Source of the DNA: Bacteroidia bacterium
Lineage (GTDB): Bacteria; Bacteroidota; Bacteroidia; B-17B0; Aurantibacillaceae
Length of the DNA stretch: 64,000 nucleotides
Direction of reading: 5' to 3'
NCBI GenBank assembly: GCA_016787785.1
Contig: JAEUTO010000014.1
Coordinates: 248,001 to 312,000 of the forward strand
Positions 1-64,000 of the stretch are shown here, one piece after another (the stretch's first letter is position 1; each line of letters begins with the position of its first letter). Made by a program: the position numbers and the translations under genes. The notes under the pieces are model-generated. The model did no database searches and was not told the origin of the DNA. It saw only the letters and a program-made list of their open reading frames with translations.

Positions 1-506
1 ATATCTACGTCGTTAGAGTGGTAGCTCTTTAGATCGTTTACCTGTAATTGCGCCGACTGTTTAATGGCCTGAAACTGGAATTCAAAATCTTCCAGTTCCT
101 TTTTCACTTCCATTAATTTACTAAGATGAAAGGTTGCTTTATAGATCTGGCCGGGCTGTAAGCGGCCCGTAGGTTTAAATTCCATGGTTTGTCCGTCTTT
201 CCAAACGGCTTCACCCTCAATTTTTGGATCAAAAGAAAAGTAACTTTCTTTTAAAGGTGCGTTTAATTGTGTTGTGCTTGCAAACTCGCTGCTCAACTTA
301 ATTTTAATGGTTGAGCCGGTTGAAATATAGCCGGTGGTGAAAGCACTGATATAGCTTGCAAACTCAGGGTTTATTTTGTTAGCAATACCCGCATTCTTAT
401 TGCTGCCGGTAAGATTTTTAAAAATATCGCGGTTATTGTAGATCAATACTACACCCGCAGTCATGGCCACACCAATAGCCATGTATTTAATTTTGTTTAA
501 CAACAT
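1..506 (-). CDS. Alpha-2-macroglobulin family protein, N-terminal part (runs off window)
   Basis: An open frame of 168 codons runs from an ATG at 506 to the window edge without a stop. It begins with a short basic stretch and one hydrophobic segment (about residues 8-22), which would anchor or export the protein. A region around INPEFASYISAFTTGYIS and FSFDPKIEGEAVW then resembles the first Ig-like (macroglobulin) domain of the large bacterial alpha-2-macroglobulins common in Bacteroidota. These proteins are thought to trap proteases in the periplasm or at the cell surface. The thioester and bait regions would lie outside the window, so I cannot say which subclass it is. The family call rests on remembered similarity of this N-terminal part only. 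Confidence 0.6.
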   Translation of the reverse strand, partial: MLLNKIKYMAIGVAMTAGVVLIYNNRDIFKNLTGSNKNAGIANKINPEFASYISAFTTGYISTGSTIKIKLSSEFASTTQLNAPLKESYFSFDPKIEGEAVWKDGQTMEFKPTGRLQPGQIYKATFHLSKLMEVKKELEDFEFQFQAIKQSAQLQVNDLKSYHSNDVD

Positions 507-612
507 AGTTTAAATTTTGTGAGACTAAAAATAAGATTTTTACTTAAAGTAACACTTTAAATGAAGAAAGAAATGTAAGAAATTGTTAACCTTAAAAAGG
601 ATTTAGGAGCCC

Positions 613-1635
613 TTAATTCTTAATAATCAAAGGATGAGTGCTTTTATGCTCTTTATTACTGATGACGATCGAATAAACACCACTTTTTAGTTGCGAAGTG
701 GATAATTCGAAGGTATTTTGTCCGCTATAAAATGAAACATTCTTATTACTTTGAATAACTTTTCCTAATACATCAATTATATTGATCTCAAATGCCTGAC
801 CATTTTCAATGTAAAAACTCAAAAAAACTTTATCATTGGCCGGATTAGGGTAAACAGAAACCCCTTTTAGTAAAGCATGTTCGTTTAATCCCCCGCTAAA
901 ATAATAATATGTGCAAGAATTAGTAAAATTTGTCCACATAGAAGAGTTATAGGTACAACTTTGGTATTGCTGACTGGATTTGTTTTTCTTACAGGCTAAA
1001 CCCAGCTCCCATTTGTGATAACAACCTGGTTGATAGTTGAAAAAAACACTCATAAAACCATTATAATATCGGTATAAAAAATGGTAAGTAGATCCAATAC
1101 TTTCTACAAACTCAAAATACTCGAATGAAGGATTTGAATTATTTTGATGTTTTCTGTAATAAAAGTGTTTTCTCGGGCCACACAATTCAGTTTTAGTGAT
1201 AATGGAGTCAACCCGATAATAACCACTCGCTGAAGGATTGTTAGGGAAATTCATTAACGTAGAATCATTAACATTTAAACTAAAATCATAAAGTACAAAT
1301 TCAGGTGCTGCCAATGTTTCTTTAAAAAAAACTTTTTTTGCCACCGAATCTTCCCTAATATACCCCACAAGCATCTTGTTTGAGTAATTTATAAATGCCG
1401 GTACACTCAATTCATATAGCTTCTTATATAAATAGCTTCCTATTGTAACGGTATCTATAGCAGCAATGGAGCTGTTAGTGATAAACATATTTTGCATTTG
1501 AGCGCTTTTAACGCCGTAAATAATACCAAAGTGCTGCCAGGTGGTGGTATCTTTTATAAGCATTTTGTTATAGGTTTGAGCTTGCGAACTCATGCAAAAA
1601 ATGCTAACAAAAAAAATAATAATTGCCTTTTTCAT
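613..1635 (-). CDS. Secreted protein with type IX secretion C-terminal sorting domain
   Basis: A 340-residue exported protein. I start at the ATG at 1635 because it opens directly with a signal peptide (MKKAIIIFFVSIFCMSSQAQ, cleavage after AQA/Q). An upstream in-frame ATG at 1662 would only add a non-signal extension. The last ~75 residues form a type A T9SS sorting domain. It has the motif SVYPNPANDKVFLSF, an IIDVLGKVI strand, and an ending of the form L.SGVYSIVI...HPLIIKN. Such proteins cross the outer membrane through the T9SS, and the domain is then removed. The middle (~30-250) has several Cys and Tyr residues but no domain I recognise. It is transcribed away from ruvB. Confidence 0.8.
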   Translation of the reverse strand: MKKAIIIFFVSIFCMSSQAQTYNKMLIKDTTTWQHFGIIYGVKSAQMQNMFITNSSIAAIDTVTIGSYLYKKLYELSVPAFINYSNKMLVGYIREDSVAKKVFFKETLAAPEFVLYDFSLNVNDSTLMNFPNNPSASGYYRVDSIITKTELCGPRKHFYYRKHQNNSNPSFEYFEFVESIGSTYHFLYRYYNGFMSVFFNYQPGCYHKWELGLACKKNKSSQQYQSCTYNSSMWTNFTNSCTYYYFSGGLNEHALLKGVSVYPNPANDKVFLSFYIENGQAFEINIIDVLGKVIQSNKNVSFYSGQNTFELSTSQLKSGVYSIVISNKEHKSTHPLIIKN

Positions 1636-1753
1636 AAAATTAAAGATACAAAAAATAAGCAAAAACTACCAGAACTTTTGCTTAAAGCAATACAAATATT
1701 TAAATCTATAAATTGTAGCAAGATGTGATTGATCTTTAAATTACCTTTATGCT

Positions 1754-2782
1754 ATGAACGACAATTTAAACCCGGATGGTGAGAACCTAAATACGACGGA
1801 TAAGGAGATAGAACGTGCTTTGCGGCCCATTGCCTTTGAAGATTTTAGCGGACAGGAATCTGTGGTTGATAATTTACGTGTATTCGTTGCTGCCGCTAAA
1901 CAGCGTAACGAAGCGCTGGATCATGTATTGTTACACGGACCTCCGGGTTTAGGAAAAACTACTTTGGCACATATTATCTCAAACGATCTTGGTGTGAATT
2001 TAAGAGTAACAAGTGGTCCGGTATTGGATAAACCGGGCGATCTTGCGGGTTTGCTAACCAACTTAGAGCCCTTTGATGTTCTTTTTATTGATGAGATCCA
2101 TCGCCTGAGCCCGATAGTTGAAGAGTATTTATACTCTGCCATGGAAGATTATAAAATTGATATTATGATCGATAGTGGACCAAATGCGCGAACGGTGCAA
2201 ATAAAATTAAATCCTTTTACATTAGTTGGTGCAACAACACGCAGTGGCTTGTTAACATCGCCTTTAAGAGCCAGGTTTGGCATTAACAGTCGTTTAAATT
2301 ATTACGATAGTAAAGTGTTAACCGGTATCATTCAACGTAGTTCAGAAATATTAAACGTTGCTATAAAAGATGAAGCTGCTTATGAAATTGCACGCAGGAG
2401 TAGAGGAACGCCGCGTATTGCCAATGCACTTTTACGCCGGGTTAGAGATTTTGCGCAAATAAAAGGAAATGGTTCTATTGATATAGAAATGGCTACCTAT
2501 TCTTTAAAAGCATTAAATGTAGATAAGAATGGTTTGGACGAAATGGATCACCGTATTTTATTATGCATTATCGATAAGTTTAAAGGAGGGCCGGTAGGTA
2601 TTGGCACTATTAGCACAGCTGTAGGCGAAGAAACCGGAACGATCGAAGAGGTTTACGAACCGTTTTTAGTACAAGAGGGTTATTTGACGCGCACACCCCG
2701 TGGCCGCGAAGCAACGGAAAAAGCATACAAACATCTTGGAAAAAGTATCTGGAAAAAAGATGGTGGGTTGTTTGATGTTTAA
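1754..2782 (+). CDS. ruvB: Holliday junction branch migration ATPase RuvB
   Basis: A full-length RuvB of 342 residues. It is the AAA+ motor that forms hexameric rings on the arms of Holliday junctions and drives branch migration together with RuvA, before RuvC cuts. Walker A is GPPGLGKT at 62-69, Walker B is LFIDEIHRL (DEIH 113-116), and sensor 1 is GATTR at 159-163. The arginine-finger region LRARFG lies at about 171-176, and sensor 2 is [13 protein letters not shown] at 218-229. A C-terminal winged helix (about 265-335, with TPRGREAT) binds DNA. Length and motifs are typical. It stands alone here, with ruvA and ruvC elsewhere. The methyltransferase gene follows 110 bp downstream. Confidence 0.97.
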
Positions 2783-2892
2783 CAGATATTAGTTGTTAGA
2801 CTGTAATCTTTAGTCTTGTATCATGCATCCTGTGCTAATGATAAGAACTTCAAAAAATTACTATCTTTAACGCTTAATTTATTGAGCCAATA

Positions 2893-3657
2893 ATGTTTCA
2901 TTTCCTTTTAAGAACCATACCCCGTCCTATATTGATCCAATTAAGTTTGATCTTTAGTAAAATTGCTCCATTTGTTTATTACGGCAAGCGCTATGAAGAC
3001 CCAATTACAGGTAAGACCTATCGTAAATTTTTACCTTACGGCTATAGTGGCAAAGCAAAACGAAAAAATGTCCTTTGTCCGGGTAGCTTATCACTAGAGC
3101 GCCACCGCTTGTTATGGTTATATCTTAAACAGCGCACCGATTTTTTTACAAAACCACACATTATGTTGCATATAGCACCTGAGCAGTGTTTTTATAAATT
3201 ATTTAAAGCGCAAACTAATTTAAAATATACCACCGGTGATTATAATAGTCCAATTGCCGATGTGCATTTCGATCTTCACAAAGCGCCCTTTAAGGATAAT
3301 TCCTTTGATGTGATATTTTGTAACCATGTTTTAGAACATGTTGAAGTTGCTGATCAATGTATGCGTGAATTATATCGCATCATGAAGCCCGGTGGCTGGG
3401 GAATTTTTCAGGTGCCTTTAGATACAACAAGATCCGTTACGTACGAAGATAAAACCATTACCAGTGAGGCTGATAGAGAGATCCATTATTGGCAAAAAGA
3501 TCACGTGCGTTTATTTGGACTGGATTATAAAGATAAATTAGCCGCTGCTGGTTTTAACGTTAAAGCGGATGATTTTGTTAATACCCTTAGTCCCGAGTTA
3601 GTTGACAGATATCGTTTGCCGGCGGGTGAACTTATTTATTTTTGCAGTAAAGTATAA
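2893..3657 (+). CDS. Class I SAM-dependent methyltransferase
   Basis: A 254-residue cytosolic protein with the C-terminal half of a class I methyltransferase (Methyltransf_11 type). A glycine-poor motif I region with HIAPEQCFY lies near residues 95-105, followed by an acidic strand end GDYNSPIADVHFDL. The motif IV region is NSFDVIFCNHVLEHV (about 138-152), followed by MRELYRIMKPGGWGIF. The first 90 residues contain a hydrophobic stretch (about 10-30) and basic residues, so peripheral membrane association is possible. The substrate cannot be read from the sequence. A TATCTTTA -7-like element lies at 2862-2869, about 25 bp before the start, so it probably has its own promoter. Confidence 0.8.
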   Translation: MFHFLLRTIPRPILIQLSLIFSKIAPFVYYGKRYEDPITGKTYRKFLPYGYSGKAKRKNVLCPGSLSLERHRLLWLYLKQRTDFFTKPHIMLHIAPEQCFYKLFKAQTNLKYTTGDYNSPIADVHFDLHKAPFKDNSFDVIFCNHVLEHVEVADQCMRELYRIMKPGGWGIFQVPLDTTRSVTYEDKTITSEADREIHYWQKDHVRLFGLDYKDKLAAAGFNVKADDFVNTLSPELVDRYRLPAGELIYFCSKV

Positions 3658-3804
3658 GTCATTATCTTCTTACTTTCCACAATATTTTGCCGAAATGCCT
3701 GCAAATTCTGGTAAAATCTTACAAATGTCTATTTAGGCTATATAATGATGTTAGAACATTTGTAGATTGTTTTACTTTTATAGCATATTTACCTGAACAT
3801 TAAA

Positions 3805-5853
3805 ATGCTAAATAAATTATTGCAAAACCAGATCTCAAAATTTTACCCGGATTTAGAACAGATCTCCGAAGAATATCTTGCATTATTAAAAGTAATAAGC
3901 GAAACATACGACCAAAAAGAAAAGGAAACTAGGCAATTAGAACAGTTGCTAGAAAAAAGTTCTGAGGATTTAGCCGAAGTTATAACGGCTGACAGAAGAA
4001 ACTGCGATGCATTAATTAATAGCACAACCGATATTATGTGGAGCGTTGACAGGAATTATAAAATGATCAAAGCAAACAGATCATTTATTTCGGTAATTGA
4101 ATTACTAACGGGTACTATTTTAAAGGCGGGGGATGATCTTTCAATAATTCCGGGTTTACCTGATGAAAATTTAAAAAGGTGGGAACTTTACTATAACAAG
4201 GCTTTTGCAGGAGAAACATTTACGGTTGAAGAATACCATAATGACTTTGGAAAAGAGGTTTGGACCACGATCTCGCTACAGCCCATTCTTGAAGGTGCCG
4301 ATGTTGTAGGTGCCGCTTGCTTTTCAAGCGATATAACCGAAAGCAAAAGATCTAGTGAGATCATAAGGCAAAGCGAGGAAATGATGGCGGAGGCTCAACG
4401 CATTGCTCATTTTGGCAGCTGGGAAATGAGTTTGTTGGAGTCGGAGAACAATCCTCTTAATACGCTTAAATGGTCGGATGAAATGTACCGTATCTTTGGA
4501 TACGAACCAGGGCAATACGAACCTAACGTTATTAATTTTTTTGCAACAATACATCCTGCCGACCGTGAAACTGTTACTTCAGCCTTTGAAAGGGCCTTAA
4601 GTGAGAATTCAAAATATTGTGTTGAACACCGAATAATTTTACCAACAGGAGAAATACGATGGGTTAGAGAAAATGCTCATATACATGTTAACGAAATAAC
4701 ACTGTTGCCACAAAAAATGATCGGTACAGTTGAAGATATTACCGATAGGAAAAAAGCTGAAAAGGCACAGAAAAAAGCAGAGGCCAACCTGCGTGATATT
4801 TTGGAAAATACCGACACAGCTTATGTTTTATTAGACACCGATGCCACCGTTTTATCTTTTAACCAACTTGCAAAAGACCTGTCAAAAGTTTACTCCGGAA
4901 ATGAGATAAGAGAAGGTGTAAATTATGTTGACATCATGCTTGAATACCGAAGAGCCGAAGTGAGAGCAATAATAGATAATGTTATTGCCCTTAAAGATAA
5001 GATGAGCTATGAAACTGTTTATTTTACGAATGATAAAAAAGAACAGTGGTTATATGTAATTATTACCCCTATTTTAAATGATGATGGTGAGCTGTTTGGA
5101 TTAAGTGTTGCAGCAAGGAACATAACCGAACGTAAGTTGTTTGAAATAGAACGCTCTAAGATCACAAATTATTTGACCCAGAGAAACAAAGACCTTGAAC
5201 AGTTCACAAATATTGTGTCGCATAATTTAAGAGCGCCCGTTGCCAGTATCCTGGGCCTATCAATTGTGCTTGACTCTGAAGAAGTAACAGAAGAAACCCG
5301 TAAAGAGTGTATGAAAGGTTTTGTATCGTCTGTAAAGAACCTTGATAACACAATTATTGATCTTAATTATATATTACAGGCCCGAAAAGAAATTGGCGAG
5401 AAAAAAGAAATTGTTGATTTTGCCGCAATAGTAAAAAGTGTTGAAGAAAGTATAGGTGACATTATTACAAATTCAGGAACTAAAATTGACACAGACTTTT
5501 CAAGCGTAAGCGAAATGTTTACGCTTAAAAGTTACCTCAATAGTATTTTTTACAACCTTATTTCTAACTCCATTAAATATCGAAAGACAATTGAATTGCC
5601 TGTGATCAGGATCAATAGTAAACGTGTTAATAGAAAGATCATACTGGTATTTTCTGATAACGGTATTGGAATAGACATGAAAGAACATGGCAGCAACATT
5701 TTTGGCCTTTACAAGCGTTTTCATCCCACTGTTGAAGGAAAGGGAATGGGGCTTTATATGGTAAAAACCCAGGTTGAAACATTAGGTGGAAAAGTAAGCA
5801 TGAACAGTAAAGTAAACATCGGTACGGAGATAACCCTGGAGTTTGACACTTAA
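3805..5853 (+). CDS. Multi-PAS sensor histidine kinase
   Basis: A 682-residue kinase with no obvious membrane segment, so probably cytosolic. An N-terminal coiled coil (about 15-60) is followed by three PAS domains. PAS 1 (about 65-180) ends in SSDITESK. PAS 2 (about 195-315) contains FGSWEM and LKWSDEMYRIFGYEPG and ends in VEDITDRK. PAS 3 (about 325-445) ends in ARNITERK. The HisKA box is TNIVSHNLRAPVAS with phospho-acceptor His473. The ATPase domain shows the N box (NLISNSIKY, 585-593), G1 (DNGIGID, 618-624), an F box (IFGLYKRFH) and G2 (GKGMGLYMV, 645-653). No response regulator follows in the same direction. The convergent LytTR regulator 11 bp beyond its end belongs to another kinase, so the partner is unknown. 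Confidence 0.9.
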   Translation: MLNKLLQNQISKFYPDLEQISEEYLALLKVISETYDQKEKETRQLEQLLEKSSEDLAEVITADRRNCDALINSTTDIMWSVDRNYKMIKANRSFISVIELLTGTILKAGDDLSIIPGLPDENLKRWELYYNKAFAGETFTVEEYHNDFGKEVWTTISLQPILEGADVVGAACFSSDITESKRSSEIIRQSEEMMAEAQRIAHFGSWEMSLLESENNPLNTLKWSDEMYRIFGYEPGQYEPNVINFFATIHPADRETVTSAFERALSENSKYCVEHRIILPTGEIRWVRENAHIHVNEITLLPQKMIGTVEDITDRKKAEKAQKKAEANLRDILENTDTAYVLLDTDATVLSFNQLAKDLSKVYSGNEIREGVNYVDIMLEYRRAEVRAIIDNVIALKDKMSYETVYFTNDKKEQWLYVIITPILNDDGELFGLSVAARNITERKLFEIERSKITNYLTQRNKDLEQFTNIVSHNLRAPVASILGLSIVLDSEEVTEETRKECMKGFVSSVKNLDNTIIDLNYILQARKEIGEKKEIVDFAAIVKSVEESIGDIITNSGTKIDTDFSSVSEMFTLKSYLNSIFYNLISNSIKYRKTIELPVIRINSKRVNRKIILVFSDNGIGIDMKEHGSNIFGLYKRFHPTVEGKGMGLYMVKTQVETLGGKVSMNSKVNIGTEITLEFDT

Positions 5854-5864
5854 AAGATAATAAG

Positions 5865-6605
5865 TTAAGCTTTACCAAATAATTTCAAAAATTCATCTTT
5901 TTTTCGGGAAGAAACGTCGGCTAAGGTTTCATTAGAAAGCAAAACCTGACTTTCATTCTTTAAAAATTTCTTAATGTGGTTCACATTCACTATCCACGAC
6001 TTGTGTGTTCTAAAAAACAACTCGGGATTTAGTAGCTCTTCGAACTCACCAATATTTTTTGTTGACAATGAACGTAACCCTGCATTTGTAATTATTTTTG
6101 TGTATTTGCCATCCGCTTCAAGACTTATGATCTCATCAATATTAATAATAGAATAACCTTCGTTAGATGGAATGGCTATTTTTTTAAGGAAATTATCTTT
6201 CGCTTTTAAATTATCCAATAGCACATTTACGTTTTGGTTTTGCCCGTTTCTTTTTTCCTTTTCAAGTTTTGATACGACAGCAATAACTTCTTGTATATTA
6301 ACTGGTTTTAGTAAAAAATCATAACAAGAACTTTTTATGGCCTTTAACGCGTATTTTTCGTGTGCTGTGGTAAATATAACTTCAAAATCAGGAGCTGGAA
6401 AATATTGAAAAAGATCAAACCCCATTTCGTTACCAATTTCTACATCCAAAAAAACTATCTGAGGTTTTTCTGTGTTTACAAGTTTAACGCCATCCGCAAT
6501 AGCATTTGCAGTAGCCAACACCTTTAATTGGGGGCAATAGCTATTAATGATCCCGGAAAGAGCATCAACACAATTCTGTTCATCATCTATAATTACACAG
6601 GTCAT
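5865..6605 (-). CDS. LytTR-family response regulator
   Basis: A 246-residue DNA-binding response regulator. The receiver domain (1-~120) has the acidic pair D7/D8, phospho-acceptor Asp54 (IVFLDVEIG), a Thr-Thr-Ala switch (IFTTAHEKY) and Lys100 (LLKPVN). The C-terminal LytTR domain (~145-246) contains EADGKYTKI and RTHKSWIVNVNHIKKF, the elongated beta fold that reads target DNA. It starts one base after the stop of the TPR-LytS kinase upstream, so the two are almost certainly translated from one mRNA and form a LytS/LytT-type pair. Its targets cannot be read here. Confidence 0.92.
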   Translation of the reverse strand: MTCVIIDDEQNCVDALSGIINSYCPQLKVLATANAIADGVKLVNTEKPQIVFLDVEIGNEMGFDLFQYFPAPDFEVIFTTAHEKYALKAIKSSCYDFLLKPVNIQEVIAVVSKLEKEKRNGQNQNVNVLLDNLKAKDNFLKKIAIPSNEGYSIINIDEIISLEADGKYTKIITNAGLRSLSTKNIGEFEELLNPELFFRTHKSWIVNVNHIKKFLKNESQVLLSNETLADVSSRKKDEFLKLFGKA

Positions 6606-6606
6606 A

Positions 6607-8517
6607 CTAATATTTATAAATTAAAGGTAAATAAAATTCTATTTCTGTGCCACTTTGCAGATCGGGTACAGATGTGATCTTAAAATATTCGTCTTTCATT
6701 TCCATTTTAGCGGCAGCAAAAAGTATATCCAGCCGCGAACGAATAATACTTAAAGCGTGTGAAGTTTTTAACAGTGCGCCTGCATTTAGATCTATGCCCT
6801 TGCCATTATCACTCACCTTAACTTTTAAAAGCCCGTTTTCAATACGTATTTCAAGACCAATTTCAGCTTCCTCAATTTTTTGTAATCCCGCATGTTTAAT
6901 AGCATTTTCAATAAAAGGCTGTATCATCATGGGTGGCATCATTAATTCTTCCAAATCATCAGGAATGTTTAATTTAAAGTTTATTTTATTTGCAAATTTT
7001 TCCTGCTCAAAGGTTAAATAGTTTTTCAAGTAGTTTATTTCTTTATCTAAAGAAATGTTTTCTTTTTCCGAATTATTAAGTGTTTCGCGCATCAGGGTAG
7101 AGAAGAGCTGCAACTGCTGAATGGTTTTTTCTTTTTGGTTGTTAATTACAAAACCTTGTATACTATTTAAAGCGTTAAAAATAAAATGTGGGTTCATTTG
7201 ACTTTGATATCGTGAAATGAGTTTTGCCTGTTCGCTTAATTTAGCAGACTGACTTTGGATCTCAATATTCTTTTCCTGCAATTTTAAATAGGCTTTTTTA
7301 CGTTCCGAAATAGTGCGCACTAAAAAAACTGTTAATATACCAAGCAATAATAAAACCAAAACAACCGATATAATAATGATCGTTAACCTACTTTTTGTTT
7401 CGGCATCCTTTTCTAACTGCAGTTCCTGGATCTTATTATCCTTATTTAGTTTAACGATCTCTTCTTCTTTCTTTTCTGTCTCGTATTGTGTTTTTAGCTC
7501 TTCAATTTCAATTGTATTATTTGCCTTATTTAACGAATCTTTTAAATTGATGAATTTTTTGAAATATTTTAATTGGTTCTTCAGGTCGTTTAACTGTTCA
7601 TAGGCCAGCATTTTTGTTTCATAGATATACATTAAATTCTCATAAAGATCATTTTTAATGCATACCTGCTCAACAGAATCAGCATACAACACAGCTTTCT
7701 GGAAATTTTTAGTATCGAAATAAATATCAGAAAAGTTGATATAGTTTTGTGATATCTCTCTTTCATTTCCGGAGCTTTTAAATATCGCTAGTGCTTTATT
7801 GGCATAATCCAAAGCTGTTTTAAAATCCTTACGCAGCCTGTATGCGGTAGTTAGTCCATTGTAACAAAAAGCAATCCCTTCATTATCTTTATTTTTTAAA
7901 TAGATCTGCAGCGCCTTATCATAATATAGGATCGAACTATCCGCCTGTGCTGTTTTTGAATATACGCCACCCAAATTTCCAAAAGTTTCGGCCGAGGCTA
8001 TTTGCAAGCGAACATTATCAGGTTCATTTTTTAGCATTTCAGCCTCAAACCTCGCACTCTTTTTTAAATAGATAATAGCATCTTGCAATTTACCGCTTAT
8101 AATAAAAATAGCGCCAATATTACTTAATGATACGGCTATTAACCGGGGATTATTTAGCTGCTCATATATTTTTACACATTGCAAATTAATTTTTATACTC
8201 TCATCAAGATTATCCTTATCTATTTCAATATTAGCCAGCGTTGTTAAAGAATTAGCTTTAAATAAAAGATGATAACGGAGTAATTTCTTGTTCTTTTGCT
8301 GGTATAGCGCAATACTAGTTTGAACGGTGTCTATATATTTTATGGCAATATTCCTATCGATTGGCCTGTAATTTTTGGCCAATAAGGTATAGGCGGATAA
8401 CCTGACAGAATCATTATTTGTAGTTGCAACAGTTCTTTTAAGCAATACAATATCTTCCTGAGCATTTATATCAAGAACAAGTAGCAAAAGAAGAAAAAAA
8501 CTTAAAAACCTTACCAT
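6607..8517 (-). CDS. TPR-containing LytS-type sensor histidine kinase
   Basis: A 636-residue membrane kinase from the ATG at 8517, chosen because it opens with a signal peptide (MVRFLSFFLLLLLVLDINAQ). A longer start at 8547 is possible. After the signal, tetratricopeptide repeats fill about 40-320 (for example DNEGIAFCYNGLTTAY). A coiled coil and one transmembrane helix (about 379-400) follow. The His_kinase domain (PF06580) has the hallmark QMNPHFIFNALNSIQ with His444, N box FIENAIKHAG and G1 DNGKGID. The repeats should face the periplasm and sense a protein or peptide partner. The LytTR regulator follows after one base. The TPR-helix-output plan matches the phosphatase array at 30-48 kb, with a kinase in place of the phosphatase. 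Confidence 0.92.
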   Translation of the reverse strand: MVRFLSFFLLLLLVLDINAQEDIVLLKRTVATTNNDSVRLSAYTLLAKNYRPIDRNIAIKYIDTVQTSIALYQQKNKKLLRYHLLFKANSLTTLANIEIDKDNLDESIKINLQCVKIYEQLNNPRLIAVSLSNIGAIFIISGKLQDAIIYLKKSARFEAEMLKNEPDNVRLQIASAETFGNLGGVYSKTAQADSSILYYDKALQIYLKNKDNEGIAFCYNGLTTAYRLRKDFKTALDYANKALAIFKSSGNEREISQNYINFSDIYFDTKNFQKAVLYADSVEQVCIKNDLYENLMYIYETKMLAYEQLNDLKNQLKYFKKFINLKDSLNKANNTIEIEELKTQYETEKKEEEIVKLNKDNKIQELQLEKDAETKSRLTIIIISVVLVLLLLGILTVFLVRTISERKKAYLKLQEKNIEIQSQSAKLSEQAKLISRYQSQMNPHFIFNALNSIQGFVINNQKEKTIQQLQLFSTLMRETLNNSEKENISLDKEINYLKNYLTFEQEKFANKINFKLNIPDDLEELMMPPMMIQPFIENAIKHAGLQKIEEAEIGLEIRIENGLLKVKVSDNGKGIDLNAGALLKTSHALSIIRSRLDILFAAAKMEMKDEYFKITSVPDLQSGTEIEFYLPLIYKY

Positions 8518-8682
8518 ATTATGATATAAATGTAAATAATAATGCAATCATTACACAATTCTATCATTTCAAAAAAACGTTCGTTCTATTTTAACTGCTT
8601 TTGTTCTTGCATAATTTACATTGGTTAATCTTCCGGTTTTGCAAGCACAAATTGATTGAACTTTAGAATAAATTAAAAGCCA

Positions 8683-9375
8683 ATGCATTTTCTAAAATTA
8701 TCTGCACTTATAGTATCATTTATCTCCTGTTCCTGCCTAACAAAACTTACTTCAGAGGAAAAGGAAATAAATATTGGAGAACCAACGGCAAAATTTAAGT
8801 TAAATACTGAAGGAAACGATCTTGTATCTTATATCAATACTAAATTGCTATCGGATTCAAGCCGCAATTTAATTTCGCAATTAGGACGTTATAAATTTTC
8901 AACCTCACTAGATCCGTTAAATGCTTTTGATAACCGTTATAACCCAGATGCTTTCATATACTATGATTACCAAGGACTACAATTAAAATATGTTTTCATT
9001 GGCGGTGGTTCTTTTCAAAGGAATGAACTTGCTGCTAAAATGGCCGAATTTAAAAAATACGTTTTTCTCGATGAGATCACTATCGAGCCAAAATTATATA
9101 AAGGAACGCTGCCAAAAGGGTTAACATGTTATTCCACCTCCTCGGAAGTAGAAAAGATCCTCGGAAAACACAATCCTCATTTTGATGGTGGCGGAAGTAC
9201 AAGTAAGGTTAATTTTACTTACCCTGAGCTGGGCCTTCGTTTCCTGTTCGACCAATACGCTCCTGCATACCCCACAGACGATAGTACTATCCTTTTTATT
9301 ACAATTAGCGATTCTATTAAAGAAATGAAAAGTTACCCAACAATTTATCCAAAATACGGTGGATCTCAGCGTTAA
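8683..9375 (+). CDS. Putative lipoprotein, unknown function
   Basis: A 230-residue protein with an N-terminal hydrophobic stretch ending in SFISCSC, which fits a lipoprotein signal peptide with Cys17 or Cys19 as the lipid anchor. The rest is soluble-looking, with a Ser/Thr-rich region ending in FDGGGSTSKVNF and a C-terminal strand-rich segment. I do not recognise a domain. It is divergent from the LytS/LytT operon. It is followed in the same direction by two further exported proteins, which suggests a secreted or envelope role, but nothing defines it. Confidence 0.6.
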   Translation: MHFLKLSALIVSFISCSCLTKLTSEEKEINIGEPTAKFKLNTEGNDLVSYINTKLLSDSSRNLISQLGRYKFSTSLDPLNAFDNRYNPDAFIYYDYQGLQLKYVFIGGGSFQRNELAAKMAEFKKYVFLDEITIEPKLYKGTLPKGLTCYSTSSEVEKILGKHNPHFDGGGSTSKVNFTYPELGLRFLFDQYAPAYPTDDSTILFITISDSIKEMKSYPTIYPKYGGSQR

Positions 9376-9459
9376 TTCCTAAAATCTGCACGCTGGTTAA
9401 AATTGAAAATCTAACCCTTAATTAATAATGATCTTTAACGTATAAAAAACTACAGAAAT

Positions 9460-11088
9460 ATGAAAACCCGACTACTAATTGCCATTATAAGTTTATTAAG
9501 TTTCAACAGCATTTTGCAAGCCCAGGATGACGAATTAAAGGGAACTATTGTATTCTCAGATCAGCCATTTATTGGCGATGGCGCATCCAATAAAATAATT
9601 ACAGATTTTAAAGCAGGGAATGATATTTTCGGTCGCATTAAATTTGATAAACCGCTCAAAGATCTTTTTAAAGGCTACTTCTCAGGTTGTAAATTAAAAG
9701 TAAATAACAGCGAAGGTGACGCTAAGCTTACCTTTAAAGTGAAGTACGAAAAGAACGGCGAAACTGTTTTTGGAGCAGCCGAAAAAATACTTAGTCCTGC
9801 TGAATTAAATAATACCTACGTTGATTTCGACATTGCACCGTCAATGAACAAGTCACGCGATTCTTATCGCACAAGTTTTGCCGGTGCTATCGCCAGATCT
9901 AATCCGTATATCGAAGATGGAGAAAAAGGCAAGATGAAAATAATTGCTACATTTTTAGATGATAACGGATCTGAGGTGGAAAATCAAAATATCAGTGGGC
10001 CAATCATGATCGATTACTCAGATGCTAAATTAGATATTAATGGATGGTATGACCAAATTGAAAGAGCCGGTAATGAAAGCCAGGTAGCAGAGAACAAAAA
10101 GAAACTTGGCAAAAAACCAAATATCCAATTTGCTAATTTACCTTTCTCAAATCCCGCACACGTAGTAGCAACTAAATTCAAAGCAGGAACACCAATTTAC
10201 GCTCGTGTTAGTTTAGATAAAACTTTAAAAGAATTTATGAAGGTTGATGAAGTAAAATGGCTGTATATTAAAGTAACTTGCCAAAATTTTCCCGGACTAA
10301 GTGGTTTAACTCATCAAAAAAAGATCCGTGCATCAGAGTTTGATAAAAATTATATTGACTTTGATGTAACGCCTACCGCAGCTGATGCAAAAGACGTTTA
10401 CGATTCAAACATGGGTTTTCATTTTAGTCTTTTTTCTAATAACCAGGCGCCAAATAAGGTAGTTAGTTTTGAAATAGAGTTGGAAGAAAATAATAACGGT
10501 TCATCATTTGCACGCTTAAAAGGTTTTGGGCCTTTAGAATTGGATTATACCGGCTTAACAGGAACACAAGTTGGCGCACTTTGGACCTCTTTTCAGGCAG
10601 TTGGTGAAACTGCTATTAAAAATGCAGATAAAATGGCTGCCGCCGAAGGGGCTGAAATGGCAAAAAGTTTACCGTTGCCATTAGTATTTACGAAGCCATC
10701 GCAAAAAGGATATGCCGGTTATAGTGATGCACAGATCATTTCAATGATAAAAAATTATTTAAAAGTAACCGAAGTGTATATGCTAACATATGGGCCAAAT
10801 AAAGAACAAGGCGATTTTTTTATTGAGAAAGACGCTTATAATCTACCAACTGCTAAAGTGGGTAACATAGGTTTCTACTTTATTTTTAAAGATACAGATG
10901 GTTATTACAAAGCAAACGGTGGTTATTTGATACAGCCATACGCAGGTGGAGGAAAATACGGTGCAGCCTATATTAAAGCAGACGGTCCTATCTCTACCGG
11001 TGATGCAAAATATACACACGATGTACAACGCGATAAAGATGGATTTAATTATGTTTTTATTGTTGATGGTGCCAAAGTGAAAAAATAA
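9460..11088 (+). CDS. Secreted protein with two tandem homologous domains, unknown function
   Basis: A 542-residue exported protein with signal peptide MKTRLLIAIISLLSFNSILQAQ. Two segments look like copies of one another. Residues about 27-180 carry ITDFKAGNDIFGRIKFDKPLKD and ...NNTYVDFDIAPS. Residues about 215-365 carry VATKFKAGTPIYARVSLDKTLKE written as two shorter blocks (FKAGTPIYARV, LDKTLKE) and ...KNYIDFDVTPT. The C-terminal ~140 residues differ and are rich in Tyr and Gly. I know no named family for it. The start codon of the NHL-repeat gene lies 18 bp downstream, so these form a transcription unit with the next two genes. Confidence 0.7.
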   Translation: MKTRLLIAIISLLSFNSILQAQDDELKGTIVFSDQPFIGDGASNKIITDFKAGNDIFGRIKFDKPLKDLFKGYFSGCKLKVNNSEGDAKLTFKVKYEKNGETVFGAAEKILSPAELNNTYVDFDIAPSMNKSRDSYRTSFAGAIARSNPYIEDGEKGKMKIIATFLDDNGSEVENQNISGPIMIDYSDAKLDINGWYDQIERAGNESQVAENKKKLGKKPNIQFANLPFSNPAHVVATKFKAGTPIYARVSLDKTLKEFMKVDEVKWLYIKVTCQNFPGLSGLTHQKKIRASEFDKNYIDFDVTPTAADAKDVYDSNMGFHFSLFSNNQAPNKVVSFEIELEENNNGSSFARLKGFGPLELDYTGLTGTQVGALWTSFQAVGETAIKNADKMAAAEGAEMAKSLPLPLVFTKPSQKGYAGYSDAQIISMIKNYLKVTEVYMLTYGPNKEQGDFFIEKDAYNLPTAKVGNIGFYFIFKDTDGYYKANGGYLIQPYAGGGKYGAAYIKADGPISTGDAKYTHDVQRDKDGFNYVFIVDGAKVKK

Positions 11089-11106
11089 AAAATTAAATCA
11101 CAAACA

Positions 11107-12390
11107 ATGTTACATGCTCAACATATTAAACTTTGCGCAGCAATTGCTTTTTGCGCCTCTTTATCAGGATATTCACAGATCAATCTGGGAAAATTAAAGG
11201 ATAAAACTAATAATGCTATTTCCAACTCTTCTTCAAGAACCAATGCACAGAGCTCTACAACATCTGATAATTCAACAGGTTCTAAACTACTGCGTGCCGG
11301 AAAAGATCCATTCGTTGGTTCGGGTAATACCATTATTACTATTGCCGGTTCTGGTTCAGGCAACGAAATGGGCTTTAAGGATGAAAAAGGAAAAGATGCA
11401 TTGTTCCAACATCCGGAAGGTATTACTTCAGATGAAAATGGAAACATTTATGTTGCCGACAGAAACAATCATCGTATCAGAAAAATAACACCAACCGGTG
11501 AAGTAACAACTTTTGCCGGTTCTGGCGACCGTGATACAAAGAACGGCGAAGGCAAAGAGGCTGCTTTTGATCAACCTTTTTACATTTGGTATGATGGCGT
11601 AAAGAACTTTTATGTAGTAGAAGATAAGAATAATGTTCGAAAAATAAATAAAGAAGGAAAAGTAAGCACAGTTTTTAAGGCCAGGAATTATCCCGGTTAC
11701 GCTGATGGTGAAATTGGCGATGCAAATTTTGACGACATAAAATCTGTTGTTGCAAATAGCAAAGGTGAGATCTTTATTTTAGATGCTAATAACAATTGTA
11801 TTCGAAAAATAAGTGCCGGCGTGGTGAGCACGTTTGCAGGTAATAAAAACACTCAAATGCAATACGAAACACAGGTAAAAGATGGTGCGGGGGCAAAAGC
11901 AACTTTTTGGAATTTACGTACCATGGTAATAGATAAGTCTGATTATCTTTATGTGATCGATGGTCCGCAGCGAATCAGAAAAATAACACCCGAAGGCACT
12001 GTAAGCACATTGCCATTTGACGAATTAATAAAAAAAACCAAAAGTACATACGAAATAGATGATGGAAATTTTCATGGTAATCGCGAAATTGATGTATTCT
12101 ACGAGTTGGCAATACTGCCAAACGGTAACTTTTTGATCGGGACAGAAAAAGGCGTTATCCACGAAGTGAGTGCGGATGTAAAGAACATACACTTTGTTTA
12201 TACCGGCATACATTGTAATAGCCATAAAGAAAGCGACTACAGAGCAATGACAGAAATGGCGGATGGGGAAGATTGTAAAGGTTGTGTTGGCTCTGACAAA
12301 TCAAAACCCTTAACAATCACTAAAGATGGAAAAATATATTTTACCGAAAGAAATTACCATTGCGTAAGAGAGATCAAATTAAAAAAATAA
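11107..12390 (+). CDS. Secreted NHL-repeat beta-propeller protein
   Basis: A 427-residue protein with a signal peptide (MLHAQHIKLCAAIAFCASLS, then YSQ) and a Ser/Thr-rich linker. At least four NHL-type repeats follow, from about residue 75. Typical repeat text is LFQHPEGITSDENGNIYVAD followed by NHRIRKITPTGEVTTFAGSG, with later copies at FYVVEDKNNVRKI, IFILDANNNCIRKI and LYVIDGPQRIRKI. NHL propellers bind proteins, carbohydrates or nucleic acids. In exported bacterial proteins the ligand is usually unknown. Four Cys near the C-terminus (CKGC around 385-395) may bind metal or form disulfides. It is encoded between the tandem-domain secreted protein and a small GRAM-like protein. Confidence 0.8.
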   Translation: MLHAQHIKLCAAIAFCASLSGYSQINLGKLKDKTNNAISNSSSRTNAQSSTTSDNSTGSKLLRAGKDPFVGSGNTIITIAGSGSGNEMGFKDEKGKDALFQHPEGITSDENGNIYVADRNNHRIRKITPTGEVTTFAGSGDRDTKNGEGKEAAFDQPFYIWYDGVKNFYVVEDKNNVRKINKEGKVSTVFKARNYPGYADGEIGDANFDDIKSVVANSKGEIFILDANNNCIRKISAGVVSTFAGNKNTQMQYETQVKDGAGAKATFWNLRTMVIDKSDYLYVIDGPQRIRKITPEGTVSTLPFDELIKKTKSTYEIDDGNFHGNREIDVFYELAILPNGNFLIGTEKGVIHEVSADVKNIHFVYTGIHCNSHKESDYRAMTEMADGEDCKGCVGSDKSKPLTITKDGKIYFTERNYHCVREIKLKK

Positions 12391-12394
12391 AATT

Positions 12395-12745
12395 ATGAAA
12401 ATAGACATGCTACCAAACGAAAAAGTAATTGATACCTGGACCATTTTATATGAAACACCTAATGGCGGAAAATATAATGGCAAACTAACCGTTACCAATA
12501 AACATTTATTGTATGATGCAAAATTTGACGTTTCTTCAAAGGGGCTGATAGAAGAAGCTTTGTTTGTTAAATGGGGCTCAGAGGATTTTGTTGTTATTCC
12601 TAAAGAGCGCATATCAGATGTAGAAGTATCGAAGAATTTTTTTCAAAAAAAAGTAATATTAACGTTGGATAACGGCTCTAAGCACACGTTCAATTACGGT
12701 ATGCTAAATATTGATCCGGTTTCTGCAGCAATTCTGCAAAGATAA
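12395..12745 (+). CDS. Small GRAM/PH-like domain protein
   Basis: A 116-residue protein without signal peptide, beginning 5 bp after the NHL-repeat gene and therefore probably co-transcribed with it. The pattern EKVIDTWTILYETPNGGKY, then GKLTVTNKHLLYDA and VVIPKERISDVEV, then KKVILTLDNGSKHTFNYG, is that of bacterial GRAM/PH-like domains. These fold as a beta barrel and often bind lipid or act as adaptors. The assignment is by pattern only. No catalytic residues are evident. Confidence 0.6.
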   Translation: MKIDMLPNEKVIDTWTILYETPNGGKYNGKLTVTNKHLLYDAKFDVSSKGLIEEALFVKWGSEDFVVIPKERISDVEVSKNFFQKKVILTLDNGSKHTFNYGMLNIDPVSAAILQR

Positions 12746-12874
12746 TTTGGTAAAAACCAGGCTGTTAAATACTAACTTGAAAAGCAATTAAAGTCGGAAA
12801 TGTTAAAATTCATAGCCAAATAAACCTTTTTAGTTTAGTGAATGTTATTATTTAAACGAGAACAAGATATAACA

Positions 12875-13252
12875 ATGAAGAAAATAATTTTGCTTTTGGC
12901 TATGGTAATTGGCCCGCTACAACACAATCTGAGTTTTGGAATATGTAGTAGCGTTTTACCAACCGACATTATTGTTGAAAAAAGCTCAACGTATAAAGGA
13001 AAACCACTGGAAGCTTTATTTACTGTAAAATTTGATGACGCCAAAACACAGCGCAATTTTGAAGTAATAAAAACCAACTCGGCTCTAAAAAATTACTTTT
13101 TAGCAGATTATTTACTAATTGAAAAAAAAGCAGATAATAAAATGCTCTATTATCCTTTAGGCTGGACAACAAACAAAATAACCACTGAAGAGATAAAAGT
13201 TAACTGTATGCTTATCATTAAAGGCAAGGTAACTCCTGTTACGGTAGAATAA
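12875..13252 (+). CDS. Small exported protein, unknown function
   Basis: A 125-residue protein. I choose the ATG at 12875 because it gives a clean signal peptide (MKKIILLLAMVIGPLQ...). An upstream ATG at 12842 would place charged residues before it. The mature part is about 100 residues, with a single Cys near the cleavage region (GICSSVL) and another near the C-terminus (VNCMLIIKG). No family is recognised. It stands between the GRAM-like gene and the WYL regulator. Confidence 0.55.
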   Translation: MKKIILLLAMVIGPLQHNLSFGICSSVLPTDIIVEKSSTYKGKPLEALFTVKFDDAKTQRNFEVIKTNSALKNYFLADYLLIEKKADNKMLYYPLGWTTNKITTEEIKVNCMLIIKGKVTPVTVE

Positions 13253-13267
13253 TAATTTAATTCCCTT

Positions 13268-13298
13268 TTTGCACCCTTATTTAAACATACTATCTTTA
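13268..13298 (+). promoter_or_regulatory. Bacteroidota-type promoter for the WYL regulator
   Basis: TTTG at 13268-13271 and TATCTTTA at 13291-13298 are separated by 19 bp. This fits the Bacteroidota housekeeping promoter consensus (TTTG, then TAnnTTTG), except for the last base. The start codon follows 22 bp later, so the leader would be short. The same TATCTTTA core appears before the methyltransferase (2862) and the DUF1801 gene (16061 region). Confidence 0.55.
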
Positions 13299-13320
13299 AC
13301 CAAAATCTGGTTAAGGTTTT

Positions 13321-14265
13321 ATGAATAGAATTGATAGAGTTTCGAATATTCTTATACAACTTCAATCCAAACGGGTTGTAAAAGCGCAAGACATTGCCTC
13401 GAGATTTGAGATCAGTTTACGAACAGTTTATCGCGACATCAGAACACTTGAAGAAGCCGGTATTCCATTAATAGGAGAGGCCGGAGTAGGGTATTCCATT
13501 ATGGATGGTTACAAATTACCTCCGGTAATGTTTACGCTGGAAGAAGCAACCGCCTTTTTAACTGCAGAAAAATTAGTTGAAAAATTAACTGACGCTTCAA
13601 CTAAAACAGCTTATACATCGGCAATGTATAAAGTGCGATCAGTACTAAGAAATACCGAAAAAGATTACCTTGAAAATATTGAAGAACACATACAGGTAAT
13701 TGACAATCCTTATTTACCAAAAGGCGAGGAAAACAATCATATACAAACTATTTTACAAAGCATTTCTCTTAAAAACGTTCTCGCTATAAATTATTTTGCC
13801 AATCACAGCCAAAAAACAACAAAACGTAATGTTGAGCCCTGTGGCATTTATTATCAGGGCAACAAATGGTATTTAATTGGCTTTTGTCAACTTAGGAATG
13901 ATTACCGCAATTTTAGAATAGACAGGATCTCTGCAATAAATGTAACCGAAACAAAATTTACAAAAATACATCCAACACTAAAAGCGTTTTTAAAGCTGAT
14001 CACAAGAGAAAAGGAAATGTTTACCGTAGTGATGACAATAAATAAAAATGTTGTAAGTTACCTCGGCGATCAAAAGTATTACAACGGCTTTGTGTCGCAA
14101 AGAGAATTAGACGACAAAATAGAAATGACCTTTTTAACCTGTTCTCTGGAAGGTTTTGCACGCTGGTACATGATGTTTGGTGATAGCGCGGATATCATCA
14201 GTCCGAAGACCTTAAAAGATCATATCAAAAAAATAGCGCAGGCCATTTCCAAAAAAATAAAATAA
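13321..14265 (+). CDS. HTH/WYL-domain transcriptional regulator (YafY family)
   Basis: A 314-residue regulator. Residues 1-60 form a DeoR-like winged helix (NRIDRVSNILIQLQSK, with recognition helix region ISLRTVYRDIRTLEEAGI). A linker and the WYL domain follow (about 140-225), including CGIYYQGNKWYLIGFC and NFRIDRI. A C-terminal WCX-like extension ends the protein. WYL domains sense ligands, often nucleic acids or small effectors. Immediately downstream are a GyrI-like ligand-binding protein and a DinB protein, each preceded by an identical-arm palindrome TGACA-N6-TGTCA, which I take to be its operator. Only the HTH and WYL assignments are direct. Control of the neighbours is inference. Confidence 0.92.
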   Translation: MNRIDRVSNILIQLQSKRVVKAQDIASRFEISLRTVYRDIRTLEEAGIPLIGEAGVGYSIMDGYKLPPVMFTLEEATAFLTAEKLVEKLTDASTKTAYTSAMYKVRSVLRNTEKDYLENIEEHIQVIDNPYLPKGEENNHIQTILQSISLKNVLAINYFANHSQKTTKRNVEPCGIYYQGNKWYLIGFCQLRNDYRNFRIDRISAINVTETKFTKIHPTLKAFLKLITREKEMFTVVMTINKNVVSYLGDQKYYNGFVSQRELDDKIEMTFLTCSLEGFARWYMMFGDSADIISPKTLKDHIKKIAQAISKKIK

Positions 14266-14276
14266 TTTTCGGCTGC

Positions 14277-14292
14277 TGACATACCCTTGTCA
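14277..14292. promoter_or_regulatory. Operator TGACA-N6-TGTCA (copy 1)
   Basis: A perfect 5-bp inverted repeat with 6-bp spacing, 12 bp after the WYL regulator stop and 44 bp before the GyrI-like start. CTTTGT follows 14 bp beyond the second half-site, exactly as at copy 2 (14811-14826), so spacing to the presumed -7 region is conserved. Confidence 0.6.
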
Positions 14293-14335
14293 CTCTCTCT
14301 CATTTCCTTTGTGTTATTAATTTAAAACAGAGAAA

Positions 14336-14794
14336 ATGAAAACGATCAAATTAGAAGCATTAAACATTATTGGTATATCGGTAAGAACTACCAATGAGAG
14401 CGGCCAGGCCGCAAAAGATATCCCGCTATTGTGGAGCAAGTTCTTTTCTGAAAATGTGCCCGAAAAGATAAAAAACAAGCTAAGCCCCGATGTCTATTGC
14501 ATTTACACAGATTATGCAAAGGATCATACGCAACCTTACACAACTATTCTTGGCTTTAAAGTAGATAGTTTACATACAATTCCCGAAGGAATGGTAGGCA
14601 AATCTTTGTCCGCGGCCAATTACACACCCTTTAAAGCACAGGGAAAACTTTCTGATGGAATCGTGTATAATGAATGGTTAAAGATCTGGAATGCACCTAT
14701 AAACAGGGCTTTTACTGCAGATCTTGAAATTTACGGGCAAAAATCGCAGGACCCGGAAAATGCTGAAGTCGAAATTTTAATTGCCTTAAAATAA
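14336..14794 (+). CDS. GyrI-like / AraC effector-binding domain protein
   Basis: A 152-residue stand-alone effector-binding domain of the GyrI-like (SOUL/BmrR C-terminal) fold. Recognisable pieces are the N-terminal strand with IIGISVRTTNES, the central VYCIYTDYAKDHTQPYTTIL and the C-terminal AFTADLEIYG before an acidic strand. Proteins of this type bind small hydrophobic or cationic ligands, and some inhibit gyrase. No DNA-binding domain is attached. The conserved palindrome upstream and the WYL regulator gene next to it suggest induction together with the following dinB-like gene. Confidence 0.85.
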   Translation: MKTIKLEALNIIGISVRTTNESGQAAKDIPLLWSKFFSENVPEKIKNKLSPDVYCIYTDYAKDHTQPYTTILGFKVDSLHTIPEGMVGKSLSAANYTPFKAQGKLSDGIVYNEWLKIWNAPINRAFTADLEIYGQKSQDPENAEVEILIALK

Positions 14795-14810
14795 ATTTAT
14801 TTTTTACTAC

Positions 14811-14826
14811 TGACATAAGGCTGTCA
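14811..14826. promoter_or_regulatory. Operator TGACA-N6-TGTCA (copy 2)
   Basis: The second copy of the palindrome found at 14277-14292, here 46 bp before the DinB start. The surrounding text also matches copy 1 (CTGACATA before, CACT after, CTTTGT 14 bp further on). This makes chance unlikely and supports a shared regulator. Confidence 0.6.
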
Positions 14827-14871
14827 CTTACCAAAACTTACTTTGTATTATAAACTTAAAACCATAAAAAT

Positions 14872-15372
14872 ATGAAAACAATGATTGATCTATTCTTAAA
14901 AGAATTTGAAGCGGAAGCAAAAACCACGCGTAAAATGCTGGCTATCGTGCCGGATGACAAATATGATTGGAAACCTCACGAAAAAAGCATGACCATTAGA
15001 AGTCTGGCCACGCATATTGCTGAATTACCTTCATGGGTAACTTTGGCTTTTACTACCGATGAGTTGGATTTTGCTAAAGCGCCATATGACCCTACAATAA
15101 TTAATAATACAAAAGACTTATTAGCACTTTTTGAAAGATCGATGACTGATGGAAAAAAACACTTGGTTCCGGCCAACGAAAGTAAAATGGACGAAATGTG
15201 GACCATGCGCAATGGCGATGAGATCTATTTAAAATGTACAAGAGAAGAATTAGTTCGTGTTACATTATCACAAAGTATTCACCACCGGGCGCAATTGGGT
15301 GTCTTCTTACGTTTATTAAATATTCCTATACCGGGAAGTTATGGGCCAAGCGCTGACGAAACAGGGTTTTGA
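14872..15372 (+). CDS. DinB family protein
   Basis: A 166-residue four-helix-bundle protein of the DinB/YfiT metalloenzyme superfamily. His48 (SLATHIAELPSW) and His137/138 (SIHHRAQLGVFLRLL) correspond to the family's metal ligands. It ends in the common tail IPGSYGPSADE. Members include bacillithiol- and mycothiol-dependent transferases, but most Bacteroidota copies are uncharacterised. It lies in the presumed WYL regulon, with an operator palindrome upstream and a rho-independent terminator just after it (15383-15416). Confidence 0.9.
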   Translation: MKTMIDLFLKEFEAEAKTTRKMLAIVPDDKYDWKPHEKSMTIRSLATHIAELPSWVTLAFTTDELDFAKAPYDPTIINNTKDLLALFERSMTDGKKHLVPANESKMDEMWTMRNGDEIYLKCTREELVRVTLSQSIHHRAQLGVFLRLLNIPIPGSYGPSADETGF

Positions 15373-15382
15373 AAAACAACCG

Positions 15383-15416
15383 ATGCAGATGTCGAAAAAT
15401 TGGCATCTGCATTTTT
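15383..15416 (+). terminator. Rho-independent terminator after the DinB gene
   Basis: ATGCAGATG (15383-15391) pairs with CATCTGCAT (15404-15412) across a 12-base loop and is followed by a T run. It lies 10 bp after the DinB stop and before the next GyrI-like start, so it should separate the two. Confidence 0.75.
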
Positions 15417-15427
15417 ATTACTTTAAT

Positions 15428-16051
15428 ATGGAAAAATTAGATCTTACAAAAAAGTATAAAAGTTATTATACTGCTAAAACAAAGCCTGAAACCGTTGATA
15501 TAGATGACGCTCAATACCTTTCCATTATTGGAAAAGGAGATCCTTCGGATAAACTTTTTGCCGAAAATATTGAAGCCTTATACTCTGTTGCTTACACCAT
15601 TAAATTTTCTTTCAAGGCTTTAAATAAAGATTTTGTAGTAGCAAAGCTGGAAGGGTTATGGTGGTACGACGAAAATAAATATAAAAATGTGGGTATTGTT
15701 GATTCGCCCAAACAGATCCCAAGAAGCGAGTGGGAGTATCGTTTATTGATTCGCATGCCGGATTTTGTAAACAAAATAGACATTAACGATGCAATAAAAA
15801 TTGTTATTGATAAAAAGTGGATCCAAAAGGCGAAGCTGATAGAACTATTTAAAATGACAGAAGGAAAAGTTGTGCAAATGCTGCATGTTGGTCCGTTTGA
15901 TAAAGAACAAGAAACTTTGCAAGTTATGACAGAGTATATAAAAGAAAACAAATTTTCAAGGAATGGCTTACATCACGAGATCTATTTGTCAGATTTTAGA
16001 AAAACCGAATCCTCAAAACTTAAAACCATTTTAAGAGAACCCATTAAGTAA
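15428..16051 (+). CDS. GyrI-like domain protein (large form)
   Basis: A 207-residue protein of the GyrI-like small-molecule-binding family. The ATG at 15428 is preferred over an upstream start inside the DinB gene, because the shared family N-terminus (MEKLDLTKKYKSYYTA, then AQYLSIIGKGDPSDKLFAE) begins there. Further family text is KLEGLWWYDE and EGKVVQMLHVGPFDKE, with a C-terminal GLHHEIYLSDFRKT. Ligand unknown. It is the second GyrI-like protein in 1.7 kb and is followed by a DUF1801 protein. Such sets of small ligand-binding proteins often lie together in Bacteroidota. Confidence 0.88.
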   Translation: MEKLDLTKKYKSYYTAKTKPETVDIDDAQYLSIIGKGDPSDKLFAENIEALYSVAYTIKFSFKALNKDFVVAKLEGLWWYDENKYKNVGIVDSPKQIPRSEWEYRLLIRMPDFVNKIDINDAIKIVIDKKWIQKAKLIELFKMTEGKVVQMLHVGPFDKEQETLQVMTEYIKENKFSRNGLHHEIYLSDFRKTESSKLKTILREPIK

Positions 16052-16071
16052 AAATTAATATCTTTAAATTG

Positions 16072-16443
16072 ATGTTGAGCGATCTCGATAATTTTTACCT
16101 CAAGAAAGAAGAACCTTTAAAAGGCTGTTTGCTGGCTTTGCGTGAAATCATTCTTTCATACGACAAGAACATAACTCATACTTTAAAATATGGAATGCCT
16201 TTTTTTTGTTATAAAAACAAAATGTTCTGTTATTTATGGGTAAATAAAAAGAATGGCCAGCCTTATATTGGAATTGTTGAAGGAAAGCATATAGTTCATA
16301 GAGATCTGATCCAGGAAAAACGTTCACGTATGAAGATCATTTTATTTGATCCAAATAAAGACCCCCCGGTTAAAACCATTTGCCTTATCCTCAAGCAAAG
16401 CCTTGACCTGTACAAAAGTGGAAAGATCAAAATTAAGGCATAA
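16072..16443 (+). CDS. DUF1801 (YdhG-like) domain protein
   Basis: A 123-residue single-domain protein. The ATG at 16072 is taken, although an adjacent TTG at 16069 is also possible. The family pattern is visible as LREIILSYDKNITHTLKYGMP, which I shorten to the core THTLKYGMPFF, then MFCYLWVNKKNGQPYIG and a C-terminal LILKQSLDLYKSGK. DUF1801 proteins have an iron-chaperone-like fold, but their role is unknown. A TATCTTTA -7-like sequence lies just upstream. Confidence 0.85.
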   Translation: MLSDLDNFYLKKEEPLKGCLLALREIILSYDKNITHTLKYGMPFFCYKNKMFCYLWVNKKNGQPYIGIVEGKHIVHRDLIQEKRSRMKIILFDPNKDPPVKTICLILKQSLDLYKSGKIKIKA

Positions 16444-16540
16444 TTTAGCTAATAGCAATAATACCAACATTTTTAGCGTTAATAACTAGGTTTTTTAGGT
16501 GTTTTATCTTATTCAATAAACCTCTATATTTAATGCTTAA

Positions 16541-17224
16541 ATGAAACGATTTTTTAGCATCATTATCCTGTGCTCGTCACTGCTTGCTTTTTCACAAAAA
16601 GAAGGTCAGGAAAATGCGCTTTTTACTATAAGAGGTAATATTGGAATACCCCGTGTTATTGGAAGTCAAATGTTCCGCACTTCTTTTGCCGGGCTTTATG
16701 AAGGCAATTTGTCGCTTAACATCAAATTGTTTAGTAATTTTTTTGCTGGTGTTGGTTATCAGAACACCCAATTTCAGAATAATAAATTCTTAAAATTTCA
16801 ATACTTTAATGCCAGTATTCCCTATAATACGCGACTTTTGTGCAGCGGCGCATTTGTTAAGTTGGGCTACGACAAATTCTTTTCTGATAAGGGATACGCA
16901 ACATTCTCGTTAAACTCGGGTTTAATGCTTAATAATTATTTTAACGTAAATGCAGATACCAGTCTATCCAACCGTCCTTATGGGATTCTGGATTTTTCTG
17001 CGCCCTACGTACAACCGGAAGTTGCCATTAATTTTATAGTAGAAAAACATTTGGCTTTCTCTATTATGCTAAGTCATACAACCATGCTATACAAATTCGA
17101 TCCAAAAGCCCCGCGTTTTGCGCATTTCCAGGAAGTGAAAGACACAAAGAACGGTGCCTTTATGAATTGGATAAATATTGGATTTGGATTTACTATATTA
17201 CTAGATAAAAAAACTAAAGAATAA
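16541..17224 (+). CDS. Exported protein, probable outer-membrane beta barrel
   Basis: A 227-residue protein with signal peptide MKRFFSIIILCSSLLAFSQ. The mature part alternates polar and hydrophobic residues in strands (NLSLNIKLFSNFFAGVGYQ, GAFVKLGYDKFFS). It ends with an aromatic strand (WINIGFGFTILLDKK), as small outer-membrane barrels do. No named family is recognised. It ends 8 bp before the E1 dehydrogenase start, so they may share a transcript, though no functional link is evident. Confidence 0.6.
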   Translation: MKRFFSIIILCSSLLAFSQKEGQENALFTIRGNIGIPRVIGSQMFRTSFAGLYEGNLSLNIKLFSNFFAGVGYQNTQFQNNKFLKFQYFNASIPYNTRLLCSGAFVKLGYDKFFSDKGYATFSLNSGLMLNNYFNVNADTSLSNRPYGILDFSAPYVQPEVAINFIVEKHLAFSIMLSHTTMLYKFDPKAPRFAHFQEVKDTKNGAFMNWINIGFGFTILLDKKTKE

Positions 17225-17232
17225 ATTACAGA

Positions 17233-19233
17233 ATGATGATCACCGCTGAAATGCCCGTTAAATTTGACCGTAAGAAGCATAAGGATAGTACTTTGTTGGA
17301 GCTTTACGTAAACATTTTAAAACCCCGAATGATAGAAGAAAAAATGTTGTTGCTTCTTCGCCAGGGTAAAATTGCAAAGTGGTTTAGTGGAATAGGACAA
17401 GAAGCTATTTCTGTCGGCGTAGCATCTGCGCTTGATAAAGATGAATATATTTTACCAATGCACCGCAATTTAGGTGTATTTACTACACGTAAAATTCCTT
17501 TAAACCGTTTGTTCTCGCAGTTTCAGGGTAAGCCGGGCGGCTTTACACAGGGTCGCGACCGTTCTTTTCACTTTGGCACTAACGACTATAAAATTGTGGG
17601 TATGATCTCGCATCTTGGTCCGCAATTAGGTGTAGCCGATGGTATTGCATTAGCCAACAAATTAAAGGGCGACAAGAAGGTAACCGTTGTGTTTAGTGGC
17701 GATGGTGGTGCAAGCGAAGGCGATTTTCATGAAAGTATAAATACAGCTGCAGTTTGGGACCTACCGGTAATTTTTGTGATTGAAAACAACGGTTACGGGC
17801 TTAGCACACCAAGCAACGAACAATTCAAATGCAAATCCTTTGCCGATAAAGCTATTGGTTATGGGATCGAAGGCGTTAGCATTGATGGCAATAACGTTTT
17901 AAAGGTTTACGAAACAATTAAAAATTTAGCAGAGAGCATTCGCGAAAACCCACGCCCTGTGATTTTAGAATGCGTTACATTTCGTATGCGTGGGCACGAA
18001 GAGGCTAGCGGTACCAAATATGTACCAAAAGAATTATTTGATGTATGGGGAAGAAAAGATCCTGTAAATACATTCGAGAAATTTTTAATTAGTGAAGGCG
18101 TGTTAACAGACGAGTTAATTGAAAAAACAAGAGCCGAAATAAAACATGAAATTGAAAGTGGATTGGAAATTGCATTTGCAGAACAGAACCCAACACCTGA
18201 CACCGAAAAAGAATTAAGAGAATTATTTAAACCATATAGCGCTTTAGATACAGAACCAACAGGCGCAAAAACAAACATGCGATTAATAGATGCAATTAGC
18301 AATGCCTTGAAATTGGCCATGCAAAAGCATTCTAACCTTGTGTTAATGGGCCAGGACATTGCAGATTACGGCGGCGTATTTAAAATTACTGATGGCTTTG
18401 TAGAAGAATTTGGAAAAGGAAGAGTAAGAAATACACCGTTATGCGAGAGCGCCATCTTAGGAACAGGTTTTGGTTTATCTATTAACGGGCACAAAGCCAT
18501 GGTTGAAATGCAATTTGCAGATTTTGTGAGCGAGGGCATGACACAAATTATAAATAATTTAGCCAAAAGTCATTACCGTTGGGGCCAACACGCAGATGTG
18601 GTAGTGCGTATGCCAACAGGCGCAGCTGTTGCAGCAGGCCCATTCCACAGCCAGAGTAACGAAGCCTGGTTCTTTAAAACACCTGGATTAAAAATTGCTT
18701 ATCCCGCTTTTCCTTCAGATGCAAAAGGATTATTATTAACCGCTTTTGAAGACCCAAATCCTGTAATGTATTTTGAACATAAAGCACTATACAGAAGCAT
18801 AAATGAAGACGTACCTGATGAATATTATACAATACCATTTGGTAAAGCTAGATTGGTAAAAGAAGGAAGTGAATTAACTATTGTAACTTATGGCTTAGGT
18901 GTTCATTGGGCAATAGAGGCGTTAAACGAAAATCAAGATCTTAGCGCCGATCTTATTGATCTAAGAACATTAGCACCGTTAGATATTGAAACTGTGTATG
19001 CGTCCGTTAAAAAAACCGGTAAGGTAATTGTGATGCATGAGGATACCTTAACAGGTGGAATTGCAGGTGAAATAGCCTCTTTAATTACAGAACATTGCTT
19101 CGACTATTTAGATGCCCCCGTAATGCGCGAAGGTAGCTTAGATACCCCTGTGCCAATGAATGTTGATCTTGAACATAATTTTTTACCAAAAGAAAGATTC
19201 AAGCAAAAATTAATGAAGCTTTGGAAATACTAA
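17233..19233 (+). CDS. Fused alpha/beta E1 component of a 2-oxoacid dehydrogenase
   Basis: A 666-residue thiamine-diphosphate enzyme that decarboxylates a 2-oxoacid and transfers the acyl group to the lipoyl arm of E2. Residues ~20-335 are the alpha subunit, with the ThDP motif GDGGASEGDFHES (156-168) closing with ENN (184-186). Residues ~345-666 are the beta subunit (LVLMGQDIADYGGVFK, GAAVAAGPFHSQSNE, VIVMHEDTLTGG). Alpha and beta are usually separate genes, and the fusion is common in Bacteroidota. The best match by pattern is branched-chain (2-oxoisovalerate) dehydrogenase, but pyruvate as substrate cannot be excluded. No E2 or E3 gene lies in the window. Confidence 0.9.
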   Translation: MMITAEMPVKFDRKKHKDSTLLELYVNILKPRMIEEKMLLLLRQGKIAKWFSGIGQEAISVGVASALDKDEYILPMHRNLGVFTTRKIPLNRLFSQFQGKPGGFTQGRDRSFHFGTNDYKIVGMISHLGPQLGVADGIALANKLKGDKKVTVVFSGDGGASEGDFHESINTAAVWDLPVIFVIENNGYGLSTPSNEQFKCKSFADKAIGYGIEGVSIDGNNVLKVYETIKNLAESIRENPRPVILECVTFRMRGHEEASGTKYVPKELFDVWGRKDPVNTFEKFLISEGVLTDELIEKTRAEIKHEIESGLEIAFAEQNPTPDTEKELRELFKPYSALDTEPTGAKTNMRLIDAISNALKLAMQKHSNLVLMGQDIADYGGVFKITDGFVEEFGKGRVRNTPLCESAILGTGFGLSINGHKAMVEMQFADFVSEGMTQIINNLAKSHYRWGQHADVVVRMPTGAAVAAGPFHSQSNEAWFFKTPGLKIAYPAFPSDAKGLLLTAFEDPNPVMYFEHKALYRSINEDVPDEYYTIPFGKARLVKEGSELTIVTYGLGVHWAIEALNENQDLSADLIDLRTLAPLDIETVYASVKKTGKVIVMHEDTLTGGIAGEIASLITEHCFDYLDAPVMREGSLDTPVPMNVDLEHNFLPKERFKQKLMKLWKY

Positions 19234-19237
19234 ATGC

Positions 19238-20308
19238 ATGAGGAGCACTAAAAAAATATTTTATTATTTTATTTTTTTAGTTCCTTTTCTTTTTCCTTCA
19301 TGTGCATTAATAGTAAATAAAAAATTTCAGGCCATCCATATTTATTGTGATTCAACAATTACATTAAATAAAGTTGCGCATAGCACAAAGATCTTAGATC
19401 TTGATTCAATGCCCGCTTATCTCGTAAAACGTAATTCCAATGCCTTACCTTTAGAATTTAAATTAAACGATTCATCCATTGTAAAATACCGGTTACCAGT
19501 TGAATTAAGTCCTGCATTTTTATTTGGAAATTTATACCCGATATTTCCCTTCGGACATTCGATCGACCTTTTCTTTCCCAACAAATTCAGGTATCATCCA
19601 AATAATTATTTTAGTTATGATACGGCTCGCAAAAAAATCATTTATGCACGACATTTACCCAGGACGATTGAAGACAGCGAAGGTTTTACAATAAAATTAG
19701 GTTGGAGTTATCTTAACGCCTATCACAACAGTTTATACAATGGTTTAAATGGCGGTGGTTCGCCTTTTGGATTGAACGGGCAACTGGATTATAAATTTAA
19801 GAAAGACCTATCGGTTTATCTCGAAATTGGAATGGCAACAATGATCGTGCCTCGGTCGCCTTATCGTTGGAGAAAATATAACTTCGATAATGTGGATAGC
19901 ATTACGAATGTTTACAGTAACAATTTTTGGTTCACCGGCGGATATAAGCATCATATAAAAAGGTTAAGTGGCGGAGTAGGTTTAGACTTTTCGCCGACGT
20001 TCATCACCACAAGAAAATATTATATTGCGCATAAAGATTCTCTTTTTAAAGGAGATACCATATCAACCAAATACAATGATATAAGTGACGTAACAAAAAA
20101 CGACATCTTGCATAAACTGGGTTTTGCATTTAACGTAGAATATATGCTTATCAAAGAAATGTCTGCGGGCATGAACTGGCATTTTTTAATTAAAGATCTT
20201 AATAAAGGTACTGGTGTATACGCCTCTCATTTTTTTAATTTCTATATTACATTTAATATCGGAAGAATAAATTTTAACAGTAAAAAGAAGAAACATGAAT
20301 ATAATTGA
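19238..20308 (+). CDS. Putative lipoprotein with beta-barrel-like C-terminal part
   Basis: A 356-residue exported protein. The N-terminal hydrophobic stretch ends in FLFPSCALIVNKKF, a plausible lipobox with Cys22. The second half (~145-350) alternates hydrophobic and polar residues like an outer-membrane barrel (FTIKLGWSYLNAY, LSVYLEIGMATMI, FFNFYITFNIGRI). No family is recognised. It starts 5 bp after the E1 gene and overlaps the threonine aldolase start by 14 bp, so the three are probably translated from one mRNA. Confidence 0.6.
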   Translation: MRSTKKIFYYFIFLVPFLFPSCALIVNKKFQAIHIYCDSTITLNKVAHSTKILDLDSMPAYLVKRNSNALPLEFKLNDSSIVKYRLPVELSPAFLFGNLYPIFPFGHSIDLFFPNKFRYHPNNYFSYDTARKKIIYARHLPRTIEDSEGFTIKLGWSYLNAYHNSLYNGLNGGGSPFGLNGQLDYKFKKDLSVYLEIGMATMIVPRSPYRWRKYNFDNVDSITNVYSNNFWFTGGYKHHIKRLSGGVGLDFSPTFITTRKYYIAHKDSLFKGDTISTKYNDISDVTKNDILHKLGFAFNVEYMLIKEMSAGMNWHFLIKDLNKGTGVYASHFFNFYITFNIGRINFNSKKKKHEYN

Positions 20309-21320
20309 CCTGAGAAGTGATACCGTAACCAAACCATCAAAAACCATGCTTGAAGCCATGTTAAGCGCAGAAGTAGGCGATGATGTATTCAACGAGGATC
20401 CAACTATAATTGAACTGGAAAAATTCTCTGCTAATTTATTTGGCAAAGAAGCTGCATTGTTTTGTCCAAGTGGCACCATGACCAATCAAATTGCCATAAA
20501 AGTACACACACAACCCGGCGATGAATTAATTTGCGATGTGAATTCACATATTTATAATTATGAAGGTGGTGGTATTTCATTTAACTCGGGTGTTCAGGCA
20601 AAATTATTGACCGGGAAAGAAGGAAGATTATCTGCGGAATTAATTGAACCAGCTATTAATGGCGACTTTGATTGGTTAACACGTACAAGTTTAGTTTCTC
20701 TTGAAAATACCGTGAATAGGGCAGGAGGGAGCTACTACACAATTGATCAGATAAAACCAATTCACACCTTATGTAAAAAAAATAATTTAAAATTACATTT
20801 AGATGGTGCGCGGATTTTTAATGCCTTAATAGAATCAGACGATTCAACACAAGAAACCGGAAAATATTTTGATTCCATTTCTATTTGCTTATCAAAAGGT
20901 TTAGGTGCACCTATTGGTTCATTGCTATTAGGAGAAAAAGAATTCATTAAAAAGGCACGCAGGGTCCGTAAAATATTTGGCGGCGGTATGCGTCAGGGTG
21001 GGATACTGGCTGCTGCAGGCTTGTACGCATTAAAAAATAATATCACCCGTTTAAAAGAAGATCATACGCGCGCTAAAAAAATAGAAGAAACATTAAAAGG
21101 ATTATCATATATCGAATCGATATTACCTGTTTATACCAACATTGTTATTTTTAATTTACGCTCCGAAAAAATTACCGGCGAAGCTTTTGAGAAAAAATTA
21201 CTGGAGAACAATATTAAGATCGCTGCCTTTGGAAAACATACCATTCGTATGGTAACACATTTGGATTTTGATGACGCAATGTTGGCAAGAACAATTGAAG
21301 TATTGAAGAGTTTTAATTAA
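20295..21320 (+). CDS. ltaE: L-threonine aldolase (PLP-dependent)
   Basis: A 341-residue low-specificity threonine aldolase (beta-eliminating lyase family). It splits threonine or allo-threonine into glycine and acetaldehyde. Start motif IDLRSDTVTKPS and GDDVFNEDPT are hallmarks. The cofactor-holding elements are visible as FCPSGTMTNQIA (56-67), HLDGARIFNA (168-177) and the Schiff-base Lys201 in SICLSKGLGAPIGS. The family ends with a small C-terminal domain (ENNIKIAAFG..IRMVTHLD). The start overlaps the previous gene by 14 bp, indicating translational coupling. A palindromic region follows before the convergent surface operon. Confidence 0.93.
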   Translation: MNIIDLRSDTVTKPSKTMLEAMLSAEVGDDVFNEDPTIIELEKFSANLFGKEAALFCPSGTMTNQIAIKVHTQPGDELICDVNSHIYNYEGGGISFNSGVQAKLLTGKEGRLSAELIEPAINGDFDWLTRTSLVSLENTVNRAGGSYYTIDQIKPIHTLCKKNNLKLHLDGARIFNALIESDDSTQETGKYFDSISICLSKGLGAPIGSLLLGEKEFIKKARRVRKIFGGGMRQGGILAAAGLYALKNNITRLKEDHTRAKKIEETLKGLSYIESILPVYTNIVIFNLRSEKITGEAFEKKLLENNIKIAAFGKHTIRMVTHLDFDDAMLARTIEVLKSFN

Positions 21321-21348
21321 TAGAACCCCGTGAATAATTATAAATATT

Positions 21349-21438
21349 CTTAACCGCAATGAACACAAAGTTTTCACGAAGCCCACAAAGTATTTTCTTT
21401 GTGAACTTTGAGCTTTCTTAGAGCGCTTTGTGGTTAAG
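21349..21438. repeat. Degenerate palindrome between convergent genes
   Basis: CTTAACCGCAATGAACACAAAG at 21349-21370 (22 bases, given as two halves CTTAACCGCAAT and GAACACAAAG) is partly mirrored by CTTTGTGGTTAAG at 21426-21438. Inside, CACAAAG (21384-21390) pairs perfectly with CTTTGTG (21397-21403) around a 6-base loop. It sits between the ends of ltaE and the GreA-like gene. It looks like a decayed copy of a dispersed palindromic repeat that may also act as a two-way terminator. Confidence 0.5.
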
Positions 21439-21461
21439 AGTTTTGTAAGACCAACATTCTA

Positions 21462-21941
21462 TCAAAACACCATTTTTATCTCATCCATTTTATCCTGAAA
21501 CTCAAATACCTGTCCGGCTTGCATGGTTTTAATATTCTCGTAAAAAGGCGAGCGTGATGAAACAACCATCACCCGTTTGTCATCGATCTTTAAAGGACCT
21601 AAACCAATAGCAACAAAAAATAAAATACCTGAAAGTTCAAAAACAGAACCTATCTTAATGGTATCTTCTAATTTACTTACGTCAATTTTTTCCAGGTAAT
21701 TTAATTCCTGTTCAGCTTCGTTTAATTGTTTTGCATTCATGTCGCTATCTATCTGACCCATAGCGCGTGATATTTCATATTTATCGCCGGCGGTACTTTT
21801 ATCATTGCTATTGGCATTATCCTGCGCTTGTGCAACTGCCGCTTTGGCATTGGCTATGCGCTGCTCGATCTGTTTTGTACATTCTGCTTTCACCAATTTT
21901 TTAAAAGCAAGCTTATCTGCCGGGGTTTTCAATTCGATCAT
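21462..21941 (-). CDS. GreA/GreB-like elongation factor family protein
   Basis: A 159-residue protein related to GreA/GreB. The N-terminal part (~1-85) is a helical coiled coil containing DKSTAGDKYEISRAMGQ, which corresponds to the KSSAGDKYETGREM-type tip signature. A short FKBP-like C-terminal domain follows (IKIGSVFELSGILFFVAIGLG, core GSVFELSG). Classical Gre factors insert the coiled-coil tip into RNA polymerase to rescue backtracked complexes. Bacteroidota carry this shorter paralogue, often misnamed 3-oxoacyl-ACP synthase. It is the last gene of the surface operon, 13 bp after porP, so it may be there by operon linkage rather than function. Confidence 0.75.
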   Translation of the reverse strand: MIELKTPADKLAFKKLVKAECTKQIEQRIANAKAAVAQAQDNANSNDKSTAGDKYEISRAMGQIDSDMNAKQLNEAEQELNYLEKIDVSKLEDTIKIGSVFELSGILFFVAIGLGPLKIDDKRVMVVSSRSPFYENIKTMQAGQVFEFQDKMDEIKMVF

Positions 21942-21954
21942 AAAATTTTTGAAA

Positions 21955-22953
21955 TTAGAATTTTGGACAACTAACTAGTACTTTTCTGTTGCGTTTGCGT
22001 TTAGAAGCAATTTCATATACAATAGAAACTTCGTGTGCTCCTTGCGTGTTATTTATTTTTAAATTAGAAACAGTTGCATCATAACTATAACCGATCCTGA
22101 AATTTTTATCAGGAACTTCAAGGCCAACTAATAAGGCAACACTTTCGCGGTTTGGATAACCCAGTTTATAATGTTTAAATGGTAAGCCACGATACCATAA
22201 ACCTACATTAACGAACGATTTAAAATAATAGGCGCCAATGTCTAACTGATCGTATTTTTGTTCGTGGCGTATATTAAAACTGGCACTTACAAATTCTTCC
22301 AATTTTGTTTTACCAGAACCTCTTGCTGTAATTATAAAACGGTAACCACCATGTAAACTTCCGGAAATGGGCAAAGGCTCAATATTACCAACCATACTGG
22401 CGTTAGGCTGGTTAACATGTCTGGCGGCAAAACCTATCCAGTAATTGGTAGAATTAAATAACGCACCAATACCCATATCAAAAAAACTGATCTTATCTGC
22501 AGCCAAAGCATCTTGTGATACCGAAGAGCCGGTAATCAACTGGTCGTTAAATATCAATCGTGTTTGATCTATCTTTTTTTGATTCATTACCAAAGCCACA
22601 CCACCTCTTGCTTCCGAAAACTTTCCTAGTTTTACGCGGTAAGCATAATTTACACCACCAAGTGTTGTAACCAAATTTGAAGTACCAGCCCTGTCCTGCA
22701 AAACAAAGCCACCAATACCACTATTCATATTACTCACGTTGTAATCATACGAGGCCATGTACGTATTGTAGGCCGTTTTTATACCCGGCCATTGATTGCG
22801 GTAGTTAGCAGTAAATCTGTGCTCATAAGTTAAACCTGTAAAAGCTGGATTTAAATACATAGGCGCAGCATAAAATTGCGTGAATTGTGGGTCCTGTGCA
22901 AATGAATTTACAAAGCCAAAACAAAATAATACTATGACAATCTTTTTGAACAT
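21955..22953 (-). CDS. PorP/SprF family type IX secretion membrane protein
   Basis: A 332-residue outer-membrane protein. Signal peptide MFKKIVIVLFCFGFVNSFAQ is followed by the family signature QDPQFTQFYAAPMYLNPAFTG, here abbreviated to FTQFYAAPMYLNPAF. A series of beta strands ending in FRIGYSYDATVSNL follows. PorP/SprF proteins work with the T9SS, and SprF is needed to place the adhesin SprB on the surface in gliding species. The gene overlaps the PD40/TPR gene upstream by one base and belongs to an operon headed by a PKD adhesin with a gliding-type C-terminal domain. That is the standard adhesin/PorP pairing. Confidence 0.93.
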   Translation of the reverse strand: MFKKIVIVLFCFGFVNSFAQDPQFTQFYAAPMYLNPAFTGLTYEHRFTANYRNQWPGIKTAYNTYMASYDYNVSNMNSGIGGFVLQDRAGTSNLVTTLGGVNYAYRVKLGKFSEARGGVALVMNQKKIDQTRLIFNDQLITGSSVSQDALAADKISFFDMGIGALFNSTNYWIGFAARHVNQPNASMVGNIEPLPISGSLHGGYRFIITARGSGKTKLEEFVSASFNIRHEQKYDQLDIGAYYFKSFVNVGLWYRGLPFKHYKLGYPNRESVALLVGLEVPDKNFRIGYSYDATVSNLKINNTQGAHEVSIVYEIASKRKRNRKVLVSCPKF

Positions 22954-24518
22954 TATTTTTTAACGATTTTAAATTCAAGATCTTTATCAACTTTTTCAAA
23001 AGCAATAGGATCAATATCTACAACCAACGTTGTGTAGCCATCAGCTTCTACAATTGCTTTATAAGATTTTAATGGGTTTACAACTAAAATAAATTTTCCT
23101 GTTTTTGGGTTTGAATTATATGTTCCATTAACAGCGTTGCCCTCATTATCCAGTAATGTTATTTTTACTTTTGACGGCACGTCGTCTTTAAATGCCATAC
23201 CATGTTTTACTTTCAGATCATTATCCCCAAAGCGGGTGTCTATCTGGTAAATATCAATATTACCAATTGTTTCTTCCTTTAACGACGAATAATAACCACG
23301 CTGTCCGTCAACACTTAAAACAAAAAAGATATCGTTACCAACATTGTTTATGGGATATCCTAAATTCTCAGCTTTAGAGAATTGATTTGTCTCAGGATTA
23401 AAGATACTTTTAAATACATCGTAATTACCCATTGTGTTATGCCCCTTGCTGCTAAAATATAAAGTAACATTATCAGGGTGTAGGTAAGGACTATCTTCGT
23501 CGTACAAAGTATTAATATTTGGACCAAGATTAAATGGTAACGCCCAACGTCCGTTAGGTAATTTTTTTATTCTGTAAATGTCTTTCCCACCATAGCCACC
23601 GGGGCGATCACTGCTAAAATAGATCTGGCTAGTGTCATTACTAAAGCAAGCACTGGTCTCAATAAATTGGGAATTAATTTCTTTTGCCATTTTTTGTAAG
23701 GGTTCCCATTTATTATCTATACCCAATTTTGTAATAAAAAGATCGCCCGTAACCTGGTCAGGTGAAGTTCTGAAAATGATCATACTTTGCCCGTCAGGGC
23801 TAATAGCCACACAGGCATCGTTGGTCTCTGAGTTAATAGGGGCTTTTACATTCTCTACCTTGCTCCATTTGCCATTTTCTTTTGTGGCCATATAAACATC
23901 TTCATAATAATTTCCGTAAGCATCTTTTTTATTATTAGAGCTACCTTCTCTACGGGAAGTAAAGTAAAGTGTATTTTCATCGGGTACCATTACCGGAACG
24001 TAATCGGCATAAATGGAATTTATTTCAGGCCCCATATTATTTATGATCGATCTGTGCGGCTTACTTATCAATATCTTTGCTGCTTTGCAAACGTCAATTA
24101 AATAAGTAGTTTCCTCAATGGTATGCAAACGTTTCTTCGGGCTTACTTTATTGTAATCGTTCAATAACTGAATAGCTTCATCAAAATTCTTTTGTAAGTG
24201 CTTTATTTTGGCTAAATAATATTTCGCATCAATTAACGTGGAAGAATTAAGAGAGGATAAAAAGAACTGCGCGCTATCTAAACTATAATTTAATTTAAAA
24301 AAAGAAATTGCGCTGTTAACTCCTGCTTTTTCATTTTTTGGATCAAGCATTAGAACTTGTCTATAACTATTCCAGGCCCTCAGATGATCTTCTATATCAA
24401 AACTAAGCTGGGCCTCCTTTAATAATTCTTTTACCTGCTTTTTATTCTCCTTAATTTGCGCAGATAAGATCACACTGCAGCAGATCAAACAAAATAAAAT
24501 ACATTTCTTCTTCAACAT
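22953..24518 (-). CDS. TPR and PD40 (WD40-like) repeat protein of a T9SS-associated operon
   Basis: A 521-residue exported protein (signal MLKKKCILFCLICCSVILSAQ, core ILFCLICCSVILSAQ). Residues ~25-115 form TPR-like helices. About 165-430 is a beta propeller of PD40 repeats with the recurring phrase Y(F/F)SS/TSRR or D(I/V)Y (NTLYFTSRREGSS, QIYFSSDRPGGYGGKDIY, VTLYFSSKGHNTMG). The C-terminal ~80 residues look like a carboxypeptidase regulatory-like domain (KVKITLLDNEGN). Proteins of this plan normally end in an OmpA peptidoglycan-binding domain (as in PorE), which is absent here. It begins 4 bp after the PKD adhesin and overlaps porP by one base. Confidence 0.85.
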   Translation of the reverse strand: MLKKKCILFCLICCSVILSAQIKENKKQVKELLKEAQLSFDIEDHLRAWNSYRQVLMLDPKNEKAGVNSAISFFKLNYSLDSAQFFLSSLNSSTLIDAKYYLAKIKHLQKNFDEAIQLLNDYNKVSPKKRLHTIEETTYLIDVCKAAKILISKPHRSIINNMGPEINSIYADYVPVMVPDENTLYFTSRREGSSNNKKDAYGNYYEDVYMATKENGKWSKVENVKAPINSETNDACVAISPDGQSMIIFRTSPDQVTGDLFITKLGIDNKWEPLQKMAKEINSQFIETSACFSNDTSQIYFSSDRPGGYGGKDIYRIKKLPNGRWALPFNLGPNINTLYDEDSPYLHPDNVTLYFSSKGHNTMGNYDVFKSIFNPETNQFSKAENLGYPINNVGNDIFFVLSVDGQRGYYSSLKEETIGNIDIYQIDTRFGDNDLKVKHGMAFKDDVPSKVKITLLDNEGNAVNGTYNSNPKTGKFILVVNPLKSYKAIVEADGYTTLVVDIDPIAFEKVDKDLEFKIVKK

Positions 24519-24522
24519 AAAA

Positions 24523-27500
24523 CTATTTTAACAATAACACATCTCCTGTTTTATTAAAGGTCTTTCCATCAATAAACGTGGCAACAATTTTCCATATATA
24601 AACATCCTGTGTGCACATCTTTCCTTTGTAATAGCCATCCCATCCTTCAGCAGGGTTTTTTGTTTCAAATAATAATTCGCCCCAGCGAGAATAAATGCTT
24701 AACAAATATTTTTCGGTACCTCTGATGTTGGGATGAAAAATATCATTGCTTTTATCTAAAGGGTCAAAAGCGCTACCGGGAGAACCACCAACGTTAGGTG
24801 TAAATGCGTTTGGTACTTCTACAAATGTTTCTTCGAGGGCAATAATTTTAGATGAAAGATCAAATGTATCTCTACAACCTTTGTTACTCGTAGCAACTAA
24901 TGTTATCTGATATTCACCCGGCAGAACATATGTATGTGAGGGTTCAAAACTTGTTGCAGTTCCGCCATCACCAAAATCCCATTGATAAGAAACAGCGCCG
25001 GTTGACAGGTTATAACATTGCGTTGCCTGGTTAGGGACGAATACGGTTAGAGGATCAGCTTTAAAGAAAGCGGATGGTTTTGGAAACACGCGTATGATTC
25101 TGGTCGTTGTATCCGGGCAACCATAACCATCTTTTGCAATTAATTGTACCGTAAACGTTTTGTTTATGGATGATGCGTTTACAAACGTATTGCTTACGCT
25201 TCCGGTTGAAGCAGTGTTGCCATCTCCGTAGGTCCATTGATACTGTGCCACACCAACAATAGGAGGGAAGAACACTTTTAAAGGAGTACAGCCACTATCT
25301 GGCAAAGCGGAGATAAAAAACACAGGTTGAGGATGGACAATGATAGGAACTTTTAAAGTATCCTTACAACCATTGCTGTTAGTTGAAACCAATGTAACTG
25401 TAAACCCCTGGTTAACCGGGAAAATATTTGTGTACACTTGCGAAGGACTAGTTAATGTAGAGGTATTAGCATTTCCAAAATTCCAATTGTAAGACGACGC
25501 GCCTAAAGACGTATTTGTGAACGTTAATTTAGCCGGTGAGCACGCCGGAGTATCAACAAGTAATGCAGATTTTGGACGCGCAAATAAGCTAATAGGTTTT
25601 ATTATAGAGTCGTAACAATTATTTACTGTACCCACAACAAGTTTTACACTGTAGGTTATTGGTCCGCCACCGGGTGCATTGGTAAAGGTCTCAATAGGGT
25701 TGGTAGTTATAGACGCGTTTCCGTTATTAAACAACCAGGCGCTGCTGATATTGCCCGTACTAGTATTTGAAAAACTAACCACCAGTGGCGAACAGCCTGA
25801 AACCGGCGAAGCGTTAAAATTAGGAACAGGTTTTGGAAACACTATTGGATTTCCAAAACTTGAATCAATACAACCAAAACCGTTACTTGCGATCAACCGC
25901 ACAGTAAATGTTTTTGTTGCAGTTGTTGTATTTGTAAAAATATGTGTTGTTGGTGCCGTAGCTGTTATAACAGACGGCGAACCGTCACCGTAACTCCAGG
26001 TATATGAAATCACACCGGGTACAGATGGGAAATTGACCGTTAATGGTGTACAACCACTGGCAGGTATCATTGTAAAAGAAGTAAATGTTTTTGGAAAGAT
26101 CTGAATAGTATGCGACGAAGTATCGCTGCAACCAACACTATTAGTAACTACAAGTGTAATTGTATTTGTGTTTAATATAAAACTATTGTTGGTGTAAGTG
26201 TGGCTGGGATTTAAAACTGTTGATGATGTATTATCACCAAAGGTCCAGGAATAGGTACTGGCGCCAATTGAATTATTTGTAAAGGTCACTGGCAAAGGAG
26301 AACAGCCCGGACTCAAATTACCCGTGAAGGATGAAACGGGTCTTGGCAATATAGAAACAATTTTCTTTGCTGTATCTGCGCAACCTAAACCTGTAGATGC
26401 AATTAAACTTACAGTATAATTTACAGTTGTTTGCAAGGTATTACTATAAGTAAAATTGGCATTTACAGCATTGGATGTTGCTGTAGGTGTTACACCAAAA
26501 TTCCATAAATAATTTACACCATTAACCGTTGTGTTTGTAAATGACACGGGAAATGGAGGACAGCCAACTGTTGGCGTAAATACAAAATTTGCTGTTGGCT
26601 TCACATTCGCCGTAACAAGGTTTGTAGTTGAGTCTTTACAAAATGCGGTTGACACAATTAATTTTACGGTGTACGTGGCCGGAGCAGTATACGTATGCGG
26701 CGGGTTCTGAATATTTGAGTTGGGCGAACTGTCACCGAAGTTCCATGTATAACTGTTAATCGCATTTGTTCCTGTAACGGTAGATGTACTTGAAAAACTG
26801 GTTATAGAACCCACACAAGTTGAACTAGGTGTAAAACTTGCAATAGGATTTGGGTGCACAACAATTGAGGCCGTTTTCGTATTAACACAGCCATTTGCAC
26901 CCGTTACAGAGAGAGAAACAACGTATGCACCTGGTGCAGGATAATTTTGATTGGGTGGTATTTGTACGTTACTTGTATTTGAGTTACCAAAATTCCAACT
27001 CCAGGAGACGGCACCTATTGACGATTCGTTAAAGACGACATTATTTAAAACATTACATCCGACAGTGGGGGTAGGTACAAAACTTGCGGTGGGCGATGGT
27101 AAAATAGTGACGACAACCTGAACAGTTGATGTACAGGCTGCGCCGGCGCCGGGAATAAAAGCTGCAAGTTGAACAGTATAAGTGCCCGGTGTGGGATAGG
27201 TATTTGTTTTAGGGCCCGGGCCGAGATTAACAAAACCGCCACCGGTTCCAAAATCCCATAAATAAGAAAATCCTGGCGGGCTTGCGTTTGTAAATGTAAT
27301 TGGCGCGTTTTGACAAAGCGGTCCTGCCGGCGCTACCAAACTTGCAGTTGGTGGATTAACGATCTGCACATTGATGATCGCAGTGTCAATCCCACACAAA
27401 TTACTATCTCTTAACATAACGGAGTATGTTCCAACGGCAGGATAAGCAATTGAAATAGGAGTTGTAGGAGGCCAGGGATTCCAGTTAATGATAGAATCAT

Positions 27501-28293
27501 GACTTATTGGCGGCCAGTACATCCCAAAGTTCCACCATTCCTGACGTTGAAAGGTATTACCCTGTGCTAAACAATTACGGGCAGTAGTATTTGTAAAAGT
27601 AAAAACATTATCAGGCCAGCATCGTATAAGTTTATCAGGTGTTATAGCTGCATTATCCACATCATAAATTTGAATTGGATTAAAATTTGCTATTGTTGGA
27701 TTGCCGAAGCTACAATAATTCATTGCCTGGAGCGTGATCTGCGTTTGGCAATTGACCGTGTTCTTGAGATAGGTATGGGTTATTGTTTGTCCGCCATTAG
27801 TATAAGTAAAAGCAACGGTGGGCGAACCATCACCAAAGTTCCAGATAAAATTAGTTGTAGGGCTCACGTCGGTACTGGAGTTAGTAAACGACAATGTTTT
27901 TGGTGCGCATGCCTGTGTAACACCGCCTATAGGAATTTGGATTGATGCGTTTACCGGTTTTTCCATTACCACAATACCGGTTAAAGTACAATTAAGAGCG
28001 GGGATAATTAAAGTAACCACAAAAGTATCAACAACAGTAGCATAGTTATGTGTAAGAATTGTATTTGCAGTGTAAGAAGCGCCGTTAACTGTTGGGCTGC
28101 CATCGCCATAGTTAATGCTGTAAGCGCCCCAACTGCTATTTGATTGAAAATTTAAATTGTAAGAAGACCCTGTGCAGCTAATAAAATAAGGGTGAGGCGA
28201 AAGGTTACCCAAGTAGTCGTAAACCTGTGGGCACTGTGCCTTCGCAGTAAAGGAAATGATTATGGATAAGAAGAAAAGTAAGCGTTTAATCAT
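24523..28293 (-). CDS. Large PKD-repeat surface protein with gliding-motility-type C-terminal domain
   Basis: A 1256-residue secreted adhesin-like protein. After a signal peptide (MIKRLLFFLSIIISFTAKAQ) there are about a dozen PKD domains, each showing Y.W.FG(D/N)G/N. Examples are FIWNFGDGSPTVAFTY, YTWNFGDSSPNSN, YSWTFGDNTSSTVLNPSHTY and YQWDFGDGGTATSFEPSHTY. The last ~95 residues match the gliding motility-associated C-terminal (type B sorting) domain. This contains VPNAFTPN, DIFHP, IYSRWGELLFET, WDGYYKGK and DVYIWKI. Such proteins are exported by the T9SS and attached to the surface for adhesion or gliding. It heads the operon with the PD40/TPR, PorP and GreA-like genes. The many Thr, Asn and Pro codons fit a repetitive extracellular protein. 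Confidence 0.9.
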   Translation of the reverse strand: MIKRLLFFLSIIISFTAKAQCPQVYDYLGNLSPHPYFISCTGSSYNLNFQSNSSWGAYSINYGDGSPTVNGASYTANTILTHNYATVVDTFVVTLIIPALNCTLTGIVVMEKPVNASIQIPIGGVTQACAPKTLSFTNSSTDVSPTTNFIWNFGDGSPTVAFTYTNGGQTITHTYLKNTVNCQTQITLQAMNYCSFGNPTIANFNPIQIYDVDNAAITPDKLIRCWPDNVFTFTNTTARNCLAQGNTFQRQEWWNFGMYWPPISHDSIINWNPWPPTTPISIAYPAVGTYSVMLRDSNLCGIDTAIINVQIVNPPTASLVAPAGPLCQNAPITFTNASPPGFSYLWDFGTGGGFVNLGPGPKTNTYPTPGTYTVQLAAFIPGAGAACTSTVQVVVTILPSPTASFVPTPTVGCNVLNNVVFNESSIGAVSWSWNFGNSNTSNVQIPPNQNYPAPGAYVVSLSVTGANGCVNTKTASIVVHPNPIASFTPSSTCVGSITSFSSTSTVTGTNAINSYTWNFGDSSPNSNIQNPPHTYTAPATYTVKLIVSTAFCKDSTTNLVTANVKPTANFVFTPTVGCPPFPVSFTNTTVNGVNYLWNFGVTPTATSNAVNANFTYSNTLQTTVNYTVSLIASTGLGCADTAKKIVSILPRPVSSFTGNLSPGCSPLPVTFTNNSIGASTYSWTFGDNTSSTVLNPSHTYTNNSFILNTNTITLVVTNSVGCSDTSSHTIQIFPKTFTSFTMIPASGCTPLTVNFPSVPGVISYTWSYGDGSPSVITATAPTTHIFTNTTTATKTFTVRLIASNGFGCIDSSFGNPIVFPKPVPNFNASPVSGCSPLVVSFSNTSTGNISSAWLFNNGNASITTNPIETFTNAPGGGPITYSVKLVVGTVNNCYDSIIKPISLFARPKSALLVDTPACSPAKLTFTNTSLGASSYNWNFGNANTSTLTSPSQVYTNIFPVNQGFTVTLVSTNSNGCKDTLKVPIIVHPQPVFFISALPDSGCTPLKVFFPPIVGVAQYQWTYGDGNTASTGSVSNTFVNASSINKTFTVQLIAKDGYGCPDTTTRIIRVFPKPSAFFKADPLTVFVPNQATQCYNLSTGAVSYQWDFGDGGTATSFEPSHTYVLPGEYQITLVATSNKGCRDTFDLSSKIIALEETFVEVPNAFTPNVGGSPGSAFDPLDKSNDIFHPNIRGTEKYLLSIYSRWGELLFETKNPAEGWDGYYKGKMCTQDVYIWKIVATFIDGKTFNKTGDVLLLK

Positions 28294-28321
28294 GCTCCAA
28301 TGTTTTAGTTCTTATAATTTT

Positions 28322-28693
28322 GCAAGCCTGTAAGCCGGGTTCTGTTTCATCGTGAGTTTAACCCCACGATATATTCTATCATTTATCTTTGCGACCTACC
28401 CATTGCGGCTTCCATTTCTGAAATAAGACGAGCCGCCTTAATTACCGCAACCTATTTGGCCTTTCAACATCCGAGGTTTACCCAACACAATTATCACTAA
28501 CCATGCTTGTGAGCTCTTACCTCACATTTTCACTATCACCGGTAACTTGCGTTACAGGCTACCTTGTTTTCTGTGGCACTTTCTGTTACAAAAACATTTC
28601 GGTTTTTGCACCCATCCTTTCAGATGGCGGATCGCCCTATGTTGCCCGGACTTTCCTCCACGAGTTTGCACCCGCGGCGATAGAACAACTTGC
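28322..28693 (-). ncRNA. rnpB: RNase P RNA, bacterial class A
   Basis: The catalytic RNA that removes 5' leaders from pre-tRNAs. Read on the minus strand it has the near-universal 5' core GAGGAAAGTCCGGGC (28646-28660). It also has the 3' element ACAGAACCCGGCTTA near 28331-28345. The ends pair as P1: GCAAG at 28693-28689 with CTTGC at 28326-28322. The resulting length of about 372 nt is normal for class A. Exact ends are set by the P1 helix and could differ by a few bases. Confidence 0.93.
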
Positions 28694-28766
28694 ATTTAAA
28701 TTTACGAAAAAATATTTAAAAAGGTTTCATATAATAGTTAACAAAATATGATCATTTAGTGTACAA

Positions 28767-28781
28767 GAGAGATGGCCGAGT
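28767..28781 (+). other. Fragment resembling the 5' end of tRNA-Ser
   Basis: GAGAGATGGCCGAGT is the usual start of a bacterial tRNA-Ser (acceptor end, then D arm), but the rest of the tRNA does not follow. A 15-base match can be chance. It may be a leftover from a rearrangement or insertion at a tRNA gene. Confidence 0.3.
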
Positions 28782-28787
28782 AAAACA

Positions 28788-28818
28788 AAAATACAAGACC
28801 TTTTGAGTCTTGTATTTT
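28788..28818 (-). terminator. Terminator hairpin after ridA
   Basis: AAAATACAAGAC (28788-28799) and GTCTTGTATTTT (28807-28818) form a perfect 12-bp stem with a 7-base loop, 25 bp beyond the ridA stop. The A/T-rich arms supply the T run in both directions, so it may work either way. Confidence 0.75.
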
Positions 28819-28842
28819 AGTAAAAACAATAAGAAAATTTTC

Positions 28843-29223
28843 TCAGAAAAGTATAGCTTCAACGCTTATCTCCACGTTTGCATCCTTAGGTAAACGGGCT
28901 GCCTGAATGGTTGCGCGCGCTGGGAAATCATTTTTAAAATAAGAGGCATATACTTCATTCACATGTACAAAATTATTCATGTCGCTTAAAAAAATGGTGC
29001 TTTTCACAACGTTATCGTATGAACAGCCACCAGCCTTTAAAATAGCCCCAAGGTAATCCATTACCATTTTGGTTTCTTCCTTAATAGTAGTTTTTACAAG
29101 TTGTTTGCTTTGCAGGTCCATAGCTATGGTACCGCTTATAAACATACAATTGCCAACAATAACAGCCTGATTATACGGCCCAATAGGTGCCGGAGCGTTT
29201 GGAGTATTTATGATCTTTTTCAT
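28843..29223 (-). CDS. ridA: RidA family reactive-intermediate deaminase
   Basis: A 126-residue trimeric enzyme that hydrolyses 2-aminoacrylate and related enamines/imines made by PLP enzymes, preventing damage. The ATG at 29223 is used because the family N-terminus (MKKIINTPNAPAPIGPYNQA) begins there, eight residues inside the longest frame. Hallmarks are GPYNQAVIVGN, FISGTIAMD, and the C-terminal PARATIQAARLPKDANVEIS with the ligand-binding Arg and Glu. It is next to rnpB and has its own terminator. Confidence 0.93.
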   Translation of the reverse strand: MKKIINTPNAPAPIGPYNQAVIVGNCMFISGTIAMDLQSKQLVKTTIKEETKMVMDYLGAILKAGGCSYDNVVKSTIFLSDMNNFVHVNEVYASYFKNDFPARATIQAARLPKDANVEISVEAILF

Positions 29224-29338
29224 AGTATAAGTGTTTAATAGTAACAAATATAATTAAAGATTCGGAAACAGGATATTGGTAATTTTAAACATTTATCTTG
29301 TATTTGTAATTCCTATTTTGTTTCTTTGTTTTTAGTAA

Positions 29339-29477
29339 ATGAAAGATCAAACCAATACAATGTATTTTATTCGCCGCAATTTTAATAATTGTTGGCCTAT
29401 TATGGTTTGTATTATGCGCCCATATTAATTCCAGGCATTTCAATTTTCATTTTTTTCCAATTTATTTTTTTAAAACC
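29339..29477 (+). other. Possible frameshifted membrane-anchor extension of the PAS phosphatase gene
   Basis: Directly upstream of the ATG at 29478, the same frame is open for about 45 codons. It encodes a strongly hydrophobic segment (ILFAAILIIVGLLWFVLC) and more aromatic residues, but has no start codon. An ATG at 29339 in another frame gives MKDQTNTM. Removing one T near 29363 would join the two into a membrane-anchored N-terminus. Either a base was gained (mutation or sequence error) or the similarity to a membrane segment is accidental. Confidence 0.4.
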
Positions 29478-30632
29478 ATGCAAACGATCTCAGATCTTGT
29501 ATTAGACAAGTTAAACACATTATTAGTCATTGTAAACAACAAAGGCGAGGTAGAGTATGTTAGTAATTCTTCAAAAGCGCTTCTGGGTTTTGAACCCGAT
29601 CAGCTACTAGGCAACAACTGGTGGATAGTGCCCAGGCAAAGCATTAATGAAGGCAATCTAGTAAAAGAAAAGATAATTTCTATTATGCTTCACGACTCAT
29701 ACCAGGTTGAGCAGGGCTTTGAACATGCTTTAAAAACATCTAACGGACTGATAAAATGGTTTAAATGGAGTTCTACCGTTATGGCGGATGATAAACTAAT
29801 TGGAATAGGTATTGATATAACTGAAAAGAAAAGATCGGAACAAAAAACTTTGGAAATAAACCGGGCTTTAACCGAGAAAAACAAAGAGATAACGGATAGT
29901 ATCAGCTATGCAAAAAAGATCCAGGAAGCCATCCTACAAAACGACTCATTCTTAAAGAAGAATTTTAAGGATGGATTCGTATTATATCAGCCAAAAGATA
30001 TAGTAAGCGGCGACTATTACTTTTTTCATGAGAACGAGGATAACAAATATGTAGCAGTGATAGATTGTACGGGCCATGGTGTGCCGGGAGCGCTTATGTC
30101 TGTTATTGCCAACTCGCTTTTAAAAGAAGTGTTTTTTAATAAAAATATTACTAAACCAGATGAAATTTTGTACGCGTTGGATGAATTACTATTTGACTCG
30201 TTGAATAAAAATAACCAGGAGATCCGTTACGATGGCATGGATATAGCTTTGTGTGCCATGGATAAAAAGACAAATGTGTTAAGTTTTGCAGGTGCCATGC
30301 GGCCCTTATTCCTGGTAAGAGAAAACGAAATCATAGAAATTAAAGGGAGTAAATTTCCTTTGGGTTATTATTTTGATAAAAAAGAGTTTTTATTAAATAC
30401 AGTTCAACTACAAACAAATGATAGGATTTACCTAACCACAGATGGCTATGCAGACCAGTTTGGTGGCAACAATAATAAAAAACTAAACAGGAAAGCGTTC
30501 AAAGAATTACTACTTTCTTTGAATGGTATGGACGGAGATGAACAAAACTCATTTTTAGATTACTCATTAAAGAATTGGAAACAGGATGAAGAGCAAACTG
30601 ATGATGTTTTGGTAGTTGGGATCTTTGTTTAA
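29478..30632 (+). CDS. PAS-domain SpoIIE/PP2C-type phosphatase
   Basis: A 384-residue serine/threonine phosphatase of the SpoIIE/RsbU type, expected to dephosphorylate a STAS-type protein in partner switching. A PAS domain occupies ~8-115 (VNNKGEVEYVSNSSKALLGF ... GIDITEKK). A helical linker KNKEITDSISYAKKIQEAIL follows (134-153). The phosphatase domain (~160-384) carries the metal-binding motifs PKDIVSGDYYF, DCTGHGVPGALMS (Asp197), DGMDIAL, TTDGYADQFGG (Asp322) and a final TDDVLVVGI. It is the only plus-strand member at the left end of the array and converges with the next gene, overlapping it by 4 bp. A hydrophobic anchor may be lost upstream by a frameshift. Confidence 0.93.
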   Translation: MQTISDLVLDKLNTLLVIVNNKGEVEYVSNSSKALLGFEPDQLLGNNWWIVPRQSINEGNLVKEKIISIMLHDSYQVEQGFEHALKTSNGLIKWFKWSSTVMADDKLIGIGIDITEKKRSEQKTLEINRALTEKNKEITDSISYAKKIQEAILQNDSFLKKNFKDGFVLYQPKDIVSGDYYFFHENEDNKYVAVIDCTGHGVPGALMSVIANSLLKEVFFNKNITKPDEILYALDELLFDSLNKNNQEIRYDGMDIALCAMDKKTNVLSFAGAMRPLFLVRENEIIEIKGSKFPLGYYFDKKEFLLNTVQLQTNDRIYLTTDGYADQFGGNNNKKLNRKAFKELLLSLNGMDGDEQNSFLDYSLKNWKQDEEQTDDVLVVGIFV

Positions 30633-32725
30633 AAACGAATACCTACAACACAAACATCATCTACTTGTTCAAGGTTACCCTTCCAGTCTCGGAAACTATT
30701 TACGAGGCTTAAATTTTGTTCTTTTACCGGTAATTGGTGGATGCTGAGAAGATAATTATTTAACTGTTTATATTTATATTTTTTGCCCTTTGGTCCGCCA
30801 AACTGGTCGGCGTAGCCATCGGTATAAAGATACAGTGTATCGCCTTTTTTGATATCAATACTTTGCAAAGTAAAACTATGATCTCTCTCGCCTTTACCCA
30901 CCGGCATTTTATCTTTTGGTAACTCTATAAAATTGTTACCATTTACTAATACCGGAGAATTATTTGCTGCAGAGTAGGTAAGTGTGTTCATTAAAGTATC
31001 GATGCATATGAGTATACCATCCATTCCGTCTTGCCCACCGTTTTGCGAAATATTTTCTATTAAACGATGGCGCACATGGTTAAAAATCTCGTGTGGTTCA
31101 GAAATGTTCTTTTCTGTAATGGCTTCATTTAAAAAACTAATATTCAGTAAACTCATAAACGCGCCCGGAACCCCATGCCCCGTGCAATCGCAAACAGCAA
31201 GATAAAAACGATTCTCCTTTTTTGTAGCCCAATAAAAATCACCGCTGACTATGTCTTTCGGCTGAAATAAAACAAAATACTCTGCCAGATTATTATTGAG
31301 TAGGTTATCATTTGCAAGTAGCGTGAACTGAATTCTTTTTGCATAGTTGATAGAATCAACAATTTCTTTTTGCTTTTCTTCAATTATTGCTTTCTGCTCT
31401 TCGGTTTCTTGTTTTTGAATGTTAATGATCTCTTTTTGTTTTCGTGTAAGTTGTAAACGTTTGTATATGACAAATAAAAATACCGCTACTAAAATAGCTA
31501 CTAAAACTAAAAAATAGCTTATGTTCCTCTGATTTTTGCTTTTTACTTTTTCGATCTCAATTTCTTTTGTATGATTAATTTCGTTAACAGCCATTTTCTT
31601 TTCATTCTCGTAGCGCTCCTCCAGTTTAAGCATTTCTGCATGACTACCTTCATTTATTATGCTTGCCAAGATCTCGTTGTATTTTTCATAGTAGAACAGA
31701 GAAGAATCGACATTTGTTTTTCTATAACTTTTGTATAATTCTTCATAAGCATTTTTTTCAATTTGTATTTGCTTTAGCTCATTAGCAATACGAAGGGCAA
31801 CATAACAGCTACTAATGGCTTCAGAATTTTTACCCATACTTCTGTAGTTTCTCGCCAAACCTATATTACAAAAGCCTTTAAGCCGCTGATTGCTATTTCT
31901 ATTTGCCATATCAATTGCTTTTTTATAATAGGTAATTGATATATCATACTTACCTTGCTGGAAATAGGTTTCTGCAATATTGCTATAAGTATCATCTAAA
32001 AAAGTTTCCTCATCATTTTTCAAAATAATACTTAGTATTTCTTTATAAACAGATAAGGCCTTGTTAAAATCTTTTTCGGCTCTATAAACATTAGCGATGT
32101 TTCCTGATGCTTCAATGTATCCTTTTTGATTGTGCCTTAGTTTAGCGATATTAACAGCTTTAGTAAGATAAATAATAGCTTTATCATAGCTTGCCGTGCC
32201 AATATATAAAGCACCAATAGCATTATAATTCCAACCGAGCTTAGCGCTGTCTTTTTTATCTTCTTTAATTTTAAGAGAAATTAAATAATAATTTAGTGCG
32301 GCTGGAAAATCACTTTCATAGTACTTAATCAATCCTAGATTATTATAGATATTTGAAACATTTATTGTATCTCCTAATTTGCGAGAGATCAATAAAGCAT
32401 TGGTATAATAGATTTGAGCGCTGTCTGTCCTGTCTAAAGCCACAAAATTGGACCCGATCTGCATATTAGCTATTGAAGCTTTTTCCAGATCTTTTTTTTG
32501 ATGAGATAGAAAGAGCGCTTGTCTTCCATACTCAAGACCTTTATCAGGAAAACCCTGTTTTGAACATATGCGTGAAAGTTCTATTAAAGTTTTTAAGCGT
32601 ACAGAATCGATTTGCGTTGTTGTAACTATCTTTTTTAGAGAGTCTATTTTTCTGTTCTGTGCAAAAAAAATATTATTAAAAAATACAAGCCATAAAACTA
32701 TTGCGATGTTTGATCTAGATGCCAT
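30629..32725 (-). CDS. TPR sensor SpoIIE-type phosphatase (paralogue 1)
   Basis: A 698-residue membrane phosphatase: signal peptide (1-22), about six TPRs (~45-345; NIYNNLGLIKYYESDFPAAL is one), charged coiled coil, transmembrane helix (~402-421), and cytosolic coiled coil ending in IVDSINYAKRIQFTLL. The SpoIIE domain (~485-698) holds QPKDIVSGDFYW, DCTGHGVPGAFMS, DGMDGIL, YTDGYADQFGG and VDDVCVVGI. All metal-binding acids are present, so it should be active. The TPRs would lie in the periplasm and pass a signal through the helix. It is 2 bp downstream of paralogue 2 and nearly identical to it in the C-terminal 80 residues, indicating recent duplication or conversion. Confidence 0.93.
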   Translation of the reverse strand: MASRSNIAIVLWLVFFNNIFFAQNRKIDSLKKIVTTTQIDSVRLKTLIELSRICSKQGFPDKGLEYGRQALFLSHQKKDLEKASIANMQIGSNFVALDRTDSAQIYYTNALLISRKLGDTINVSNIYNNLGLIKYYESDFPAALNYYLISLKIKEDKKDSAKLGWNYNAIGALYIGTASYDKAIIYLTKAVNIAKLRHNQKGYIEASGNIANVYRAEKDFNKALSVYKEILSIILKNDEETFLDDTYSNIAETYFQQGKYDISITYYKKAIDMANRNSNQRLKGFCNIGLARNYRSMGKNSEAISSCYVALRIANELKQIQIEKNAYEELYKSYRKTNVDSSLFYYEKYNEILASIINEGSHAEMLKLEERYENEKKMAVNEINHTKEIEIEKVKSKNQRNISYFLVLVAILVAVFLFVIYKRLQLTRKQKEIINIQKQETEEQKAIIEEKQKEIVDSINYAKRIQFTLLANDNLLNNNLAEYFVLFQPKDIVSGDFYWATKKENRFYLAVCDCTGHGVPGAFMSLLNISFLNEAITEKNISEPHEIFNHVRHRLIENISQNGGQDGMDGILICIDTLMNTLTYSAANNSPVLVNGNNFIELPKDKMPVGKGERDHSFTLQSIDIKKGDTLYLYTDGYADQFGGPKGKKYKYKQLNNYLLSIHQLPVKEQNLSLVNSFRDWKGNLEQVDDVCVVGIRF

Positions 32726-32727
32726 AA

Positions 32728-34722
32728 TTAAAACTTAATACCAATGATACAAACATCATCAACCTGTTCAAGTTCCCCCTTCCAGTACTGAAAATTACTT
32801 AGGAGGTTTGAATTTTGCTCTTTTACCGGTAACTGGTGGATATTGAGAAGATAATTATTTAGCTGTTTATATTTATATTTTTTTCCTTTTGGGCCGCCAA
32901 ACTGGTCGGCATAACCGTCGGTGTAAAGGTACAAAGTGTCTCCTGTTTCAATTTTAATTTCATTTAAGGTAAAAGCTTCTTCTCGCTCGCCCTTACCAAC
33001 GGGCATTTTATCTTTTGGTAATTCGATGATCTGACCGCCTCTTATAATAATTGGTGAATTATTTGCTGATGCATATGTAATTTTATTTAGAGCTTTGTCA
33101 ATACATAAAATCACGCCGTCAAAACCATCTTTTTGTTCCTCTTTACTAATGGAATTGATCAATTTTTCACGGGTATAGTTCAAGATCTTATCGGGCTGCA
33201 AAATTAATTTTTCGTTAATAGCCTCGCTTAAAAAGCCAATATTTAACAAACTCATAAAGGCTCCGGGAACACCATGCCCTGTGCTGTCACAAACAGCAAG
33301 AAAAAATTTATTATTTTGTTCGCAAGCCCAATAAAAATCGCCGCTTACAATATCCTTAGGATGAAATAACGTGAAATAGTTATTCGCACCCAAATGATCG
33401 TCTAAGAAATCAGTATGGGCCAACAGGGTATATTGTATGCGTTTTGCATAGTTGATAGAATCAGTGATCTCTTTATTCTTATTCTCGATGATCTCTTTTT
33501 GTTCTTCTGTTTGTTTACTTTTTATTTCAATGATCTCTTTTTGTCTACGGGTTATTCTAAATCTGTTAAAGATCAATACTCCAAACATAAATACTAATAT
33601 AAAGCCAACCGTTAGGGCGATCTTTAAGATCTTATCTTTATCGATCTGAGCTTTGTTTGCTTTAATTTTTTCGTCTTTAATAATATTCTCCTGCGCGTTT
33701 TTAATACTATCTCTAACAGCGCGACGATTAAATTCAAATTCGATCTCTTTTTTGTGCAACTCTTCTTTTGAATTAGTTTCGTTTAGCTTCTCGAAAACAA
33801 AAACAAATTTTTCGTAGCTCTCTAATGCCTTTTTCAGATCGTTAGTTTTTTTGTAAATATTGTATAAACTCATATAAACATTACGCAGATCGCTGTAATC
33901 TTCAATTTCTTCAGCAATCTTTTCAGCTTTTAGGTAGTAGGGGATCGCAAGATTATATTGGTTGCGTTTGAAATAGATCTCGCCAATATCCATTGACGAT
34001 GTGCATTCTTCGTAAGGGTTCTCTGCTTGTTTTGCAAGCTCGTTGTTTTTAATAAAATTTACAAGTGCCTCATCCAAATTGTTTAAACCCATGTATGCAT
34101 TTCCAATATTACCGTATGCCGAACAAATCCCATTAACACTATTCATTTTAATATAGATCGCTAATGATTTTTTTCCATAATCGAGTGCCTTATTAAAATC
34201 CTGAAAATTATTATAAAGTAAACTTAGGTTATTGTATATGCTTGCAAGTTTGTTTTCGTTATTTAATTTTTGGGCAATAGAAAGACTTCGCAATTGGTAT
34301 TCCAAAGCTCTCTTATTTTGACCCATTGTAATGTATATAGCACCTATATTTCCAAGAGCAACTAAAACAGCTTCATCAATTTTTTGTTGTTCGCCCAGAT
34401 TAAGTGATTTTTGGTAATAGTCAATAGCTTTAACAAAATCACCTTTTACCTGAAAGTACGAACCCATCAAGTTCAGGATCTTTGTTTGGATACGCGGGGA
34501 ACCTGATTTTTTCGCAAATGTAAAAGCCTTTTTAGAGAACAAATAAGCAGAGTCGGGGTTAGAGTATAAATAATCCCATGCCATATCGTAATAGATGAAA
34601 AATTTTGTGCTATCCTGAGTAGAAGGATTGTTAGCCACTTTTAACAAAGAATCTACATTAGCTCCAAAAAAATTTGAGCCAAAGAAAATGCTAATTAAAA
34701 TTATAAATCGCGAAATTTTCAA
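32728..34722 (-). CDS. TPR sensor SpoIIE-type phosphatase (paralogue 2)
   Basis: A 664-residue relative of paralogue 1. Signal peptide 1-21, TPRs ~40-315 (SIYNNLSLLYNNFQDFNKAL), transmembrane helix ~365-386, linker NKEITDSINYAKRIQYTLL, then phosphatase ~452-664. The motifs are HPKDIVSGDFYW, DSTGHGVPGAFMS, DGFDGVIL, YTDGYADQFGG and VDDVCIIGI. The Cys of the DCTGHG motif is Ser here and DGMD is DGFD, but the acids are kept. The stretch from YTDGYADQFGG through LPVKEQ is almost the same as in paralogue 1, which starts two bases after its stop. Confidence 0.93.
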   Translation of the reverse strand: MKISRFIILISIFFGSNFFGANVDSLLKVANNPSTQDSTKFFIYYDMAWDYLYSNPDSAYLFSKKAFTFAKKSGSPRIQTKILNLMGSYFQVKGDFVKAIDYYQKSLNLGEQQKIDEAVLVALGNIGAIYITMGQNKRALEYQLRSLSIAQKLNNENKLASIYNNLSLLYNNFQDFNKALDYGKKSLAIYIKMNSVNGICSAYGNIGNAYMGLNNLDEALVNFIKNNELAKQAENPYEECTSSMDIGEIYFKRNQYNLAIPYYLKAEKIAEEIEDYSDLRNVYMSLYNIYKKTNDLKKALESYEKFVFVFEKLNETNSKEELHKKEIEFEFNRRAVRDSIKNAQENIIKDEKIKANKAQIDKDKILKIALTVGFILVFMFGVLIFNRFRITRRQKEIIEIKSKQTEEQKEIIENKNKEITDSINYAKRIQYTLLAHTDFLDDHLGANNYFTLFHPKDIVSGDFYWACEQNNKFFLAVCDSTGHGVPGAFMSLLNIGFLSEAINEKLILQPDKILNYTREKLINSISKEEQKDGFDGVILCIDKALNKITYASANNSPIIIRGGQIIELPKDKMPVGKGEREEAFTLNEIKIETGDTLYLYTDGYADQFGGPKGKKYKYKQLNNYLLNIHQLPVKEQNSNLLSNFQYWKGELEQVDDVCIIGIKF

Positions 34723-34825
34723 ATCTTTTAAAAACCTAAAATAAGAAAAAAAAACGAGTGTTTACAGTAAATTGATCAACTACATTACAAAAACAATTGA
34801 ACAAATAATTAGCTCTATTCTAAAG

Positions 34826-36928
34826 TTATATCCGTACGCCGATGATACAAAGGTCGTCAACCTGCTCAAGCTCGCCTTTCCATTGGTAAAAAGTTTCATC
34901 GATTAATTGACTTTGCTTTTCCATTGTGTTATTATTAATTGAAAGAAGTAATGCTTTGAATTTAGAAGCCTTAAACTTTTTAGCTGCTTCGCCGCCAAAC
35001 TGATCCTGGAAGCCATCGGTAAAAAGATAAAGACAATCGTTCTCCTGCACATCGATGCTATGCGTGGTGAAATTTTTAGCCTGTTCAAATTTACCAATAG
35101 GTTGTTTATCGGGTTTAACATCTATCAATTCTCCATTTCTCACTATCCACAAAGGATTGTTGGCACCGGCCCAAAGCAATTTTTTTGTTTTAATATTCAA
35201 AGAACACAAAGAAATATCCATGCCATCCAGTACTTCCTCTTCACTTTTTTCAAATTCAGCAATAACCAATTCTTTTGTCTTATCAAGTATTTTACCCGGA
35301 GCTGCAATGCCATATTCGCGCACCGAACGGTTTAAAGCATTATGGCAAACCACGCTTACCAAAGCGCCAGGCACACCGTGACCAGTGCAGTCGGCAGCAG
35401 CGAATAACACACTATCGCTAATAGGCTCTAACCAATAAAAATCGCCGGCAACAATATCCTTTGGTTTGTATAAAATAAAAGATTCTTTAAAATGCTCTTT
35501 TACCATACGGTTTGACGGAAGAATAGCCGTTTGTATGCGTTTGGCGTAACTTATTGAGTCCAGTATCTCTGTATTCTTTCCTTCAACTATTCTTTTTTGA
35601 TCTTCAATTATTTTTGAAGCCTGCTTGTTCTTTTTTAATCCTCTGTAAATATAAAAAGCCAAAACCGCTACTATCAATAAAGAAAGCAACGAAATTATAG
35701 ATACATTTCTTTGCAGAGAAGCGCTACGTTTGTTATTCTCAACTTCCTGCTTTAAAAATTTTTGTTTTGCTTCGGCATCAATAGAATCAGCAAGCCGCTT
35801 TTTGTCGAACTCATAATACAATTGTTTTTTTGTAACCTCTTCCCGGATCTCATCATTAATAATTGAATCTTTTGTATTCATGTATTTTTTTAAATACATC
35901 ATAGAGGCTTTAAGGTCGCCCGCAAGATCATAAGCATCAGACATTTGTTTGTAGGTACGCTCCATTAAAAGCGGGGAGCCCGTCTTTTCACTCAATTTTA
36001 CACATCGCTCAAGAATCTCAACGGCTGAACTGTATTTTTTTTCGCTGATAAGAATATCGGCATCAACCGACATGCAACCAACAATACTGTATGGATCTTT
36101 AAACTCGTTAAATATCTTCAGGGCCTCTTTGTTATACTCTTTGGCCTTATCAATATTCTTTTCTGCAAGTTCGCAAGAAGCAAGGTTCATGTAATTATAG
36201 GCAAGATTAAATTTATTGCCAGAGGCAGAATTAACTTTTACCGCTTTTAAATAATATTCTTTTGCTTCTTTGTCTCGCTTAAGACTTGAGAGTGCAGAAC
36301 CGATATTATTATACGTTTGGCCAATAACTTTGTTCTCCTTCCTTTGCTCAGCCATTTCAAGGGTCTTTTTAAAATAGTCAATAGCCGTTTTATAATCAAG
36401 CTGATCAAAGTATACGCCGGCGATATTGCTATATAATTTCATTTGCATTGAAACATTTTTAGAAATCTCAAACAAGGGCATAGCAACGTGGTAAAATTCA
36501 AGGGCCTTCTTAAAATCACCCAAACGGCCTATACACATGCCCATATACATGTTGCATTCGGCTTTAGCATCCGTATTATTTAGCTCAGCAGCTATTGGCA
36601 AGGCCTCTTCGCCAAGTTCGTAGGCCAGTTTGAATTTACTTTTTTTATAATTAAAAAAAATATTTTTTAAGGCGATATAAAGTTCGGTTGTTTTATTTTT
36701 TGTGACCGTATTTTCATCATGCGCTTGTATAAGAAACTTTTCAGCTTTATCCATTTCGCCACTATTCATATACTCGGTAGCTATTTTTACCAAAGTATTT
36801 ATTCTGGCTGTATCTTTTAAAGTGGAACTTCGAGTTAAAAGACTATCGATATTACCAGAACCGGAGAATGGAAGGGTGAACCAAAAAAGGAATAGAAGAA
36901 CGAATGAACTATATTTTGAAGTAATCAT
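34826..36928 (-). CDS. TPR sensor SpoIIE-type phosphatase (paralogue 3)
   Basis: A 700-residue protein of the same plan: signal peptide 1-23, TPRs ~40-350 (TYNNIGSALSSLKRDKEA), transmembrane helix ~409-427, coiled coil and linker EILDSISYAKRIQTAILPS, and phosphatase ~488-700. It belongs to a subtype marked by KDIVAGDFYW, ADCTGHGVPGALVS, DGMDISL, and FTDGFQDQFGG, shared with paralogue 4. In this subtype a WAGANNPLW stretch replaces the SAANNSPVL of the other type. Two phosphatase subtypes within one array suggest either different substrates or older and younger duplications. It follows paralogue 4 by 12 bp. Confidence 0.93.
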   Translation of the reverse strand: MITSKYSSFVLLFLFWFTLPFSGSGNIDSLLTRSSTLKDTARINTLVKIATEYMNSGEMDKAEKFLIQAHDENTVTKNKTTELYIALKNIFFNYKKSKFKLAYELGEEALPIAAELNNTDAKAECNMYMGMCIGRLGDFKKALEFYHVAMPLFEISKNVSMQMKLYSNIAGVYFDQLDYKTAIDYFKKTLEMAEQRKENKVIGQTYNNIGSALSSLKRDKEAKEYYLKAVKVNSASGNKFNLAYNYMNLASCELAEKNIDKAKEYNKEALKIFNEFKDPYSIVGCMSVDADILISEKKYSSAVEILERCVKLSEKTGSPLLMERTYKQMSDAYDLAGDLKASMMYLKKYMNTKDSIINDEIREEVTKKQLYYEFDKKRLADSIDAEAKQKFLKQEVENNKRSASLQRNVSIISLLSLLIVAVLAFYIYRGLKKNKQASKIIEDQKRIVEGKNTEILDSISYAKRIQTAILPSNRMVKEHFKESFILYKPKDIVAGDFYWLEPISDSVLFAAADCTGHGVPGALVSVVCHNALNRSVREYGIAAPGKILDKTKELVIAEFEKSEEEVLDGMDISLCSLNIKTKKLLWAGANNPLWIVRNGELIDVKPDKQPIGKFEQAKNFTTHSIDVQENDCLYLFTDGFQDQFGGEAAKKFKASKFKALLLSINNNTMEKQSQLIDETFYQWKGELEQVDDLCIIGVRI

Positions 36929-36940
36929 TGTTATGGTAAA

Positions 36941-39082
36941 TCAAAACTTAATTCCTATTACGCAAACATCATCAACCTGTTCAAGATCACCTTTCCAATT
37001 ATCAAAAGTGCTTATATAGATCTCTTTTTGCTGCTGCATACTTAAATGCGAATTGGTTAAAAACAGTTGTTGAAGGTTCTTTAATTTAAACTTCTTGGCA
37101 TCTGTGCCGCCAAATTGATCAGGATACCCATCGGTAAATAAGAATAAAGAATCGCCGCTGTTTAAAATAATTTCATGCGTAGGAAAATTAGTAGCATTAT
37201 CTGTGATGCCGATAGGTTGTTTGTGCGATTTTATTTCTTTTAACATTCCCTCTTGTACATACCAGAGCGGATTGTTGGCGCCCGACCATTTGACTTTAAT
37301 TTTGCCACTTATATCTTGTTTATCGCTAACGGCTATCAAAGAAATATCCATTCCATCTTTTACTTCTTCATCGCTTTTGCTAAATGTTTCCAAAACCAAT
37401 TCTCTTGTTTTATCTAAAATTAAACCTGGCTCGGTAATTCCAAATTCGAGAACCGCTCTGTTTAAAGCGTTACTGCAAACTACGCTTACCATTGCTCCTG
37501 GCACACCATGACCTGTACAATCTGCGGCTGCTAAAAAAGAAATACCGTTTAGCCGTTCGAGCCAATAAAAATCTCCTGCTACAATATCCTTAGGTCTGTA
37601 AAAAACAAAATTATTTTTAAAATAGCTGTCAACCAATTTCACGGGCGGTAAAATAGCATCCTGGATGCGCTTTGCATAGTTGATACTATTGGTGATGTCA
37701 TTATTTTTTCCGGCTATCTGATGATTTTGTAACTCTAATTGCTTGTTTAACTTGTTCTTGATGGCATACCTGTTATATAACAAAAAACCGAGCCCGCCTA
37801 ACAAAATTATTCCTAACAAAAGTAAGTTCCTGAAATTTCTTTGCTTTTGCAGTTCCAGTTCTTTTTTTGAATTCTCTAACTCTGATTGCACTTTTTCTTT
37901 TTTGTAGGTCTCAATTTGGTTGGATTTGTGAGCATCGTCATACATGGCTTGCATCTCGGCCATTTTGTTAGAGTATTCTATTTTATAGATAGTATCATTT
38001 ATCTCGATATACTTTCTGAGATTAGAATACGCTTTCTCAAAATCACGTTTTTTAAAGAACATGCTTGCAAGCGCATCGTATGCACCTTTTTCAATTTCCG
38101 GCATTTTGTTCTTTTGAGCAATAGAAATAGCCAGTTTTAAATATTCTTCAGATTTTTTTTCTTCACCAACGTACTTACATATCTCCCCCAGGTTGATTAG
38201 TAAACTTGTTCTTAAATAGGGATCAGAGCTCTCAGAAAAATAATTCCAGGCCAAATCAAAATATTTTTTTGCTTCCTTATAGTTCTTAAGTTCATAATTT
38301 AGCTCGCCCATATTATTATAAGTAGAATACAAGCCCTCTTCATCGTTAATGCGTTTTCTTATTTCAATAGCTTTTTCAAAATTTAATTTTGCTTGCTCGT
38401 ATTCATTCGATTTTAGTTGAATATTAGCAATATTATTATAGGCGGCACCAATACCATACTCATCATTTAGCTTTATCATTATTTCAAGCGCCTGCTTTTG
38501 AAATTTAAGCGCCATACCGGTATTATTTATTTTTTCGTAAACATTACCAATGTTGGTGAACGAGCGAGCAATACCAATGCTATCTTTTATTTCTTCTTTT
38601 ATTTTTAATGCCAGTAAATTAAACTCTATCGATTTTGTGTAATTTCCCAAATTCAAATAAAGAGATGCAATATTATTGTATGTACTTGCAATTGATTTCT
38701 TTGTTCCAACAGTCGTTCCGTCTTTTAGTTTTTTTTGTCTTACACCCAGTGTTTTAAAATTATAGAGTAGGGCGTTGTCAAAATCGCCCATAAAATAATA
38801 AGTGCCCGATAGATTATTGTATGCAGCTGCAATAAATTTATCATTCTTGTTTTTTAATGCTATTGCCAAACTTATTTTTGAATAGTTTAAAGCTTTTTTA
38901 AGATCAATTTTCCAGTATTGGTTGATCAGAGAATTATACGCTATAAGTTTTACGGTATCGTGCGAATTGCTTTTTGTAATAGCCTTTAGTGTATCAATTC
39001 TGCTTTGAGAGAAAGCAATTGTTGCAAACAGTTGCAAAGCAACGGTAAAAAGGGCTTTATTGATCTTTGAAAATTGAGACAC
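36941..39082 (-). CDS. TPR sensor SpoIIE-type phosphatase (paralogue 4)
   Basis: A 713-residue protein. A signal peptide ends near residue 25 (ATIAFSQ). Seven or so TPRs fill ~45-355, three of them close copies (ARSFTNIGNVYEKINN, AAYNNIANIQLKSNEYEQA, STYNNMGELNYELKNYKEA). A transmembrane helix lies at ~418-437, with linker NDITNSINYAKRIQDAILPP and phosphatase ~493-713. Motifs are KDIVAGDFYW, ADCTGHGVPGAMVS, DGMDISL, FTDGYPDQFGG and VDDVCVIGI. It is the first gene after a 150-bp gap and probably starts a transcript with paralogue 3. Confidence 0.93.
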   Translation of the reverse strand: MSQFSKINKALFTVALQLFATIAFSQSRIDTLKAITKSNSHDTVKLIAYNSLINQYWKIDLKKALNYSKISLAIALKNKNDKFIAAAYNNLSGTYYFMGDFDNALLYNFKTLGVRQKKLKDGTTVGTKKSIASTYNNIASLYLNLGNYTKSIEFNLLALKIKEEIKDSIGIARSFTNIGNVYEKINNTGMALKFQKQALEIMIKLNDEYGIGAAYNNIANIQLKSNEYEQAKLNFEKAIEIRKRINDEEGLYSTYNNMGELNYELKNYKEAKKYFDLAWNYFSESSDPYLRTSLLINLGEICKYVGEEKKSEEYLKLAISIAQKNKMPEIEKGAYDALASMFFKKRDFEKAYSNLRKYIEINDTIYKIEYSNKMAEMQAMYDDAHKSNQIETYKKEKVQSELENSKKELELQKQRNFRNLLLLGIILLGGLGFLLYNRYAIKNKLNKQLELQNHQIAGKNNDITNSINYAKRIQDAILPPVKLVDSYFKNNFVFYRPKDIVAGDFYWLERLNGISFLAAADCTGHGVPGAMVSVVCSNALNRAVLEFGITEPGLILDKTRELVLETFSKSDEEVKDGMDISLIAVSDKQDISGKIKVKWSGANNPLWYVQEGMLKEIKSHKQPIGITDNATNFPTHEIILNSGDSLFLFTDGYPDQFGGTDAKKFKLKNLQQLFLTNSHLSMQQQKEIYISTFDNWKGDLEQVDDVCVIGIKF

Positions 39083-39195
39083 TTAACACAATTATACTTT
39101 AAATTAGCCACTAAAAAAAGTGTTTGGAAGATACTTTAACTATATTCATCTATAAATAATTGAAGCTGAGGGAAAAAAGGGGGAATTTGTGCCCG

Positions 39196-39237
39196 AATAG
39201 CAGAGAAGATCAACCAGGTGTAGACCTGCCTGCTATT
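39196..39237. other. Hairpin across the end of the truncated TPR gene
   Basis: AATAGCAG (39196-39203) pairs with CTGCTATT (39230-39237), and inside it AGGT (39216-39219) pairs with ACCT (39224-39227). The outer arm covers the stop codon of the gene at 39233. No T run follows on the minus strand, so it is not a standard terminator. It may protect the mRNA 3' end. Confidence 0.4.
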
Positions 39238-40525
39238 TTAACTTATTTATACTCTTATCGATGTACTTTTCACTGGGCAAAAGCGCTTTTTGGATGCGAC
39301 TGGCATAATTAATCGAGTCAATGATCTCCTTTTGCTTGTCGTCAACCAGTTTTTTTTGCTCCGAAATAATGGCGTTGGCTTTTTTCTTTTGACTATAGGC
39401 TCTAAAAGAAATAAAAAAGAGAACAAGAATAACCACCACTACAAGAACAAGGTAATTTCTCTGTTTATTTTTTGCCAGCAATTCATATTCTTGCTCTTTT
39501 AATTGCCCTTCTTTTTTTGTGATATCATATTTAACTTCCATTTCAAGCATTTTACCTTTTATTCTATCAAAAGAGATGGAATCACTTGCTTGTTTATAAA
39601 GTAAATTGTAGTCATATGCCGCTTTATAGTTATTTAAAGCGTAATATGTTCTTGAAATATTATCATAACAATCTTTTTTAATAAAATCCATCTTAATTGT
39701 ATCTGCGTAGGCTAATGCAATATTAAAGTACTTTAAAGCGGAGTCGTTATTTTTATTTAGAGAATATAACTGAGCTAAAACAAAATAGCAATTACACATG
39801 CCATGTTTTTCGTTTATCGTTTGATAGATGGGCAAAGATTCTAAAACTCTTATTTTTCCTCCTTCGAAGTCTTTCTTTTTTAAATGAATTTCGGCAATCC
39901 CTAAAAGAGAATTAGCCATGTAAGAACTGCTATTGTTACGTTTATAGATCTCCAAGGCCAGTAAACTATAAAAAAGTGCGCTATCGTATTGTTTTTTTTC
40001 AACTTGCAAAATGTTGATATTCGTTAGTGCGTTTGCATACCGGATCATATCTTTATGTTCTAAAAAATAATTTTTTGCCTGACTATAATAAAAATATGAT
40101 CTCTCAAAGTCGCCCTGCTTCAGGTATAAACTGCCTAAAATATTATAGATCTTAAATTTATCATCGTTTAAACCCTCTTTGTCCAGAAACGCGATGTAAT
40201 CTAAGCAAAAACTTAAGGAAACATCGTACATATCCTTATAGAACAGATAATTTATTAAGGTTGATGATGTTTTTTTGATCCCGTTCTTAAAACCGATCTT
40301 TTTTGCAAGTTTAAGTGCGGACATAAAATGATTTATATGCTCTTTGGATTTATACAGATCGTATTGCCTGCCTAAATTAAAGATCAGATTCACTTTATTA
40401 GAATCTTCGGTTGCATTGTCAATTAAAACTGTTAAAGAATCTACAGTCCTTTTCGACTGGCAAAGGAAACCAGAGAAAATAAAAAGAGAAAAAATAAGTA
40501 AAAAATATTTTAAAGCACTATTCAT
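39233..40525 (-). CDS. TPR membrane protein lacking the phosphatase domain (short paralogue A)
   Basis: A 430-residue protein. The start at 40525 is chosen because its A is also the last base of the upstream stop codon (TAATG), giving translational coupling. It also begins with a signal peptide (MNSALKYFLLIFSLFIFSGF). TPRs cover ~30-320 and one transmembrane helix lies at ~365-383. The cytosolic tail keeps the linker EIIDSINYASRIQKALLPSEKYI of the phosphatases (core SINYASRIQKALLPSEKYI), then stops after KSINKLK. The next 150 bp hold no phosphatase remnant in any frame, so this is a genuine short architecture. It could sense without output or pair with full-length paralogues. Confidence 0.88.
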   Translation of the reverse strand: MNSALKYFLLIFSLFIFSGFLCQSKRTVDSLTVLIDNATEDSNKVNLIFNLGRQYDLYKSKEHINHFMSALKLAKKIGFKNGIKKTSSTLINYLFYKDMYDVSLSFCLDYIAFLDKEGLNDDKFKIYNILGSLYLKQGDFERSYFYYSQAKNYFLEHKDMIRYANALTNINILQVEKKQYDSALFYSLLALEIYKRNNSSSYMANSLLGIAEIHLKKKDFEGGKIRVLESLPIYQTINEKHGMCNCYFVLAQLYSLNKNNDSALKYFNIALAYADTIKMDFIKKDCYDNISRTYYALNNYKAAYDYNLLYKQASDSISFDRIKGKMLEMEVKYDITKKEGQLKEQEYELLAKNKQRNYLVLVVVVILVLFFISFRAYSQKKKANAIISEQKKLVDDKQKEIIDSINYASRIQKALLPSEKYIDKSINKLK

Positions 40526-42540
40526 TATAAGCTTTGTATTTTTATTCCAATTATGCAAATATCATCAATTTGATCAAGTTTTCCTTTCCAATCAATAAAC
40601 CTATTATTTAAAATATCTTTTTGAGCACTTATGGGGTTACTTGCAACGCTGATTAAAAACTCATTCAATCGGCGAGACTTAAACTTTCTAATGTCGGGCC
40701 CACCAAATTGATCTCCATAACCGTCAGTATAAAGATACAAAGTATCTTCATTCGTTATATCCGTAATTTCATGTAAAGTGAATGAATCCATTCTTTCGCC
40801 TTTACCAACAGGCATTTTATCTTTTGGCAGTTCGATCATTTTATTACCGCTGATCAAAATAGGGGCATTATTTGCGGCAGAATAGGTTACTTTTTTATTG
40901 ACCGTGTTAATGCAAACCAATATACAATCCATGCCATCCTGCGCACCATCCTGCGAAATGTGCTCAATAAGCCTATGACGCACTTGATTTAAGATTTCGT
41001 GGGGTGCCAAAATATTTTTTTCTTTAATTGCTTCACTCAAAAAGAACATGTTAAGTAAACTCATAAACGCACCGGGAACACCATGTCCGGTGCTATCACA
41101 TACAGCAAGATAAAAATTACCATTATGCTCGGTTGACCAATAGAAATCGCCACTCACCACGTCTTTTGGTTGAAAGAAAATAAAATGTTCTTTCAGATTT
41201 TTCTTTAAATTTTCTTTACTCGCTAAAAAGCTTCGTTGTATTCTCTCGGCATAATGAATACTATCTGTAATTTCCTTATGCTTTGCTTCAACGAGGCGCT
41301 TTTGCTCATCAATAATTACCAGTTGAGTTTGGGTTTGTTGTTCTTTGATCTCAATTATTTGTTTTTGTTTATTAGTTAATTTAAATCTCTTAAATAAAAC
41401 GAAAGTAAAAACTGTAATTATTAAAAGTATACCAATTATAATATAAATTATAAGTTGATGACGTTTCTTTTCCTCTAAACTTATGGCATTTTGAACTGCA
41501 GCTTCTGCCTTTAGTTCTGTTTCTTTTTTTTCAACCTCAAAATTTGTTTTTGTGTCACTTAATTTCGAGCTGTTCTCAATATTAAACAACGTATCGGTTA
41601 GTTGTTTAAATTTTACATGGTTTGAATAGGCTTCTTTATAATTACCTAATCCAACTGCGGCGTTTGCCATGAGTTCATATCCCATGCGCAGATTATTTAG
41701 GGTATTTATATCCTTTGATAAATCAATAACTTTTTGAGCCTGCTCCTTTGCTAAGGCATAATTCTTCAGAGTAATATTCAGATCACAAATATTTATCAAA
41801 TTCAGAATTATTCCTTCTTTGTCATTTAATTCTTCATCGATCTTTAGCGATCGGTTATAATATTCGAGGGCCTGTGAATACTCTTTTTGGTCGTCGTAAA
41901 TAAGGCCAATATTGGTGATACAGGACGATATGCCTTCCTTATCATTAAGTTCTTCGTTCAACTTTAGCGCCCTTTTATAACATTGTAGTGCCTTGTGAGA
42001 TTCTTTTTGCGTTTGATACATGGTGCCAATATTTAACAGATCGGCTGAAATGCCTTCTTTATCCTTTAGCTCCTCATCTATCTTTAGTGCTTTTGTGTAG
42101 TATTCGAGTGCCTGCGCGTAGCTACCCTGAAAATCGTATATAAGGCCAATATTCGTGTAACATTTTGCTATTCCTGTTTTCGCTTTTATGTCTTCGTATA
42201 TTTTTTGTGCTTTTGTAAAATGATCTAATGCTTTAGGGTAATCGCCAATTGAATAATGAATAAGGCCAATATTCATAATGCAGTTGGCTGTTTTAAGTCT
42301 ATTGTTCAACTTCTCACTCAAAACCAAACACTTGTTATAGTAGACTATTGCAGAATCGTAACGGGCGCGGTCGTAATAAATTGAAGCAATACCGTTATAG
42401 ATTTCAAGTTTGGTAGCCTCATCTTTATTGTTCTTTAAACTGGTGTATAGAGAATCGATTCTTGTATTTTGAGAAAAAGCAAAACTAAACATTTGCAAAA
42501 TGAAAATCGAAATAACTATTCTAATTGCTTTATTTTTCAT
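40525..42540 (-). CDS. TPR sensor SpoIIE-type phosphatase (paralogue 5)
   Basis: A 671-residue protein from the ATG at 42540 (signal MKNKAIRIVISIFILQMF...FSQ). A start 7 codons earlier is also open. It has the most regular TPRs of the set: five 40-residue units of the form (C/S)..NIGLIYD.Q..Y.QALEYY.(K/R)(A/S)LKI(D/N)EEL.DKEGI (~90-255). Transmembrane helix ~362-384, linker KEITDSIHYAERIQRSFLA, phosphatase ~456-671 with QPKDVVSGDFYW, DSTGHGVPGAFMS, DGMDCIL, YTDGYGDQFGG and IDDICIIGI. It overlaps the short paralogue A by one base and follows paralogue 6 by 31 bp from this start. Confidence 0.93.
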   Translation of the reverse strand: MKNKAIRIVISIFILQMFSFAFSQNTRIDSLYTSLKNNKDEATKLEIYNGIASIYYDRARYDSAIVYYNKCLVLSEKLNNRLKTANCIMNIGLIHYSIGDYPKALDHFTKAQKIYEDIKAKTGIAKCYTNIGLIYDFQGSYAQALEYYTKALKIDEELKDKEGISADLLNIGTMYQTQKESHKALQCYKRALKLNEELNDKEGISSCITNIGLIYDDQKEYSQALEYYNRSLKIDEELNDKEGIILNLINICDLNITLKNYALAKEQAQKVIDLSKDINTLNNLRMGYELMANAAVGLGNYKEAYSNHVKFKQLTDTLFNIENSSKLSDTKTNFEVEKKETELKAEAAVQNAISLEEKKRHQLIIYIIIGILLIITVFTFVLFKRFKLTNKQKQIIEIKEQQTQTQLVIIDEQKRLVEAKHKEITDSIHYAERIQRSFLASKENLKKNLKEHFIFFQPKDVVSGDFYWSTEHNGNFYLAVCDSTGHGVPGAFMSLLNMFFLSEAIKEKNILAPHEILNQVRHRLIEHISQDGAQDGMDCILVCINTVNKKVTYSAANNAPILISGNKMIELPKDKMPVGKGERMDSFTLHEITDITNEDTLYLYTDGYGDQFGGPDIRKFKSRRLNEFLISVASNPISAQKDILNNRFIDWKGKLDQIDDICIIGIKIQSL

Positions 42541-42571
42541 TTTACTTAAATAGCCAAACACCTATTACTTT

Positions 42572-44584
42572 TTAAATTTTAATACCAAAAACACAAACAT
42601 CATCCACTTGCTCGTTAGCGCCCTTCCATTCTTCAAACGTAGAATCTAATAGTTGTAGTTGTTCTTCCATAGGTAAGTGACTATTTTTTGCTAGCACTTT
42701 TTTTAATCGACTATACATGAATTTTTTGCCATTTGGCCCACCAAATTGATCGGCGTAACCATCTGTAAATAAATATACACAATCGCCTTGTTGTATTGGA
42801 ATTGTATGATTTGTAAATTTCTTCATTTCATTACCAACATACGCCCCAATTGGATGTTTATCTCCTTTATATTCTGTTAATATACCATTACTAACAATAC
42901 AAATGGAATTTTTTGCACCTGCAAAATGTAGTTTTAATGTGTTATAATCTATGGCTACAAACACCATATCCATGCCATCTTGTATTGTGCTTTTTGAATA
43001 CTCTTGCCGTAAGGTTTTTGAAATTCCTACATTTATAAAATCAAGAGCTTCTGAAGGCCTATTTACTGTTGGTTCACGTTCGCAAATCCTTAAAAAATTA
43101 TTGCCAATTACGCTCATCAATGCGCCCGGAACACCATGCCCCGTGCAATCAGCAACAGCAACCATCATGAAACTTTCTTGGTACTTTGTAACAGCATCTG
43201 ATACCCAATAAAAATCACCGGCTACTATATCTTTAGGCTTATAAAGAATAAACGAATTTGGAAATTTTTCCTTTATTATTTCTTCTGAAGGCAAAATTGC
43301 TTCCTGAATACGCTTGGCATAAGTGATACTGCTTGTAATATCTTTATTTTTCTCCTCGGTTTTATTGCGTTGTTTCTCTACTTCAAGTTTCTGTAATAAT
43401 ATAATTTTGTTTGCTTTTTGTTTTTGGAGATAACTTCGATACGTAAATATCGCAAAAAAAACCGCCAAAATAAGAATACAGGACACTAAAAACAAAATCC
43501 ATTTTTGCTTTTTACTTTCAGCATTTGCTTCAATCTCTTTTTTTTCTAATTCTTTTTTTGCCAGCATTTCTTTTTTATCAAAATCAAATTGCAATTGCGC
43601 CTGAATTGAGTTTTTTGCATTGCCATCATTATAAATACTATCGCGAATGATAATGTAGTTATGATAATAATCTAAAGATTTCTTGAAATTTCCGGTTTCC
43701 TCATATAAAATACTTAAAAGCATATTAGCATCAATAATGGTTTCTGTATCGCCTATATCAGTTGCAATAGTCAATGCTTTCATAGCACAATCTTCTGCCA
43801 TTTTATAATCTTTTAGTTTTAAATACGGCCTGCTAATATCTATGTAAGTAATTTCAATATTCTCTAAACTATTTATTTCTTTTGCAAGTGCTAAAGCTTG
43901 TGTATGGTATTTGATCGCCTCTTTATAATTACCCATATCTGTATACACAATACCAATATTATTTAAAGAATAGGTAATTTCTTTTTTATTTTTACCCAGT
44001 TGTTTAATTTCTAAGGCCGCAAAATGATACTTTAAGGCGTCTGCTAACTTACCTTGTAAGCGATACACATTACCAATATTATTAAATGAATAGCCAATAT
44101 TTATTGAATCTTTAATTTTTTCCCGAATAGCTAAAGCCGCGAAATGATTTTTAATGGATTCATTAAAAATTTTCAATCTCATATAAACATTACCAATATT
44201 ATTATATGAATTGGCCATGCCTTTTATATCTCCTAATGGCTCTCTTATCTTTAAGGCTTCTAAATTATTCTCCAGCGATTTATGATTATTACCTTGATGA
44301 TAATATATATTAGCAATAAGGCTATAGGCTAGAGCTAGGCCTTTTTTGTAGTTTATTTTTTGAGCAGTATTTTTTGAAATTAACGAGTAACGATAGGCTG
44401 TATCATAGAAATCATTATCAATAGCTAATTTACAAAGATCTATTAAATCGTTAACTTTATTTGTATCTTCAGGTGAGGTTATTAAAACACGTTTCAAAGA
44501 ATCTATTTCTTTATTCTGAGCAAGACAATTTACAAATATTGCATGTAGAAAGAATAATATAGTATGTAGATAAAATTTTTTCAT
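42572..44584 (-). CDS. TPR sensor SpoIIE-type phosphatase (paralogue 6)
   Basis: A 670-residue protein: signal peptide (MKKFYLHTILFFLHAIFVNC then LAQ), TPRs ~80-310 with near-identical units YNNIGNVYMRLKIF, FNNIGNVYRLQGKL and LNNIGIVYTDMGNY. Transmembrane helix ~361-381. Linker KDITSSITYAKRIQEAILPSEEII. Phosphatase ~448-670 with KPKDIVAGDFYW, ADCTGHGVPGALMS, DGMDMVF, FTDGYADQFGG and VDDVCVFGI. It has FAGAKNSICIV where the others have AANNSPV or GANNPLW, so its active-site rim differs. An 85-bp gap precedes it, which may contain a promoter. It heads the stretch with paralogue 5 and short paralogue A. Confidence 0.93.
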   Translation of the reverse strand: MKKFYLHTILFFLHAIFVNCLAQNKEIDSLKRVLITSPEDTNKVNDLIDLCKLAIDNDFYDTAYRYSLISKNTAQKINYKKGLALAYSLIANIYYHQGNNHKSLENNLEALKIREPLGDIKGMANSYNNIGNVYMRLKIFNESIKNHFAALAIREKIKDSINIGYSFNNIGNVYRLQGKLADALKYHFAALEIKQLGKNKKEITYSLNNIGIVYTDMGNYKEAIKYHTQALALAKEINSLENIEITYIDISRPYLKLKDYKMAEDCAMKALTIATDIGDTETIIDANMLLSILYEETGNFKKSLDYYHNYIIIRDSIYNDGNAKNSIQAQLQFDFDKKEMLAKKELEKKEIEANAESKKQKWILFLVSCILILAVFFAIFTYRSYLQKQKANKIILLQKLEVEKQRNKTEEKNKDITSSITYAKRIQEAILPSEEIIKEKFPNSFILYKPKDIVAGDFYWVSDAVTKYQESFMMVAVADCTGHGVPGALMSVIGNNFLRICEREPTVNRPSEALDFINVGISKTLRQEYSKSTIQDGMDMVFVAIDYNTLKLHFAGAKNSICIVSNGILTEYKGDKHPIGAYVGNEMKKFTNHTIPIQQGDCVYLFTDGYADQFGGPNGKKFMYSRLKKVLAKNSHLPMEEQLQLLDSTFEEWKGANEQVDDVCVFGIKI

Positions 44585-44669
44585 TTTTTTGCCATGCGTG
44601 TTTATGGAAAAATATAGATTCGTTTAAAAAAGAAAACCATATTCAAATATAATTAATACTAATAGCATA

Positions 44670-46142
44670 TTAACCATTGTTTAGTTCTTTAAGATTTTTA
44701 GATATATACTTTTCACTCGGCAATAATGCTTTTTGTATCCGTTTTGCGTAGTGAATTGAATCCAAGATCTCTTTTTGTTTTTCCTCAACAAGTTCTTTTT
44801 GCATTGCTATTTCGTCTTTACTGGCAGTAAGATCTCTATTAAGTTTTAAAAGCAATGAATTAGCTTTTTTACGATTTATATTCGTTCTAACAATAAACAA
44901 TGTAAGGACAATAAAAGCGATCACAAGAACTGCAAAAAAACTGATCCAGCCTTTTCTCTTTTCCAATTCGGCATTTACTACCAATTTATCTTTACTCAAC
45001 AATGCTATTTCTCTTTCTTTTCTTTCTACATCAAACTTTGTTTCCATTTCCAACATATTCTCCGAATAAAGTTGTTTATCGGTGGAATCTTTTATGGCAA
45101 CATATTTATTTTTGTAAAGCAACGCGCTTTTGTAATTTTCCTTGTCCTCATATACTTCGGATAGGCCATTGTAGGCATCCATTAAATATTTTTTAAGATC
45201 CATTTTTTCAGAAAATGGAATAGATAAGAAATAGTTCTTTTCCGCTTCATCCAAATTTTTTAGCTTCCTGTATGTGTCGGCAACATTAACATAAGCAAAA
45301 GCCTGGTTCTCTTCATTATTTATAGCAATTGCATATTTAAGAGCCATTTTTGCAGCATTCAGCGCCTTGTCATACCGTTTACTTTTGTCATAAATAACTG
45401 AATAGTTTGAATAAACATTTATTAATTGTAAGGTATCATTCAATTTGCTAAATGTTTCATATGCCATATCAAGATACCGAAGGGCTGTAGAATCCTGATT
45501 TGTTTTTGTGTAAAGTACACCCATATTGGTATACGATTCCGCCAATCCTACAACATCATTTTCTGCTTTTTCAATTTCAACCGCTTTTTGATGAAATTCC
45601 AGCGATCGGGAATAATTCTTTTTTGCAGCCAACACCACTGCCAGATTACTATATAAACTTTTCATAGCCGTAGTGTTCTTCATTTTTTCGGAGAGACCAG
45701 TGGCAAGCAGAAAATAATTGATACAACTATCCAGATTATATGTCAAATAAAATACCGAACCTAAACCATTATAACTTCTTGAGAGACCAAAGTCGTCTTT
45801 AATTTTAGTTTGAATTGATATTGCTTTTCTATTGCAGTTTATGGATTCAGCATATTTACCTTCTGCTGTTAAAAGCATACCTAAAAGATTATTGGCATCT
45901 GCAATCCCCAGATCGTACTTAACTTTTTCAGAAAGTTCCAGCGAACTTATTGCGTATTTCTTTGCTTCTTCAACATGGTTACGTCTTAACTTATTTGAAA
46001 GCTGAAGCATTTTACGTATTCGGGTAGTGTCGTTTGGTGCGCTTTCAATTACTTTTTTTAAAGAATCGATCGTTCTATCCGACTGGGAATAAAACGAAAA
46101 TGAATAGTACACTAAGATCAGAACTAATACTAAATTCTTCAT
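44670..46142 (-). CDS. TPR membrane protein lacking the phosphatase domain (short paralogue B)
   Basis: A 490-residue protein with signal peptide (MKNLVLVLILVYYSFSFYSQ), TPRs ~45-350 (GLAESYTNMGVLYTKTNQDS), transmembrane helix ~403-421 and a cytosolic tail. The tail carries KEILDSIHYAKRIQKALLPS then EKYISKNLKELNNG and a stop. The end matches short paralogue A position for position. The 85 bp that follow hold no phosphatase remnant. It follows short paralogue C by 14 bp, so B and C are likely made together. Confidence 0.88.
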   Translation of the reverse strand: MKNLVLVLILVYYSFSFYSQSDRTIDSLKKVIESAPNDTTRIRKMLQLSNKLRRNHVEEAKKYAISSLELSEKVKYDLGIADANNLLGMLLTAEGKYAESINCNRKAISIQTKIKDDFGLSRSYNGLGSVFYLTYNLDSCINYFLLATGLSEKMKNTTAMKSLYSNLAVVLAAKKNYSRSLEFHQKAVEIEKAENDVVGLAESYTNMGVLYTKTNQDSTALRYLDMAYETFSKLNDTLQLINVYSNYSVIYDKSKRYDKALNAAKMALKYAIAINNEENQAFAYVNVADTYRKLKNLDEAEKNYFLSIPFSEKMDLKKYLMDAYNGLSEVYEDKENYKSALLYKNKYVAIKDSTDKQLYSENMLEMETKFDVERKEREIALLSKDKLVVNAELEKRKGWISFFAVLVIAFIVLTLFIVRTNINRKKANSLLLKLNRDLTASKDEIAMQKELVEEKQKEILDSIHYAKRIQKALLPSEKYISKNLKELNNG

Positions 46143-46156
46143 GTTATTTGTTTTTA

Positions 46157-47623
46157 CTAAACATTATCTTCCTTCTCGCTTTGCAATTTTTTTAAACTCC
46201 TGTCAATATATTTCTCGCTTGGCAACAGCGTTTTTTGTATACGTCTGGCATAATTAATAGAATCTAATATTTCTTTTTGTTTTCCTTCTAAAATATTTTT
46301 TTGATTAGATAGAATAACATTGGTCTTTTTCTTTTGACGGTAATTGATAATCGCAAAAACCGCTAAAAAAGAAATTAATACAAGCCCAATTACAATAGAG
46401 ATATTGATCCGTTTTTGCTGTAGAATAACAAGGTCCTTATTCTTTAACTTCTCTTCCTGTACCTCAATTTCCTTTTGTTTGCTTTCATTTTGATATTTAG
46501 CTTCCAGTTCCTGGATCTGTTTTAATTTTTGTTCGTCGTAAACGGTTTTAATTATAGTTAAATATTTAGATTGGAATTCAAACGCTTTTTGATAATTGTT
46601 TGCTTTTGAATAAATGAAGGCAGATACCTGGTAGGCAAATTTCATACTTTCACGATTATTAATAGCCTCGGCTACTTTTAGTCCTTTTTCTGCATATTCA
46701 ATTGCTTTTTTTGAATCACCGTTCTTTAAATAAATATCTGCAAGGTTACAACTTGCATCCGCCAACCCGCTGTTATTGTTTGTTTGCTCGCAGATCTCTA
46801 TTGTTTTCAATCCGGCATCAATTGCAGTCTTATAATCCTTTAGCATAACACTAGCCGTTGAAATGTTTGAAAGGCAAGTAGCGATCATAGGGGTATCATG
46901 TGCTTTTTCATAATAACTTAAAGCATTCTCGAAATTCTCGATAGCTTTTTTTAATTCGCCTTTAGACCCGTAAACAATACCAAGCCCGATCAATGCAACA
47001 CCAGACTGGTTAGGTGCATCAATGGTTTTACTCAGCGCATATGATTTCCCGTAATACAACAAAGCATTATCAAACTCTTCACGGTCGGTATAAATTGTAC
47101 CAATATTAGCCAAACAGGATATAATAGATACCGTGTCTTTTATTTTTTCATCTATTTCGAGCGCTTTGCGCATGTATATCAAAGCCGTATCGTATACACC
47201 GGTCTTTCGGTAAAAATTCGCAAAATCTTCATAAATATCTGCTACAATGTTTTTATCATTTTCTTTTTTGGAAAGTTCTATACATTGAAGAAATAATTTT
47301 CTTGAGGTTGCGTAGTCATCAACTAAACGGTAATAAACTGCAAGATAATTGAGAGAATATAAATATTGAAGCGAATAATTATTCTTTTTAGAAAGTTCTA
47401 AAGCCTTAGTAAAATATTCAAATGATTTGGGCATATCCCTTCGCAAGCAGGTCTGCCCAATTTTATTATACAAACGTATCTTTTCTTTGTCGCGTTGGGC
47501 GGTATCTGCACGTTTTATAAGACTATCAACATTAATGAAACCAAACGCGTTAACGCTTAAGATCAATAGAAGAAATAATATAATTTTTTTTATAGTATAA
47601 AAATTCATCCGATCTTTATTCAC
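46157..47623 (-). CDS. TPR membrane protein lacking the phosphatase domain (short paralogue C)
   Basis: A 488-residue protein; an ATG five codons inside (47608) gives a tidier signal peptide (MNFYTIKKIILFLLLILSVN) and may be the real start. TPRs ~40-350 (DYATSRKLFLQC, AIENFENALSYYEKAHDTP), transmembrane helix ~401-421, and tail KEILDSINYARRIQKTLLPS, EKYIDRSLKKLQ, ending SEKEDNV. It is the first gene after paaZ (36 bp gap) and is followed by short paralogue B. Function as sensor, decoy or heterodimer partner is inference. Confidence 0.88.
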   Translation of the reverse strand: MNKDRMNFYTIKKIILFLLLILSVNAFGFINVDSLIKRADTAQRDKEKIRLYNKIGQTCLRRDMPKSFEYFTKALELSKKNNYSLQYLYSLNYLAVYYRLVDDYATSRKLFLQCIELSKKENDKNIVADIYEDFANFYRKTGVYDTALIYMRKALEIDEKIKDTVSIISCLANIGTIYTDREEFDNALLYYGKSYALSKTIDAPNQSGVALIGLGIVYGSKGELKKAIENFENALSYYEKAHDTPMIATCLSNISTASVMLKDYKTAIDAGLKTIEICEQTNNNSGLADASCNLADIYLKNGDSKKAIEYAEKGLKVAEAINNRESMKFAYQVSAFIYSKANNYQKAFEFQSKYLTIIKTVYDEQKLKQIQELEAKYQNESKQKEIEVQEEKLKNKDLVILQQKRINISIVIGLVLISFLAVFAIINYRQKKKTNVILSNQKNILEGKQKEILDSINYARRIQKTLLPSEKYIDRSLKKLQSEKEDNV

Positions 47624-47659
47624 GTTTTAACTCCGTTTTTAAACGGAAATCTCATCTTA

Positions 47660-49762
47660 TCAATTTTGATCCTTCTTTTTCACCATGGTTAAAATTGTAG
47701 CGATACCAACTGTTTGACCTGCCTGATCAACAGCATCATATTTTTCAAGCACGTCCATTGAACTTGCATCATAAATATCAACTACCCATTTTACTATGCC
47801 AACTTTAACTTCGGTGCCATTGGCTGCCGTTAAAGGCTTATCATTTTCAATTTTTTCTTTACAGGTAAATTTAACACCAATGGTCATACCCGGGTAAATT
47901 GGTTTTGTAAAGCGACATTCATCAATGCCATAGTTTAACAATACCGGACCTTTTGGTGGGTCAACAAACAAACCGGCTGCTTTAGAAAGAATAAAGTAAC
48001 CATGTGCAACGGTGCGTTTAAAAATAGTTCCATCTAAAGATTCCGGTTGCAAATGCGCGTAAAATTTATCGCCGCTAATGTTAGCAAAATTCACAATATC
48101 TTCTTCACTTACCGTGTGGGTAGGGGTAATGGTTGTTTCACCAACATCAAGGTCTTCGAAGTATTGACGGAACGGATGAACATCTTTAATGATTTGTTTT
48201 GCACCAACCTGATAGCTGTTTAATATTGCAGTGATCATTGTTGGAGAACCTTGAATGGCGGTACGCTGCAGGTAATGGAAAACGCCACGCTTACCACCCA
48301 TTTCTTCGCCACCACCGGCACGACCAGGACCACCATGCACTAACATTGGCATAGGAGAACCATGCCCTGTACTTTCTTTAACGCATTCTGCATTCAATAC
48401 TAAGATGCGGCCATGCATACAAGCTGCGCCAAGTGTATACATACGCGCAATTTTTGCGTCGGCTGTAATAATAGAGCTTACCAAAGAACCTTTGCCCATT
48501 TTAGATAATTGAATGGCATCGTCCATAGTTTTGTATGGCATAATGGTGCTCACAGGGCCAAAGGCTTCAATGTTATGGCAGTCGGTATTTTTAAACGGAC
48601 TATCATTATAAAAAATAATTGGCGGCATAAATGCACCTTTATTTTTATCGGCACCTTTTACTTCAAAATTCTCGAAGCTGCCAATTATTATTTTTTGCGT
48701 TTTGCTTAACAGCTCAACTTTTTCTTTTACTTCAATTAATTGCGACTTGCCTGCTAAAGAACCCATGCGAACGCCTTCTACGTTGGGATCGCCAATAACA
48801 TTTTGTGCTAAGCGTTTACCCAAAGCTATCTGCACATCTTCTACCATGTTCTCAGGAACAATGATACGACGCACGGCCGTACATTTTTGTCCTGCTTTGG
48901 TAGTGATCTCCCTAGCAACTTCTTTGATAAAAATATCAAACTCCGGCATAGCAGTGGTAACGTCGGTTCCAAGCACGCAGCAATTTAACGAATCGGCTTC
49001 CATATTAAAATGTACTGCTTCTTCTAACAAACGCGGGTGTGCTTTCAACATTTTTCCGGTAGAGGCGGAGCCTGTAAACGTAACAACATCCTGGCTTTGC
49101 ACGTGTTCTAATATACCGTTTGCGCTTCCACAAATTAATTGCAACGCACCCTCCGGTAAAATTTTACTGGCTATTATTTCCTTAACAACCGCTTCGGTTA
49201 AAAACGAAGTAAGCGCTGCGGGCTTTACTATTGCAGGAACACCGGCCAACCAATTAACAGCAACTTTTTCTAACATGCCCCAAACAGGAAAGTTAAAGGC
49301 ATTAATATGAATAGCAACCCCTTCTTTAGGTACGCAAATATGATGACCTATAAATGTGTTGTTCTTTGAAAGGCGCGCTACATCACCATCATAACAAAAT
49401 GTTTCGTTAGGGAACTGGCGGCGCAAAGAAGCGTATGCAAATAAATTTCCTATACCACCTTCAATATCTACCCAGCTATCAACACGGGTAGCGCCTGTTG
49501 CCCAACTTACTTTATAAAAATCTTCCTTTTTACTTAAAAGGTGCATGGCCAGGGCCTTTAGCATTAAGCCCCTTTCCTGAAAGGTCATCTTGCGAAGCTT
49601 TGGCCCGCCAACTGTACGCGCATATTCGCACATCTTAGCAAAATCAAGTCCTTTGCTGCTTGCCGTTGCAAATACATCACCGGTAATAGCGTTAAATAGT
49701 TCCTGTCCGTTCTCAGCGCCGGCAACCCATTGGCCACAGGCATAGTTATATAATTTGTTCAT
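47660..49762 (-). CDS. paaZ: Bifunctional PaaZ: oxepin-CoA hydrolase / semialdehyde dehydrogenase
   Basis: A 700-residue fusion that opens the oxepin-CoA ring and oxidises the resulting semialdehyde in aerobic phenylacetate degradation. Residues ~1-520 are an NADP-dependent aldehyde dehydrogenase with Glu255 (HFNMEADSLN) and catalytic Cys294 (KAGQKCTAVRR), close to Glu256 and Cys295 of the E. coli enzyme. Residues ~535-690 are a MaoC-like hydratase with the active-site stretch ANISGDKFYAH (Asp565, His570) and VAHGYFILS. Both sites look intact. No other paa gene is present in the window. It lies between the divergent 7-TM phosphatase and the short TPR paralogues. Confidence 0.93.
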   Translation of the reverse strand: MNKLYNYACGQWVAGAENGQELFNAITGDVFATASSKGLDFAKMCEYARTVGGPKLRKMTFQERGLMLKALAMHLLSKKEDFYKVSWATGATRVDSWVDIEGGIGNLFAYASLRRQFPNETFCYDGDVARLSKNNTFIGHHICVPKEGVAIHINAFNFPVWGMLEKVAVNWLAGVPAIVKPAALTSFLTEAVVKEIIASKILPEGALQLICGSANGILEHVQSQDVVTFTGSASTGKMLKAHPRLLEEAVHFNMEADSLNCCVLGTDVTTAMPEFDIFIKEVAREITTKAGQKCTAVRRIIVPENMVEDVQIALGKRLAQNVIGDPNVEGVRMGSLAGKSQLIEVKEKVELLSKTQKIIIGSFENFEVKGADKNKGAFMPPIIFYNDSPFKNTDCHNIEAFGPVSTIMPYKTMDDAIQLSKMGKGSLVSSIITADAKIARMYTLGAACMHGRILVLNAECVKESTGHGSPMPMLVHGGPGRAGGGEEMGGKRGVFHYLQRTAIQGSPTMITAILNSYQVGAKQIIKDVHPFRQYFEDLDVGETTITPTHTVSEEDIVNFANISGDKFYAHLQPESLDGTIFKRTVAHGYFILSKAAGLFVDPPKGPVLLNYGIDECRFTKPIYPGMTIGVKFTCKEKIENDKPLTAANGTEVKVGIVKWVVDIYDASSMDVLEKYDAVDQAGQTVGIATILTMVKKKDQN

Positions 49763-49859
49763 TTTTAAGATAAAATTTGAATCATAAATATAACAATAAA
49801 CGTTACAATTCTTTTCAAAAATCTATTAAAAAAGAAGAAATAAAAACTTACACAAAATA

Positions 49860-51356
49860 ATGCACAAACCCTTGCTAAGTCTAACATTTACAAGGGAATA
49901 CAAATTGTATTTTTATGTTCACTTAATTCTGCTATTTTTGTTAGTAATGAACCCCATAAGCAAATTTAAGAGCTTTATTATTGGCGATGCCTTGTTAAGT
50001 ACCGAAGACCCTTTTCAACAGGTAAAAGTGCAGGTACTATTTAATTTTACGCTCTTTTTTCTTGTTTTGAATATACCTTATTCTATTGTTTCTTATTTGC
50101 AAAGTACCTTTCATTTTCTGCTTGCTATGTCCTCATCACTGGCACTGGCAACTGTTTTTGTGATCCTTAAAAAAGTAAAAAACATTAAATGGGCTGTATA
50201 TTTTTATATTATAAATCACCTGATACAAAATTTTATACATTTTATCATTAACAATGGTATAATAGAATTGCAAGGGATCTTGTTCTTTTTACTGATAATA
50301 TTGTTTGGTTTTTTGCTTGTAGATAAGGTCTTCGGCTTTTCTTTGCTTTTATTTGTTCTTGTTATGTATTTTATTGGTACGTATAATACACAAAGTGGTC
50401 ATGCTCTTTTTTCTGTTCCCGATAGTTACGGAGATCCGACCAATGAACAGGTAAGAACTTATTTTACAGTTATCCCACTGCTGCTTAACGCTTTTCTCAT
50501 AAGCCAGTTTGTTGGGGCAAAACAAAAAGCTGAGCAAAAAATAAAAGAGCAAAAAGTGCAATTAGAACTGGCTTATGAAGAAATGACCATTCAAAAACAT
50601 GATATTATTTCGAGTATCAATTATGCGCAAAAGATCCAACTGGCCGTTCTGCCTGCGTTAGAAACCGTATCAAGAAATATTCCTCAATCATTTATTTTAT
50701 ACAAACCAAAAGATATTGTAAGTGGCGATTTTTACTGGTTTTACGAAATTGATAAAGATAATTACATTATTGTTTGTGCCGATTGCACAGGCCACGGCGT
50801 ACCCGGAGCTTTTATGACCGTTATAGGAAGCAATCTTCTAAATCAAACCGTTATTGATAATAAGATCTATCAACCAAAAGATATACTGGTTGAAGTGAAC
50901 AGGCTTTTGAACTCAACCCTTAAACAGGATAAAGAAAAAGCCGGTGTGCAGGATGGAATGGACCTTTCGCTTTTAAAGGTGAACAGAGCTACCAAAGAAC
51001 TTATCATTACAAGTGCTAAAAGGCCTGTGGTGTTTATTCGTGATAACCAATTGCAGGAGATAAAAGGAAACAAATCGTCTATTGGAGGAATGAGAGAGGG
51101 CGATAAAAAATTTGAAGAGGTTAAAATAACTTATAAAGAAAACGATCAGTTTTACTTTTTTACTGATGGCTATCACGATCAGTTTGGCGGCGATAAAGGG
51201 AAAAAATTCTCTACCAAACGCCTTCGCGAGGCACTTCTTGAAATTCACGGATTGCCAATTGCAACACAAAAACAAAAGCTGGACCATATCATTAACAAAT
51301 GGATGGGTAACCTAGAGCAGGTAGATGATATTTTGGTAATGGGTATTAAACTTTAG
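49860..51356 (+). CDS. Multi-pass membrane SpoIIE/PP2C-type phosphatase
   Basis: A 498-residue phosphatase with a membrane sensor instead of TPRs. Six to seven hydrophobic helices occupy ~15-218 (for example LILLFLLVM, FTLFFLVLNI, ILFFLLIILFGFLLV, SLLLFVLVMYFIG). A coiled coil and the array's shared linker (DIISSINYAQKIQLAVLPA, 248-266) follow. The phosphatase (~280-498) has KPKDIVSGDFYW, ADCTGHGVPGAFMT, DGMDLSL, FTDGYHDQFGG and VDDILVMGI. Two residues differ from the TPR type around the substrate rim (SAKRPVVFI, SSIGGM). It is divergent from paaZ with a 97-bp shared upstream region and closes the array on the right. Confidence 0.93.
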   Translation: MHKPLLSLTFTREYKLYFYVHLILLFLLVMNPISKFKSFIIGDALLSTEDPFQQVKVQVLFNFTLFFLVLNIPYSIVSYLQSTFHFLLAMSSSLALATVFVILKKVKNIKWAVYFYIINHLIQNFIHFIINNGIIELQGILFFLLIILFGFLLVDKVFGFSLLLFVLVMYFIGTYNTQSGHALFSVPDSYGDPTNEQVRTYFTVIPLLLNAFLISQFVGAKQKAEQKIKEQKVQLELAYEEMTIQKHDIISSINYAQKIQLAVLPALETVSRNIPQSFILYKPKDIVSGDFYWFYEIDKDNYIIVCADCTGHGVPGAFMTVIGSNLLNQTVIDNKIYQPKDILVEVNRLLNSTLKQDKEKAGVQDGMDLSLLKVNRATKELIITSAKRPVVFIRDNQLQEIKGNKSSIGGMREGDKKFEEVKITYKENDQFYFFTDGYHDQFGGDKGKKFSTKRLREALLEIHGLPIATQKQKLDHIINKWMGNLEQVDDILVMGIKL

Positions 51357-51441
51357 GCATTTATTTAGGTAATTTAAGAAATTTTAAGAACTTTGATCTG
51401 AGTTCCGCACCATTTTTGAAATAAAAATATAAAAACCAAAT

Positions 51442-52170
51442 ATGAAAAAAATACTTTTACAACTCTTAGTAGTTATTGCAATCACGTCAAGTCTTAAAGC
51501 TCAGGAAGGCAAGATCATTATCAGGAACGCATCTAACAGCTATCCTAAATTCATTGCATCTTTAAATGGTATTCGTTTGTCAAACGACTATAATTCTATT
51601 TCCACATTCTCTTACTTAGATGACAACTCGTATCGTTTAAAAATATTGCAGGCCGGATCGGCAAACGTGCTTAATTTTGCGCTTGCAAGCGAGCCAAAGT
51701 ATCTTTCAAAATATGTTATAACAAAAGATAATGTTGGTAATTACACGGTTATTTTAGAGAGTAAATCATTAATTCTAGATGACGTTGAAGCCACCGTATC
51801 GGCTACAGTTGCAGAAATACCGCGTACACCCTCTGTTACAAATACACCTTCGGTGATCCCAACCACATCGGTTGCTGTAACAAATATATCGGCGGCAGAA
51901 TTTAACGAGCGACTTGGCGCGGCTAAAAAAACAAGTTTTGATGACAAGCGTCTGGAAAAAGCAAAACAGGTATTTGATGACGAAATTTTAAACACCAACC
52001 AGATCATTGAAGTGGTAAAAGTTTTTTCGTTTGACGACGCGAAAGTGGATTTTGCAAAATGGGCCTATGCCGATTGCATTGACAAAAAGAATTATTACAA
52101 GTTAGATGACCAGTTATCTTTTGGAAGTTCGAAACAGGAGTTGAGCGATTTTATTAAGAAAAAGAAATAG
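51442..52170 (+). CDS. Secreted DUF4476 domain protein
   Basis: A 242-residue exported protein (signal MKKILLQLLVVIAITSSLKAQ, core LLVVIAITSSLKAQ). The N-terminal half contains strands, and the centre is a Pro/Thr/Val linker (~120-150). The C-terminal ~90 residues match DUF4476. Their pattern is FNERLGAAKKTSFDDKRLEK, then NTNQIIEVVKVFSFDDAKVD, AKWAYADCIDKKNYYKL. DUF4476 is a helical domain common in exported Bacteroidota proteins, with unknown role. It has the same direction as the 7-TM phosphatase 85 bp upstream. Confidence 0.85.
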   Translation: MKKILLQLLVVIAITSSLKAQEGKIIIRNASNSYPKFIASLNGIRLSNDYNSISTFSYLDDNSYRLKILQAGSANVLNFALASEPKYLSKYVITKDNVGNYTVILESKSLILDDVEATVSATVAEIPRTPSVTNTPSVIPTTSVAVTNISAAEFNERLGAAKKTSFDDKRLEKAKQVFDDEILNTNQIIEVVKVFSFDDAKVDFAKWAYADCIDKKNYYKLDDQLSFGSSKQELSDFIKKKK

Positions 52171-52182
52171 ATAACAAACAAA

Positions 52183-52803
52183 TTAAAGAGTTTCTTTCAC
52201 CTCTATAATTTGCGGAGATATAATAAATTTGCTGATCAGCTTTTCTATTTTTTCATTTAATATAGATGTAAATACCAAATGCTGGCACTTTGGTAAACTC
52301 AGCGCCAAACGGTCTATTTGTCCCTGCCAACGGTTCTCTATCATGCTTTCGGCATCATCAATAACAAAGAGCTTTATCTTATTTAAATTTAAAGTTCTTT
52401 TAAAATAAATATCCATTATTCTATTTGCGGTACCAATTACAAGATCAACACCGGCATAAATATCTACCGTTTGATCGTCGATCTTTCCTTCTTCAAAAAT
52501 AGCCAGCGCTCTAAGATCTGTTTCCCTGGTCAGTAATTTAAACTGCTCCAGCATTGCTAAGGCTTTTTCTTTATTGGCTACCAATATCATTGCTCTTGGT
52601 GGATCCTCAAACGCATATTGCAATTTTTGAATCGCACTAATAACGGCAAGACTTGATCTGCCGGAGTTTAAAGGGCCAATGCCAATAACATCAAAACCTC
52701 CGTTTATTTTTGGCAAACATTTTAATTGCAAAGGTTTTGGCTCTTCAAAACCATTTAGCGTTAACGCCTGCGAAAGTTTTTTATGTAATTTTTCCTTGAA
52801 CAT
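52183..52803 (-). CDS. Degenerate single-domain DEAD-box helicase-like protein
   Basis: A 206-residue protein equal to only the first RecA domain of a DEAD-box helicase. The Q motif is present (GFEEPKPLQLKCLP, Gln26). Motif I is IGPLNSGRSS (Arg49 where Lys is needed), motif II is VIDDAESM (DDAE for DEAD), motif III is VFTS rather than SAT, and motif Ib is IGTANRI. The Lys-to-Arg change and the absence of domain 2 argue against helicase activity. ATP or RNA binding might remain. It ends 12 bp from the DUF4476 gene (convergent) and lies 23 bp downstream of the OmpR-type regulator, so it is probably part of the two-component operon. Confidence 0.78.
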   Translation of the reverse strand: MFKEKLHKKLSQALTLNGFEEPKPLQLKCLPKINGGFDVIGIGPLNSGRSSLAVISAIQKLQYAFEDPPRAMILVANKEKALAMLEQFKLLTRETDLRALAIFEEGKIDDQTVDIYAGVDLVIGTANRIMDIYFKRTLNLNKIKLFVIDDAESMIENRWQGQIDRLALSLPKCQHLVFTSILNEKIEKLISKFIISPQIIEVKETL

Positions 52804-52826
52804 GAAAGGTAAAGATAATCAATTCT

Positions 52827-53516
52827 TTAAGCAATAAACTTATAACCTACGCCCCTGATAGAATGAAAGTGGGCCGGCTCTTTGGGATTTGCCTCAAAGT
52901 ATTTCCTGAAATTTAAAATATAATTATCAATGGTACGCGAAGAAGCGTTCTCATTCACATCCCACAGTTTTTCGATGATCTCATCGCGCGAAATAACTTT
53001 GTTAGCATTCTCGGTCAGTAATTTTAACAGGCCAATTTCGCGTTTGGATAGGGTAGAGTAGGAGCCGCTAATATCCTTTATCTCAAAGGTCTCAAAATTT
53101 ATACTGCAGGTATTAAAATTAAAAACAGCAGGTGTATCTTTTTGTGTGCGCTTAATTAAATTACTTACACGCAATAATAATTCTTCAAGATCAAAGGGTT
53201 TTGTAATATAATCGTCTGCGCCCAATTTTAATCCTTCTATCTTATCGGCTATCTGGTTCTTTGCAGTTAAAAAGATGATCGGAAGAGCGGGGTTAAGCAC
53301 TTTAAAGGCTTTACAAAGTTCAAAACCGTTTATTTCGGGCAGCATAACATCCAGTAAAACCAAATTGATAGTGGGATGCTCTTTTTTAAATACATCAAGC
53401 GCCTGCTTACCACTTTTTGCAATTGTAACCTTATAGTTCTCTAACCGCAGGTTAAGCGCAATGGTCTCTGCCAGGCTTTCTTCATCTTCAACAACAAATA
53501 TGTGAGGTTGCGCCAT
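52827..53516 (-). CDS. OmpR/PhoB-family response regulator
   Basis: A 229-residue regulator. Receiver domain 1-~120 has acidic pocket E10/D11/E12, phospho-acceptor Asp56 (LVLLDVMLPEINGFEL), Thr84 (IIFLTAKNQ) and Lys106 (ITKPFDLEEL). The winged-helix domain (~130-228) has LSKREIGLLKLL, a recognition-helix region RTIDNYILNFRKYFE and the terminal HSIRGVGYKFI. Its start overlaps the upstream kinase stop by one base, so kinase and regulator are a cognate pair translated together. Confidence 0.95.
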   Translation of the reverse strand: MAQPHIFVVEDEESLAETIALNLRLENYKVTIAKSGKQALDVFKKEHPTINLVLLDVMLPEINGFELCKAFKVLNPALPIIFLTAKNQIADKIEGLKLGADDYITKPFDLEELLLRVSNLIKRTQKDTPAVFNFNTCSINFETFEIKDISGSYSTLSKREIGLLKLLTENANKVISRDEIIEKLWDVNENASSRTIDNYILNFRKYFEANPKEPAHFHSIRGVGYKFIA

Positions 53517-54301
53517 TAATGCGGAATAAGTATTTGGTATGATACGCCAAGTTCGTTATTTATTTCAACTTTTCCATCCAATTGTTCAGCCAACATATAA
53601 ATAAGCTGCATGCCCAGGTTAGAGTCGCGCTTTACATCAAAATTAGCTTTAAAACCAACGCCGTTATCTTTTACCGTCATTCTGTAAAACTGTTCGGTAT
53701 CTATCATTTCAATAGTAATGGTGCCTTCGTTAGAAGGAAAGGCGTATTTGTAGGAATTGCTTATTATCTCATTTAGTATTAAACCCAAAGGTATCATATG
53801 GTCTATATCAAAAAACAAACCCGGTTCAATATTAAAACTAAATTTCACGCTCGAATCATTTTTTGATAAAGAGTGTTCTATGCCCTTGCTTAAACGCTCA
53901 ACATAATGGCTTATCTCGATCTTTGAAAGATCTTTAGATGAATACAGCATCTCGTGCACCAATGCCATAGAGTTAATACGGTTGCGGCTTTCAATAATAA
54001 GATCGAGGTAACGTTTATCTAGAATATTCTCTGATTGCAAATTAAGTAAGCTTGATACTATTTGCAGGTTATTTTTTACCCGGTGATGGATCTCTTTTAA
54101 TAACTGCTCTTTTTCTTTTAGCGATATGGTGGATGTTTCAAGTTCTTCGCCCAACATATTAACACCTGCACCAATAGCATCCAGGGTTTCATTTCCGATT
54201 ACCGAAGTTTTTTTAGAAAAGTCGAAACGGGCATAAGACATGATCACGTCAAGGATCTCTTGTACACGTTCTGAGTTATTATCTTTTAAATTCTTTGGCA
54301 T
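53516..54301 (-). CDS. Cytosolic sensor histidine kinase, HisKA_2 type
   Basis: A 261-residue kinase without signal peptide or membrane helix. The dimerisation/phospho-acceptor region is [20 protein letters not shown] (70-89) with His73 the likely site. HATPase motifs are [14 protein letters not shown] (N box), DNGVGF (G1, 212-217) and a compact G2 ([13 protein letters not shown]). The first 65 residues are helical and have no known sensor domain, so the input may come from another protein. Candidates are the STAS/SEC14-like protein encoded 3 bp upstream and the pseudo-receiver nearby. The stop overlaps the response regulator start. Confidence 0.93.
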
Positions 54302-54304
54302 CTA

Positions 54305-54703
54305 TTAAACGTGTTTTTTTAACCAGTTAATTGCATCAGTCTCATCATCAAATAATCGTGCCGGAACCGCCGGTTTGTTCAATCCCATAAAAAAATTCCC
54401 AATTACCCGGCTTAAGGGCGATTTAACCATTACAGCAAATGCAGTAATTTTAGTTTCGCGGCCATGTGTGGAAAAATGGCTACGCGCTTCGCGCTCCATA
54501 GACTTAATATTTCGGGCATCAATTAACAGCGGAAATTTTCTATCCACATATAACGAAGAAACCGCCGCAGAGTTTTCTACTGCTTCTTTTATTGTGATCT
54601 CTGCAAGAGGTTTTGTTTTGGTGCGGGCAATTCCATCCTCACCCATCCAGGTCCAAAATACGGAGAGTTCAATGGCGTTTTTTGGGGGATCTAGAGTTTC
54701 CAT
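54305..54703 (-). CDS. STAS/SEC14-like domain protein
   Basis: A 132-residue protein from the ATG at 54703. A longer frame to 54772 adds residues of poor coding character. The pattern WTWMGEDGIARTKTKPLAEI, then KFPLLIDARNIKSMEREAR and VIGNFFMGLNKPAVPARLFDDE, then AINWLKKHV, is that of Bacteroidota STAS/SEC14-like (SpoIIAA-like) proteins. In this group IDARNIKSM replaces the usual phosphorylatable STAS loop. It is the first gene of a module with a HisKA_2 kinase (3 bp gap) and a response regulator. A STAS-like protein about 3 kb from the array could be a target of the phosphatases, but its loop would need testing. Confidence 0.65.
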   Translation of the reverse strand: METLDPPKNAIELSVFWTWMGEDGIARTKTKPLAEITIKEAVENSAAVSSLYVDRKFPLLIDARNIKSMEREARSHFSTHGRETKITAFAVMVKSPLSRVIGNFFMGLNKPAVPARLFDDETDAINWLKKHV

Positions 54704-54865
54704 GTACTGTTTAAAAAGATAAATGTAATTAATTAATAAATTTAAAAAAGCAATTATTGTTTTTTTTATCAATGCGTAAATGTTTATTTGGCAAAAATTT
54801 ATTAAAACCAGTTGCTACCATATTATTTAACACAAAACCAGCAATTATTGCGGTAAATTTAAAAA

Positions 54866-55339
54866 TTGGAAAGAACAGAAATTGAAATATATACCGACGG
54901 CAGTTGCCACACCCAGTTGCTTTATGGTGCCTGGGCCGCATTGATCTTTACCAATGGAAAAAAGCAGATCTTAAAAGGCACAGCAACCAATACCACGCAT
55001 AACCGCATGGAATTGATGGCAGTTATAAAAGCAATAGAATTAGTAGATACGTTGGGCTTTAAAAACGAACTGTTAACTATTTATTCAGACAGCCAGTATG
55101 TAATAAATTTAAGAGGCCGAAAAGAAAAACTAAAATCAAAGAATTTTATAAGTAATAAGGGAACGCCCATTCAAAACAGCGACCTTGTGCAAACCTTATT
55201 AGCCCAGATAAGCAACCATACCATTAATTTTGTTAAAGTAAAAGCGCACCAAAAGCCCGATGGCAGCGATAATTTTAACAGAGAAGTAGATAAAATAGTT
55301 CGTAATTTAGTAAGAGCCAATGGCGGAAAAAATGACTGA
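54866..55339 (+). CDS. rnhA: Ribonuclease HI
   Basis: A 157-residue RNase HI that cuts the RNA strand of RNA-DNA hybrids (R-loops, Okazaki primers). The catalytic acids are Asp11 (YTDGSC), Glu49 (NRMELMA), Asp75 (YSDSQYV) and Asp142 (NREVDKIVR), with His128 (VKAHQ) assisting. It must start at the TTG at 54866: no in-frame ATG precedes the first strand. The loop after TDGSC is shorter than usual ([12 protein letters not shown], without the GNPGPGG type). Its end overlaps the VF530 gene by 20 bp. Confidence 0.88.
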
Positions 55340-55556
55340 ATCAAAAGACCCTTTACACGGAAAAACATTAGAAATGATCATTAACCATTTGGTGCAGTAC
55401 TATGGTTGGGATCATATGGGAACAAAAATTAATATTCGTTGTTTTAATGAAGACCCAAGTGTAAAGTCGAGCCTTACCTTTTTAAGAAAAACACCCTGGG
55501 CCCGAAAAAAAGTAGAGGAGATGTACATTCAGTTAATTGAAAAACAGAAAAAGTAA
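55320..55556 (+). CDS. VF530 family DNA-binding protein (DUF2132)
   Basis: A 78-residue protein matching the VF530/DUF2132 family over its full length. The pattern is [20 protein letters not shown], then [38 protein letters not shown]. The structure of a relative is a small helical fold proposed to bind DNA. Its cellular role is unknown. It is translated from within the rnhA end (20-bp overlap), so both are made from one mRNA, followed 9 bp later by the pseudo-receiver gene. Confidence 0.92.
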
Positions 55557-55564
55557 AATTAAAT

Positions 55565-56011
55565 ATGGAAAATAAGGGATACATATTAATGCTGGAGAGC
55601 GATGCGCATGACAGAGAACTTAGTAAAAATTACTTCGATGCACATGCAATAACCGTTGAGTTTCTTAAACTAAGTAACGAGGTTTTGCCTTTTTTAAAAG
55701 GCGTTAGCAACGCTGATGCTTTGCCGGCACTGTTGATCTTAAGTATGAATGCTTTTCCCGATAATGGTTTAGAGGTGCTTACCAAAGTTAAAGCCGTTGA
55801 TAGTTTTAAACACATTCCAATAATTATGTTAGGAGAAAATACACAACCCGATCTTATAAAAGAATGTTATGCAAAAGGGGCAAGTACATTTATTAATAAA
55901 CCTTTTACAACACAACTTACCGATATTTCTATCCGCTCTTTTATCCAGTATTGGTTTGAGGTAGCGCAACTTCCCGGCCAACAGTTTGTGCATGCATCTG
56001 TTAAAATTTAA
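55565..56011 (+). CDS. Receiver-domain protein lacking the phospho-acceptor Asp
   Basis: A 148-residue stand-alone receiver fold. The N-terminal acidic pocket is partly kept (LMLESDAHDRE) and Lys112 is present (FINKPFTTQ), but the strand that should read ILLD reads LLILSMNAFPDNG, placing Ser60 at the Asp site. The switch Thr/Ser is Gly90 (IIMLGEN). It therefore cannot be phosphorylated in the usual way and probably works by protein binding. It is the third gene after rnhA and VF530 in one transcript. The two-component module starts divergently about 160 bp to the left of rnhA. Confidence 0.82.
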   Translation: MENKGYILMLESDAHDRELSKNYFDAHAITVEFLKLSNEVLPFLKGVSNADALPALLILSMNAFPDNGLEVLTKVKAVDSFKHIPIIMLGENTQPDLIKECYAKGASTFINKPFTTQLTDISIRSFIQYWFEVAQLPGQQFVHASVKI

Positions 56012-56192
56012 AATTAATTTTTGTGGCATTTTAGCAGCAAAAACGAGTATAATTTTCTACATTTTTATTTTACGATCACTAATTTCCCTTTAATTCCCCA
56101 TAAAAGGGGCTTATTTAATTATTTTAATCAGTTGGTCTGATTCTTGAAATATAATAAGAGAACTTAAACCTTATTTTAATCTATTTTATAAA

Positions 56193-56462
56193 ATGGAAAA
56201 CGCAGAATTATCGAATCTCGAAAAAAAAGTAACAGCATTAAAATGCAGCAGCCGGGCAATTACAGAAATGATAAACCTGGTAGATGAAATTTATATTCTG
56301 CTGGATGAAAATCACCATATTAACCAGTTTAGCAAACGCTTAAGCTTTGCAAAAAGTAACCTGGCAAGTATTGATACACACGAAAACCAAAAAGAAGAAA
56401 TATTTACAGAGTCGAAGAAGGAACTACTTGCAGTAATAAAAGAAAGTTCAGCGCTCATTTAA
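56193..56462 (+). CDS. Small helical protein, unknown function
   Basis: An 89-residue, probably all-helical soluble protein with heptad-like spacing (LSNLEKKVTALKCSSRAITE, LLAVIKESSALI). No domain recognised. Only 12 bp separate it from the next small gene, so they are co-transcribed. The ~180 bp before it hold a short CCCC/GGGG hairpin (56096-56109) and no gene. Confidence 0.6.
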   Translation: MENAELSNLEKKVTALKCSSRAITEMINLVDEIYILLDENHHINQFSKRLSFAKSNLASIDTHENQKEEIFTESKKELLAVIKESSALI

Positions 56463-56474
56463 AACATAAAAATT

Positions 56475-56723
56475 ATGACATTAGAAGAAGCAAAAGATCT
56501 TATTGTAAAGAACTATGATAAGTATTTTAATAAGACGGTTTATTTTCCGGCAAACGGCGATACATTAATTATAAAGGCAATAGATGTTACCAAAGATGAC
56601 AATGGTGACTACGACGCTACCTGTTATACCGAAGATGCCAATGAAGAAGATGCCAATTTTGAGAACGGCATTTTTGCACACCGCAGTTTAACAGATGTTA
56701 TAGAGAATAGTAAATTGCTTTGA
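56475..56723 (+). CDS. Small acidic protein, unknown function
   Basis: An 82-residue acidic protein (LTLEEAKDLIV-like start, then DVTKDDNGDYDATCYTEDAN and a repeat of NEEDANF). One Cys. No family recognised. It ends 2 bp from the stop of the basic 58-residue protein on the other strand. The pairing of an acidic and a very basic small protein is notable but may be chance. Confidence 0.6.
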   Translation: MTLEEAKDLIVKNYDKYFNKTVYFPANGDTLIIKAIDVTKDDNGDYDATCYTEDANEEDANFENGIFAHRSLTDVIENSKLL

Positions 56724-56725
56724 TC

Positions 56726-56902
56726 TTAACGCTTTTTACGCGGGCCTTTTTTCTCAGCACCGTGTTTAGCAGTTTTTTTTCTGACTGTTTTTTTTGGCGC
56801 GCTTTTTTCTGTTGCCGCCACTTTTTTAATTTTTAAATGCTGCATTATTAACTCTGTATTAGAAAGTAATGTTTTAAGCATTTCTTTTGTTCCTTTGCTC
56901 AT
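56726..56902 (-). CDS. Small lysine-rich basic protein
   Basis: A 58-residue protein. A helical N-terminus (MSKGTKEMLKTLLSNTELIM) is followed by a Lys/Arg/Ala/Pro-rich tail (APKKTVRKKTAKHG, then KKGPRKKR) like histone H1-like or nucleoid-binding tails. The ATG is clear and the frame ends just beside the convergent acidic gene. Codon choice is as in neighbours. I infer nucleic-acid binding from composition only. Confidence 0.65.
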   Translation of the reverse strand: MSKGTKEMLKTLLSNTELIMQHLKIKKVAATEKSAPKKTVRKKTAKHGAEKKGPRKKR

Positions 56903-57047
56903 GGCTTATAATTTTACATTAAATGTAATTAAAAAGCTGTATAATTAAAAGCTAACCCGCAAAATTTAATATTGGCTTAAATGTGGGTACAGTGGCTATT
57001 ATCAAATAACCTTTTAAACCCCTATAGTTATTGCAACCACGGATCTA

Positions 57048-57314
57048 TTAAACGATCTTGTTAAGGTGAAATAAAAGCGACTCAAAATGCTTTTCGAAGT
57101 CGCGGGTAAAACCGGCAGTATTGTAGTCTTTTAGTGCTGTGTGTGCCAGCTCTTCAAAATTGCGCAGCATAAAATTATAATCCTGCGGATCGAGTTTTGC
57201 CAAAAATAATTTGTGGTTACTTTCTAATAAACTTACAATTTTAAGGGCAGAGCGGTGATTGGGTTCTTTTTTAAGCTCTTTAATTTCGTCTATTATACCA
57301 TTAATACGGATCAT
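57048..57314 (-). CDS. Small helical protein, unknown function
   Basis: An 88-residue soluble protein, helical by pattern (INGIIDEIKELKKEPNHRSA, then LKIVSLLESNHKLFLAKL). No family recognised. It lies 23 bp downstream of a small exported protein on the same strand. Confidence 0.55.
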   Translation of the reverse strand: MIRINGIIDEIKELKKEPNHRSALKIVSLLESNHKLFLAKLDPQDYNFMLRNFEELAHTALKDYNTAGFTRDFEKHFESLLFHLNKIV

Positions 57315-57337
57315 GTGTAAAGCTAGGGATTAATTCG

Positions 57338-57892
57338 TTAAAACGACCAACCAGCACTTAAACCACCCCAGGGAAAAAATCTGCTTGAAAAAAAAGAGCT
57401 GTTAGTAACTGAAATAAGAGGAGTAAAAGCTGCTCTTAAAAAAATTCCTCCGGTGTTTTTTTGATATCTTAAACCGAGCTTAGGAACGAAAAGGAAGAGA
57501 GGGCTTATTTCAGTATAATCAGAAGAGAATCCGTGATGATATGCTCTCCTTTTTTGGATAACTACTCCGGGAGTAAAGCCAAGGCCTAGTTCAAGAAAAT
57601 TATTGTAAATACTATTCCTAGAAAAAGGAAGCGTGAAAATTTGAAGATCATTGGCTGAAAGAGACGAACCCATAGCGTATGAAGCGCCAATAGAAAATGT
57701 ATCTTTTCTTTTTCGTTTTACTGCAACAATACGATCATAACAAACAGAGTAAAAACCTCCAGTGCCCCCGGCTTCTAAATAAATTGCATTTTTTTTGGGG
57801 TTAATAAAAGTGCTATCTTTTGGTAAAGTTACCTGGCCAAAAATATTGCAGCTAATTAAAAGAAATAAGGAATATAGGAGTAGCTGTTTCAC
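57338..57892 (-). CDS. Small exported protein, probable outer-membrane barrel
   Basis: A 184-residue protein with signal peptide (MKQLLLYSLFLLISCNIFGQ). The mature part has alternating strands (NAIYLEAGGTGGFYSVCYDR, FLELGLGFTPGVVIQ, LGLRYQKNTGGIFLRAAFTP) and ends in LSAGWSF with a terminal Phe, as outer-membrane barrels do. No specific family recognised. It is the last ordinary-looking gene before the variable island. Confidence 0.6.
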   Translation of the reverse strand: MKQLLLYSLFLLISCNIFGQVTLPKDSTFINPKKNAIYLEAGGTGGFYSVCYDRIVAVKRKRKDTFSIGASYAMGSSLSANDLQIFTLPFSRNSIYNNFLELGLGFTPGVVIQKRRAYHHGFSSDYTEISPLFLFVPKLGLRYQKNTGGIFLRAAFTPLISVTNSSFFSSRFFPWGGLSAGWSF

Positions 57893-57938
57893 TTATATAA
57901 ATATATTAAAAATTCAGAAGAATCCGGCATTTAACCGT

Positions 57939-57983
57939 CGTTATGTTAAACTAGCTTAGGTATGTGAGAGAGGGTCGGGTTGG
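57939..57983 (+). repeat. 45-bp island repeat, copy 1
   Basis: Starts CGTTATGTTAAACTAGCTTA and ends GGGTTGG (57977-57983). Two further copies at 60138 and 60391 keep the same blocks (ATGTTAA, TAGCTT, GGGTTGG) and the same 35-36 bp offset between TTATGTT and GGGTTGG. It marks the left edge of the island. Confidence 0.6.
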
Positions 57984-58053
57984 CTTTGTGAGTCGGTCGC
58001 CTTTTTCTTTAAAACCTACGGAAAGTCAATGGTAGTAAGGGGTTGAAAAAAAA

Positions 58054-58105
58054 TTGCATAATTGTGCAACTTTTTTACTACTTTCGTACTAGTATATTAC
58101 TAGTA
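58054..58105 (+). promoter_or_regulatory. Palindrome-rich regulatory region
   Basis: TTGCA-N6-TGCAA (58054-58069) is followed by a possible -7 element TACTTTCG (58079-58086), and then by the 8-bp palindrome TACTAGTA twice with a 3-bp spacer (58087-58094 and 58098-58105). TTG to TACTTTCG is 22 bp. This looks like a repressed promoter reading to the right, but no protein frame follows. Transcription would cover the reverse complement of the tRNA-like sequence and end at the terminator at 58239-58264. Confidence 0.45.
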
Positions 58106-58124
58106 ATGTTCTTTTAAATATTGA

Positions 58125-58214
58125 TACTACGGTGGGAATCAAACCCACAACCTCTTCTAAGATTAAGTCCCCCCGGACTCGGCGAAGCGCTCTATTCATT
58201 TGAGCTACGTAGCA
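58125..58214 (-). tRNA. tRNA-like sequence with expanded anticodon loop
   Basis: Three cloverleaf arms are intact on the minus strand. The acceptor TGCTACG (58214-58208) pairs with CGTAGTA (58131-58125, one G-T). The D arm is GCTC/GAGC. The T arm is GTGGG-TTTGATT-CCCAC. The anticodon stem can be read as CTTC/GAAG, but it closes about 26 bases instead of 9, with an internal perfect hairpin AGTCC-GGGG-GGACT. Read instead as a long-variable-arm tRNA, the anticodon arm needs two T-G pairs and lacks T33. So it is either a disrupted tRNA gene, a tRNA with an insertion, or a tRNA mimic. The amino acid cannot be assigned. Confidence 0.4.
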
Positions 58215-58238
58215 ATTTCAATATTTCAATTATAACGG

Positions 58239-58264
58239 AAGGTCGCTTTATGCGGCCTTTTTTT
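58239..58264 (+). terminator. Rho-independent terminator, plus strand
   Basis: AAGGTCGC (58239-58246) pairs with GCGGCCTT (58252-58259, one G-T) and runs into seven T. It points rightward. On the minus strand the flank is A-rich, so it is not a terminator for the gene at 58268. It implies a plus-strand transcript through the antisense of the tRNA-like sequence. Confidence 0.6.
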
Positions 58265-58267
58265 ATT

Positions 58268-58774
58268 TTATGCGGCTACTATATCAGAATTAATAAATCC
58301 GGCTTTGGGCTCACCGTTTTCATTTAACCAATCTTTCCTGCCCCAAACCGTGCTTTTAAATGAAGAATTGGTTTGGTATGAAGTAATATTACATTCACCT
58401 AGTTTACCACGTTTCCATTTTGAAAGAAGGTTAGATACCTGTAATTTAAATTCTTCTTTATTTTTGTTAGGATAATATTTATCCATTAATTTATTCGTTA
58501 CAAATTCACAGGTAACAAAAACTTTAATTTCATTTTCAATAAACTCTTTAACGAGATTTTGTAGCGAAAGTTTAGACGAGAATCTGTATGTTATAATATT
58601 CGCTTGAACAGGCTTTGCTTCTGTAAGAGGCTTGTTCTTATTAAGCAAGTATTCAATAGTGCCTTTTAGCTGCTTAATGTCTGCATCAAACGGAGCAGTC
58701 ACAATGCTACGTTGCTCTTCAATCAAAAAAATTTCTTTTTGAAGGTCTTTAATTATGTCGTCGTAGCTTTTCAT
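58268..58774 (-). CDS. Orphan island protein, possible winged-helix
   Basis: A 168-residue protein. Residues 1-50 look like a coiled coil (DIIKDLQKEIFLIEEQRSIV). Residues ~70-150 have the rhythm of a winged helix (LSLQNLVKEFIENEIKVFV, VTNKLMDKYYPNKN, LLSKWKRGKLGECNI), ending in a basic, aromatic segment (WGRKDWLNENGEP). No named family is recognised, and DNA binding is a guess from pattern. It is the first gene of the island. Confidence 0.55.
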   Translation of the reverse strand: MKSYDDIIKDLQKEIFLIEEQRSIVTAPFDADIKQLKGTIEYLLNKNKPLTEAKPVQANIITYRFSSKLSLQNLVKEFIENEIKVFVTCEFVTNKLMDKYYPNKNKEEFKLQVSNLLSKWKRGKLGECNITSYQTNSSFKSTVWGRKDWLNENGEPKAGFINSDIVAA

Positions 58775-58958
58775 TATTCGATACGGTAAAGATATATAAT
58801 TAAATTCTGTTAGGGTTTTTGTTTACTAGTCTTTCTATTAACAAAGAGGTCGAGTTATGAACACCACTTTAGTACAGGTTTTCAACATTTGTTATTATTA
58901 CAATACGGCTCATTCATGTTACCCCTCAAAGCTATATGAACATAACGAAAGGTTATAT

Positions 58959-58980
58959 CCTACCTACAGCTGGAGGTAGG
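58959..58980. other. Hairpin before the DUF3800 gene
   Basis: CCTACCT (58959-58965) pairs with AGGTAGG (58974-58980) over an 8-base loop. Just before it, ATAAC (58942-58946) pairs with GTTAT (58952-58956) inside the island motif ACATAACG (58940-58947). The 240 bp between 58774 and 59015 hold no gene. A CGGCT..TTACCC stretch at about 58909-58925 weakly recalls the conserved core of the structured elements A and B. Confidence 0.45.
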
Positions 58981-59014
58981 TAAAAATTATGGAAATAAGT
59001 TATAACTTTAGCGT

Positions 59015-59764
59015 ATGCACTTATTATATGTAGATGAAAGCGGTGACCCTGGAATAAGCCAGTATAGCAGTAAGCACTTCATTTTAACGGGATTGATAGT
59101 ATCACAAGACAATTGGGATAAAAACTTAAGAAATCTTAAGGAGTTTAGAAAAGCGCTAAAGGCTAATTATGGATTTAACCAAAGAACCGAAATACACGCA
59201 AATGAATTAATAAGAATTAGCGGAAACGAAGACTATAAAAAATTCACTAAAACTCAGCGCATAGGTATTTTAAAAGAATATGCAAGACAAATTCCAATAA
59301 TATTTAATGATTCTAAATTTATAAATATTTGTATTGATAAATCACAACACAAATCCCATACTGAAATTATAAATTTAGCGTGGGGTAGACTAATTGAGAG
59401 GTACGACACGTATTTAAAGAAAGTTGCAAAAGACAATGGGGTTATAATTTCAGATGACACAGACGGTAAAAAAGTAATGCAGTTGTTAAGAAAAATGAGA
59501 ATATATAACCCTGTTAAATCTCATTTTTATGATGGTCCTTATAATGCTCCATCAGATAATATAATAGAAGATGTTTTTCAGAGGAACTCTAAAGATTCTT
59601 ATTTTATTCAAACTGTTGACGTTGTAACTCAATTATTATACAGAAAAGAATACCCAAAAGGGTCATTAAAAAAATACGGTTTAGAAAGGCAGTTTGACCT
59701 TTTACATCCTGTATTGTTATTAGAAGCGTCTAGGAACGATCCTTTCGGAATTGTCAGAAAATAA
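59015..59764 (+). CDS. DUF3800 domain protein
   Basis: A 249-residue protein of the DUF3800 family, an RNase H-like fold with a predicted nuclease-type acidic site. The family start is LLYVDESGDPG (Asp7, Glu8, Asp11). Further blocks are SKHFILTGLIVSQDNWD, EIHANELIR, and the C-terminal YFIQTVDVVTQLLYR with Asp, matching the last conserved acidic position. DUF3800 genes are frequent in mobile islands and near defence genes, but their target is unknown. It stands alone with a strong terminator 5 bp after its stop, which is typical of a self-contained cassette gene. Confidence 0.88.
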   Translation: MHLLYVDESGDPGISQYSSKHFILTGLIVSQDNWDKNLRNLKEFRKALKANYGFNQRTEIHANELIRISGNEDYKKFTKTQRIGILKEYARQIPIIFNDSKFINICIDKSQHKSHTEIINLAWGRLIERYDTYLKKVAKDNGVIISDDTDGKKVMQLLRKMRIYNPVKSHFYDGPYNAPSDNIIEDVFQRNSKDSYFIQTVDVVTQLLYRKEYPKGSLKKYGLERQFDLLHPVLLLEASRNDPFGIVRK

Positions 59765-59768
59765 TAAA

Positions 59769-59798
59769 CCCCGGTTAAAAAACCGGGGAATTTTTTTT
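59769..59798 (+). terminator. Rho-independent terminator of the DUF3800 gene
   Basis: CCCCGGTT (59769-59776) pairs with AACCGGGG (59781-59788) around AAAA, followed by AA and eight T. It is a textbook intrinsic terminator starting 4 bp after the stop. Confidence 0.93.
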
Positions 59799-59937
59799 GC
59801 GGCCCAACTAAAACAAGCGGTCTTAGCTCGGTCGGCTTATCACAATTATACGGAGATTTATTATTTTGAGTTGTTAAAATCTCGTTAAATATCAACAATT
59901 AAATGTTATATCAACAATACATCCATTTATATTTCTT

Positions 59938-60148
59938 TTTTCGACTTTCCGTAGGAAAGGATTGTTAATGGACGATACATCTAGTGCTTGGCGCAGGGAA
60001 GGAATTGAAGCGAAAATTCTTTTTAATTTTCCGCTCAATTGGCGGCTATTTACCGAAGGCTCGACATAACGATAATTATGTGATTTGAAGTAGATTAGCA
60101 TAGTCATATGCAAATATACGAAAATTATATAATTTCTCGTTATGTTAA
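59938..60148 (+). repeat. Structured repeat element A
   Basis: Non-coding element homologous to element B. In order: hairpin CTTTCC-gta-GGAAAG (59945-59959); conserved ATGGACGATACATCTAGTG (59968-59986); conserved GGCGCAGGGAAG (59990-60001). Next comes a 15-bp stem in three steps, AATTG/CAATT, AGCG/CGCT, AAAATT/AATTTT (60003-60040), with bulged A60008 and C60031. Then conserved GCGGCTATTTACC and a terminal hairpin with arms at 60064-60079 and 60129-60145 (ACATAACGA against TCGTTATGT). The ATG in it begins a frame that is not kept in element B, so it is not a gene. The region 59765-60612 otherwise holds only repeats. Confidence 0.8.
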
Positions 60149-60181
60149 TATAGCTTAGACTGAGTGGTGGCGTAGGGTTGG
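60138..60181 (+). repeat. 45-bp island repeat, copy 2
   Basis: CGTTATGTTAATATAGCTTA through GGGTTGG (60175-60181). Its first bases are also the right arm of the terminal hairpin of structured element A, linking the two repeat types. Confidence 0.6.
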
Positions 60182-60220
60182 CGATGTGCTGATGCTTATT
60201 TCAGAACTCAATTTAAGTAA

Positions 60221-60369
60221 CGTTAAATTTGAAATATTGAAGATTTTTTGCCGATGAAAAAAGGCGAAAATGCAAAACCCAGAGCTGTTATGTTTGTATG
60301 AACATAACTGGTAAAAGCTGATTACGTAATTGACTTTTACCTGCTCTGGATTTCACTTCAAATTTAACG
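60221..60369. other. Cruciform / three-way-junction palindrome
   Basis: The ends are a perfect 13-bp inverted repeat, CGTTAAATTTGAA (60221-60233) and TTCAAATTTAACG (60357-60369). Inside, CCAGAGC (60279-60285) pairs with GCTCTGG (60343-60349). Two hairpins sit side by side within that stem: GTTATGTT/AACATAAC (60287-60308) and GGTAAAAG/CTTTTACC (60310-60341). No protein frame of useful length overlaps. It could be a folded RNA, a recombination site or a replication-related palindrome. Confidence 0.7.
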
Positions 60370-60390
60370 AAATATATTAACAAACGAACT

Positions 60391-60434
60391 AAATATGTTA
60401 AATAGCTTCGGAATGTGTGCTTGCGTAGGGTTGG
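60391..60434 (+). repeat. 45-bp island repeat, copy 3
   Basis: AAATATGTTAAATAGCTTCG through GGGTTGG (60428-60434). It lies 21 bp after the cruciform. Confidence 0.55.
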
Positions 60435-60612
60435 GTTTGAAGAAGAGAATGTTCTTTTGAAATAAATGAAACTGGTTGCTTTGGACACAATCCTGAGCGA
60501 AATAAAAAGGCGTAATATAGAGTTTGGAATTCTATAAAATTGGGTCGCTTTTTATGACCTCTGCTTCATTACATCAAAGCTAATACAAATATAATAAAAA
60601 GCCTGAGTAACA

Positions 60613-60894
60613 TTGGGCTATTTATTAACCATTAACACACACTTTGCCGATGCTAAATTTAATATTTTTTATATGCCTACAAGAGATGGTGAAATGCCCG
60701 GAATGTTACAAATAACTTATGGTTGCGTTCTTTTAGAAAAAAAAATAAACGCCTTAATTCAAGAGTTTAAAGAAATATATAATGAACCTTCTGTTACAAT
60801 AACAGAAGGCGCAGAGTATAAAATTAAAGTATCAGTTCACCACCCTAAACTGATGGATCAATATCAAAATTGTCTTCAACATAAGAATAGCTAA
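60613..60894 (+). CDS. Small orphan protein, uncertain start
   Basis: A frame of 93 residues if it starts at the TTG at 60613, or 73 from the ATG at 60673 (MPTRDGEMPGMLQ). Text such as LLEKKINALIQEFKEIYNEP and TEGAEYKIKVSVHHPK looks like a real protein. No family known. Its last 50 bp overlap the end of the gene on the other strand, a compact tail-to-tail arrangement. Confidence 0.45.
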   Translation: MGYLLTINTHFADAKFNIFYMPTRDGEMPGMLQITYGCVLLEKKINALIQEFKEIYNEPSVTITEGAEYKIKVSVHHPKLMDQYQNCLQHKNS

Positions 60895-61090
60895 AAACTG
60901 CATTTGTTTGTTTGTCTTTTACTAAACAAGTTAAATGAATAACAACAGACCATCCTTCTTTATAATCGTCAAGGTCTAATTTATCCACTACATAAGGAAT
61001 GTTAGTTTTATGTTCTTTAAGTTTTGTTCCTTTTTTATAAGTTTTGCTTAATTCTTCAAGCTTTTTTTGTGCTTCTTCTTTTGTTGCCAT
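60845..61090 (-). CDS. Small orphan protein, unknown function
   Basis: An 81-residue acidic/basic mixed protein (MATKEEAQKKLEELSKTYKK start, then PYVVDKLDLDDYKEGWSVVI). A good Shine-Dalgarno-like GAGG lies 5 bases before the ATG, which is unusual for Bacteroidota and hints at a foreign origin. No domain recognised. Confidence 0.6.
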   Translation of the reverse strand: MATKEEAQKKLEELSKTYKKGTKLKEHKTNIPYVVDKLDLDDYKEGWSVVIHLTCLVKDKQTNAVFSYSYVEDNFDIDPSV

Positions 61091-61130
61091 TTTTCCTCAG
61101 TTTTTAGTTTTCTCAGTTTATTTTTAAATC

Positions 61131-61331
61131 TTATTTATTTTGTTCGGGTTGTTTAAAAAATTTAAACAGTGCATAAGCTCCAATACAAGCTAACAATATA
61201 ACAACACTTCGTATTATTTCATATCTTAAAGTCCAAATACTTTTAACTGCAACAAATACAATAAATCCAACAGGTATTAAGAAAATTGAAAATATTACTA
61301 TTATAGCAACGTTGTCTTTTAGCCATTTCAT
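61131..61331 (-). CDS. Small membrane protein
   Basis: A 66-residue protein with two hydrophobic helices (AIIVIFSIFLIPVGFIVFVA and SVVILLACIGAYALFKFF). The ATG at 61331 shares its A with the stop of the upstream gene (TGATG), so it is translated by coupling. The start two codons earlier is less likely. Role unknown; it may be the membrane partner of the exported protein before it. Confidence 0.65.
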   Translation of the reverse strand: MKWLKDNVAIIVIFSIFLIPVGFIVFVAVKSIWTLRYEIIRSVVILLACIGAYALFKFFKQPEQNK

Positions 61332-61924
61332 CACCAATCTTTTTTAAGCATAGCTGTTTTATAACCTTCAACGATCTTTCCTACTTCTATTTCAATTCCT
61401 TCAAAAAAGCCGTATTTCTTTTCTAAGTTTACTCCCATCTTTCCACCTTTTCTCTTTCTATAACTCTTATCTTTGTACTTTTCTTCAACTGGATATTTAA
61501 CTATTTGTTCATCTATAATATCAACAGTCCAAAAAGCGCCTGATTGCATTTTAGCATTTGATACCAACGTCAAAACCATATCAGTAAGCTCATATTTTAG
61601 TTTTCCCGCTCTGAAATACAATTTATAGCTATAAACGACATCTCTATATTCGCCGTTGTAATAAGCCTGTATTATTGATTTGCCAATGATCTTATTTGTA
61701 TCACTTATCAGTATTGGATAGTCTTTAGACGCACTTGTAATTCGAATATGGTCTTTCATCTTATTGTAAATATCCTTTTGAGACATTCCTTCGTATTCTA
61801 ATACATTAGTGTAATTGATTTTACCATCGGCATCAAAGGGACAGTTGACAATTGTTTCATCATCAAATTGAGCAATTGAGTTTAAATTAAGGCTTAAAAT
61901 TCCTAAAAACAACAGTAATTTCAT
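61331..61924 (-). CDS. Exported DUF4468-like protein
   Basis: A 197-residue protein with signal peptide MKLLLFLGILSLNLNSIAQ. The pattern INYTNVLEYEGMSQKDIYNK, then an amphipathic strand region VVYSYKLYFRAGKLKYELTD and ILISDTNKIIGK, resembles the TBP-like DUF4468 domain found in exported Bacteroidota proteins. The match is from memory of the pattern, so the family is tentative. It is coupled to the small membrane protein downstream. Confidence 0.6.
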   Translation of the reverse strand: MKLLLFLGILSLNLNSIAQFDDETIVNCPFDADGKINYTNVLEYEGMSQKDIYNKMKDHIRITSASKDYPILISDTNKIIGKSIIQAYYNGEYRDVVYSYKLYFRAGKLKYELTDMVLTLVSNAKMQSGAFWTVDIIDEQIVKYPVEEKYKDKSYRKRKGGKMGVNLEKKYGFFEGIEIEVGKIVEGYKTAMLKKDW

Positions 61925-61971
61925 TTATTGGTTAAATTGTACCTAATGCTACTAAAGGTGATTATAAAAGG

Positions 61972-62116
61972 CAGGCGTGGAGCATTTAGCTACTTGTTGC
62001 CGAGGTGTTTCGAGTACCTACAAACCAAATAAACTAAAGCCCACGCCTGTTATGGCGCAAACGCATAGCATAGTTGGGTTTGTAGTGGTTGGGAATTTCT
62101 CGAAACTTTCGGCAAC
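61972..62116. other. Nested imperfect hairpin with possible pseudoknot
   Basis: Three successive arms nest: GTTGCCGA/TCGGCAAC (61996-62003, 62109-62116), GTTTCGAG/CTCGAAAC (62007-62014, 62099-62106) and CTACAAACC/GGTTTGTAG (62018-62026, 62077-62085). In addition CAGGCGTGG (61972-61980), outside the stem, is complementary to CCACGCCTG (62041-62049) in its loop, which would form a pseudoknot. The gene-free stretch 61925-62238 consists mostly of this element. An open frame across it from 61977 is a by-product. Confidence 0.7.
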
Positions 62117-62238
62117 CAAGCAAACTAACGCTTGCAATATTTACATAAAGATAATAAAAAGTGACAAATCTGTCACGATTTTAAACTTTAATATTTCATT
62201 ACAAGGTTGTTAGTTAAAATAATAGCTATTTTTAAGGT

Positions 62239-62484
62239 ATGGATAAATTTTATTGCTTTTTCGCAAGGCCAGAAAAATGGCTTTTAATAGACAGAATTGA
62301 AGAAATTATTAAAGAATACATAGCAAATAATAAATACTATGGCGATGACTATGAAGTTAAACTTGATGAGATTGATCCTTCTGTAAAGGAGATAATAGTT
62401 CGTAATCCAACTGATTATTTTCTTGACGAAATACAGGTGAGCGTCGGTGCCAAAATGTCTGAATGTAATCCTTATCAAGGCTAA
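62239..62484 (+). CDS. Small orphan protein (overlaps a minus-strand frame)
   Basis: An 81-residue protein (MDKFYCFFARPEKWLLIDRI, then EEIIKEYIANNKYYGDDYEV) with good amino-acid composition. Its C-terminal half overlaps the minus-strand frame at 62357-62635 by 128 bp. At most one of the two may be fully real over that stretch, and I cannot decide from sequence alone. Confidence 0.5.
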   Translation: MDKFYCFFARPEKWLLIDRIEEIIKEYIANNKYYGDDYEVKLDEIDPSVKEIIVRNPTDYFLDEIQVSVGAKMSECNPYQG

Positions 62485-62635
62485 CGTGTTTTCTTGTGCT
62501 TAAAAGCATAAACTCAATTGTTTGTAAAGCATCTTCAATATTTCCGTTTCTTATATGAATTATAGCTTTATCGCAATTTTCGTAAACAGGGTTGAGTAAT
62601 TCCTTTTTGATTTGGTCTAAATCTGATTTTTCCAT
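62357..62635 (-). CDS. Small orphan protein (overlaps a plus-strand frame)
   Basis: A 92-residue frame. The first ~55 residues (MEKSDLDQIKKELLNPVYEN, AIIHIRNGNIEDALQTIEFM) look like a genuine helical protein. The rest overlaps the plus-strand gene and has a less natural composition. It lies just left of structured element B. Confidence 0.5.
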   Translation of the reverse strand: MEKSDLDQIKKELLNPVYENCDKAIIHIRNGNIEDALQTIEFMLLSTRKHVSLDKDYIQTFWHRRSPVFRQENNQLDYELLSPLQKDQSHQV

Positions 62636-62659
62636 TTTAATACGTTTAAGGTTAATGTT

Positions 62660-62888
62660 CTTTCGACTTTTCGCAGAAAAGGAACATAAATGGACGATAC
62701 ATCTAGTGGAAGGCGCAGGGAAGAAATGAAAGACTGAAATCCTTTATTTCATGTCTTCATTTGCGGCTATTTACCCGTAAGGGCAAGCCTGTTAAGGCGC
62801 AGACATAACGTTAATTATATGTATTTAGTGTTTTAAAGTCTATTTATTGATTTAAAATACAAATATATATAATTAACATTATGTTAAA
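62660..62888 (+). repeat. Structured repeat element B
   Basis: Homologue of element A with the same order of parts. These are hairpin CTTTTC-gca-GAAAAG (62667-62681), ATGGACGATACATCTAGTG (62690-62708), GGCGCAGGGAAG (62712-62723), a 16-bp stem, GCGGCTATTTACC, a CCC-gtaa-GGG hairpin and a terminal hairpin. The 16-bp stem AAATGA/TCATTT, AGAC/GTCT, TGAAAT/ATTTCA (62724-62762) has bulged A62730 and T62752 at the same joints as in A. The terminal arms (62803-62826 and 62861-62884) pair over 24 positions with one mismatch and one wobble. It ends in TTATGTTAAATAG like the 45-bp repeats. The gene-free region 62636-62932 is this element. Confidence 0.8.
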
Positions 62889-62899
62889 TAGATAAGTGC

Positions 62900-62923
62900 A
62901 AAAAAAGAGGAAATTAGTCCTCT
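62900..62923 (-). terminator. Terminator of the small lipoprotein gene
   Basis: On the minus strand GAGGA (62922-62918) pairs with TCCTC (62911-62907) and is followed by seven T. It starts 9 bp after the lipoprotein stop. Confidence 0.75.
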
Positions 62924-62932
62924 CATTTAGGA

Positions 62933-63058
62933 TTAAACTGATTTTTTATTGCTCTTCTCTACTTTAGAGTAAGCAGGACATTTTTCGTGACTTTTGCAAG
63001 ACGTGAAACTAATAGCAACAAACATTGCAACGATTGAAAGGGAAACTAATTTTTTCAT
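62933..63058 (-). CDS. Small lipoprotein
   Basis: A 41-residue lipoprotein. A signal sequence MKKLVSLSIVAMFVAISF ends in the lipobox FTSCK (Cys21). The 20-residue mature peptide KSHEKCPAYSKVEKSNKKSV contains a second Cys. Clear start, own terminator, and divergent from ung with about 100 bp between the starts. Similar tiny lipoproteins with a CPAY-type motif occur in this phylum, and their function is unknown to me. Confidence 0.8.
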   Translation of the reverse strand: MKKLVSLSIVAMFVAISFTSCKSHEKCPAYSKVEKSNKKSV

Positions 63059-63160
63059 AAGGTTTTTATAGATTATAAATTTAATTATTCTTTTTTACTC
63101 TGAGAAATAAAAAAGGTTACTTTGTAAATATTTAATAACAATTTAACGTTAGTACTAAAC

Positions 63161-63835
63161 ATGAGCATTAAATCACTGTCACCCGAATGGAATAACCTCT
63201 TACATTCTGAGTTTGATAAAGCTTATTATAAAGAACTGCAGTCTCATGTTAATCAAGCCTACAAATCGCATACCATCTATCCTCCGGCCAATCTGGTTTT
63301 TCACGCATTACAACTTTGTTCGTTCGAAGCTATTAAAGTGGTAATTATTGGTCAGGATCCCTATCATGGTCCTAACCAGGCACACGGCCTTAGTTTTTCG
63401 GTTACCAACCAGGTGCGCACACCGCCCAGCCTCAAAAATATTTACAAAGAATTGCACACAGATATTCCCGGCTTTGAGATCCCAAACTCGGGAAACCTTG
63501 ATAGTTGGGCAAAACAAGGGGTTTTATTACTTAACGCCGTTTTAACCGTGCAAGCCGGTTTGCCGGGCAGCCACAAAAATTTTGGCTGGCAACACTTTAC
63601 CGATGCCATTATTAAACTCATTAGCGAGAAAAAAGAGCATGTTGTTTTCCTGTTATGGGGCGCTTATGCCGCTGCCAAAGCAGAACTGATAAACAAGGAC
63701 AAGCATTTGATATTAACCGCCGCACACCCATCGCCATTAGCACGTGGCGCCTTTTTTGGAAGCAAACACTTTAGTAAGACCAATAAATATCTTGAAGAAA
63801 ATAATTTAACGCCTATTAATTGGAAGTTAACTTAG
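63161..63835 (+). CDS. ung: Uracil-DNA glycosylase, family 1
   Basis: A 224-residue enzyme that removes uracil from DNA as the first step of base excision repair. The water-activating motif is VVIIGQDPYHGPNQAHGLSF (core GQDPYH, about residues 64-69). The uracil-binding region is LLLNAVLTV, and the minor-groove intercalation loop is AAHPSPLARGAFFGSKHFS with its essential His. Length and motifs are standard. The last 20 bp overlap the end of the convergent gene at the window edge. Confidence 0.96.
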   Translation: MSIKSLSPEWNNLLHSEFDKAYYKELQSHVNQAYKSHTIYPPANLVFHALQLCSFEAIKVVIIGQDPYHGPNQAHGLSFSVTNQVRTPPSLKNIYKELHTDIPGFEIPNSGNLDSWAKQGVLLLNAVLTVQAGLPGSHKNFGWQHFTDAIIKLISEKKEHVVFLLWGAYAAAKAELINKDKHLILTAAHPSPLARGAFFGSKHFSKTNKYLEENNLTPINWKLT

Positions 63836-64000
63836 TGGCGTTGTACTTTTCGGTACGTTTGTTTTTACCGTTACTATCGTAAAAATTCCAGGTACCATCT
63901 TTTACATACGATTTACCGTCAATAGACAATACAACCGGCCCTTCGCCTTTTGTTTGCCCGTTCTCATAAAAGGTTTTTTGATTGTATTTTTTGTTCTTAA
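63816..64000 (-). CDS. MORN/YwqK-like repeat protein, C-terminal part (runs off window)
   Basis: The last 61 codons of a gene entering from the right; its stop is at 63816. The visible text has the MORN-variant rhythm of YwqK-like proteins: TFYENGQTKGEGPV, DGTWNFYDSNGKNKRTEKY. These repeats are widespread in exported Bacteroidota proteins and often annotated as YwqK-family antitoxin, though evidence for that role is thin. It overlaps ung tail to tail by 20 bp. Confidence 0.7.
   Translation of the reverse strand, partial: KNKKYNQKTFYENGQTKGEGPVVLSIDGKSYVKDGTWNFYDSNGKNKRTEKYNATKLTSN

Follow-up and report, generated by a model that had tools for sequence, protein, structure and literature searches.

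Two homologous non-coding elements as probable ends of small units stacked at a dif-like site in a Bacteroidia genome

What are two homologous non-coding elements doing close together in a Bacteroidia genome, and why do they keep a fold while the bases that make it change? Elements A and B lie in a window of 64,000 nucleotides (the whole stretch of DNA that was analysed), and a preliminary description had taken them for a structured pair flanking a 2.5-kb block of orphan genes. The three conserved blocks claimed for them were re-located in both at the positions given: block 1 (ATGGACGATACATCTAGTG; 59968-59986 in A, 62690-62708 in B), block 2 (GGCGCAGGGAAG; 59990-60001 and 62712-62723) and block 3 (GCGGCTATTTACC; 60042-60054 and 62763-62775). 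The stretches first drawn for A and B also take in inverted-repeat tails (60064-60152 and 62803-62891), and it is these tails that turn out to be the key to the reading of the elements.

Copies and fold of the module

Searching other genomes with a covariance model, as had been proposed, yielded more copies with their stems kept, and these support the earlier claim of selection on structure. The comparison took in fifteen copies of the element (here called modules). Thirteen belong to the window's genus, spread over nine genomes, while another Bacteroidota MAG and a virus contig contribute one each; every bacterial copy sits at a single locus. Model R1 at E <= 0.01 matched 8 of 87 genomes of the family (the order search covered the same 87) and 3 of 395 in a sample of the class, all of them of the window's genus, the family, order and class runs having been made with stricter filters by which weak matches are lost. 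In the 8 genomes with matches none fell outside the array locus, and in their own genome A and B are the sole exact copies of block 1. A pattern search of genomes gave seven loci, five in Bacteroidota, L103 being the new one; L100 and L106 were rejected as chance pattern matches, the covariance model giving no match for either, and L106 also reads as coding. Pattern matches in IMG/VR were mostly taken as chance (L012, L152, L153, L156 and L155, the last with a weak 14.4 bits). The virus contig L154, with a model score of only 19 bits (E 0.015) and no clear H1 or block 1, was accepted by eye for its H2 and H3 hairpins and its inverted pair. Two further patterns run on virus sequences gave L154 alone and nothing, respectively, and blastn of module B against plasmids and phages gave no match. 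At gathering score Rfam recognised only RNase P in the window, and so the elements match none of its families, in keeping with the first impression.

The first hairpin, on re-checking, is indeed changed on both sides (CTTTCC/GGAAAG in one element, CTTTTC/GAAAAG in the other). The long stem has the three-step plan described for A and B (left bulge A; right bulge C in A and T in B), but this does not hold as a general rule: the right bulge is an A in L013 9101, L013 11885, both L063 copies and L138, and L103 and L154 have the stem without bulged steps. Nine copies in a sequence-only alignment have a covariation score of 0.343, where shuffling gives 0.160 on average and none of 500 shuffles gets as high; slid controls give at most 0.229. 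Base pairing in 260 cells is Watson-Crick in 242, G.T in 4, A.C in 1 and other in 13, while G.U is found in none of 61 predicted pairs of the H3 region; pairing so nearly pure leans to a DNA fold over an RNA. Folding energy gives DNA no such advantage. As single-stranded DNA the whole modules have z-scores of -6.97 and -5.12, and the minus strand of B -7.40 (in each case 0 of 200 shuffles are as good), and the RNA energy of whole module B is as extreme (z -6.73). As lone RNAs without their tails, A is no better than chance (z -0.44) and B somewhat better (z -2.01). A tiny ORF starting from ATGGACGAT was rejected, its ATG being missing in other copies.

The dif-like locus and its units

In each of the 15 modules the hairpins are followed by two dif-like sites, inverted and 60-92 nt apart, the XerD half of the left site being split in 12 of the 15 by an insert of 11-32 nt, which in most cases folds into covarying hairpins. 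Across 27 loci there are 15 places with this inverted-pair pattern, where shuffled sequence gives 0.3; a module adjoins 12 of them and three have none. XerD arms face each other across the units, and the complete inverted pairs stand at the units' right end. The features of the array are as follows.

57926-57953, plus strand: left end of the array, where a poor XerC half precedes XerD-arm-like TTATGTTAAACTA; start of unit 1
57935-60132, plus: unit 1, cargo being a minus-strand ORF (58268-58774) and the DUF3800 gene (59015-59764)
59945-59959, plus: module A, hairpin H1
59968-60001, plus: module A, blocks 1 and 2
60003-60040, plus: module A, hairpin H2 (steps of 6, 3 and 6 bp, with a bulged A after the first and a bulged C after the second)
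60042-60069, plus: module A, block 3, with the XerD arm of the left dif-like site divided into CTATTTA and ACATAA by an insert of 11 nt
60064-60152, plus: module A, inverted pair of dif-like sites (predicted folded attP); right site ATTATATAA-TTTCTCG-TTATGTTAATATA
60133-62872, plus: unit 2, with limits as suggested by the dif-like sites
60613-60894 plus, 60845-61090 minus, 61131-61337 minus, 61331-61924 minus, 62239-62484 plus, 62357-62635 minus: cargo ORFs of unit 2
62667-62681, plus: module B, hairpin H1
62690-62723, plus: module B, blocks 1 and 2
62724-62762, plus: module B, hairpin H2
62763-62808, plus: module B, block 3, with the XerD arm divided into CTATTTA and ACATAA by the hairpins H3a (62774-62783) and H3b (62787-62798)
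62803-62891, plus: module B, inverted pair of dif-like sites
62864-62891, plus: right site of module B, very probably the chromosomal dif; XerC half apparently unit-derived, TTAACA centre and XerD arm TTATGTTAAAT apparently chromosomal
63161-63835, plus: right neighbour gene, constant among loci, which we take to encode uracil-DNA glycosylase

The locus of the array very probably coincides with the chromosomal dif. Its dif-like sequence, ATAATTAACATTATGTTAAAT, has about one strong match per genome: at two mismatches or fewer it is found in 34 of 40 genomes of the genus, with exactly one match in 31 (a scan with too low a threshold gave mostly noise), and relatives that lack modules keep a dif-like site in the same position. 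A XerD gene above cut-off is present, together with a second Xer gene that, at 254 bits, is under the XerD cut-off and is taken for XerC. GC skew of the own contig gives only modest support (p 0.059 at dif; the best single cut is at 280 kb and dif at 311 kb). In G003 and G004 there is extra DNA to the right of dif.

Given tails made of inverted dif-like sites at a very probable chromosomal dif, each element is better seen as closing an inserted unit of its own than as one of a flanking pair, and the "orphan genes" become the cargo of stacked units. The earlier guess of a recombination site was close. A position downstream of a plus-strand gene, also claimed before, is right for A (the DUF3800 gene) and ambiguous for B, beside which overlapping plus- and minus-strand ORFs (62239-62484 and 62357-62635) are found, the start of the latter adjoining B. 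Unit 1 was drawn from the inverted repeats I2 and I16 and is perhaps two units, with AGCTATATGAACATAAC as a degenerate inverted site at 58930-58946. The homology shared with L014 and L015 extends through the left flank to about 57990. The poor XerC half at the left end was counted against the account that follows. Cargo changes from locus to locus and includes orphan and possible defence genes, and among 31 cargo ORFs scanned no recombinase, replication or capsid family was named; the window's units hold no replication gene.

An account of the array and its rivals

On balance we favour reading 57.93-62.89 kb as a tandem array of small non-autonomous Xer-exploiting integrative elements (IMEX) at dif, with an attP of the CTXphi type, and the elements A and B are probably not free-standing RNA genes. 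Units, each with a XerD arm first, then cargo genes and the module last, would have been inserted successively on the XerC side of the chromosomal dif. In the right part of the module the inverted pair would fold back in single-stranded DNA to give one Xer-binding stem, and through this hairpin the host Xer recombinases would insert the unit, strand exchange presumably being by XerC. Since the left XerD arm is usually interrupted, the duplex should make a poor site and an integrated unit should not easily be excised. To the left, H1, two conserved unpaired blocks and H2 would form a hairpin region adjoining attP, whose likeliest role is that of a cis-acting single-strand signal, for instance a rolling-circle origin or a packaging signal, with a helper acting on it in trans. 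The IMEX model leaves the conserved unpaired blocks themselves unaccounted for, and this was counted against it, as were the modest GC skew, the equally extreme RNA energy, the lack of a replication gene in the window's units, the rarity of the FLiP-like Rep described below and the missing module in FLiP, the three inverted pairs that have no module and the extra DNA in G003 and G004.

The arrangement recalls the pdif-type dif modules of Acinetobacter, in which XerC and XerD would move cargo as duplex DNA and H1-H2 would be an accessory protein-binding sequence rather than an origin. Inverted dif-like sites do flank cargo with orphan and possible defence genes inside, and passages of PMC7399989 describe pdif modules as mostly having sites in opposite orientation and propose a hairpin pathway there too. 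However both inverted sites stand here together at one unit end, a duplex site should not tolerate the split left XerD arm, and pdif sites as those passages present them lack accessory sequences; this explanation is unlikely. A reading in which every unit carries a structured RNA (free or cis-acting) at its 3' end could explain the strong covariation, the conserved unpaired blocks, an orientation fixed relative to dif and the energy of whole module B, but with G.U pairs almost absent, copies tied to inverted dif-like sites, tail-less module A folding no better than shuffles and Rfam silent at gathering scores, it is distinctly improbable.

An integron cassette array whose local integrase is absent was the first reading, the turnover of orphan genes being cassette-like, the ACATAAC/GTTATGT repeats resembling attC core sites and Xer and integron integrases being related. 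It was dropped because the common right end is dif-like and single-copy, the array has no integrase and none of the 40 genus genomes passes the TIGR02249 cut-off, and little credence is left to it. Least credible of all, and close to negligible, is the idea that a non-autonomous transposon, either like IS200/IS605 or one that seeks dif, inserts next to Xer sites. The hairpin does carry a bulged base, and part of PMC10132070 concerns an IS family targeting pdif and dif sites, yet the module passes into the XerD arm without a break, and an IS200/IS605-like element was rejected on the confinement of model matches to the locus in the 8 genomes that have them.

Phage links and known systems

Two modules have phage neighbours. 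The array of G041 holds a Finnlakeviridae-like ssDNA prophage with a FLiP-like Rep (found in 1 of 40 genus genomes overall), and a module adjoins this prophage; a module tail also stands at the start of a crAss-like phage contig (IMGVR_UViG_3300049076_000013). It is conceivable, though we hold it rather doubtful, that the module is a portable single-strand origin-plus-attP and that the Rep-less cargo units are satellites of the phages of this genus. A crAss-like or tailless ssDNA phage might then be the helper that supplies replication and capsids, and host Xer would pile the satellites up at dif into a store of genes much like an integron. No relatives of the FLiP-like Rep were confirmed in IMG/VR, and FLiP was rejected as a module carrier, being itself without a module match.

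If the IMEX account is right, an integron-like array that stores cargo without an integrase would arise from folded DNA and the machinery that resolves chromosome dimers, and dif would be a place to seek small satellites in Bacteroidota. The module, a defined 230 nt of DNA in which the fold is conserved and the stem sequence is not, is suited to in vitro work. Searches of the open-access PMC literature turned up no description of arrays like these at a Bacteroidota dif.

With integron arrays the units share the array logic and a structured single-strand site, but their site is dif-like and an integron integrase was not found. With Acinetobacter pdif modules they share small cargo units, inverted dif-like sites and the absence of an own recombinase, and differ in having the sites together at one end with hairpins, at the chromosomal dif and not on plasmids. 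A published parallel is the CTXphi attP at dif, as treated in parts of PMC4246890 and PMC5357621, which has the layout of the module tails, a close inverted dif-like pair folding in ssDNA; its ori(+) is given in a section of PMC4439123 as 167 bp with several inverted repeats. Common to CTXphi-type IMEX and the window's units are close inverted dif-like sites with the XerC half alike and the XerD half divergent, tandem arrays, and dif insertion by host Xer, a route that is presumed here. The window's units differ in their Bacteroidota host, in lacking phage or Rep genes, in the covarying hairpins that split the XerD arm and in the conserved H1-block-H2 beside the site. The closest printed cases found for the phylum are virus genomes at dif, namely the microvirus proviruses of Bacteroidetes, whose extra dif-like site is compared to CTXphi in part of PMC3091885, and the phiCjT23-like prophages of Flavobacterium in part of PMC9719478. 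These share with the window's units the phylum, the kind of target and the absence of an integrase, and some of the microvirus proviruses have, as here, an additional dif-like site near one end, but those viral genomes include genes for Rep and capsid, whereas the window's units carry only cargo.

Elements A and B and their relatives

The hairpin elements A and B are real and ordered. Each most likely serves as the terminal module of a mobile unit that depends on Xer, a new variant of the IMEX (integrative mobile elements exploiting Xer) rather than a new RNA. The three sequence blocks reported in the preliminary description as common to A and B are present as described, and the two elements do differ in the bases, though not in the plan, of their first hairpin and long stem. 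Block 1 has no further exact copy in the window's own genome beyond A and B, and Rfam at gathering scores gave a single match in the window, none on the elements:

28315-28696, minus strand: RNase P RNA (bacterial class A)

Blastn against 87 genomes of the family found copies in five, every one in the window's genus, and reading the locus in relatives supplied additional copies. A covariance model (R1) built from nine copies matched 8 of the 87 family genomes and 3 of 395 genomes in a sample of the class, again all within the genus, and a DNA pattern run over the genome collection gave seven loci, five of them in Bacteroidota. Fifteen modules were compared. Nine genomes of the genus (G000, G003, G005, G011, G024, G031, G033, G034 and G041) supply 13, and the other two come from a further Bacteroidota MAG (L103) and a virus contig (L154). 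The parts of a module are H1, conserved blocks 1 and 2, H2, block 3, in most an insert (with H3a and H3b where it is longer), and an inverted dif-like pair, dif being the chromosome dimer-resolution site. Not all modules are complete: H1 is clear in 11 of the 15, an H2-like stem is seen by eye in 14 (the folding program prefers another fold in L015), and the bulged steps are absent from the long stem in L103 and L154.

Selection on structure, as first proposed, is supported in that the further copies returned by the covariance-model search retain the stems. In the sequence-only alignment of nine copies 83.3% of cells are paired, against 71.0 on average in shuffles. Its covariation score of 0.343 was reached by none of 500 shuffles (mean 0.160), and a slid-partner control gave at most 0.229. 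Nineteen rows fitted to the model, and so biased toward structure, are 94.4% paired, with 18 of 21 pairs varying on both sides.

The module tails and the dif-like locus

After each module come ACATAA, a centre and TTAT, and 60-92 nt further a site of opposite orientation ending like TTATGTTAAATAG; a script located this pair in 14 of 15 modules, and in L154 it was located by eye, 77 nt apart. Over 27 loci the pattern occurs at 15 places (mean 0.3 in shuffled sequence), 12 of them directly behind a module and three without one (L015 16858, L063 10373 and L064 10307). The XerD arm of the left site, CTATTTA...ACATAA, is nearly intact in L013 9834, L065 and G041 and interrupted by 11-32 nt in the remaining 12 modules; the longer inserts fold into H3a and H3b, which stick out in the predicted fold of the module B minus strand, where CTATTTA pairs with TAAATAG.

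Within unit 2 (60133-62872) nested imperfect palindromes at 60203-60390 and 61967-62140 are possibly more decayed sites. Two XerD-arm-like starts, at 60139 and 60392 (window 60139-60456), each lead into a motif near GTGGCGTAGGGTTGG, and similar sequence is seen at unit starts in L015 and L060.

The locus itself looks like dif. ATAATTAACATTATGTTAAAT is retained at the same place, module-less relatives included, and is laid out as in dif with two arms and a 6-bp centre; its right arm is identical to the E. coli XerD arm. A uracil-DNA glycosylase gene lies downstream in 8 of 10 bacterial genomes with modules, and in the other two (G024 and L103) the dif-like site is present and the gene was not found in the stretch examined. 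With up to two mismatches the site is found in 34 of 40 genomes of the genus, as a single match in 31; with up to three it is found in 39 of 40, a reversed-pattern control then being about equally frequent. In the window's genome one Xer gene passes the XerD cut-off (334.7 vs 329.6 bits), and another, at 254 bits, is taken for XerC. GC skew gives modest backing. In G003 (one contig) it averages +0.016 over the 16 windows ahead of the site and -0.025 over the 16 behind it; the best positive arc spans 0.565-3.445 Mb and so takes in the site, at 3.144 Mb, and 10 of 300 permutations did equally well. For the window's contig the corresponding averages are 0.000 over 39 windows and -0.032 over 19 (p 0.059), and a single cut fits best at 280 kb, the site being at 311 kb.

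Units, cargo and neighbouring phages

The stretch left of dif, measured from the nearest shared gene (not the same reference in all), varies from 0.7 kb in G015 and 1.3 in G005 to 5.0 in the window and 14.5 in G041. Extra DNA lies on the left in the genomes read and in G003 and G004 also on the right, where about 0.7 and 1.5 kb more, respectively, hold an inverted module-like core without H2. At L063 9709-10440 and L064 9010-10380, right of dif, this core is accompanied by another inverted dif-like pair.

Among 31 cargo ORFs Pfam found KilA-N, DUF3800, a GNAT acetyltransferase and DUF2971 in one ORF apiece, and each of the candidate defence families PDC-S22 and PDC-S31 has one matching ORF, that of PDC-S31 being:

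L060 10522-11256: cargo ORF matching PDC-S31

PHROGs gave 14 families in the cargo, several without description and none named as a replication, capsid or recombinase protein. At L013 11074-11876 the cargo includes a small ORF and a neighbouring GNAT acetyltransferase that together resemble a toxin-antitoxin pair.

The array at dif in G041 also holds a phage:

L138 12994 to L139 about 10400 (G041): Finnlakeviridae-like prophage

It encodes a Rep (E 3e-34 to FLiP-2, 2e-33 to FLiP), an endolysin, a PAPS-reductase-like gene and a capsid-sized protein whose sole hits, weak ones (E 0.6), are the major capsid proteins of FLiP and FLiP-2. A module lies directly to the left of the prophage; the flanking sites point to arrival of the prophage after that module, which it therefore need not own. 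IMGVR_UViG_3300049076_000013 (L158 1-18909; IMG/VR, 18.9 kb), a linear crAss-like fragment, begins with a module tail (H2, H3 and the inverted pair), and the genes behind include a homologue of a crAss-like stabilization protein; the tail may be part of the phage genome or of a neighbour at dif.

Elsewhere, tyrosine recombinases of 374-383 aa occur at L081 4400-9998 (G003) and L079 15556-16680 (the window's genome, C6:425861-426673). They score 216.3 and 210.2 bits with NF040815 (XerA/integron-integrase; cut-off 220), and the integron integrase model matches in two pieces with the middle absent. Behind the G003 recombinase are orphan genes, each with inverted repeats around it, and attC-like repeats, perhaps an unusual integron.

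A proposed fold in DNA and the likeness to CTXphi

Of 260 stem cells counted in 13 of the 19 rows (six omitted), 242 are Watson-Crick, 4 G.T, 1 A.C and 13 other, and the 61 pairs that the folding program picked in the H3 region are Watson-Crick without exception. G.U is usually better tolerated in RNA stems, so that we lean to a module folding as DNA and not RNA. Folding energies do not decide between the two: z is -6.73 for whole module B as RNA, -6.97 and -7.40 for its plus and minus strands as DNA, and -5.12 for the DNA plus strand of module A.

Most probably the unit is supplied as ssDNA by a helper, conjugation or uptake, and its tail would fold into a dif-like stem to be joined to dif by XerC; replication would resolve the junction, and the restored dif would be open to the next unit.

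The module tails have the layout of the CTXphi attP (attachment site), in which two dif-like sites lie inverted to each other at a distance of about 90 nt; as folded ssDNA it is the XerC substrate, and in double-stranded form it does not excise (PMC4246890, PMC5357621). The hairpin block is taken, at somewhat less than even odds, for an origin or packaging signal, because in place and size, beside attP, it is similar to the CTXphi ori(+), a 167-bp stretch that holds several inverted repeats (PMC4439123).
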